Shown one piece after another: positions 1-32,570 of a DNA stretch of 32,570 nucleotides. The stretch covers positions 1-32,570 of the forward strand of contig NZ_CAMJCX010000017.1 in the NCBI RefSeq assembly GCF_946404245.1, in the 5' to 3' direction. The stretch is from an uncultured Methanobrevibacter sp. Its GTDB lineage: Archaea > Methanobacteriota > Methanobacteria > Methanobacteriales > Methanobacteriaceae. A program made the translations under genes and the position numbers. Each line of letters starts with the position of its first letter. Position 1 is the first letter of the stretch. The notes below the pieces were generated by a model that worked only from the letters and a program-made list of their open reading frames with translations, was not told the DNA's origin and did not search any database.

Positions 1-487
1 TTGATGAAACTTCAGCTAAAATTTCTTCAAACACTTCACCCATATACTTTAAGCTTTGGGAAGCCTTCCATTTCTTTTGGATAAGGCCTTGGGCAAGTTG
101 CTTAGCATAATTGTTTCCAAATATAATAATTCCTTTTTCTCCGGCTTTACGTGACTTCTGTTCGGAGCCTAACAATTCAACAATTTGGTAACCATTGGTA
201 GTACCGTAAATTCTCCTACGTTTTGTTTCGAAGGTTCCTTTTGTACTTACTTCACCCCTTACAGCATTTCCGACTATCTTCAATTTACTTGCATCATCTG
301 TAATTTTTATGGAAATGCCCAGCTCGGTTGCGCGATTTATAAATTCATCGTCACCGCTAATATTACCTTCATACAGTTCTTTTTCTAATACTTCTAAATT
401 TTGTTTATCACCAAAATATCCTATCTTTCTTTTATCTCCAGTCATTACACATCCTTTTTTTCCAATGTAAGCGATAATTAAGCTCAT
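1..487 (-). CDS. connectase-like DUF2121 protein, N-terminal part (runs off the window)
   Basis: About 162 codons are present, starting at the ATG at 487-485, which follows a strong AGGGGAT Shine-Dalgarno sequence. The protein begins MSLIIAYIGKKGCVMTGDKR and contains the segments KITDDA, GEVSTKGTFETKRRRIYGTT and IIIFGNNYAKQLA. This matches my recollection of the DUF2121 family, proteasome-beta-like Ntn-hydrolase folds of methanogens that include the protein ligase connectase (MJ0548 of Methanocaldococcus). Connectase acts through its N-terminal residue and is reported to join substrates carrying a KDPGA-type motif found in MtrA. Here the residue exposed after Met removal is Ser, while the jannaschii enzyme has Thr as I remember it. 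The family is about 290 residues, so roughly the last 130 lie outside the window. The family call is firm; ligase activity is inferred. Confidence 0.8.
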   Translation of the reverse strand, partial: MSLIIAYIGKKGCVMTGDKRKIGYFGDKQNLEVLEKELYEGNISGDDEFINRATELGISIKITDDASKLKIVGNAVRGEVSTKGTFETKRRRIYGTTNGYQIVELLGSEQKSRKAGEKGIIIFGNNYAKQLAQGLIQKKWKASQSLKYMGEVFEEILAEVSS

Positions 488-807
488 AATATCCCCTAAA
501 TCAGATATTTTAATAGTTTAAAATATCAAAAATTTATTATATGAATATATTTATATTTATCATGTTTTAAATAGTTTAAGAAAAAATTGTAATTTAAAAA
601 ATATCATTTCCATAAAATAACAAATAAACATTTCTAAATTATTTAAAAAAGATTTTATAATTACTTAAAGAAAATAAAAAGAAAGTAGAATTATATTTAA
701 ACAATATATTTAAATATTTAATATAACATATATTATATCATTAGTAATTGTTAATTATTTATCATTATAAATATTATGCAATTATAAAGTTATAAGGAGA
801 AAAACTT
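488..807. other. divergent AT-rich intergenic region with two promoters
   Basis: This 320-bp region separates the connectase gene (minus) from the acetate-CoA ligase gene (plus). I see no gene in it. For the minus gene, a TATA-like AT run lies near 542-560. For the plus gene, TATA-like runs lie at about 705-735, and AAGGAG at 794-799 precedes the 808 start. A weak relative of the TAACAATTGTTA motif (two mismatches) sits at 742-753, but in DNA this AT-rich I do not count it as an operator. Confidence 0.5.
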
Positions 808-2904
808 ATGATAGATCTCAATAAAATGTTTAAACCTGAATCCGTGGCTGTTATTGGTGCTTCCAATACCCCTGGAAAAGTAGGATACATTATTGTTGAC
901 AACCTCATCAACGATGGGTTTGACGGCGAAATATATCCTGTAAATCCTAAAGGTGGAGAGATTTTAGGCAAAAAAGCATACGCAAATATTAAAGACGTAC
1001 CTGGAAAAGTAGATTTAGCAATAATTACAATTCCTTCAGTATTTGTAAACCCAACCGTAAAAGAATGTGGTGAAGCTGGCGTAGAAAACATGGTAGTTAT
1101 TACCGCTGGTTTCAAAGAAGTGGGCGAAGAAGGAGCTAAATTAGAAGCTGAATTAACTGCTCTTGGTGAAGAATACGGTATAAACATTATTGGACCTAAC
1201 AGTTTAGGAATAACCGACTCACACACTCCATTAAACGGATCATTTTCACAAATGATGCCTCCAACAGGAAACATGGCATTTATTTCTCAAAGTGGAGCTA
1301 TGATGGTAGCTATCATCGACTGGAGTGTAACTTCCGGAATCGGATTCAGTAAAGTAATCAGTTTAGGTAACAAAGCTGGAGTAAACGAAATCGAATTATT
1401 ACAATATCTGGCAGAAGACGATGAAACAAATGTAATCATCTGTTACTTAGAATCTATTTCTGATGACGATGACTTTGTAAGAACCATGAGAGAAACCGCT
1501 CACAAAAAACCTATTATTGTGCTCAAATCCGGTTCAAGTTCAGCAGGAGCAGAAGCAGCATCCTCACACACCGGTGCACTAGCAGGTAGTGACTTGGCAT
1601 TTGATACCGCATTCCACCAATCAGGAATCATGCGTGTAGAAACCATGGCTGAATTGTTTGACCTTGGTTTAGCATTCTCAAAAGCACCACTACCAAAAGG
1701 AGATAAAGTAGCTATTATTACCAACGCTGGTGGTGGAGGAGTACTTACCGTAGACGCAATGGAAAAAGCAGGACTCCAACTTGTTCAATTTGATGAAGAA
1801 ACCACTGCAAAATTAAAAGAATGCGTTACTGATGAAGGAAGTGCAAAAAACCCTATTGACGTATTGGGAGATGCACCTGTAAGCAGATACAAAGAATCAT
1901 TAGAAATCGTTCTTGGCTATGATGACGTTGACAGTTTAATCGTAATGGTTTGTCCTACCGCATCAGCAGATCCGGACGGAATTGCTAATGCAATCCTGGA
2001 AGAGAAAAAGAAATTCGACAAACCGGTCATTGTTGTTAACATGGGAGGACCATCCTTTGAAGCTGCAAATGACGCTTTAAGAGAAAACGGAGTACCAACC
2101 TACGTATTCCCTGAAACCGCTGTAACAGCACTTGAAGCAATGGTTAAATTTGCAGGGCTTAAAGACAAAAACTACGATGATGTAATTGAAAAAATCGATG
2201 ATGTGGACAAAGACGCAGTCAAAGCAATTTTCGATAAAGTAAAAGCTGACGGCAGAGACACATTACTCGGTAGTGAAGCATATGCTGTTGCTGAAGCTTA
2301 CGGAATTTCCGCTGCACCAATCAAATTATCAACCAGTGCAGATGAGGCAGCTGAACTTGCTGAAGAAATGGAATTCCCTGTTGTACTTAAAATTGCATCC
2401 GATAAAATTTTACACAAATCCGATATCGGTGGTGTAAAAGTAGGAATTTCCTCACCTGAAGAAGCAAAAGCAACCTATGAAGAAATCATTGCAAACGCTA
2501 AAGCTGCACACCCTGACATTGTTCCTGATGGTGTAGAAGTGCAAAAAATGATGGATTCCGGTGAAGAAGTAATTGTTGGTATGATTCGTGACAAACAATT
2601 CGGACCAATGATTGCATTCGGTATGGGTGGAATCTACGTAAACCTCATCGAGGATGTTTCATTCAACCTTGCAAAAGGAATGAGTTCTGAAGAAATTGAA
2701 GAACAAATTGCATCAACCAAAGTATCCAAATTACTTGAAGGATACAGAGGAGAAGCACCTTGCGATGTTGAAGAAGTTAAAGAAGCTATCAAAAGAGTAG
2801 CTAGATTAACTTTAGACTTCCCAGAAATATCAGAACTTGATATCAACCCTATCTTCGTTTACGAAGAAGGATCAAGTGCTCTCGATATTAAAATCAAATT
2901 ATAA
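808..2904 (+). CDS. acd: acetate--CoA ligase (ADP-forming), fused alpha and beta subunits
   Basis: This 698-residue enzyme interconverts acetyl-CoA + ADP + Pi with acetate + ATP + CoA. The order of domains is a CoA-binding Rossmann domain (about 5-130, with SVAVIGAS and the IIGPNSLG turn), two succinyl-CoA-ligase-like domains (about 150-460), and a C-terminal ATP-grasp domain (about 480-698). The phosphorylated His of the alpha part is His254 in SSHTGALAG. The ATP-grasp-side His is His536 in ILHKSDIGGVK. The single-chain alpha-beta arrangement is common in methanogens and other archaea. An AAGGAG site at 794-799 supports the start. A strong hairpin-plus-T-run terminator follows directly, so it is probably transcribed alone. 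Acyl substrate preference cannot be read from the sequence. Confidence 0.93.
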   Translation: MIDLNKMFKPESVAVIGASNTPGKVGYIIVDNLINDGFDGEIYPVNPKGGEILGKKAYANIKDVPGKVDLAIITIPSVFVNPTVKECGEAGVENMVVITAGFKEVGEEGAKLEAELTALGEEYGINIIGPNSLGITDSHTPLNGSFSQMMPPTGNMAFISQSGAMMVAIIDWSVTSGIGFSKVISLGNKAGVNEIELLQYLAEDDETNVIICYLESISDDDDFVRTMRETAHKKPIIVLKSGSSSAGAEAASSHTGALAGSDLAFDTAFHQSGIMRVETMAELFDLGLAFSKAPLPKGDKVAIITNAGGGGVLTVDAMEKAGLQLVQFDEETTAKLKECVTDEGSAKNPIDVLGDAPVSRYKESLEIVLGYDDVDSLIVMVCPTASADPDGIANAILEEKKKFDKPVIVVNMGGPSFEAANDALRENGVPTYVFPETAVTALEAMVKFAGLKDKNYDDVIEKIDDVDKDAVKAIFDKVKADGRDTLLGSEAYAVAEAYGISAAPIKLSTSADEAAELAEEMEFPVVLKIASDKILHKSDIGGVKVGISSPEEAKATYEEIIANAKAAHPDIVPDGVEVQKMMDSGEEVIVGMIRDKQFGPMIAFGMGGIYVNLIEDVSFNLAKGMSSEEIEEQIASTKVSKLLEGYRGEAPCDVEEVKEAIKRVARLTLDFPEISELDINPIFVYEEGSSALDIKIKL

Positions 2905-2940
2905 TTTCTCTTTTGAGAAATTTCTCTCTTTTTTTATTTT
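2903..2940 (+). terminator. intrinsic-type terminator after acd
   Basis: An 8-bp stem (AATTTCTC at 2903-2910 with GAGAAATT at 2915-2922, loop TTTT) is followed by a T-rich run to 2940. It overlaps the acd stop codon. Confidence 0.7.
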
Positions 2941-2950
2941 ACTGATTAAC

Positions 2951-3313
2951 ATGTACGGCGAAATAGATTTGGAACTTTACACAATATCCATAATCAGATT
3001 GAATACTGCTTTTGAAAAACTGGATTCCTCAAACACAGATGAAGTCAAGTCAATGTTTGAAGAGAGTTTAAATGATTTGAAAACTTTATACAATGACATT
3101 GTGGATGACCTAAACCGGGAAGAAGTGAATCTCAATGAGTATTACATGTTTTTCCAAAACGGTAAACAGACATTTCCGCAGTTCATTGAAATGCTTGGAA
3201 GTGTTGAAAATGAATCCCTGGAAGATGTTATTGGCGAGCTGATGAACGTGTTCAATAACCTTAACAAGATAGCAGACGCTTTTCCTAAAAACGACATGAT
3301 TAATGCATTGTAA
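2951..3313 (+). CDS. small hypothetical protein (120 aa)
   Basis: I do not recognise this protein. From the ATG at 2951 it encodes about 120 residues beginning MYGEIDLELYTISIIRL. It is acidic and predicted mainly helical, without signal peptide, membrane segment or cysteine motif. An open frame extends upstream into acd to 2837, but that part overlaps acd out of frame and then reads through the terminator T-run, so the internal ATG at 2951 is the sensible start. No Shine-Dalgarno sequence precedes it, and it starts only about 10 bp after the acd terminator. It may depend on read-through or on a promoter hidden in the T-run. Its coding status rests on its length and ordinary amino-acid composition. 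Confidence 0.6.
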   Translation: MYGEIDLELYTISIIRLNTAFEKLDSSNTDEVKSMFEESLNDLKTLYNDIVDDLNREEVNLNEYYMFFQNGKQTFPQFIEMLGSVENESLEDVIGELMNVFNNLNKIADAFPKNDMINAL

Positions 3314-3456
3314 TGTGCATGACCTCAAACAAAACTAATTTTAATTCTTTTTAAATCAATTAAATTGAAAACTGAATTGATAATTTTATAATAATTGAAT
3401 ATACGGATAATTATAATTCAATGCAAAATGCATTATAATTTGTTAAAAAAATCTCT

Positions 3457-3493
3457 AAAAAAAGAAAAACAAAAGCATAGTAAAACTATGCTT
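3457..3493 (-). terminator. intrinsic-type terminator of the first binding-protein gene
   Basis: On the minus strand a 9-bp perfect stem (AAGCATAGT / ACTATGCTT, 3-nt loop, 3473-3493) overlaps the TAG stop codon. It is followed by a T-rich run down to about 3457. Confidence 0.8.
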
Positions 3494-4457
3494 CCCAGAA
3501 TAATTTGTCATGTGATACAGTACTGTTTAAAATACCAATATCCACTTCAAGTTTTTGGAATGCATCAACATCTGATTTGAAACTGTCATCAATACCAGAA
3601 ATGAATGGGAAACTTTCAAGAGAAAGCACTTCTAGATCTGCATTGGAAACAATGTCTTCAGGCAGTAATGCTACAACTTTATCAGAACTACCGTTTTCAA
3701 TGTTGTCATTAATGAATTTGGTAGCGTTTTCATGAATAGCTAAAATATCTTTAGTTTTGTCTTCGTGGTTTTTGATAAAGTCATCAGATGCAACAACTAC
3801 ACAACATGGGTGGTTTGGTAAAATATCAGCTGAATCTTCTAAAACAACATTTCCACTGTCATTTGCAGCAATGGACACATAAGGTTGGAAAGTAATGATT
3901 CCGTCAATTTGTTTGGTTTTTAAAGCATCGTTCATGGATGGCACTTTCATAGCTGAAATGTTTAAGTCATCAGTGGACAAATTATTTTCTTTTAAGTAGT
4001 ATGAAAGCAATACATACTGAATTGAAGCTTCACCAGGAGTTGCAATTGATTTACCTTTCAAATCTGCTGCTGAAGTAATACCTGAATCAGAAGTTACAAT
4101 AATTCCACTACCTTCAGTTTGAGCAGCGGAAATAACTTTAACAGGAACACCTTTTTCAACAGAAGATAAAACAGGTGCGATTCCAACATATCCAACATCG
4201 ACTTCACCACTAGCCATAGCGGTCATTAAGTCTCCACCATTGTTGAATTGTACAAGTTCAGTAGTAATGTTTTTATCAGCATATAAACCTTGAGCGTCAG
4301 CAACGAATAAAGCTGCATCGTGGTCAGATGGTAAATATCCTATCTTTACAGTGTCATCTCCTCCACCTAAAAAGTCGAAAAGACCAGCACTAGCTGAACC
4401 CATTACTAAAAATGCAGCAAGTGCCAACACTAAAACAAATGTAATCTTTTTATTCAT
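3486..4457 (-). CDS. ABC-type solute-binding protein, NitT/TauT (SsuA-like) family, paralog 1
   Basis: This 323-residue protein has an N-terminal signal sequence (MNKKITFVLVLALAAFLVMG, then SASAG as likely cleavage site) and a periplasmic-binding fold of the NMT1/SsuA type. Typical segments are KIGYLPSDHDAALFVADAQG, NNGGDLMTAMASGEVDVGYVG and TPGEASIQ. A distinctive HPCCVVVA segment carries two adjacent cysteines. The ATG at 4457 is preferred because GGTGA lies five bases upstream; an in-frame GTG nine bases earlier overlaps that site. Family members bind sulfonates, taurine, nitrate or thiamine precursors, and the ligand here is unknown. No permease or ATPase gene lies nearby. A palindromic operator at 4533-4546 lies in its promoter, and a terminator overlaps its stop. 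It is closely similar to the protein at 7089-8027. Confidence 0.88.
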   Translation of the reverse strand: MNKKITFVLVLALAAFLVMGSASAGLFDFLGGGDDTVKIGYLPSDHDAALFVADAQGLYADKNITTELVQFNNGGDLMTAMASGEVDVGYVGIAPVLSSVEKGVPVKVISAAQTEGSGIIVTSDSGITSAADLKGKSIATPGEASIQYVLLSYYLKENNLSTDDLNISAMKVPSMNDALKTKQIDGIITFQPYVSIAANDSGNVVLEDSADILPNHPCCVVVASDDFIKNHEDKTKDILAIHENATKFINDNIENGSSDKVVALLPEDIVSNADLEVLSLESFPFISGIDDSFKSDVDAFQKLEVDIGILNSTVSHDKLFWEA

Positions 4458-4793
4458 TATTTTCACCGAATTAATTTAAATTAATTACAATTATTAATAT
4501 TAAATGTATATTATATATAAATTACTTTTAACATAACAATTGTTATAAATGAATCCCTAATTAACTATTAAAAGAAATCATATATAAATCTTTTTAAAAG
4601 TAAAGATTTTTTGACCAAATATATAATATTAGTATGACTATAATAATCAAAGACATACAATAAAAATAATTCAAAATAACTCTGCTAATTTTTTATTAAA
4701 AACAATAGTAATTTTGCAATATGTTAATTAATTTTACAAATCATAATCCAAACAATTCCCACATCATTATGAAAATAAATTAACTATTCAAAC
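4458..4793. other. intergenic region with binding-protein promoter; otherwise no gene seen
   Basis: These 336 bp lie between the ligase-like gene's stop and the binding-protein start, both on the minus strand. A TATA box (TTTATATA on minus, 4521-4514) lies about 57 bp upstream of the start codon, and the palindromic operator lies just upstream at 4533-4546. A second TATA-like TTTATAA overlaps the operator itself. The rest (about 4550-4790) is very AT-rich, with stops in all frames and no convincing structure. Confidence 0.5.
4533..4546. promoter_or_regulatory. operator site A (ATAACAATTGTTAT)
   Basis: This is a perfect 14-bp palindrome in the promoter of the first binding-protein gene. It lies 11 bp upstream of one TATA box and overlaps an alternative TATA-like sequence, so activation and repression are both possible. 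It belongs to a family of six near-identical sites in the window. Confidence 0.72.
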
Positions 4794-6185
4794 TTAATAT
4801 ACCTTACCATACTCTTTAATAATCTTCTCAATTGACATGTCATTCTGGATTGATTGCAATATGTCCCTTCCAGGATTAGTGTGCTTTTTAATACGTTCAT
4901 ATAATGGATTTAAGAATATTTCCTCGCCAATCCCTCTTTCTTTAAGACCATCGGCTGCAAGATCAACAATATCTCTAGACAACCTGCACAAATCATTCTT
5001 ATCAATAAATGAAGGAACTTCCTCCTGAATCAACAATTTCCTAAGTTCTGATGCTGTGTAACCATTATGATAAATCACATCATCATTATCAATAATGTAG
5101 CTTAACTCATCCAAATTGTCCTTTAAACCCAAATGGAATGCTGCTACACACATTGAATCTTTAATGGGTTGAGTGCATATGCTTCTGAATTCAACTGTTC
5201 CTCTAAAAGTCAAGTTAATAAATTTAAATGGTCTTAAGTATTTTATATCATTTATGCAAGGCTTAATGTCAATTTCCCGATATTCTCCATTGCAGTATAT
5301 TTCACCACGCACATAATCCCTTGCGAAATAGTCCAGGAGATTCATTGACGGAAAATTAATGTATGCTCCATCCCTCATGACACAATAAATATTCAATGAT
5401 TCAAGATATGACTGAAGATCATTGATGTCCTCAAAATCAACATCATAGGCACCTATATTGTGAGGGTTTACGCCATGGGTCGAATACTCCCAAAGTGCAT
5501 CCCTAAAGCATGTCAAGTGATTATGTTCTTCTATCAGAACAGAATTGGAGAACAATAACGCCTTGATTGGCTCTATTTTTGAAAATACATTAATGGTTTT
5601 TATTAAATTATCTTTTTGAACATCCAATTGAACCTGGGATGCTGATGAAAACATTCCATATTCAGGGTATTTATGAAAATACATTGGAATGTTGTTATAA
5701 TTTTTAAATGATTTCAAGTGATGATACAGCATAAGGTATCTTTCTGAAGGAATAGGCTTATTTATATTATATTTTCTGTATGGATTTATCCCCATTCCTG
5801 TTAATGTATGATTATATTCTTCAAATGATTCCTTAACAAATGAATAATAGTCACAAAAGCGTTCATTAATGGAAAACAGTTCCTTCTCTTTTCCCATTGC
5901 AAATTCAATATTGTTGTATGAACAGTCATAGCAGACAATATCATCAGTTTTAGGATTTTTTAAGGCAAATACATTGCCGTCATAGTCAATTCCATCCGCT
6001 TTAAAGTCACCGTATTGCTTTTGAAATTCAGAAGTTATTTTGTGAACTACATTAAAATCCACTGCCTGCTTATTTAAATTGATAATTGGAATTTCAATTT
6101 CAATACCAATGAAATCTTTAACCTGATTTGTTGGTTTTATAAACTCTTCATACAATTTATTTCTAACCAAATCATGACTAATCAT
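4794..6185 (-). CDS. glutamate-cysteine-ligase-like (GCS2-type) ATP-dependent ligase
   Basis: This 463-residue protein has the features of the GCS2/EgtA side of the glutamate-cysteine ligase family. It has an N-terminal acidic metal-binding strand (GIEIEIPI, about residues 27-34), a central ASQVQLDV strand (about 182-189), which resembles the QVNLD strand of plant and proteobacterial enzymes, and RGTVEFRS (about 328-335). Such enzymes join the gamma-carboxylate of glutamate to an amine, classically cysteine. The actual acceptor is unknown, and methanogens generally do not make glutathione. The ATG at 6185 is chosen because GGGAT lies seven bases upstream; an ATG at 6194 is too close to that site. 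Either start overlaps the end of the upstream amidotransferase gene, so the two are translationally coupled and controlled by the operator pair at 7002-7035. Confidence 0.75.
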   Translation of the reverse strand: MISHDLVRNKLYEEFIKPTNQVKDFIGIEIEIPIINLNKQAVDFNVVHKITSEFQKQYGDFKADGIDYDGNVFALKNPKTDDIVCYDCSYNNIEFAMGKEKELFSINERFCDYYSFVKESFEEYNHTLTGMGINPYRKYNINKPIPSERYLMLYHHLKSFKNYNNIPMYFHKYPEYGMFSSASQVQLDVQKDNLIKTINVFSKIEPIKALLFSNSVLIEEHNHLTCFRDALWEYSTHGVNPHNIGAYDVDFEDINDLQSYLESLNIYCVMRDGAYINFPSMNLLDYFARDYVRGEIYCNGEYREIDIKPCINDIKYLRPFKFINLTFRGTVEFRSICTQPIKDSMCVAAFHLGLKDNLDELSYIIDNDDVIYHNGYTASELRKLLIQEEVPSFIDKNDLCRLSRDIVDLAADGLKERGIGEEIFLNPLYERIKKHTNPGRDILQSIQNDMSIEKIIKEYGKVY

Positions 6186-6975
6186 TAATTTCATCCCTGT
6201 AAACTGTTTTTAAGAATTCTCCAATAGCCTTCTCATGAGCTTCAGTTAAAATGAATTCATTATCATGCTCTTCACTTTCAAAAATGATTTTCCCATCGAT
6301 TAATCCGAATAACTTATTCAATTCAACTGATTTCCAGTTTTCATCATCAGTTAATGGTGTGGATGCCACCAAAAATTCTTCGTCATTTTTAAGATAATAC
6401 AAGGAATCTCTCATGTTGGAATGAATATAAGTCAAGTCTCCATCATAAAATATCAAATTGAGCTTGTTGTTCTTGGATAAATCAGTGATTACTTCTGTTA
6501 AAAGATTGAACCTTTCCTTTATTGTTGATGGTGCATTTTTAGCTTTTTCAAACTCATTTACTTTATCGATTATGTATAAAAGTATTCGCTCAGAATCAGT
6601 GTCACCATTTTCCTTATCCTTATAATTATCCAGTTCGGGATAATCGAAAATGGTTCCGTTATGTATCAGCATCCATGACCGATTATTATCATCAGCTTCA
6701 ATAAACGGATGACAATTGGGAGATATAATTTCGCCCACGGTTGCTAATCTGATGTGAGCAAATACATTTTTACCAACAACGGGGTTGGATAATATATCTC
6801 GTAAGTATTGACTACATGTTGCTTTTATCGGTTCTTTACGTATAACAAATTCATCTGATTGCATGGTTGCCAATCCCCATCCATGTGGATGCTCTTCTGA
6901 ATGATTGTAGAAACATTCAAGGCACTCATTTACTTGTTTTGGCGTATTTGAATTAAAACAAAAAATTTCACACAT
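6178..6975 (-). CDS. class II glutamine amidotransferase (YafJ/EgtC-like Ntn hydrolase)
   Basis: This 265-residue protein carries the full class II amidotransferase signature. Cys2 is the nucleophile exposed after Met removal (MCEIFCFN). HGWGLA is at 31-36, the substrate Arg is in AHIRLATVG (73-81), and the oxyanion Asn-Gly is in IHNGT (104-108). GDTDSE (124-129) has an acidic substrate contact. There is no synthetase or isomerase domain, so it resembles stand-alone gamma-glutamyl amidohydrolases such as EgtC. GGGAGGAT precedes the ATG. Its gene overlaps the ligase-like gene downstream by a few bases. I infer that the pair first adds and then removes a gamma-glutamyl group, or handles a gamma-glutamyl substrate. 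The promoter has a TATA box at 7054-7047 and two operator copies. Confidence 0.85.
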   Translation of the reverse strand: MCEIFCFNSNTPKQVNECLECFYNHSEEHPHGWGLATMQSDEFVIRKEPIKATCSQYLRDILSNPVVGKNVFAHIRLATVGEIISPNCHPFIEADDNNRSWMLIHNGTIFDYPELDNYKDKENGDTDSERILLYIIDKVNEFEKAKNAPSTIKERFNLLTEVITDLSKNNKLNLIFYDGDLTYIHSNMRDSLYYLKNDEEFLVASTPLTDDENWKSVELNKLFGLIDGKIIFESEEHDNEFILTEAHEKAIGEFLKTVYRDEIND

Positions 6976-7001
6976 CGTATATTATCCTCCCGTAATTTTT
7001 T

Positions 7002-7035
7002 ATCACAATTGTTATATTATGATAACTATTGTTAT
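7002..7035. promoter_or_regulatory. operator pair B1/B2 before the amidotransferase-ligase operon
   Basis: Two copies of the palindromic motif lie 20 bp apart, about two helical turns. They are ATCACAATTGTTAT at 7002-7015 and ATAACTATTGTTAT at 7022-7035, each close to the consensus ATAACAATTGTTAT. Both lie downstream of the TATA box, around the expected transcription start, which suits a repressor. Confidence 0.75.
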
Positions 7036-7046
7036 ATTATTCTTAG

Positions 7047-7054
7047 TATATAAA
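7047..7054 (-). promoter_or_regulatory. TATA box of the amidotransferase-ligase operon
   Basis: TTTATATA reads on the minus strand from 7054 to 7047, followed by CTAA. The same 12-base string TTTATATACTAA forms the larE-like promoter at 10364, so these two promoters look alike. The predicted start near 7024 falls inside operator B2. Confidence 0.6.
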
Positions 7055-7088
7055 ATTAATGTTAAAAAAAAGAGTGGGGGCAGTTGAA

Positions 7089-8027
7089 TTAACTACCATC
7101 CCAGAAAATTTTATCCTCAGAAATTGGTTTTTTGAGAACGCCCAACTCAACTTCCAAATTCATGAAATCGTTTACATCATCCTTGAAACTTTCATTTAGA
7201 CCTGAAATGAATGGGAAACCTGCAATAGCACTTTTCTCAACTTCAACATCACTGACAATATCAGAAGGTAAAAGGGTAGCTGCCTCATCGGTGTTGTTGT
7301 TGATGAAATCAGTTGCATTCTTGTGGATTTCCAAAATTGTGTTGGTTTCATTAGGATGATCTTTAATGAATTTATCGGAAGCCACTACAACACAGCACGG
7401 ATGGTTTGGCAAAATGTCAGCTGAATCTACCAATACTTTTGCACCGTTTTTCTCTGCAATGCTTACATAAGGTTCAAAAGTAATCATACCATCAATCTTG
7501 TTGGTTTTAAGCGCATCATTCATTGAAGGCACTTTCATTGCTGAAACTTTCACATCATTAATGGACATGCCATTTTGCTCCAAATAGTAAGTGAGCAACA
7601 TGTGCTGGATTGAAGCTTCACCAGGAGTGGCTATTTTTTTGCCTGCAAGGTCTGATACTGAATTGATGTTGGAATTTTTAGCAACGACAATACCTGATCC
7701 TTCAGTTTGGGCTGCTGAAATAACTTTGATAGGAACTCCTTTTTCAATTGAAGACAATACAGGAGTTATTCCAACATAACCTACATCGACATCACCACTT
7801 GCCATAGCAGTCATCAAGTCTCCTCCGTTATTGAACTGAACTAATTTAGTGTTAATACCGTTTTCTGCATATTTGCCCTGAGCATCTGCAACAAACAATG
7901 CGGCATCATGGTCAGAAGGCAAATAACCAATAGTTACTGTATCGCTACCCCCGCCCATGAGGAAATATCCTCCAATGGCAACAATAGCTACAACAGCAAT
8001 GATAATTGCGATAATCTTTTTATCCAT
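7089..8027 (-). CDS. ABC-type solute-binding protein, NitT/TauT (SsuA-like) family, paralog 2
   Basis: This 312-residue protein is a close paralog of the one at 3486-4457. The two share long stretches by eye, including GYLPSDHDAALFVADAQG, ISAAQTEGSGI, TPGEASIQ, KVPSMNDALKT and DSADILPNHPCCVVVAS. Its N-terminus is a hydrophobic segment (about residues 4-24) with no clear signal-peptidase site, so it may stay membrane-anchored, unlike paralog 1. GGTGAT precedes the ATG. No transporter subunits are adjacent. It is divergent from the methyltransferase gene, with only about 49 bp between the starts. It ends just before the promoter of the amidotransferase operon, with a T-run (minus strand, about 7070-7062) as likely terminator. 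I see no good operator copy in front of it. Confidence 0.87.
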   Translation of the reverse strand: MDKKIIAIIIAVVAIVAIGGYFLMGGGSDTVTIGYLPSDHDAALFVADAQGKYAENGINTKLVQFNNGGDLMTAMASGDVDVGYVGITPVLSSIEKGVPIKVISAAQTEGSGIVVAKNSNINSVSDLAGKKIATPGEASIQHMLLTYYLEQNGMSINDVKVSAMKVPSMNDALKTNKIDGMITFEPYVSIAEKNGAKVLVDSADILPNHPCCVVVASDKFIKDHPNETNTILEIHKNATDFINNNTDEAATLLPSDIVSDVEVEKSAIAGFPFISGLNESFKDDVNDFMNLEVELGVLKKPISEDKIFWDGS

Positions 8028-8076
8028 TTAATCACCATATAATAATTATATCAGAAAATAATTAAAGGTTATGATT

Positions 8077-8691
8077 ATGGTAGCGGAAAAGATTACTCAG
8101 TGCATGAAGCCTCATGGCGAGGAAGGTGTCGAAACTATCCAAAACATGAATGAAAACCACAAGGAAATCTCTGAATTCGCTTTTGAAAAGGTTAATGTCG
8201 GTGAAAATGACAAAATACTGGATATTGGCTGCGGTGGTGGAGTCAACATTGAAAAGTTCCTTAAACTGACTTCTGAAAACGTGGACGGTCTGGATTATTC
8301 GGAAGTTTCAGTGGCCGAATCCATCAAAAGAAATAAGGAGGCAGTAGACTGCGGAAGATGTAAAGTCATACAAGCAGACGTCAGGGACATGCCAATTGAT
8401 GATGAAAGCTATGACATGGCAAGTGCATTTGAAACAATTTACTTCTGGCCGGAGATTGGCGAAACATTCAAGGAAGTTTCAAGAATTATTAAACCAAACG
8501 GACAGTTCATGATAGCTCAGGGAACAGATGGAAATCATCCGGATGATGAAAAATGGCTTGCCACAGTTGAGGGCATGCATGTCTACACCGCAAATGATTT
8601 AGAAAAATACCTGCTTGATGCCGGCTTTAAAAGTGTTGAAAGTTATGTGAAGGAAAATGACTACATTATGGTGGTAATTGCTAAAAAATAG
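8077..8691 (+). CDS. class I SAM-dependent methyltransferase
   Basis: The protein has about 204 residues and a Rossmann-type methyltransferase fold. Motif I is ILDIGCGGGVNI, the acidic ribose contact is the Asp in VDGLDYS, and motif II/III segments are VIQADVRDMP and FKEVSRIIKPNGQFMIAQG. The ATG at 8077 is favoured because AAAGG lies eight bases upstream; the ATG at 8071 is two bases from it. The substrate is unknown. The gene is divergent from binding-protein paralog 2. Its stop codon directly abuts the stop of the convergent MoaD-like gene at 8692, with no spacer. Its place inside the operator-linked block suggests a shared pathway, but no operator lies at its own promoter, so the link is positional only. 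Confidence 0.85.
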   Translation: MVAEKITQCMKPHGEEGVETIQNMNENHKEISEFAFEKVNVGENDKILDIGCGGGVNIEKFLKLTSENVDGLDYSEVSVAESIKRNKEAVDCGRCKVIQADVRDMPIDDESYDMASAFETIYFWPEIGETFKEVSRIIKPNGQFMIAQGTDGNHPDDEKWLATVEGMHVYTANDLEKYLLDAGFKSVESYVKENDYIMVVIAKK

Positions 8692-8892
8692 CTAACCCCC
8701 ATATATAATCTGAACCAGCTGAATCTCATCTCCATCTTCAATCACACTTTCCTCGATTGTCAATTCCCCATTCTGTTTTGCAACAACAGTTTGTGCAGAC
8801 AAATCCAATTCAGACAATAGATCATTGATTGTAAAATTCTCAGCTAACTCTCTAATCTCATCAATTTGTTTATATTTTAATCTAAATTCCAT
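8692..8892 (-). CDS. MoaD/ThiS-like ubiquitin-fold sulfur carrier protein
   Basis: This 66-residue beta-grasp protein ends in the exposed C-terminus IIYGG. The Gly-Gly tail is the site that E1-like enzymes adenylate and that carries thiocarboxylate sulfur in MoaD, ThiS and archaeal SAMPs. It also has DLLSELDL and the VIEDGDEIQLVQ strand typical of the fold. The ATG at 8892 is chosen because GGAGG lies nine bases upstream; the ATG at 8901 touches that site. The start overlaps the end of the upstream oxidoreductase gene, so the two are translationally coupled. The likely adenylating partner is the E1-like protein at 11590-12345, in a separate operon with the same operator. Confidence 0.85.
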   Translation of the reverse strand: MEFRLKYKQIDEIRELAENFTINDLLSELDLSAQTVVAKQNGELTIEESVIEDGDEIQLVQIIYGG

Positions 8893-10210
8893 ATTTTTCA
8901 TCCTCCAGATTTTGATTTACTATTTTTGCCACTTTTTTTGCTATTGCAACAATTGTCAATATCGGCGGCCTTCCGGGAGCTTCAGGAATTACACTTGCAT
9001 CACAAACGTACAACCCATTTATTTCACTTTCAAAATTATTGTCCACAACTTCACCAACAGCTGCAGTCCCTCCAGGATGCGCTCCCTTAAGTGATGTCGC
9101 AACAATCGATTTAGGATCCACTCCCAATTTTAACAATATTTTTACTGCTTTATCATATCCTTCCTTTATTAAATCAACATCGACTTTAGCAAGTGTTTTT
9201 TTGATTTGGCCTTTCTCGTCAATGTTTCCGATACAAGTATCTGCGAATTTAAGCATTAATCCAATTATGTCTTTATCATCTGCATTAATACCCTTTTTGG
9301 CCATTAAAGGTTTCAATTGCATTGAGTAATGAGGTGATAAAAAATAAGGTCCGAATTCTGCCTTAACTCCCATCATAAGCTCATTTTTTAAATTTGCATC
9401 TTTTAGGTATCCTCCAACTGTTGTGAAAATATCAAAGAAAATGCTCTCGCCTACATTCTCAACACCTGAATTTTTCAATATCACTGGCGTGTTAAGGGCT
9501 CCTGCTGAGACAATAACCCTTTTTGCCTTGAAGATATGCTTTTCATTATTTTTATCAAGTCCAACCACACCAGTTACTCGATTGTTTTCATGTAAAATTT
9601 CAAATACTGTAAAGTTTTCAATTAGATTGGCACCATATTCCACAGCTTCACGAACGAAGTATGTCGCATCCCATTTTGCATCAAATACACAGCCATTAAC
9701 ACATTTTCCACAAAATTGGCATTTTTCAAAATTGATGAACTTTGGCATCGGCTCAACAATGTAGCCCAGCTCCTCACCGGCACTTGCAATTAAATTAGTG
9801 GAATGACCCCATAATTTCTTGGGGAAATATTTAACGTTAAGCTCACCGCTAGCTTCCAGAAGTTCTTCAAAGATATTTAAATTCTTATCTTCAAACTGCT
9901 GCATTATTGAGTTTGTATAACACCCACTGCATGAAAAACATGCATTTCCTATTGAAGAGGTAGTCGTTCCCCCAATCTCTTCGATGTTAGTTAAATCCAA
10001 AGGATATGTCAAAAATTCATATTTCAGTTTGTCTTCGTCTGAAAGATTATTTTCTAAATGAATTTGCCTTGTTTTCATATGTTTTACATAGGTCCCATTA
10101 TTTTGATTGCTTCCCTTGTCTAGAATTAAGATGTTTTTTGATTTTAGACTTAGATCCTTTGCAACAGTTGCACCTCCTGCCCCCGTTCCAATTACAATAG
10201 CATCGTAGAT
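8882..10210 (-). CDS. FAD-dependent GMC-family oxidoreductase with a 4Fe-4S motif
   Basis: This protein of about 442 residues starts with an FAD Rossmann motif (YDAIVIGTGAGGATVAKDL). It has CFSCSGC and then CQFCGKCVNGC, a CxxCxxCxxxC cluster motif in the middle. It ends with the GMC-oxidoreductase C-terminal signature (HPGGTAAVGEVV, then LYVCDASVIPEAPGRPP). It probably oxidises an alcohol or related substrate, or reduces one, with electrons passing through FAD and an Fe-S centre. The start is unusual. A good GGAGGTG at 10222-10216 is followed at normal spacing by ATC (10210-10208), and no ATG, GTG or TTG lies in frame between that site and the FAD motif. The only upstream in-frame candidate is a TTG at 10237 inside the operator. 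It is coupled to the MoaD-like gene and controlled by operator C. Confidence 0.82.
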   Translation of the reverse strand: MYDAIVIGTGAGGATVAKDLSLKSKNILILDKGSNQNNGTYVKHMKTRQIHLENNLSDEDKLKYEFLTYPLDLTNIEEIGGTTTSSIGNACFSCSGCYTNSIMQQFEDKNLNIFEELLEASGELNVKYFPKKLWGHSTNLIASAGEELGYIVEPMPKFINFEKCQFCGKCVNGCVFDAKWDATYFVREAVEYGANLIENFTVFEILHENNRVTGVVGLDKNNEKHIFKAKRVIVSAGALNTPVILKNSGVENVGESIFFDIFTTVGGYLKDANLKNELMMGVKAEFGPYFLSPHYSMQLKPLMAKKGINADDKDIIGLMLKFADTCIGNIDEKGQIKKTLAKVDVDLIKEGYDKAVKILLKLGVDPKSIVATSLKGAHPGGTAAVGEVVDNNFESEINGLYVCDASVIPEAPGRPPILTIVAIAKKVAKIVNQNLEDEKYGI

Positions 10211-10230
10211 AAACCCACCTCCAAAAAATA

Positions 10231-10244
10231 TTAACAATTGTTAT
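10231..10244. promoter_or_regulatory. operator site C before the oxidoreductase-MoaD operon
   Basis: A perfect 12-bp palindrome TAACAATTGTTA lies at 10232-10243, flanked by further conserved bases. In gene sense it overlaps a TATA-like TTATATAA and lies nine bases upstream of the GGAGGTG site. The surrounding 20-mer, ATATAACAATTGTTAATATT in gene sense, is identical to that at site E before fdhD. Confidence 0.78.
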
Positions 10245-10363
10245 ATAATTTTCATATCATTTAAATCTTACTATACCATTAAAAAATAATCTCAAAATAA
10301 TTAGATAATGTTTAATAATCTTTAAAAAATTATTTACAATACATACAAACCCATACAAAAAGA
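10245..10363. other. AT-rich spacer between divergent operons
   Basis: The whole gene-free stretch from 10211 to 10575 holds two divergent promoters, two operators and the larE leader, annotated separately. In this middle part I see only AT-rich DNA and no reading frame or stable hairpin. Confidence 0.4.
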
Positions 10364-10371
10364 TTTATATA
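10364..10371 (+). promoter_or_regulatory. TATA box of the larE-like/E1-like operon
   Basis: TTTATATA followed by CTAAAATA predicts a transcription start near 10395. This leaves an unusually long leader of about 180 nt before the first start codon at 10576. Confidence 0.6.
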
Positions 10372-10401
10372 CTAAAATATACAATTTTAATTTAGGAAAA
10401 A

Positions 10402-10415
10402 ATAACTATTGTTAT
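10402..10415. promoter_or_regulatory. operator site D (ATAACTATTGTTAT) before the larE-like gene
   Basis: This is identical to site B2. It starts 38 bp from the start of the TATA box, nearly the same spacing as operator B1 (39 bp) in the amidotransferase promoter. It sits just after the predicted transcription start, a position suited to repression. Confidence 0.75.
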
Positions 10416-10575
10416 ATTTCCTAGCTCGGGTAAAATATTTCAAACAATACATATTTAACTCCCCAAATTGTTTTATAAACTCCAAATTTAAACACTTTGA
10501 GTTTGAAATATTAAAAACATAACTCCTTAATTCCAAGAGCATCTCTGATGCTCTTTAACTATTTAAAGGGATAAA
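10416..10575 (+). promoter_or_regulatory. structured 5' leader of the larE-like operon
   Basis: The leader contains a 12-bp perfect long-range stem (AATATTTCAAAC at 10434-10445 with GTTTGAAATATT at 10501-10512). A competing stem (AAACTCCAAA at 10477-10486 with TTTGAGTTT at 10496-10504, one bulge) shares bases with the first. A 9-bp hairpin with a 3-nt loop (AAGAGCATC at 10535-10543, GATGCTCTT at 10547-10555) ends ten bases before the AAAGGG ribosome-binding site. Mutually exclusive stems suggest a regulatory RNA element. No known riboswitch class is recognised. Confidence 0.5.
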
Positions 10576-11589
10576 ATGAATTTAGAAAATAAAATTAAAA
10601 ATTTTGAAAATATTTTAAGAGATAAAAAAGTTGCAATCGGATTTTCAGGAGGTGCCGATTCAACATTGATTGCATATTTATCTTCCAAGGTAGCGAAAGA
10701 CACATTGGCAATTACAATTGACAATCACCTGCTTCCGACAGGTTTTGTTGAAAACACAAAAAGAGTTGCCAAATCTTTTGGAATAAAACACGAAATAATT
10801 GACATTAACTTTTATGAAAATGAATACTTTTTGATGAACGATTCCAAAAGATGCTATAACTGCAGAAACTTGATGTATTCAAAAATTGAAAAGACCGCAC
10901 ATGAAAATGGCTTTGATTTTATTTGTGACGGAAATAACATCAGTGATTTGGTAATCGACAGACCGGGAATATTAGTTACCTATAAAAAAGATTTTAAAAC
11001 GCCGTTTATTACAGCCAAATTAACTTCTAAAGAAATTCACGCATATTTAAACAGGAACAATATAGCCTATTCCAGGTCAACCACATGCCTTGCAACCAGA
11101 ATACCTACGGATACCCGAACTACTCCTGAAAAAATTCAAAGAGTTAGTCGTTGCGAAGACTACATTTTAGCTAACACTAACTGTGAAATCGTCAAAGTTA
11201 GAGACAATGGAAAGTTTGGTATTGTTGAAGTGGATAACTTGAATGAAATTTTATCCAACGACAAATATAAACAAATCAATGATGAATTAAAAAGCCAAGG
11301 ATTTAGAAAAGTTGGATTAAATTTATCGCCAATCGATGATGATGAGTTCATCAGTATTGACTTCTGCGAGGATTCATTTTCATACCAACTCCCATTTACA
11401 ATAAACCTTGAAAATACCGCAAAGCAATTAGAAGAAATAAAATTAGAAAATAATGAAAAAATCGAGCTTGAAAAGATTACAATCCATGAAAGCGGATTAA
11501 TAGAAGGACATGATTTGAAAAATTATGAAATTGCATTAGATGCATTCATGGAGACATTACCAAAATTAAGAAGAAATATAGGTGATTAA
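10576..11589 (+). CDS. larE: LarE-like ATP-pyrophosphatase sulfur transferase
   Basis: This 337-residue protein has the PP-loop SGGADST (residues 24-30), which adenylates a substrate carboxylate in LarE. It has three cysteines in family positions: Cys93 and Cys96 in RCYNCR, and Cys171 in STTCLATR. Cys171 corresponds to the sacrificial cysteine of Lactobacillus LarE. In archaeal and Thermotoga enzymes three such cysteines are reported to hold a 4Fe-4S cluster that passes on sulfur, so this copy is probably catalytic rather than sacrificial. It is some 60-80 residues longer than usual at the C-terminus (about 255-337), with no recognised domain there. LarA, LarB and LarC are absent nearby, so the real substrate is unlikely to be the nickel-pincer cofactor. 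AAAGGG precedes the ATG. Its stop abuts the start of the E1-like gene. Confidence 0.83.
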   Translation: MNLENKIKNFENILRDKKVAIGFSGGADSTLIAYLSSKVAKDTLAITIDNHLLPTGFVENTKRVAKSFGIKHEIIDINFYENEYFLMNDSKRCYNCRNLMYSKIEKTAHENGFDFICDGNNISDLVIDRPGILVTYKKDFKTPFITAKLTSKEIHAYLNRNNIAYSRSTTCLATRIPTDTRTTPEKIQRVSRCEDYILANTNCEIVKVRDNGKFGIVEVDNLNEILSNDKYKQINDELKSQGFRKVGLNLSPIDDDEFISIDFCEDSFSYQLPFTINLENTAKQLEEIKLENNEKIELEKITIHESGLIEGHDLKNYEIALDAFMETLPKLRRNIGD

Positions 11590-12345
11590 ATGCCAACAAG
11601 ATACATTGGTGACGGATACTGGGAAATAGCTTCCAGACAAATGAGCATAGTGACAAGAAGTGAACAGGAAAGATTCAAAGATGCAAAAATCACAGTGATA
11701 GGCTGTGGTGGAATCGGCGGCGAAACCATTGAAATGCTTGCAAGAATGGGAATTGGTGAGCTGGTTTTGGTTGATAAGGATGCATTTGATCTTTCAAACC
11801 TGAACAGGCAAACATTGGCAAACATTTCTGATTTGGGTCTTGATAAAAGTGCAGTGGCGAAGGAGAAAGTCAGACTTATCAATCCCTATGTTAAAGTCAC
11901 CACCTTCAATGAACACATAGACCAAAGCAACATCGAGAAGGTCATTGGAGACTCGGATATTGTAATAGATGCGCTTGACAATGTTTTAACAAGAGTCATT
12001 GTTTCAAGAAAAGCAAAAGAAAAAGGAATTCCATACATTCATGGAGCAATACATGGAACTTTAGGTCAAATCACCGTATTTTTACCAAACAGTGATAAAA
12101 CTTATGAAGAAATGTTTAACCTGCCTTCAATCGGCAAGGAATTAAACGAAGAAACAGTTGAAGCTTTAAAAAATGTAACTTCAGGAGTACCACCAGTCAT
12201 CGGACCGACACCGAATTTAATAGGATGTCTTGAAGCATTTGAAGCATATAAAATAATAACTGGAGTAGGTAAAGTTACCGTAGCTCCAAAAATATTAACC
12301 TTTGACTTATTAGATTTAAGTTCATTCTCTTTAGATGAACTTTAA
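11590..12345 (+). CDS. E1-like adenylyltransferase (HesA/MoeB/ThiF family)
   Basis: This 251-residue protein has the nucleotide-binding loop VIGCGGIGGE, the Arg finger in NLNRQT, the acidic VLVDKD strand, and the catalytic Asp in VIDALDN. Such enzymes adenylate the C-terminal glycine of a MoaD/ThiS/SAMP-type carrier. The partner is presumably the GG-ending protein at 8692-8892. The only cysteines are in the P-loop and in LIGCLEAFEA. The CxxC zinc sites of MoeB and the transfer cysteine of ThiF (near SGVPPVIGP) are missing. Sulfur must therefore come from another protein, and LarE, encoded immediately upstream with no spacer, is the obvious candidate. GGTGAT in the end of the larE gene serves as ribosome-binding site. 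The gene converges with fdhD, five bases away. Confidence 0.87.
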   Translation: MPTRYIGDGYWEIASRQMSIVTRSEQERFKDAKITVIGCGGIGGETIEMLARMGIGELVLVDKDAFDLSNLNRQTLANISDLGLDKSAVAKEKVRLINPYVKVTTFNEHIDQSNIEKVIGDSDIVIDALDNVLTRVIVSRKAKEKGIPYIHGAIHGTLGQITVFLPNSDKTYEEMFNLPSIGKELNEETVEALKNVTSGVPPVIGPTPNLIGCLEAFEAYKIITGVGKVTVAPKILTFDLLDLSSFSLDEL

Positions 12346-12350
12346 ATCAT

Positions 12351-13181
12351 CTATTTTTCTAAATTTACTCTTTCCGGTGCAGTGTAAACAGTAAATCTGT
12401 TGTCACGTACAAAACCAACCATAGTGATGTTTCCTGCACGTGCCACATCAATACCTGATGATGCAGGTGCGGCATTTGAAATGATTATCGGAATTCCAAC
12501 CCTGATTACTTTTATCAGCATGTCAGCAGGCATTCTTCCACTATATGAAATATAACATTTTGAAAAGTCATAACCCTCTTTTGAAGCGGCACCTATTACC
12601 TTGTCAACCGCAACGTGACGGCTCACATCTTCACGGATGATAATGTTGTCACCATATTTCAGCTGTGCAACATGCACCCCTGCGGTCTTTTGCCAGATTT
12701 TTGCTTCATCAGTCAGATGTTTGATATCCTTGATTATTTGAGTAGCGTTTATAGTTAAATCTGACGTATTGGGCTCTATTGTTTTTAGCTCAGATCTGAT
12801 TCCTCCCGCATTGTCAGAGTTCACCCCCTGATATTCCAGAAGTCTGCAAACGCATGCATGTTCGCAGTTTCCTTTTCTCTCCTGGACAATGCCTTCCTGT
12901 TCAAGATCTTCTTCAGGATTGTGTGTGAGTTTTGTTGAAACAAGCACGTTTGTTCCGTCAAGTTTAATAGATTCTATATCTGAGTAATCTTTTATTAAAC
13001 CTTCACCAAGACAATATCCTATTGCAAAGTCTTTTAAATCTTTAGGATATGTGGAAAATTTCCTTGGGGGCAAATAATCTATGAACAAATAAGTATATTC
13101 ATCATCAACACTGTTTTCTTTAATTGTCTTATATTCACCATCTTTCCATTGGATAACATCAGTTTGTCTTAAAAATTCCAT
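12351..13181 (-). CDS. fdhD: FdhD-like sulfurtransferase
   Basis: This 276-residue protein matches the FdhD family, which moves sulfur to the molybdenum/tungsten cofactor of formate dehydrogenase. Family segments are TAGVHVAQL, REDVSRHVAVDKVIG, SGRMPADMLIKV and the C-terminal VGFVRDNRFTVYT. Departures from the consensus as I remember it include Ser for Gly and Val for Asn in EDVGRHNA. The usual CGxCG loop is replaced by Cys106, Cys110 and Cys112 in NCEHACVC. The ATG at 13181 is preferred because GAGGT lies eight bases upstream; the longer frame from a GTG at 13196 overlaps that site. Operator E is just upstream. Formate dehydrogenase maturation is one reading; a dedicated sulfur-relay role with the co-regulated LarE, E1 and MoaD-like proteins is another. 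Confidence 0.87.
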   Translation of the reverse strand: MEFLRQTDVIQWKDGEYKTIKENSVDDEYTYLFIDYLPPRKFSTYPKDLKDFAIGYCLGEGLIKDYSDIESIKLDGTNVLVSTKLTHNPEEDLEQEGIVQERKGNCEHACVCRLLEYQGVNSDNAGGIRSELKTIEPNTSDLTINATQIIKDIKHLTDEAKIWQKTAGVHVAQLKYGDNIIIREDVSRHVAVDKVIGAASKEGYDFSKCYISYSGRMPADMLIKVIRVGIPIIISNAAPASSGIDVARAGNITMVGFVRDNRFTVYTAPERVNLEK

Positions 13182-13205
13182 TTTTTTCAACCTCACTTAT
13201 AAATA

Positions 13206-13219
13206 TTAACAATTGTTAT
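13206..13219. promoter_or_regulatory. operator site E before fdhD
   Basis: A perfect 12-bp palindrome TAACAATTGTTA lies at 13207-13218 and overlaps the TATA-like AATATAAATATAAC of the fdhD promoter in gene sense. It is 25 bp upstream of the ATG and shares an identical 20-mer with site C. Confidence 0.78.
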
Positions 13220-13239
13220 ATTTATATTTTAAAAAAAAT

Positions 13240-14054
13240 TTATTCCACAAGGGTTGTCACTGCAAAAATGAAATCTTTTATGAATTTTTCCCGTGTTTCA
13301 CTGTCAAGCTCTAAAATAGAGAGATAGGGATTTAAGTCTTCAAGTTCAACCAATAACAACTCACCTTCAGGCGTCCTGCATGCATCAACGCGCTGAATGC
13401 CATTTTCAATATCATTCCAGTTGATGAATTTTTTGGCAAAATCCTCATCATTCTTAGTGAAATCATATTTCTTTAAATCCCATCGTTTTGTTTTATCAGG
13501 AGCATACAAAGCATATTCCAAAGTGTCATTAATGAAATAGAAAGAAACTTCATATTCAAAATCGATTGCAGGCTGAATTAACATATTGTCTAATTCACAG
13601 GCAAATAACTCGTCTTTGGTTAGAAACTCAAGGCCAATTGAATCCGCACCATCCTTTGGCTTAATAACATATCTTTCAGATTCCGGCAACAAGTCAAATT
13701 GATCAATCGAATCCACAGTCGGGATAACCGGAAAATTATCCAAAGTCAAATCAAGAAGATACTGTTTGCCACACATGTCCGCTTTTCCGCAAAACTCATT
13801 GAAAGTCTTGATATTGTTTGATTTGACTCTTTTTACAAATGAATCATAAACATCTGGAAATTCACTTACAGGACCCGTATTCCTAAAAATGACCAAGTCA
13901 ACATCACTTTCAAAGCTTTCAGAATTTTTCGGATTGCATAACACCAAATCAAAACTGTCTTTTAATCTTTCAGTGATATATATAAATCCTCTTCGAAGTA
14001 GTCTCTTCCCTTAGCTTCATAATACAGGTCTGTCAAATACAATATCTTTTTCAT
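13240..14054 (-). pseudogene. ATP-grasp ligase-like gene split by a frameshift in a TA repeat
   Basis: The long downstream frame (13240-13947, no proper start codon) encodes an ATP-grasp-like protein. It has VIKPKDGADSIGL, VSFYFINDTLEYALY and ELEDLNPYLSI, the last being the metal-binding E-x-D/E-x-N pattern, which resembles glutathione-synthetase/RimK-type ligases. Upstream in another frame an ATG at 14054 opens MKKILYLTDLYYEAKGRDYF, continues EEDLYIS and stops at 13962. Removing two bases from the ATATATATA run at 13976-13984 would join the frames as DLYITERLKDSFDLVLC, giving about 271 residues. So the gene is a recent pseudogene, is phase-variable, or carries a sequencing error. The acceptor substrate is unknown. 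It lies upstream of fdhD but separated by the fdhD promoter. Confidence 0.72.
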
Positions 14055-14106
14055 GATAGGATTCCCAAATTCAATTAGTTAAATATTGTTTACAATCATA
14101 TTTAAA

Positions 14107-15093
14107 CTATTCAATTAAACAGACACTTTCCTTTTTCCAATAACAGTTATTGCAGGTCTTACACTCAGATTTTCCATGACCTTCCTCTTTCCATTTGGTT
14201 AAAAATGAGGGATCCTTTACAAAAGGCCTTTGCATGGAGATAAAATCTATATCTGTATTATTGATTAACTCATTGATTTTGTCCATATCAGACCTGCCCC
14301 CACCTAAAACAACAGGAATAGAAACATTTTTTGCGACTTTATCAGCAAAGCCAACCAGCATATCCTGATTTGATTGGCCTTTTCTAAAGTACTGAGGTGA
14401 TAGGAATCTGGTGATTTGTAAGCTGTCAGCACCATTTTCTGCCAGAATCTTGCAAATTTCCAAAGAGTCGTCTTCATCCTGGTATAAATTAACTTTACAG
14501 TGTATATGCAAGTCAGTGGTATTTTTAATCAATTTGATAATTTCCAAAACCATTCTTACACGATTATATGTGCTTCCGCCGTAATCGTCACTGCGTGTGT
14601 TTTCAAAAGGATCCATCACACGGGACAGATAGAAATTGTTACCAATGCATAGCTCTATTCCATCAAAGCCAGCAAACATTATCTTTTTAGCTGCCACGAC
14701 ATAATCAGCCTGAATTGTACGGATATCTTCAATAGTCAAGTCATTGACTTCCATCATCTGCTTGCCATTGATGTTGCAGTTAACAAAACCAATTTGAGCA
14801 AGTATTGGAGTGTTGTGCTCATGAGCAATGTCAGTTACTTCCTTAAAATCCTTAATGAATAGTGGAGAGTTAATGTAATGAGTATAGTCACTGAACCTGT
14901 CATGACTGTACATTGAAATTAGCTCCGTAGTTATTACTCCAACATTGTTCTTAGCCAATTTTTCATATCTGTCAAATACTTCTTGAGTTAAATTTTTTCC
15001 GGAGTCATTTTGAGATTCCCAGAGCCCATTCCTAATAATGCGGCTGGAAACGTCAAGATTTCCAAATTTAGTGTTATCAAATATGCCTTTCAT
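14107..15093 (-). CDS. old-yellow-enzyme-like FMN oxidoreductase with C-terminal cysteine cluster
   Basis: This 328-residue protein has the NADH:flavin-oxidoreductase TIM barrel: FGNLDVSSRIIRNG at the N-terminus, ENTRSDDYGGSTYNR (about 165-179), and a phosphate-binding end with VLGGGRSD followed by ISMQRPFVKDP. In typical members the segment before the DDYGG motif reads HxAHGYLxxQF; here it is GNNFYLSRVM, so the usual His/His or His/Asn substrate pair appears lost. The C-terminus has CKTCNNCYWKKESVC, four cysteines that may bind Fe-S or zinc. No Shine-Dalgarno sequence precedes the ATG, but a TATA box lies about 25 bp upstream, so the mRNA is probably leaderless. The substrate is unknown. Confidence 0.85.
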   Translation of the reverse strand: MKGIFDNTKFGNLDVSSRIIRNGLWESQNDSGKNLTQEVFDRYEKLAKNNVGVITTELISMYSHDRFSDYTHYINSPLFIKDFKEVTDIAHEHNTPILAQIGFVNCNINGKQMMEVNDLTIEDIRTIQADYVVAAKKIMFAGFDGIELCIGNNFYLSRVMDPFENTRSDDYGGSTYNRVRMVLEIIKLIKNTTDLHIHCKVNLYQDEDDSLEICKILAENGADSLQITRFLSPQYFRKGQSNQDMLVGFADKVAKNVSIPVVLGGGRSDMDKINELINNTDIDFISMQRPFVKDPSFLTKWKEEGHGKSECKTCNNCYWKKESVCLIE

Positions 15094-15115
15094 AGTTACA
15101 TATTAGAAAAAAGAA

Positions 15116-15123
15116 TATAAAAA
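15116..15123 (-). promoter_or_regulatory. TATA box of a likely leaderless transcript (old-yellow-enzyme-like gene)
   Basis: TTTTATAT on the minus strand lies about 25 bp upstream of the ATG at 15093. This is the distance from a TATA box to a transcription start, so transcription should begin at or next to the start codon. Confidence 0.5.
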
Positions 15124-15128
15124 GGAGA

Positions 15129-15148
15129 AAGTAATTCATGAATTACTT
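15129..15148. terminator. 20-bp perfect palindrome between the UvrA-like and old-yellow-enzyme-like genes
   Basis: AAGTAATTCATGAATTACTT is a perfect inverted repeat just after the UvrA-like stop. On the minus strand it is followed by a T-rich stretch, which suits a terminator. It also lies directly upstream of the TATA box at 15116-15123, so it could instead be an operator. Confidence 0.5.
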
Positions 15149-15162
15149 AGATTTAATTAACA

Positions 15163-17625
15163 TCAGAATAATTCTTTTTCAGCCAAATATTTGCCTGTTA
15201 AACTTTCAGGAGCGTTAATAATATCATTCAAACTTCCAGTGGCTAAGATTTCCCCACCGCAATTTTCACCATCAATTCCAATGTCAATAATATGGTCTGC
15301 ATTAGCTATTAAATCCAAATCATGTTCAATAACTATGACAGTTGCTCCCCTGTCTATTAGATTGTCGAATACATCAATCAATACCTTAACATCCAACGGA
15401 TGAAGACCAATGGTTGGTTCATCGAAAATGAAGAGAGAGTTCTTTTGTGACTTGCCGATCTCAGATGCAAGCTTAAGTCTTTGCGCTTCCCCACCGGACA
15501 GGCTTGGAGTGGCTTCACCTAATGTAAGATAACCCAATCCCAAATCAGACAGCTTTTGCAGTTTGGAGGTTACCTTTTTAAGTTCAAACAACTCTTCAAG
15601 AGCTTCATCAATTGTCAGTGACATTATATCTGCCAGGGACAAACCATTGAATTTTGTCTTTTCGATATCAGGATTATATCTTGAACCTTCACAGTCAGGA
15701 CATGTCATTTCAACATCAGGAAGGAACTGCACGTCCATTGACACACTGCCTGTTCCGTTACAGGTTTCACATCTTAATTTTCCAGTGTTATATGAAAAAT
15801 CAGCTGTCTTATATTCATCAGACAATTTAGAGAATTCCCGTCTTAACTCATCAAGAACCTTGGAGTATGTTGCAACAGTACTTCTTACGTTTTTTCCGAT
15901 TGGCACACTGTCAATCAAATCAATCTTGTTAATGTCTCCACAGTCAAGGTCATGGACAGTATCTGGCAATTCCTCACCGTTAATGTGAGCTTTTACAGAA
16001 GGATACAATGCCTCCAAAAGCAATGTTGTTTTTCCACTTCCGGAAACTCCTGTTACGACTGAAAGCTTGCCTTTTGGAATTTGAACATCTATAGGTTTTA
16101 CATTGTGAATTTCAGAAGTTTTTATATTGATGGCTCCATTTTCAAAAACATCACCTGATTTGTCTCGAATGATGATCTTTTCGGAATTTGATAAAAATGG
16201 AGCGATTTGTGATGATTCATTAGCCATAATTTCATCAAGGGTTCCCTGTGCAATGATGTTTCCTCCGTCAGCACCTGCAGTAGGTCCCAATTCAACCATA
16301 TAATCTGCAATGCCCAATATTTTTGTGTCATGGTCAACCAGAATTATTGAATTTCCGTCATCAACCAGATGTCTGATGACACTGATTAATCCGTTGACAT
16401 TATCAGGGTGAAGACCGATTGACGGTTCGTCCAATACATACAGTACTCCGGTTGTGTGGTTTCTTAAGGTTTTGGCAAGCTGCATTCTCTGCAGTTCTCC
16501 AGTGGATAATGTATTGGCGGGCCTGTCAAGTGAAATGTAACTTAAACCCAAATCAAGTAAAATGGTGGCATTGTCCATAAATTCCTCAAGGATATTTTCC
16601 GCCATCTGCCTGACACCATCCGGAAGCTCACTTACAACTTCCTGAATCCATATGACAAGCTCCTTGAGATTCATCTGACACGCTTCAGCCAGATTGATTC
16701 CGCCTAAAAGGGTTTCCCTTGCTTTAGAATTGATTCTTGCACCATTACAGTCAGGACAAACCTGTGTTGTTAAGTATTTATTGATTCTTTGAAGACCCTT
16801 TTCTGTTTTTGCCTTTTTAAGAGCCTCTTCAACAGCCTTATGGGCATTTCTATACTCGGCATTAAGTTCAAATAATTTACCGTTTTTAGATGGAATATTG
16901 ATGTATCTTTTAACTGCAGGACCGTTATAGACAATGTCCTTTTCCTCATCAGTCAAATCCTTGAATGGGACATCAATCCTTACGCCCAGCTCGCCTGCAA
17001 CGTGATACATCCAGGAAATTCCGAACATGTTCCATGACTCAACGGCTCCTTCCTCAAGTGTTTTTGTCTCATCACCGACCAATGTGGAATCGTCAATGCC
17101 TCTTATATAACCTGTTCCGCTGCATGTTGGGCACGCACCGTCTGAGTTGAAGGCATATTCCTCTGCACCCAATCCATAGAATTCTTCACCGCAAACAGGA
17201 CATTTGATTGGAATTTCACGAGCCACATTCAATGTTGGCTCCTGCAGGTGACCGTTTGGACAAGTGTAATTACCGCATCTTGAATACAATAATCTTAAAG
17301 AGTTTAAAAGTTCTGTTGAAGTTCCAAATGTTGATCTGATATTCGGAACATTAGGACGCTGATGAAGTGCCAGGGCTGCCGGAACATATTGGATTAAGTC
17401 AACCTGTGCCTTTTCAGTTTGTGAAATCCTACGGCGAGTATAGGTTGAAAGTGCATCCAGATATCTTCTGGAACCTTCAGAATACAATACCCCTAATGCC
17501 AATGAGGATTTACCGCTTCCAGAAACTCCAGAAATTGCAACAATTTTTCCAAGAGGAATATCAACATCAATATTCTTTAAATTATGAACTTTTGCTCCCC
17601 TAATGATTATCATATCTTGGTACAT
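15163..17625 (-). CDS. UvrA-like ABC ATPase (short paralog)
   Basis: This 820-residue protein has two ABC modules of UvrA type. Module 1 has Walker A GVSGSGKSSLA near residues 33-43, zinc-finger cysteines (CPNGH, CPVCGEEF, CPTCSGTG) and an altered signature STGELQRMQLAK. Module 2 has GVSGSGKTTLL, a second zinc finger (CETCNGTG, CPDCEGSRYNP), the signature LSGGEAQRLKLA and Walker B LFIFDEPTIGLHP. UvrA proper is about 940 residues; the shortage is in the first-module region that holds the UvrB-binding domain. This is therefore a UvrA paralog of the kind linked to DNA damage or drug tolerance rather than the excision-repair subunit, and no uvrB or uvrC is nearby. No Shine-Dalgarno sequence is seen; a TATA-like AT run about 25 bp upstream suggests a leaderless mRNA. 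Confidence 0.88.
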   Translation of the reverse strand: MYQDMIIIRGAKVHNLKNIDVDIPLGKIVAISGVSGSGKSSLALGVLYSEGSRRYLDALSTYTRRRISQTEKAQVDLIQYVPAALALHQRPNVPNIRSTFGTSTELLNSLRLLYSRCGNYTCPNGHLQEPTLNVAREIPIKCPVCGEEFYGLGAEEYAFNSDGACPTCSGTGYIRGIDDSTLVGDETKTLEEGAVESWNMFGISWMYHVAGELGVRIDVPFKDLTDEEKDIVYNGPAVKRYINIPSKNGKLFELNAEYRNAHKAVEEALKKAKTEKGLQRINKYLTTQVCPDCNGARINSKARETLLGGINLAEACQMNLKELVIWIQEVVSELPDGVRQMAENILEEFMDNATILLDLGLSYISLDRPANTLSTGELQRMQLAKTLRNHTTGVLYVLDEPSIGLHPDNVNGLISVIRHLVDDGNSIILVDHDTKILGIADYMVELGPTAGADGGNIIAQGTLDEIMANESSQIAPFLSNSEKIIIRDKSGDVFENGAINIKTSEIHNVKPIDVQIPKGKLSVVTGVSGSGKTTLLLEALYPSVKAHINGEELPDTVHDLDCGDINKIDLIDSVPIGKNVRSTVATYSKVLDELRREFSKLSDEYKTADFSYNTGKLRCETCNGTGSVSMDVQFLPDVEMTCPDCEGSRYNPDIEKTKFNGLSLADIMSLTIDEALEELFELKKVTSKLQKLSDLGLGYLTLGEATPSLSGGEAQRLKLASEIGKSQKNSLFIFDEPTIGLHPLDVKVLIDVFDNLIDRGATVIVIEHDLDLIANADHIIDIGIDGENCGGEILATGSLNDIINAPESLTGKYLAEKELF

Positions 17626-17664
17626 ACATTAACATTAAGTTTTAAAGTATAATAATTTTGCCAA

Positions 17665-18219
17665 TCAAAAGCCCTGACTGTCAAAGTGGTCTTTAATTTT
17701 GAGATAAAATTCATCAATGGAAAAGCCAAAGTCATTATTGAATGACTTATAAGCCAATTCGCAATCTTTATTTAAGTTGAATCTGAAATCAGGGCGTTTA
17801 TCGAATAATTTTTTAAAACAAGATTTGGAATGCTCAGGCAACGGCACATCTTCAATGGAAAGCTTTTCAACAAGCATGGTCATTGAAAGAGAAAGAACTG
17901 TGAATTGAAGAGCGGACGCGTAGGCATCATAATATTCCCCATAATCCAGATTGACATCAAAATATATTAAAAAATTAACAAGCACATGGGAAATCCATAT
18001 CAAGGAGTTCGGCTCAAATTTTTCCAGCTGCAAATCGGTGAATTTGAAAAGCAATTTTTCCAAATCAACACCTTCGTTCTCCTCACAGTATTTGACAAAT
18101 TCAGTGAATGAATAATTAGTAAGATATTTGAGATAAGCGTCTTTTACCTGCTCATCACAGGAATATTTTTCAATTTTTTTAAAATCTTTCTTTCTTAATA
18201 CTTTTGGATATGTAAACAT
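17665..18219 (-). CDS. hypothetical protein (184 aa)
   Basis: I do not recognise this protein. It starts at the ATG at 18219, seven bases after AAGGAG, reading MFTYPKVLRKKDFKKIEKYS. A longer frame reaches back to 18249 into the nitroreductase gene but lacks a ribosome-binding site. It appears soluble and helical, with a hydrophobic stretch around LIWISHVLVNFLIYF and a further LQFTVLSLSMTMLVEK helix. The spacing of 16 bp from the upstream nitroreductase stop suggests the two are cotranscribed. Confidence 0.7.
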   Translation of the reverse strand: MFTYPKVLRKKDFKKIEKYSCDEQVKDAYLKYLTNYSFTEFVKYCEENEGVDLEKLLFKFTDLQLEKFEPNSLIWISHVLVNFLIYFDVNLDYGEYYDAYASALQFTVLSLSMTMLVEKLSIEDVPLPEHSKSCFKKLFDKRPDFRFNLNKDCELAYKSFNNDFGFSIDEFYLKIKDHFDSQGF

Positions 18220-18235
18220 TAAATTTCTCCTTATT

Positions 18236-19033
18236 TCAATTTTTATCATTATTTACTACAGTAATTGTTGCAATATACTCAGTGAATTCATCAGAATCAA
18301 TTTCAGGGTCACAAATTACAAATTCACCATCGCAAACACTTAAAAAGTGACAGATTGCAATTCCAAGGTCAATTTTTTGCACTTCCCAGTCGACAATGGA
18401 TACATAACCCTCAGTATGCCTTACATAGAAATGATAGGAATTTTCGACTTTCACTATCCTCCATGGCTGCCTGTTAGCAGCAGATGGTGCCCAACGAACC
18501 GCTTCAAGACAATCTTCACTAGATTCTATCGGGTTTGAGAAATCCCCTTCAAAAAACAGTTCAGATGATGGGAATCTTTCATCTCCCCTAACGCTTTGCC
18601 TCAATTTTGAATCAACCTCCGATTGAGTTTCAGACGGATATCCCAGAGGAGTCACTATCATCATGTATTCATCGTCCTTTGTATCCGCAGCCCTTTCAAA
18701 AAGCTCACGGTTTAATGTTCCGCCAATCCATGTGGTTCCGATTCCAAGGGACCATGCATATAAAACCATTTTTTCAAAGGAATAGCCGAAAGCCTCCTCG
18801 CAGTGTTCAACTTTAGGCACTTTTGCGGCAATGTAAATATCCTCACCCTCAATAACTGGAGATGACAGCCCGTATTTTTCCTTATCGAGCATTATAAATT
18901 CAATAGGAACATCATATGGATTATCAATTGTCTTAATGTAGCTGCATAATTTTTTTAAGTCATTTTCAGAAATTTTTGTACCGTCAAAAGTTCTGAAACT
19001 TTTTCTGGTCTTGATTAATTCCATCATATCCAT
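18236..19033 (-). CDS. nitroreductase-family FMN protein (TM1586-like)
   Basis: This 265-residue protein has the nitroreductase N-terminus MELIKTRKSFRTFDGTKIS, in which the Arg/Lys-Ser-x-Arg group contacts FMN phosphate. It has LGIGTTWIGGTLN in the middle and AVRWAPSAANRQPWRI (about 179-194), a second FMN-contacting element. Two half-domains in one chain fit the putative TM nitroreductase family, whose substrates are mostly unknown. GGTGA lies six bases before the ATG at 19033. It is likely cotranscribed with the hypothetical gene downstream. Confidence 0.83.
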   Translation of the reverse strand: MDMMELIKTRKSFRTFDGTKISENDLKKLCSYIKTIDNPYDVPIEFIMLDKEKYGLSSPVIEGEDIYIAAKVPKVEHCEEAFGYSFEKMVLYAWSLGIGTTWIGGTLNRELFERAADTKDDEYMMIVTPLGYPSETQSEVDSKLRQSVRGDERFPSSELFFEGDFSNPIESSEDCLEAVRWAPSAANRQPWRIVKVENSYHFYVRHTEGYVSIVDWEVQKIDLGIAICHFLSVCDGEFVICDPEIDSDEFTEYIATITVVNNDKN

Positions 19034-19139
19034 TATTATTCACCAGTTCAGCAATTACCTAAAAAATAGGATTTAGTTATTAAATTGTTTTTGAAGTTTA
19101 AAAATTTAATTATGAATAGATAATGTAAACAAAAAATAG

Positions 19140-19166
19140 AAAAAAATAAGCCCAAAAAAGAGGGCT
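19140..19166 (-). terminator. intrinsic-type terminator of purA
   Basis: On the minus strand AGCCC (19166-19162) pairs with GGGCT (19153-19149) across an eight-base loop, followed by TTATTTTTTT. It starts 11 bases after the purA stop codon. Confidence 0.75.
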
Positions 19167-19177
19167 GAATTAAAGAA

Positions 19178-20197
19178 TTATAACAATTCTTTTCTTAAAT
19201 CAATAGTGTCTTTTAAATCTGGTCCAGTTGAGATGATAGTAACTGGCACACCGGTTTCAGTTTGAATGTCTTCAATGAAAGCTTTGGTTTCAGCAGACAA
19301 TTCATCATAGTTTTGTACGCGAGCACAGTCGAATAATCTGTCGACACATGTTAAAGCGATTTGAGTTGCACCGTTGATTCTGCATGATTCTTTAGCAAGC
19401 TCCATGTCAAAGTACCCGATTCTTCTACGTCTTCCGGTTACTACACCATACTCTTCAAGGCCTTTGCTTTCAGCTTCTTCCTGAGTCATCTCGGTTGGGA
19501 ATGGACCTTCTCCAACACGGGAAATGTAAGCTTTAAATACGTCAATGACTTCATCAACTTTAGTTGGTCCAACTCCAACATCCGCAGCAAATGTGGATGC
19601 TGTTGTGTCTTTACTGGTTACGAAAGGATAAGATCCATAATAAAGTGAAAGAGCAAAACCTTGTGACCCTTCAATGAATACATCTTCACCATTGTCGATA
19701 GCTTCATTAACTTCAAGGGATACATCGGTAATGTAATCTTCAAGCTCAGGAATATCTTTTGCCAAATCAATAGTTCTCAATACACGGTCTGAATTAGCTG
19801 GTCCACAGCCTGAACCGGTACTTCCTATTTTTTTAGCTAAATGTTCTGATTTGACATCACGTTCCATGTGGTCCTCAGAAATAATTGCGCATCTAGGATC
19901 AACACACATTCTTTCTTTTACATTATATTTTTTTAAGTCTTCAAATTCTTTAAATAATACATCCGGATTTACTAAAACTCCAGCACCAATCATGAGTTTA
20001 GCATCAGTATGTACGAAACCTGATGGAGTTAACCTTAAACCATATTTCTCTCCGTTAAATTCAACGGAATGCCCTGCATTTGGCCCAACTCCTGCACGAG
20101 CAATAATATTTGGTTTATCATTGTCACAAAGGTAAGTGATACATTTTCCTTTACCTTCGTCACCCCATGCTCCACCAACTAAAATACTACAAGTCAT
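19178..20197 (-). CDS. purA: adenylosuccinate synthetase
   Basis: This 339-residue enzyme couples GTP hydrolysis to joining IMP and aspartate, the first committed step from IMP to AMP. Seen in the sequence are the P-loop-like [11 protein letters not shown] (8-18), GPNAGHSV, the IMP-binding [14 protein letters not shown] and the C-terminal region with [10 protein letters not shown]. The length is the short form of archaea; bacterial and eukaryotic enzymes are about 430 residues. AAGGAG precedes the ATG. The gene has its own promoter region (20198-20386, very AT-rich) and a terminator, so it looks monocistronic. Confidence 0.95.
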
Positions 20198-20386
20198 CTA
20201 ATAACTCCTTAAAAATTAATTATTGAAAATTTATAAAATTTTCATACCACTAATACTATATCTTTACTAATTAAAAAGCTTTTGCAAAATACGGAGGTAT
20301 CATTCAAAAAAAAATCAATACAATATAAATACAAATTATTCAAAAAAACATGAAAAAATTGAAGAAAAATGAAAAAAAGGAATGAA

Positions 20387-20980
20387 TTATTTTTTAGGCA
20401 TCCTTAGCGGATGATTTTCACACATTGGGTCTTTAACAATGTTCCTTTTCAGATGATATTTCAAAAAGTAAAGCATCCACTGATTAGACAGTTCCCTAAG
20501 TGAAGAATCGTCCAGTTTCTCATAGTTAGTGAAGAAATCCATTTGATTTCCACCAACAACGATAGCTATCTCCTTTGTTTCTACCAACATGAAAAAGTCA
20601 TTGCGGATATTGTGAATATTGAAGTCATCAACAACAGAAATTGTTTTTTCTTTTTTATAATTGTAGAAAAATGTATTGAGATATTCAAAATCAACAAATT
20701 TAATATCCACCACATCAAACAATACCTCTTCGCTCAATATCTGATTTTTGAAATTATATTTAGCCAAAAAGTCAATATCCCAGATATTATTATAAAATGC
20801 AGTAATGAATGAATCAACCGCAAAACGAACTGTCAGTGAAAAGTTTTCGCTCTCTTTAGGAACTCCAAGTTCAACATCCTGAAATTCGATATATATTGAA
20901 TCTTGAGCCATTTCTATGGAAGTCCATTTTCCAGAATTGACAATTACATCACGAATTAATTTTAGTGATCGAATATTCAT
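20387..20980 (-). CDS. hypothetical protein (197 aa)
   Basis: I do not recognise this protein. It begins MNIRSLKLIRDVIVNSGKW, has mixed alpha/beta composition, no membrane segment and no cysteine motif, and ends HPLRMPKK. AGGGG five bases before the ATG lies within the end of the upstream gene, whose stop codon is one base away. It is therefore the last gene of the operon that begins with dapL (23520 downwards). Its function is unknown; position suggests it goes with the two DUF-type proteins upstream. Confidence 0.72.
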   Translation of the reverse strand: MNIRSLKLIRDVIVNSGKWTSIEMAQDSIYIEFQDVELGVPKESENFSLTVRFAVDSFITAFYNNIWDIDFLAKYNFKNQILSEEVLFDVVDIKFVDFEYLNTFFYNYKKEKTISVVDDFNIHNIRNDFFMLVETKEIAIVVGGNQMDFFTNYEKLDDSSLRELSNQWMLYFLKYHLKRNIVKDPMCENHPLRMPKK

Positions 20981-20981
20981 T

Positions 20982-21572
20982 TTAACCCCTACTCTTTACA
21001 AAAATGTCGTATGCTCCCTCAATTTCATATTCCTTTTCACAATCAAATGACTTATCCCACTTAAAAGGATTTATTTCAATTTGATTGTTGATTGTTCCAT
21101 CCCATATAAGTGAAAAACCTGCAGATTTTAAGGCATCAGCAACAATTTCACCTATTTGCAATGCTTTTTTCTCATCATTTTCAAAGTCGCCGAAAGTGAT
21201 TTTTAATTTTTCATCTTCAATTGCTTCTTCTATATCCTCAAATGAATAAAAACAAAATCCTTCCGGATGAAGTTTATTATTTATAAGATGTACATTAAGT
21301 TCAAAGGCGTCACCAACCCCCTCTTCGATATCATAGCCGCAGTTATGAATAGCTACAATATCCTTAAGGGCCAATGCCTTAAAAACTTCTTCAAGTTTAT
21401 TAAAATTAATGTTTGTAAAATCGTTTAAAGAAATGTTAAACTTAGAAAAATCAATATCCTCTTCTATGAATTGATCTTCTAAGATTTCTTCAATTTCATC
21501 AACATCAAAAAATCCAGATTTAGTAAGTAACTCTATCAAATATTCAATTTCATCAACTAAATCCTGATCCAT
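20982..21572 (-). CDS. DUF6891-like protein
   Basis: About 196 residues, very acidic in the N-terminal part (EIEEILEDQFIEEDIDF). The middle ALALKDIVAIHNCGYDIEEG and the C-terminal LIWDGTINNQIEINPFKW resemble my recollection of the DUF6891 family, whose function is unknown. An ATG at 21587 would overlap the upstream stop; the ATG at 21572 has GTGGT close by and gives the more natural N-terminus MDQDLVDE, but the choice is open. It sits between a DUF6882-like gene and an unknown gene in the dapL operon. Confidence 0.6.
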   Translation of the reverse strand: MDQDLVDEIEYLIELLTKSGFFDVDEIEEILEDQFIEEDIDFSKFNISLNDFTNINFNKLEEVFKALALKDIVAIHNCGYDIEEGVGDAFELNVHLINNKLHPEGFCFYSFEDIEEAIEDEKLKITFGDFENDEKKALQIGEIVADALKSAGFSLIWDGTINNQIEINPFKWDKSFDCEKEYEIEGAYDIFVKSRG

Positions 21573-21579
21573 AATACCA

Positions 21580-22284
21580 CTAATCATCTTCTAAAAGCAT
21601 TTGAATATGAGTGACATTTCCTCTTTCAGTGAAACCTACAATAATTCTGCTTTCACCAATTTTTGCAACAGCAAAGTCCTCATGTTCCTTAAAACCGTAT
21701 CCTTTTAGTTTTGTATATCCTTCAAATGCAATTTTAGGATATACCTTGAAATTCTTTTGGAAGGTAGCGAAGGTATTTCTGAATTTTACAACAGAGTTAT
21801 CCTCTTTTATCAAATCAGATTCAACAGCTACAAATATATCCAAACCTTCTTCAGATACGGCATAATAACCATCCAAATCCAAAATTGAAATTGTTGCCAT
21901 TGCTAAAGCGTGGCATGCATTATAACCCGCATTAATAACTGCTGAATTAAATTCAGGAATGTCAAATTCATCACCAATCGCCTTCATTTGACGTGCTGAT
22001 TGAATTAAACTATCATCAAATCCTATTGATTCATTATCCCAAGCCCATGACCATTGATTTAATTCTTCTGCGAAGAAACCTATGATTTGAACAGGCAATT
22101 CCATATCATCAAAGGAGATGATTCCTTTTTCAATATCCAAATCGCCCACTTTATCTCCAATTAAGTCTGATAAGTTTTCTTGTTTATCTAAAGCTAAAGC
22201 ACCATATTTTGATAAAACAACTTTAAATGAATCTCCTTCTTCTATTTGTATTGGTTTTTCAAATTTCTCTTTCAAATTAAACAC
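21580..22284 (-). CDS. DUF6882-like protein
   Basis: About 234 residues, with a WSWAWDNESIGF segment (about 78-89) and a later YNACHALAMATISILDLDGYY segment that I associate with the DUF6882 family (function unknown). The start is either the GTG at 22284, directly after the dapL stop codon, or the TTG at 22275, which has AGGTG six bases upstream. Both are rare start codons. The tight coupling to dapL means the two are cotranscribed. Pairs of DUF6882 and DUF6891 proteins suggest a common function, but none is known to me. Confidence 0.62.
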   Translation of the reverse strand: MFNLKEKFEKPIQIEEGDSFKVVLSKYGALALDKQENLSDLIGDKVGDLDIEKGIISFDDMELPVQIIGFFAEELNQWSWAWDNESIGFDDSLIQSARQMKAIGDEFDIPEFNSAVINAGYNACHALAMATISILDLDGYYAVSEEGLDIFVAVESDLIKEDNSVVKFRNTFATFQKNFKVYPKIAFEGYTKLKGYGFKEHEDFAVAKIGESRIIVGFTERGNVTHIQMLLEDD

Positions 22285-23520
22285 CTAAAATTCTAATTTT
22301 GAAATTCTATCCATTGCTTCTTTAGTATTTTCTAATGTATTGAATGCAGTGAGTCTTAAGTATCCTTCACCACTTGGACCAAATCCGGAACCTGGAGTTC
22401 CAACAACATTAGCTTCATTTAACAATATATCAAAGAATGCCCATGAGTCCATGCCGTTAGGAGTTTTTACCCAGATATAAGGGGAGCTTATACCACCATA
22501 GACTTCAAGACCAATATCGGTTAAACTTTCCCTGATGATTTTTGCATTTGCCATATAATAGTCAACTACTTCAGCTATTTGTTTTTGACCTTCAGGAGAG
22601 TAAGTTGCTTCAGCAGCTCTTTGTACCGGATAAGATGCGCCATTGAATTTTGTGGTTTGTCTTCTGTTCCATAAAGGATTTATTTCCACTTCGTTTCCTT
22701 CGCTGTCATATCCTTTCAATTCTTTAGGAACAACTGTGTACGCACAACGGGTTCCTGTGAAACCTGCGGTTTTTGAGAAACTTTTGAATTCAATTGCGAC
22801 TTCTTTTGCGCCTTCAATTTCATAAATACTGTGAGGAACATTATCTTCATTAATAAATACTTCATAAGCTGCATCAAATAAAATAACAGCCTTATTTTCT
22901 TTTGCCCAATCAACAAATACCTTCAATTGATCTTTAGTTAATGTGGTACCTGTCGGATTGTTAGGGTAACATAAGTAAATTATATCCACCGGTTCGGATG
23001 GAAGTTCTGGAACAAATCCATTTTCAGCATTGCATTTAAGGTAGGTTAAACCTTCATACATACCATCATCACCCATTTCACCGGTTCTTCCAGCCATTAC
23101 ATTGGTATCCACGTATACGGTATAAACAGGGTCGGTTACTGCAATCTTGTTGTCAATGCCAAATATTTCCTGGATATTTCCAGTGTCACATTTTGCACCG
23201 TCACTTATGAAAACTTCTGAAGTGTCAAGGTCAATTCCGTATTTATTGTAATCATTTTTAATAATAGCTTCAGCTAAAAATCCGTAACCTTGTTCAGGAC
23301 CATAACCCATGAAAGTGTCTGCATTGCCCATTTCATCAACAGCATTTCTAAATGCTTCAACAACTGCTGGAACTAATGGCTTAGTTACGTCCCCAATACC
23401 CATTTTGATAACGTCAGCATCAGGATTAGCTTTTGTAAATTCTGCTTCTCTTCTTGCAACTTCAACAAAAAGATAACTACTTTTCAATTTAAGATAGTTT
23501 TCATTAATTTTAACAACCAT
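22285..23520 (-). CDS. dapL: LL-diaminopimelate aminotransferase
   Basis: This 411-residue class I/II PLP aminotransferase makes LL-diaminopimelate from tetrahydrodipicolinate and glutamate in one step of lysine synthesis. This is the route used by Methanobacteriales, plants and chlamydiae. The PLP-binding Lys250 is in [12 protein letters not shown], and [11 protein letters not shown] and ILFDAAYE are the usual fold-type I contacts. The N-terminus with [12 protein letters not shown] and [11 protein letters not shown] matches the DapL subgroup. GAGGAAT precedes the ATG. A TATA box (TTTATATA on minus, near 23573-23566) lies about 50 bp upstream. It is the first gene of a likely four-gene operon that continues with three proteins of unknown function. 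Confidence 0.94.
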
Positions 23521-23841
23521 AATTATTCCTCATAAATAATAATCTAATTTATATTTGATTTTATGAATATATAAATATGAATGTATTAAAAAAATGATGA
23601 TTTTTTATTAAAAATTAAAATTATACCAATCTAAAAATAGACCTTGCAAAAAAATATCCAAAATTCTTATTTTTAAAAAATAAACGTTTTCACTAATAAT
23701 AAACAATGTTTAGCCATTAAAACAATTTTAATTGAAAAATAAACAAAGATTAAAATTATTTTACTTTGGCATGAAAATATTTAAATTAATGATTTTACAT
23801 AATATAATATTACTATAAACTAGGATTGGAATTGGGATAAT
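23521..23841. other. divergent AT-rich promoter region
   Basis: These 321 bp hold the dapL promoter (TATA near 23566-23573, minus) and the promoter of the membrane protein gene (AT runs near 23778-23815, plus). I see no gene, operator copy or stable hairpin in the middle part. Confidence 0.45.
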
Positions 23842-25485
23842 ATGAACGGACTTACTATATTACTTTGGGTAACAATTTTTATACTTGGTGCAATTGCCAT
23901 CATTGCAGTTAAATTGCACTACAGAGGCACAGAATTGGAAAAAGATGAAAATTCTATCATACCTACCGATGCCATAGATGGGTTGATATCCTTTGGTCAG
24001 GAAAAAATTTCAAACAGTAATAATAATCCTAAAAGTCTTTCCCCTCAATCTTACAATACTTATGATTATCCAATTGAAGAGGTTGTCGAAGAGAAATACG
24101 ATATTTATGAAGCTCCTAAAGCTGAAAATAACTCCTATGACAACGCCGAATATGAATCTCAAAATCAAGTACTGATAAATTATAAAAATGAAGTTGAAAA
24201 GTTCCAAGAACCAATGACTCAAAGCCAGGTTGAAATTATGACTCAAGATAACGAAAAACATGAATTAAAAGATTTATTCACTATTGATGAACTCATTAAA
24301 GAATCCAAAAGAAAAGATAGTGAAAGAGAAAAAGAAGCACAGCAAATTAGTAAAGATGATGACGATTTAACTGAAATTAAAGAAAGCATCAGAAGAAGAA
24401 AAGAAAATGAAGATGTCGAGGATAGTCTCATTGAAGAAATCTTAGCTGATGATGAAATCGGAGAAATTTTAAGTTCAGAAGAAATTGTTGAAGAAAAATC
24501 CGAACCAACCATCCAGGACATCATTAATGAAAGTGAAGCAAAAGCAGAAGAAAGCATCGAAGAAGAGACTGTTGAAGAAGCTCCTGAAGAACCAACAATC
24601 AAAAACATAATTGAAGAAACTGCAGAAGAAGAAACTGTTCAAGATGTTTTAAACGTTGAAGAGGAAGTTGAAAAAGAAACAGCAGCTCCAAGCGAAATTG
24701 AAGCACCTTCACAAAAAGACATTGCAGAAGCAATTGACAACGCTTCACAAGAAATTGAAGAAAATGAAATCGAAAGCATTTCTGAAAGTGACAATATCAC
24801 TGATGTATTATTAAATTCAGAACAAGAATCTGAAGAAGAAATCATTAAGGAACCTGTTTTAAAATCACCAACTAAAATTGATGATACAAAAACTGAAGAT
24901 CTCAGTGCTCCAATTGATGACAGTAACTTAAATGAACCGGTTAACGAATTGGATTACAGAAACGATTTGGCTAAAATCACAAACACAATCAAAGGTTCAA
25001 AATTATTCCAAGACGTTAAAGAAAGATTAAGAGGAGAACCTGAAGAAATTGACCCAATCGAAGATTTACAGGAATCCTACATCAGAAACGTTAATGAATA
25101 TGAAGAGGAATATGATGAGTACGCACCAATCATCAATGAAACCCATGATGAATTCGGTGAAATCTACGAACCTGAATCAGACTATGATCAAGTCATTAGA
25201 GAAGAAAACACACGTAGACTAATGAATAATTCCGGAATTATTCCTGAACCTGAACTAGCTAAACCAAAAATGGAAACTATTAAATCCAAACCTTCAAGAG
25301 AGAACATAAAAATGCAATTAGGCAATGCGGATGTAGTTCTTAAAAAAGGTGATGAAATCATTTTCAAACATGATGGAGAAACATACTCCAGCCAAGTTTA
25401 TGCTATTAACGGCGACGACATCTCTGTTAAATACAGAGGAAAAAATATCACTATTAAAACAGAGGACATCAAAAAAATATATTAG
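23842..25485 (+). CDS. membrane-anchored acidic protein with C-terminal small beta domain
   Basis: This 547-residue protein has a single N-terminal membrane segment (LTILLWVTIFILGAIAIIAV, about 4-23). A long Glu-rich, low-complexity region follows (about 60-480), with imperfect repeats such as EEETVEEAPEEPTI and EETAEEETVQDVL. The C-terminal domain of about 55 residues (from NADVVLKKGDEIIFK to the end) looks like a small beta-barrel (SH3/KOW-like) by its alternating pattern. The anchor is at the N-terminus, and whether the acidic region lies in the cytoplasm or outside cannot be told. GGGATAAT precedes the ATG. The terminator overlaps the stop codon. I do not recognise the family. Confidence 0.75.
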   Translation: MNGLTILLWVTIFILGAIAIIAVKLHYRGTELEKDENSIIPTDAIDGLISFGQEKISNSNNNPKSLSPQSYNTYDYPIEEVVEEKYDIYEAPKAENNSYDNAEYESQNQVLINYKNEVEKFQEPMTQSQVEIMTQDNEKHELKDLFTIDELIKESKRKDSEREKEAQQISKDDDDLTEIKESIRRRKENEDVEDSLIEEILADDEIGEILSSEEIVEEKSEPTIQDIINESEAKAEESIEEETVEEAPEEPTIKNIIEETAEEETVQDVLNVEEEVEKETAAPSEIEAPSQKDIAEAIDNASQEIEENEIESISESDNITDVLLNSEQESEEEIIKEPVLKSPTKIDDTKTEDLSAPIDDSNLNEPVNELDYRNDLAKITNTIKGSKLFQDVKERLRGEPEEIDPIEDLQESYIRNVNEYEEEYDEYAPIINETHDEFGEIYEPESDYDQVIREENTRRLMNNSGIIPEPELAKPKMETIKSKPSRENIKMQLGNADVVLKKGDEIIFKHDGETYSSQVYAINGDDISVKYRGKNITIKTEDIKKIY

Positions 25486-25517
25486 AGTTATTTAAATAAC
25501 TCTCAATTTCTTTTTTT
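25484..25517 (+). terminator. intrinsic-type terminator after the acidic membrane protein gene
   Basis: A 20-bp perfect inverted repeat (AGAGTTATTTAAATAACTCT, 25484-25503) overlaps the stop codon and is followed by TTTCTTTTTTT. The opposing gene at 25545 ends 28 bp further on. Confidence 0.75.
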
Positions 25518-25544
25518 ATATTTAAATTATAAACAATCCTCATT

Positions 25545-26048
25545 TTAAACAATTTCATTAATTACATTCAATTTGTCACATTGAATCATTACTATTTTTC
25601 CATCAACAACATAATCAAAATAATATCTTGGATGAGTGTTTTTAACCAAACCAGATGATTCGGTTGCTGATTCATTCTTAAATATTCCCTGAACGCCATT
25701 GATTGTTTTTTCCTGAAAGCTTCCATCATTTAAGAGATTTATATCAACATTTTCACCCAAATCATATACAGTTATATCAAGCAGCAGAATATCATTTTGA
25801 TGAAATGTTCTCTGCTCTTTAATAGCTTTATGATTTAGGATTTCCACATCACATCTCAAATCAGAGGAATTTTCATCTTCAAGAAATCCCCAGGATATTG
25901 GAAAGTCAATACCATTAATGTTAATGTCCCTAGGCCCATCAAGATGAAATTTATCGAGAGATGGAGTGGGACTAGCTTGATAATACATGAACAGCACAAC
26001 CAGACTCAAAATAAAAAAGGTTATGCAAAAAACAGTTTTTTTATTCAT
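25545..26048 (-). CDS. hypothetical membrane-anchored or secreted protein (167 aa)
   Basis: I do not recognise this protein. The N-terminus MNKKTVFCITFFILSLVVLF is a hydrophobic signal or anchor, followed by a probably extracellular domain of about 140 residues with mostly beta character (DININGIDFPISWGF, TINGVQGIFKNES, YYFDYVVDGKIVMIQC). There is no cleavage site I would trust. It lies 29 bp downstream of the gene at 26078 and is probably in the gltX operon. Confidence 0.7.
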   Translation of the reverse strand: MNKKTVFCITFFILSLVVLFMYYQASPTPSLDKFHLDGPRDININGIDFPISWGFLEDENSSDLRCDVEILNHKAIKEQRTFHQNDILLLDITVYDLGENVDINLLNDGSFQEKTINGVQGIFKNESATESSGLVKNTHPRYYFDYVVDGKIVMIQCDKLNVINEIV

Positions 26049-26077
26049 TTTATCAGCAAAAAAAGAGATTAGAAGAA

Positions 26078-26551
26078 TTAATTGGATTCTTCTTTGTTTA
26101 ACTTATAACTTCCATTTTCAACTATATATTTTGGAACAATTATCTTAAGGGAACGAATAATGTTTAAATAAAAGTCATCCAGTTCCCTATCCGCATAAGG
26201 ATAAGTATATTCAAAAATATACAGGTTACTGTCTTCGACATATAAGAATTCATTGCGGCGAAGCTCATTTTCACCATCGGAAAATGATGAAACGATCATA
26301 TAGTAAATGTCATCATTGATGGCTAGAAAATCTGAAGTAATCAAATTAATTTTATCTTGATTGCCAATATTCTTTTCAATGTCTTCACGAATTTCCGGAA
26401 GGCCTACCAATGTAGGAGTAGTTGAAAATTTAATGGACATTGGTATTTTAGTATTTACCAGATACATGTCATTAAATTCATCTTTTGTAGCTATTGGCTC
26501 AAAATCTTTAGGCATTTCAAGTGTTACATAACCGTTTGAAAACAATGTCAC
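26078..26551 (-). CDS. hypothetical protein (157 aa)
   Basis: I do not recognise this protein. The likely start is the GTG at 26551, four bases after GGTGAT; a GTG at 26560 directly after the gltX stop is the alternative. The sequence (VTLEMPKDFEPIATKDEF, PMSIKFSTTPTLVG, YLNIIRSLKIIVP) suggests a small beta-rich fold. The pattern resembles archaeal proteins of the PsbP/DUF1795 type, but I cannot confirm this. It is tightly linked to gltX upstream and to the membrane-anchored protein downstream. Confidence 0.68.
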   Translation of the reverse strand: MTLFSNGYVTLEMPKDFEPIATKDEFNDMYLVNTKIPMSIKFSTTPTLVGLPEIREDIEKNIGNQDKINLITSDFLAINDDIYYMIVSSFSDGENELRRNEFLYVEDSNLYIFEYTYPYADRELDDFYLNIIRSLKIIVPKYIVENGSYKLNKEESN

Positions 26552-26560
26552 TGAAATCAC

Positions 26561-28231
26561 CTATTTATGTGCATAGTAGAATATTAACTCATCATCTTTG
26601 ATTTCATCCAAACGAGCAAATCCTACCCTTTCAAATTGAACTACATCGCCGACAGATAAGTCGCTGAGTGCGCTTTCACCTAAACCGGATTTAACAGATG
26701 CGTCATCCATCACTATTTTAACATTGACATTTTCTTCCACAGGAACCCATTGGATGATTCTTGCTTTAGCTTCCCTTGCATCTTCAAAGGAAGTGGAGTG
26801 ATAGGTTACGTCCTCACCGTTAATGTCAACATTTACAGCATCCATCAATCTGAATAGTCCATCCTTAATATCAGAAGCGGCTAAGTATGCACTACCATCA
26901 AATGGCAGGTGTCTGTTTCCCCTATCCAAATGGTCTGCATGAAGCGGCCTTTCAATATCAACTTTACCGTCTTCATAACCGTCAACAGTGACTTTTACAG
27001 GGTCTTCGCAGAAGAAGTACCTGTTGGCTACTGGTTCCAGGAAGTTACGGTTTAACCCGTAAATCTTTTTCCAGCTGATAGCTGAATCAGCCATTTTTAC
27101 GCCCATTTCAGTGATTAAATCATAAATTGTTCTTGGGTCGATTCCACGTCTTGCAATAGCCCTGAGGGTTCCGAGTCTAGGGTCATCCCATCCGGAGTAA
27201 GTGCCGTTTTCAATTCCCTCTTTTGCTTTGGAAGTGCTTAATGCAATGTCTTCCATTTTTAATCTTCCATAGTGGATATATTCAGGCACATCCCATCCCA
27301 TATGGTCATATAGGTATTTCTGTTTTTCAGTGTTTGCAAGGTGGTCTTTACCTCTCAATACATGAGTCAGTCCCATCAGATGGTCGTCCACTGCAACAGA
27401 GAAGTTCATCATAGGATATATTCTGTATTTTGTTCCTAAACGAGGGTGTTCCTCATCAACCAACCTCATTGCAACCCAGTCACGGATTGCAGGGTTTTTA
27501 TGTGCAATGTCAGTCTTTACTCTTAACACTGCTTCACCAGCTTCCATTGTGTCGAACTTTTCCCATAACTCCAGGTTTTCCTCTACGGAGTTGTCCCTAC
27601 ATGGGCAGGGTTTGCAGTTGTCCTTAAGCTCCTTGAATGTTGCTCCGTCACAGGTGCACATGTATGCTGCGCCTTTTTCTATCAATTGGCGAGCGTAATC
27701 ATAATAAATGTCAAATCTGTCTGATTGATAAATAATTTCATCAGGTTTGATTCCTAACCATTCCAAGTCTTCCGGAATCATTTCATAAGCAGGTTCAAAG
27801 ACCCTTTTAGGATCAGTATCTTCAATTCTTAAAATTAATTTTCCGTTATGTCTTTTTACATATTCAGCATTTGGAACAGCTGCTCTTGAGTGTCCAATAT
27901 GAAGTGGTCCACTTGGGTTTGGAGCGAATCTCAATACGATGTTTTCATGTGTTCCAGGAAGTTCCTGAAGACCTACTTCTTTTGCTTTAGGTTTTTTATC
28001 TTCAACTTCAACACCATATTTTTCCATTTCAGCTGCTTGTTCCTCTGGAGTTAAAGCATTGACTTTCGCTACAATTTTACCAGACATAGGACCGATTTCT
28101 TTAGCTTTGCTTCTGAGTTCAGGTTCATTTGCCATGATTGAACCCATTACAGCACCGGGATTTGCACTTCCCTTATGTTTTGCTGCATTGAGTAAAGCAT
28201 GTTTATAAATAATCTCTTCTAAATCATTCAT
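26561..28231 (-). CDS. gltX: glutamyl-tRNA synthetase (archaeal type)
   Basis: This 556-residue enzyme attaches glutamate to tRNA-Glu. In organisms without GlnRS it also charges tRNA-Gln for later amidation, which applies to methanogens. The class I HIGH motif is in RFAPNPSGPLHIGHSRA, and the KMSKS equivalent is ALSTSK. A beta-barrel anticodon domain follows, as in the archaeal/GlnRS-like subfamily, and an N-terminal helical extension of about 95 residues precedes the catalytic core. GTGATGAT lies just before the ATG. TATA-like sequence on the minus strand near 28300-28290 is shared with, or overlaps, the divergent promoter of the TPR gene. Confidence 0.95.
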   Translation of the reverse strand: MNDLEEIIYKHALLNAAKHKGSANPGAVMGSIMANEPELRSKAKEIGPMSGKIVAKVNALTPEEQAAEMEKYGVEVEDKKPKAKEVGLQELPGTHENIVLRFAPNPSGPLHIGHSRAAVPNAEYVKRHNGKLILRIEDTDPKRVFEPAYEMIPEDLEWLGIKPDEIIYQSDRFDIYYDYARQLIEKGAAYMCTCDGATFKELKDNCKPCPCRDNSVEENLELWEKFDTMEAGEAVLRVKTDIAHKNPAIRDWVAMRLVDEEHPRLGTKYRIYPMMNFSVAVDDHLMGLTHVLRGKDHLANTEKQKYLYDHMGWDVPEYIHYGRLKMEDIALSTSKAKEGIENGTYSGWDDPRLGTLRAIARRGIDPRTIYDLITEMGVKMADSAISWKKIYGLNRNFLEPVANRYFFCEDPVKVTVDGYEDGKVDIERPLHADHLDRGNRHLPFDGSAYLAASDIKDGLFRLMDAVNVDINGEDVTYHSTSFEDAREAKARIIQWVPVEENVNVKIVMDDASVKSGLGESALSDLSVGDVVQFERVGFARLDEIKDDELIFYYAHK

Positions 28232-28356
28232 TTAATCATCACAATTTAATCAATTCTATAAAAATAAGCAATATTATTTATTTATTTAAAAATATATAAA
28301 TATAGTGAGAGTAGTTATAAAAAAAATTGGAGCTTGAAAAAAATTAGGTTGATATA
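28232..28356. promoter_or_regulatory. divergent promoter region gltX / TPR operon
   Basis: AATATATAAATATA at about 28289-28302 reads as a TATA box in both directions. GGTTGAT at about 28348-28354 serves the plus-strand start at 28357. Confidence 0.45.
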
Positions 28357-29361
28357 ATGAGTGAGCATATCTCAAAAGCAAAGCAATATATTGAAGAAGG
28401 TAATTTTAAAGAAGCTCTTAAATTAGCTAGAAAACAACATGGGAAGGACGACGTTGAATCTTATTTATCAATTTTAGAATTACTTATTGAAGCTGGACAT
28501 TTGCCTGCCCTGGAAGAGAAAGGAATGTATTACCAGTATTACGACCCAACCCATGACAATGGAGACTATGGTGAGAAATATTTCGATGAGTATCTATCCA
28601 TCCAGCCAAAATCAATCAATGCATTGTGCGATAAAGCAATGTCAAAGTTCAATAAAGGCAAAATTGATGAATCTCTGGAATATATGGATAAAGCCCTTGA
28701 CAAATACAAACCATACTCTAAAATTGAAGAACCAAGATTATCAAAAAAAGAAATCATTATGGCAAGGATTGAACTGCTTGTTCAAGCCAAAAGATATGAT
28801 GATGCACTGAGAAGCCTTAACAACTATGAAAATCAATTCGGTTCCAATCAAAAATCAGATTTATATAAAGGCCAGATGCTTCAAAAAACCGGAAAAAACG
28901 AGGAAGCACTGATATATCTGGAAAAATCCCTCCAGGAAGAGGACACCATAATAGCTTTAAATGCTAAGGGTGATGCATTATACGAACTAAAACGATATGA
29001 TGAAGCGCTGAAAGCATATGACGATTGCATTACCTACGAAAATAAAATTGAAGATGATTTGGAACTGATTACCAATTTTAATTACAAGGCTGCATTTTGC
29101 TGCGTGAACCTTGGGAATAATCAAAAGGCAGTGCAGTACTTAAACAAAACAATAGGCATGCTAAATGAACACGGCAGACTTCCAAAGGACATTGAAGCCA
29201 TTTATCAGAAATGTGCCTTTAAAAAAGATGAACTCATGAGGCACGGCGATGTGGAAGATAAGGAATTCAAGAAAACTAAATTTCTATCAACCAAACATTC
29301 ACTTATCGCATTGGCTATCATTTTAATTTTATATGTTATACTGAAAATGAACGGTTATTAA
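28357..29361 (+). CDS. tetratricopeptide-repeat protein with C-terminal membrane tail
   Basis: This 334-residue protein has repeated helix pairs of TPR type: NFKEALKLARK, GKIDESLEYMDKALDKY, KNEEALIYLEKSLQ, ALNAKGDALYELKRYDEALKAYDDCI, and NLGNNQKAVQYLNKTIGML. It ends in a hydrophobic tail of about 18 residues (HSLIALAIILILYVILKM) with few residues after it, so it is probably tail-anchored with the TPR domain in the cytoplasm. It is the first gene of a four-gene operon; the next start is one base after its stop. TPR domains bind partner proteins, and the partner is unknown. Confidence 0.83.
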   Translation: MSEHISKAKQYIEEGNFKEALKLARKQHGKDDVESYLSILELLIEAGHLPALEEKGMYYQYYDPTHDNGDYGEKYFDEYLSIQPKSINALCDKAMSKFNKGKIDESLEYMDKALDKYKPYSKIEEPRLSKKEIIMARIELLVQAKRYDDALRSLNNYENQFGSNQKSDLYKGQMLQKTGKNEEALIYLEKSLQEEDTIIALNAKGDALYELKRYDEALKAYDDCITYENKIEDDLELITNFNYKAAFCCVNLGNNQKAVQYLNKTIGMLNEHGRLPKDIEAIYQKCAFKKDELMRHGDVEDKEFKKTKFLSTKHSLIALAIILILYVILKMNGY

Positions 29362-29362
29362 G

Positions 29363-30376
29363 ATGAGACTTGGAAAAACTAATTTAGAAGTAAATAAAAA
29401 TGGATTTGGAGCCCTTCCAATTCAGAGATGCACTATGGATGAAGCTGTTGAAATACTTAAAAAAGCTTATGACAACGGAATAAACTTTTATGACACTGCA
29501 CACTTTTACACTGACAGTGAAGAAAAAATGGGAAATGCATTCAAGGACATTCCTCGTGAAAGCATTTACATTGCAAGTAAAACTGCAGCGGAAACACCTG
29601 AAGTTTTCTGGAGTGATCTGGAAACTTCACTTAAAAGCTTGAAAACAGATTATCTTGATTTATACCAATTCCACAACATTTCATTTACTCTTAAAGAAGA
29701 TGATGAACTATACCAAGCAATGCTTGAGGCAAAACAAAAAGGCCTAATCAGACATATCGGAATTACAACCCATAAAATCACATTTGCACATGATGCGGTT
29801 GAAAGCGGACTTTATGAAACCCTGCAGTATCCATTTTCATATTTAAGCGGTGATGAAGAACTGGAACTCGTTGAAAAATGTAAAGATTATGATGTCGGTT
29901 TCATTGCTATGAAGGCAATGGGTGGAGGATTGATTAGTAATTCCAAAGCTAGTTTTGCATACATTAATCAATTTGACAATGTATTGCCAATTTGGGGAAT
30001 TCAAAAGATGGAAGAACTTGATGAATTCCTGTCCTATGATGAAAACACTATTTTAGATGACACCTTAAAAGCAGAAATTGAAAAGGACAAAGTTGAACTT
30101 GGTGAAAACTTCTGCAGAGGCTGTGCTTACTGCATGCCATGCCCTGAAGAAATAAACATCAGCCTATGTGCCAGAATGTCTCTCTGGATTAGGCGTTTTC
30201 CATCAGAGCCATACATGACTGAAGAGTACCAAGAAATGATGGACAACACCTTAAACTGCATGGAATGTTATGCATGTGTCGATAACTGCCCATATGAGCT
30301 TGACATTCCTGAACTATTAAAAGAAAACTATGAAGATTATCAAAACGTGTTATCCGGAAAGACAAAAATTAGATAA
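29363..30376 (+). CDS. aldo/keto reductase with two C-terminal 4Fe-4S motifs
   Basis: This 337-residue protein has the aldo/keto reductase barrel. The catalytic tetrad appears as Asp44, Tyr49, Lys73 and His104 (FYDTAHFY, ASKT, QFHN). The C-terminal third holds two ferredoxin-like clusters: CRGCAYCMPCP, and CMECYACVDNCP. This layout is frequent in anaerobes and suggests electron exchange with ferredoxin rather than, or as well as, NADPH. The substrate is unknown. It sits between the TPR gene (one base upstream) and the acetyltransferase gene (one base downstream). Confidence 0.9.
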   Translation: MRLGKTNLEVNKNGFGALPIQRCTMDEAVEILKKAYDNGINFYDTAHFYTDSEEKMGNAFKDIPRESIYIASKTAAETPEVFWSDLETSLKSLKTDYLDLYQFHNISFTLKEDDELYQAMLEAKQKGLIRHIGITTHKITFAHDAVESGLYETLQYPFSYLSGDEELELVEKCKDYDVGFIAMKAMGGGLISNSKASFAYINQFDNVLPIWGIQKMEELDEFLSYDENTILDDTLKAEIEKDKVELGENFCRGCAYCMPCPEEINISLCARMSLWIRRFPSEPYMTEEYQEMMDNTLNCMECYACVDNCPYELDIPELLKENYEDYQNVLSGKTKIR

Positions 30377-30377
30377 A

Positions 30378-30824
30378 ATGGAAACTGCTTTTACTAATCA
30401 GGACGATGAGAGATTTCTAAATCTTGTAGAAGAATTAGACAAAGGATATTATGAGCGTATTGGTGAGGAACTGTCAAAATATGAAAAATATAATGAGTTC
30501 ACCAAACCTCATGTAGTGATTTTAGCTCTTGATTTGAACAAACCAATTGCATGTGCCAGCTATAGGGTTTGCAGTGAAAAAAATGTGGAATTTAAGAGAG
30601 TTTACGTGAAAAAAGAATATAGGAAAAATGGAATTGCATACAAACTCATTAAACAATTAGAAAGCAATATTGATTCAAGCTACAAATATTCATACATCGT
30701 TACCGGAAAAAACAATTATCCAGCTATAAAATTATATGAAAAATTAGATTATAAAGAAATTCCAAAATTTGGTCAATTTAAAGACGATGAAACTGTAATT
30801 TGTATGAAAAAAGAATTTCGGTGA
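30378..30824 (+). CDS. GNAT-family N-acetyltransferase
   Basis: About 148 residues from the ATG at 30378. A longer frame opening at 30330 overlaps the aldo/keto reductase gene and is less likely. The acetyl-CoA-binding motif A is RVYVKKEYRKNGIAYKLIKQ (Arg/Gln-x-x-Gly-x-Ala/Gly type), and motif B is NNYPAIKLYEKLDYKEI. The acceptor amine is unknown. Its end contains GGTGAT, which is the ribosome-binding site of the next gene. Confidence 0.83.
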   Translation: METAFTNQDDERFLNLVEELDKGYYERIGEELSKYEKYNEFTKPHVVILALDLNKPIACASYRVCSEKNVEFKRVYVKKEYRKNGIAYKLIKQLESNIDSSYKYSYIVTGKNNYPAIKLYEKLDYKEIPKFGQFKDDETVICMKKEFR

Positions 30825-30828
30825 TATT

Positions 30829-31641
30829 ATGAAACAATGTATTGAAAATCCAAATGAAGTTGATTGGAAAGGTTTCTGGGCTGAAAAACTGGCAAATAAA
30901 GTTGACAAGGATTGGGACAAGGCAGCTCCAGGATTTTACAGAAGAACAAAAAAAGAAGACTATAACGATGCACTTTTCTCAAAATTAATTCTTGATAAAA
31001 ACGATACTGTTTTAGATGTTGGATGCGGTGAAGGATCCATCACTATTCCCCTTTCAAAAAAGGTTAAAAAAGTAATAGGCATTGATTCATCACCGAAAAT
31101 GTTGGAATATCTCGAAAAAAGAGCAAAAGACAATGATGCTGACAATATAGAAACCATTCTAAAACCTATTGAAGAAATCAAATATGATGAGATTGGAGAT
31201 GTTGATGTTGTTGTCTGCTCAAGGTCACTTAATGGAATAGTTCCAATCGATGAAGTATTGCTGGAACTTGACAAAATTGCAAACAAATATGTTTTCATCA
31301 CTATTTTCGGACCTGAAAACAAGAAAATCGAAAAGGACTTCGATAAGGAACTTGGAATAAAAACTGAAGACTTTCCGGATTACAACTACTTTTTCAACAT
31401 ATTGTTTAACCTCGGAATTTATGCCAATATTGAGCGCTTTGACTTGAATAATTATAGGGAATATGACAGTATTGAGGAAGCCGTGGACAACGGAAAATTC
31501 AGGCTTGATTTATACGACGATGCTCAAAAAGAACAGCTTAAAGACTATCTTGAAAGAATACTCACATATAATCCTGAAACTAAAAAATATTATAACGTTA
31601 AAGACAAGGCTGACTGGATAATGATTTGGTGGAAAAAATAG
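30829..31641 (+). CDS. class I SAM-dependent methyltransferase
   Basis: This 270-residue protein has motif I TVLDVGCGEGSITIPL, the ribose contact in VIGIDSSPKML, and VDVVVCSRSLNGIV as motif II. The N-terminal region (WKGFWAEKL, FYRRTKKEDY) and C-terminal WIMIWWKK recall small-molecule methyltransferases found widely in methanogens and clostridia. It is the last gene of the TPR/aldo-keto reductase operon, four bases after the acetyltransferase. It is not closely similar to the methyltransferase at 8077. Confidence 0.85.
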   Translation: MKQCIENPNEVDWKGFWAEKLANKVDKDWDKAAPGFYRRTKKEDYNDALFSKLILDKNDTVLDVGCGEGSITIPLSKKVKKVIGIDSSPKMLEYLEKRAKDNDADNIETILKPIEEIKYDEIGDVDVVVCSRSLNGIVPIDEVLLELDKIANKYVFITIFGPENKKIEKDFDKELGIKTEDFPDYNYFFNILFNLGIYANIERFDLNNYREYDSIEEAVDNGKFRLDLYDDAQKEQLKDYLERILTYNPETKKYYNVKDKADWIMIWWKK

Positions 31642-31647
31642 AGATGA

Positions 31648-31672
31648 TTATTAGATGGAATGCATCTAATAA
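31648..31672. terminator. 10-bp stem-loop after the methyltransferase operon
   Basis: TTATTAGATG (31648-31657) pairs perfectly with CATCTAATAA (31663-31672) around a five-base loop. No T-run follows on the plus strand, but one (TTTTTTCC) follows on the minus strand. It is probably an end signal in a convergent intergenic region; the direction is uncertain. Confidence 0.5.
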
Positions 31673-31731
31673 CCCTTATGATTGACCTATAATTTTCTAA
31701 TTCGCTAAAAAAATGAAGTGATAAAATGAAA

Positions 31732-32061
31732 TTAATCACTTTTAATCATGGTTAAAATCATTTTATACGGACTGTTTTCAGCCTGAAGTGCATGAGGTTC
31801 ATTTGCAGGCATGATAATCATTTCGCCTTTTTTGACAGTGTGTTTTTCACCGGAAATTGTTATTTCAGCTTCACCATCAATAATTTGAACCATTGCATCA
31901 AAAGGAGCTGAATGTTCAGATAAACCTTGTCCTTGATCAAATGCAAAGACTGTTACTGTACCTAACTCCTTCTTGATTATTTCACGACTGACTACGCTAT
32001 CCTTTTGATAGTCCAATAACAACTGAGTATCCAATGCTTTTGCTTTGATATCTTCATTCAT
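31732..32061 (-). CDS. small cupin-domain protein
   Basis: This 109-residue protein forms one cupin barrel. SEHSAPFDAMVQIIDGEAEITISG is a variant of cupin motif 1 with one clear metal-ligand His, and IIMPANEPHALQA is motif 2 with His. GGGAGAA lies just upstream of the ATG, inside the end of the hydroxylamine reductase gene, whose stop codon is two bases away, so the two are an operon. Single-cupin proteins of this size often bind a metal or small ligand. Its link to Hcp suggests a role in nitrosative or oxidative stress, which is inferred. Confidence 0.87.
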   Translation of the reverse strand: MNEDIKAKALDTQLLLDYQKDSVVSREIIKKELGTVTVFAFDQGQGLSEHSAPFDAMVQIIDGEAEITISGEKHTVKKGEMIIMPANEPHALQAENSPYKMILTMIKSD

Positions 32062-32063
32062 AC

Positions 32064-32570
32064 TTATTCTCCCATAATGGTTTTGATATCAGCTATTGCA
32101 TCACCAGAAGTAGGAGTTAAATTGTAGTTTTCAACTAAAACATTTAAGATATCTTCATTACACCATGCAGGAAGCACTGGTCCAAGCCACATGTCAGTTT
32201 TACCTAAGTAAAGTAATGCCCAGAGAACTGCAGCTGCTTTTTGTTCCATCCAGGAGAGAACAATTGTTAATGGCAATTCATTTAATTCCATGTCAAATAA
32301 TTCACATAAAGCTACTGCTACATCAACAGCAACAATAGTGTCGTTACATTGACCTACATCTAATAATCTTGGGATACCTTCAATGTCACCTAAGTCTAGG
32401 TCATTGAATTTGTATTTACCGCATGCTAATGTTAAGACAACTGTGTCTTCAGGTAAGTTTTGTACAAATTCCCTGTAGTAGTCATTGCGTTTTGCTGCTG
32501 TGTCACATCCACCTACTACGAAGAATCTTCTGATTTTACCGTCTAAAACTAATTCTTTAATTTTGTCAGC
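32064..32570 (-). CDS. hcp: hydroxylamine reductase (hybrid-cluster protein), C-terminal part
   Basis: The last 168 codons are in the window, open to the right edge. The sequence shows the family's hybrid-cluster ligands in order: Cys in VVGGCDTAA, Cys in [11 protein letters not shown], Cys in DVGQCNDT, and Glu followed by Lys in [25 protein letters not shown] and a C-terminal helix follow. Hcp reduces hydroxylamine in vitro, and in bacteria it is linked to nitric-oxide detoxification and protein S-nitrosylation. In strict anaerobes it is a common stress protein. It is cotranscribed with the cupin gene. The N-terminal cluster region cannot be judged because it lies outside the window. Confidence 0.93.

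Follow-up and report, generated by a model that had tools for sequence, protein, structure and literature searches.

An ATP-dependent ligase gene and a class II amidohydrolase gene lie together in a stretch of DNA from an uncultured Methanobrevibacter sp. (contig NZ_CAMJCX010000017.1; 32,570 nucleotides, hereafter the window), and the question raised by this locus is which molecule such a pair would first load with a gamma-glutamyl group and then relieve of it. The original prediction held that the two genes overlap, and both open reading frames were indeed found to do so on the minus strand (Table 1), an arrangement that probably couples their translation. Our answer, given with moderate confidence, is that the amidohydrolase (AMI) and the ligase (LIG) form a gamma-glutamylation and de-glutamylation couple for cysteine.

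Table 1. Coordinates of the features discussed (positions are those of the window unless a locus or contig is named).
Feature	Position	Strand	Evidence
LIG, divergent member of the plant-type glutamate-cysteine ligase superfamily, ATP-dependent; proposed gamma-glutamyl ligase of cysteine metabolism	4794..6194	-	TIGR01436, hhalign, Foldseek, motifs
AMI, stand-alone class II (Ntn, N-terminal Cys) amidohydrolase, EgtC/YafJ/Dug3-like; proposed gamma-glutamyl hydrolase	6178..6975	-	PF13230, EgtC model, 1TE5, invariant residues
17 bases shared by the end of AMI and the start of LIG	6178..6194	-	ORF coordinates
AT-rich intergenic gap, the place of GshA in most relatives; GshA absent here	4467..4793	.	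sequence read
SsuA-family substrate-binding protein, upstream neighbour; pathway membership putative	7089..8027	-	TIGR01728 1.6e-55, above cut-off; PF13379 2.2e-41
Second SsuA-family substrate-binding protein, downstream neighbour	3486..4466	-	TIGR01728 5.9e-49, above cut-off
GshA-LIG fusion	L180:7236-9878	-	
AMI-like stretch with many stop codons	G006:C55:23257-23930		
YDCGPT family loci	L190:7710-8330, L181:4444-5064, L186:10881-11501, L221:5345-5962, L111:9392-10012		
ECF-type S components	L121:5317-5853, L115:3208-3780, L118:119-703		PF07155

AMI, a protein of 265 aa, belongs to the class II glutamine amidotransferase fold. The GATase_4 model PF13230 matches it well above its cut-off (3.3e-32; 112 bits against 23), and the N-terminal cysteine and the R, N-G and D motifs of the fold are all in place. 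As read from the sequence, the catalytic cysteine sits after the initiator methionine, and this residue (Cys2), R76, N106-G107 and T126-D127 are invariant across 21 archaeal and bacterial relatives, which bears out the earlier description of an amidotransferase with Cys2 and its substrate residues intact. The EgtC model TIGR03442 also recognizes AMI, at a level below that of an EgtC equivalog (3.9e-20; 72.2 bits against a cut-off of 218.65). The closest PDB match, 1TE5, is deposited as a conserved hypothetical protein. AlphaFold models of AMI (pLDDT 61) and LIG (pLDDT 56) were poor because the alignments were shallow.

LIG (466 aa) had been called a GCS2-type ligase, a label that holds in the broad sense and fails in the narrow one. 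There were no Pfam matches at E<=1, and the GCS2 model PF04107 missed the protein in both protein and genome-wide searches, so that LIG is formally not a GCS2 protein; one of its deep relatives (L188) barely reaches that model, at 21.1 against a cut-off of 21. Membership in the wider GCS2 superfamily is nevertheless clear from homology and motifs over the full length. Comparison of the LIG profile by hhalign with plant-type and proteobacterial glutamate-cysteine ligases and with clostridial GCS2 proteins gave probabilities of 98.6-98.7% from end to end, and the G-E-x-E, Q/N-x-E, Q-V-x, R-x-x-x-W and E-x-R motifs are present. The plant-type model TIGR01436 likewise spans the whole of LIG (1.4e-13), its 50.1 bits against a cut-off of 463 placing LIG below the equivalog level. 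Residues E32, E34, E97, Q187, Q189, D191, R231, W235, E335 and R337 are conserved, and LIG thereby keeps the motifs common to all compared relatives of glutamate-cysteine ligase (G-E-x-E at 30-34, E97, Q187-x-Q189-x-D191, R231/W235 and E335/R337), with residue roles assigned from motifs, not structure. The best Foldseek match was the plant glutamate-cysteine ligase 2GWC (2e-12), and coming from a low-confidence model it counts as support for the fold only.

Superfamily, fold and full-length catalytic motifs are thus common to LIG and the plant and alpha-proteobacterial ligases, but LIG differs from them in its 19% profile-level identity, its model scores, an insertion and its acceptor-side motifs. 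On the presumed acceptor side, DCSYNN replaces LEPGGQ, SxCxQPI replaces GADGGPW, and an NPHNIG region has been inserted, all of them family-specific. This departure from canonical glutamate-cysteine ligases counts against the cysteine couple. Within the LIG tree, sequences from gut methanogens cluster together, and a single clade of all archaea was neither recovered nor rejected (AU p 0.11). A plasmid search for LIG returned only distant proteobacterial and haloarchaeal relatives.

The strongest feature of the two genes is their company. LIG is present in 48 of 67 genomes of the genus, and a close AMI (68-92% identity) is found in the same 48/48 and in 0/19 of those lacking LIG (Fisher p ~4e-17), so the pairing is not due to chance. 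AMI immediately precedes LIG on the same strand in 41/41 genus loci, and most of these show an overlap of anything from a few to a few dozen bases. Scanning of named genomes placed the family in Methanosphaera, Lachnospiraceae, Ruminococcus and other Clostridia as well. Beyond the genus, in other Methanobacteriaceae and in Clostridia, AMI accompanies LIG in 52/54 genomes, bringing the overall figure to 100/102; both exceptions are fragmentary, one being 63% complete and the other carrying LIG at a contig edge. A contig binned as a Bacillales bacterium (L107, CAMOWA010000006.1) has the same gene neighbourhood as a Methanobacteriaceae locus (L106) and is probably a binning error. A fusion candidate from these two loci (n27) was dropped as an unrelated repeat-rich surface-type protein.

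A third gene, encoding about 460 aa, follows LIG in 37/41 genus loci. Its sequence identifies it as a GshA-type gamma-glutamylcysteine synthetase, with matches to PF04262 (2.5e-90), to the GshF model (1.8e-119, just under the cut-off) and to PDB entry 3LN7 (4e-68). GshA homologues in Methanosphaera and Methanobrevibacter have previously been noted as putative gamma-glutamylcysteine synthetases (PMC7278568), and the original prediction oversimplified in stating that glutathione is normally missing from methanogens. Outside the genus, GshA was found in 14/15 of the LIG genomes sampled, and the complete set of three is present in most bacterial loci, arranged as GshA-AMI-LIG, LIG-GshA-AMI or AMI-LIG-GshA. 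The partner GshA is of the type found in GshF, the fused GshA-GshB enzyme of bifunctional glutathione synthesis, but in the relatives it is a protein of 462 aa that comes without the glutathione synthetase half, the ATP-grasp GshB domain. In one Lachnospiraceae-family genome (G244), a single ORF of 880-888 aa beside AMI joins a GshF-type GshA domain to LIG, imitating the layout of GshF with LIG where GshB would be. As a single case, this fusion is suggestive.

The window itself departs from the three-gene pattern. GshA was found nowhere in its genome, a result that describes an assembly 87% complete and not the organism, and the pair also occurs without GshA in G010, at 99% completeness. Together with G152, G173, G330 and G389, the window genome (G000) and G010 make up six genomes with AMI and LIG in which GshA is missing. 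In the nearest relative of the window genome (G021), GshA adjoins a second AMI at another locus. In G006, a genome without LIG, a decayed AMI-like stretch adjoins an intact GshA and suggests that the pair was lost there.

The main weak point of the cysteine couple is that LIG and GshA usually share a genome. LIG may therefore lengthen gamma-Glu-Cys and not form it, in which case a new thiol would result. LIG would then carry out a second step, for instance by coupling an amine to the carboxyl group of cysteine or by adding a second gamma-glutamate, after which AMI would trim off the gamma-glutamyl residue. This would yield a new low-molecular-weight thiol of the form Cys-X or gamma-Glu-Cys-X, and gamma-glutamate would serve partly as a protecting group. 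LIG and GshA occurring together in most genomes, and once as a fusion, is hard to explain if both catalyze the same reaction, and this counts against the cysteine couple. The second step also draws on the position of LIG in the fusion, the recurrence of the three-gene set in several orders, and acceptor-side motifs unlike those of canonical enzymes. Against it stand the six genomes with no GshA and the fact that the fusion is one case; furthermore, known members of the LIG superfamily activate the gamma-carboxyl of glutamate, not the carboxyl of cysteine. We regard a second step as possible but doubtful. In a fuller version of this proposal, gut methanogens and Clostridia would convert gamma-Glu-Cys into a cysteine-based low-molecular-weight thiol not described before; LIG would be a new type of enzyme for this step, AMI would complete or recycle the product by taking off the gamma-glutamyl group, and the fusion would be the bifunctional form. 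This seems to us rather unlikely. The pair without GshA in the window genome and G010 weighs against the cysteine couple as well.

Genomes of Clostridia separate AMI from any one ligase. Among 299 Lachnospiraceae genomes, AMI is present in 33, LIG in 12 and GshA in 23; AMI accompanies LIG in 12/12 (p 4e-13) and GshA in 18/23 (p 8e-16). Where LIG is missing, AMI is often the immediate neighbour of GshA; nine loci pair AMI with GshA and have no LIG (L190-L194, L198, L199, L202 and L203). In 6/10 further loci read, a canonical GCS2 ligase is directly beside AMI while GshA and LIG are both missing (L210, L213, L215, L216, L218 and L219), and at L220 AMI again adjoins a canonical GCS2 ligase, with GshA elsewhere. 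The ligase that accompanies clostridial AMI can thus be GshA, LIG or canonical GCS2. What stays constant is AMI plus some ligase of the glutamate-cysteine type, and this is the main reason why gamma-glutamyl-cysteine or a derivative is most likely the substrate of AMI and why LIG appears to belong to a set of ligases that replace one another or cooperate. The same loci bear on the idea that AMI is a glutaminase subunit of LIG, channelling ammonia from glutamine to a ligase that would amidate a carboxylate such as gamma-Glu-Cys. Obligate pairing, overlapping genes and the distant relationship of the LIG superfamily to glutamine synthetases (weak fold matches) would suit such a subunit, but AMI is also found beside GshA or canonical GCS2 in the absence of LIG, and in G114 both genes are present and lie ~100 kb apart, making this arrangement highly improbable.

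The bacterial setting of the pair is cysteine and sulfur assimilation. Clostridial neighbours include the cysteine synthase CysK, MetB/MetY (cystathionine synthase/lyase, O-acetylhomoserine-type), the C-S lyase PatB, a CymR-like Rrf2 regulator, MetNIQ transporters, a sulfite reductase/TusA/ThiS/ThiF block and SufCBDSU (the SUF operon). The archaeal setting, where SsuA-type binding proteins, LarE, a ThiF-like protein and FdhD recur, is consistent with sulfur handling, less specifically than the bacterial one. The operon context comes from relatives, the window's own neighbours being less telling, and this too counts against the cysteine couple.

Binding proteins of the SsuA/taurine type flank the pair in the window and in many relatives, and with the noncanonical acceptor side of LIG they raise the possibility that LIG adds gamma-glutamate to an amine other than cysteine, for example taurine, an imported sulfonate or a precursor of coenzyme M, and that AMI later takes it off. 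This is improbable, as SsuA-family proteins recur beside the archaeal pair and none were seen beside bacterial loci, whose homologues sit with cysteine genes, and as GshA is the recurrent partner. A link to coenzyme M was dropped when the distribution of ComA, an enzyme of its synthesis present in almost all genomes whether or not they carry the pair, did not follow that of AMI and LIG. Beyond the flanking sulfonate-type binding-protein genes, we found no support for a coenzyme M or taurine substrate. The prediction of a gamma-glutamylated intermediate survives insofar as ligase and hydrolase belong together outside the ergothioneine pathway; its emphasis on a new non-cysteine intermediate (taurine or coenzyme M precursors) is not supported, because of GshA in the operons, the clostridial cysteine-gene neighbours and the independence of ComA from the pair.

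Several other genes recur in these neighbourhoods. The two SsuA-family proteins of the window are closely alike, and no matching permease or ATPase was identified beside them. At 10576-13196 of the window, genes for a LarE-like sulfur transferase and a ThiF-like adenylyltransferase converge on an FdhD gene, and in several relatives FdhD is the gene straight after GshA in the AMI-LIG-GshA operon. A GMC-family oxidoreductase with cysteine-rich CxxC motifs and weak matches to 4Fe-4S ferredoxin models (window 8882-10237) is near the pair in about one-quarter of relatives. In Clostridia, an unannotated family of ~206 aa recurs beside AMI or LIG; its members carry a YDCGPT motif, look papain/C39-like and have no Pfam match, and three times the gene adjoins one for a PepT-like M20 peptidase. 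ECF-type S components near the triad in several Clostridia hint at small-molecule import.

A close functional precedent is EgtA/EgtC of mycobacterial ergothioneine synthesis, which like AMI and LIG combines a GCS2-superfamily glutamate-cysteine ligase with a stand-alone class II gamma-glutamyl amidohydrolase. By this analogy AMI and LIG may work like EgtA/EgtC, but in a pathway other than ergothioneine synthesis, which is unlikely for the pair because EgtD is absent: PF10017 was found in 0/67 genus genomes, with positive controls, in agreement with the original observation of no EgtD. In further contrast to EgtA/EgtC, LIG does not match the EgtA model, AMI matches the EgtC model at 72 bits against 219, and the pair occurs in anaerobes in a setting of cysteine metabolism. 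The resemblance to EgtC, and the PatB-family C-S lyase adjoining several loci (including L108 and L193), would also fit AMI acting on S-conjugates or bound gamma-Glu-Cys, in a sequence of ligation, reaction at sulfur with an enzyme or electrophile, removal of glutamate by AMI, and cleavage of the remainder by the lyase. We give this scheme a slim chance, since ordinary methionine synthesis also employs PatB and MetB, the search turned up no conserved enzyme for the conjugation, the genus is without EgtD, and no C-S lyase was recognized among annotated genes beside the archaeal pair. Another parallel is the yeast Dug2-Dug3 complex of glutathione degradation, in which a class II GATase-like protein cleaves a gamma-glutamyl-cysteine bond, as AMI is predicted to do. 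PepT-like M20 peptidases beside AMI (L181, L186 and L190) extend this likeness, within some Clostridia; the DUG system, however, has no ligase.

We favour the cysteine couple because AMI is obligate with LIG, the ligase is exchanged, GshA is its partner and once its fusion, cysteine genes are its neighbours, and the catalytic motifs are shared. From this we infer substrates, direction and physiological role as follows. LIG, with ATP, would link glutamate through its gamma-carboxyl to an amine, most likely that of cysteine, of a closely related sulfur amino acid or of a derivative, with GshA-type gamma-glutamylcysteine synthetase joining in from the same operon in most relatives. The N-terminal cysteine of AMI would hydrolyze the gamma-glutamyl bond, giving back glutamate and the cysteine moiety. 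Together the enzymes would maintain a reversible pool of gamma-glutamyl-cysteine, possibly co-regulated with cysteine and methionine synthesis, that may serve as a cysteine reserve, thiol buffer or carrier.

To our knowledge, the low-molecular-weight thiols used by methanogens and many gut Clostridia are poorly known. No mention of AMI and LIG as partners of GshA was found in the literature searched, subscription literature lying outside that search. A pair common to gut methanogens and gut bacteria points to unstudied cysteine handling in microbes that shun oxygen. If our proposal is true, a cysteine gamma-glutamylation cycle common to methanogens and Clostridia of the rumen would account for the storage or buffering of cysteine in these organisms, and if LIG instead performs a second step, there would be a new thiol cofactor to be found.
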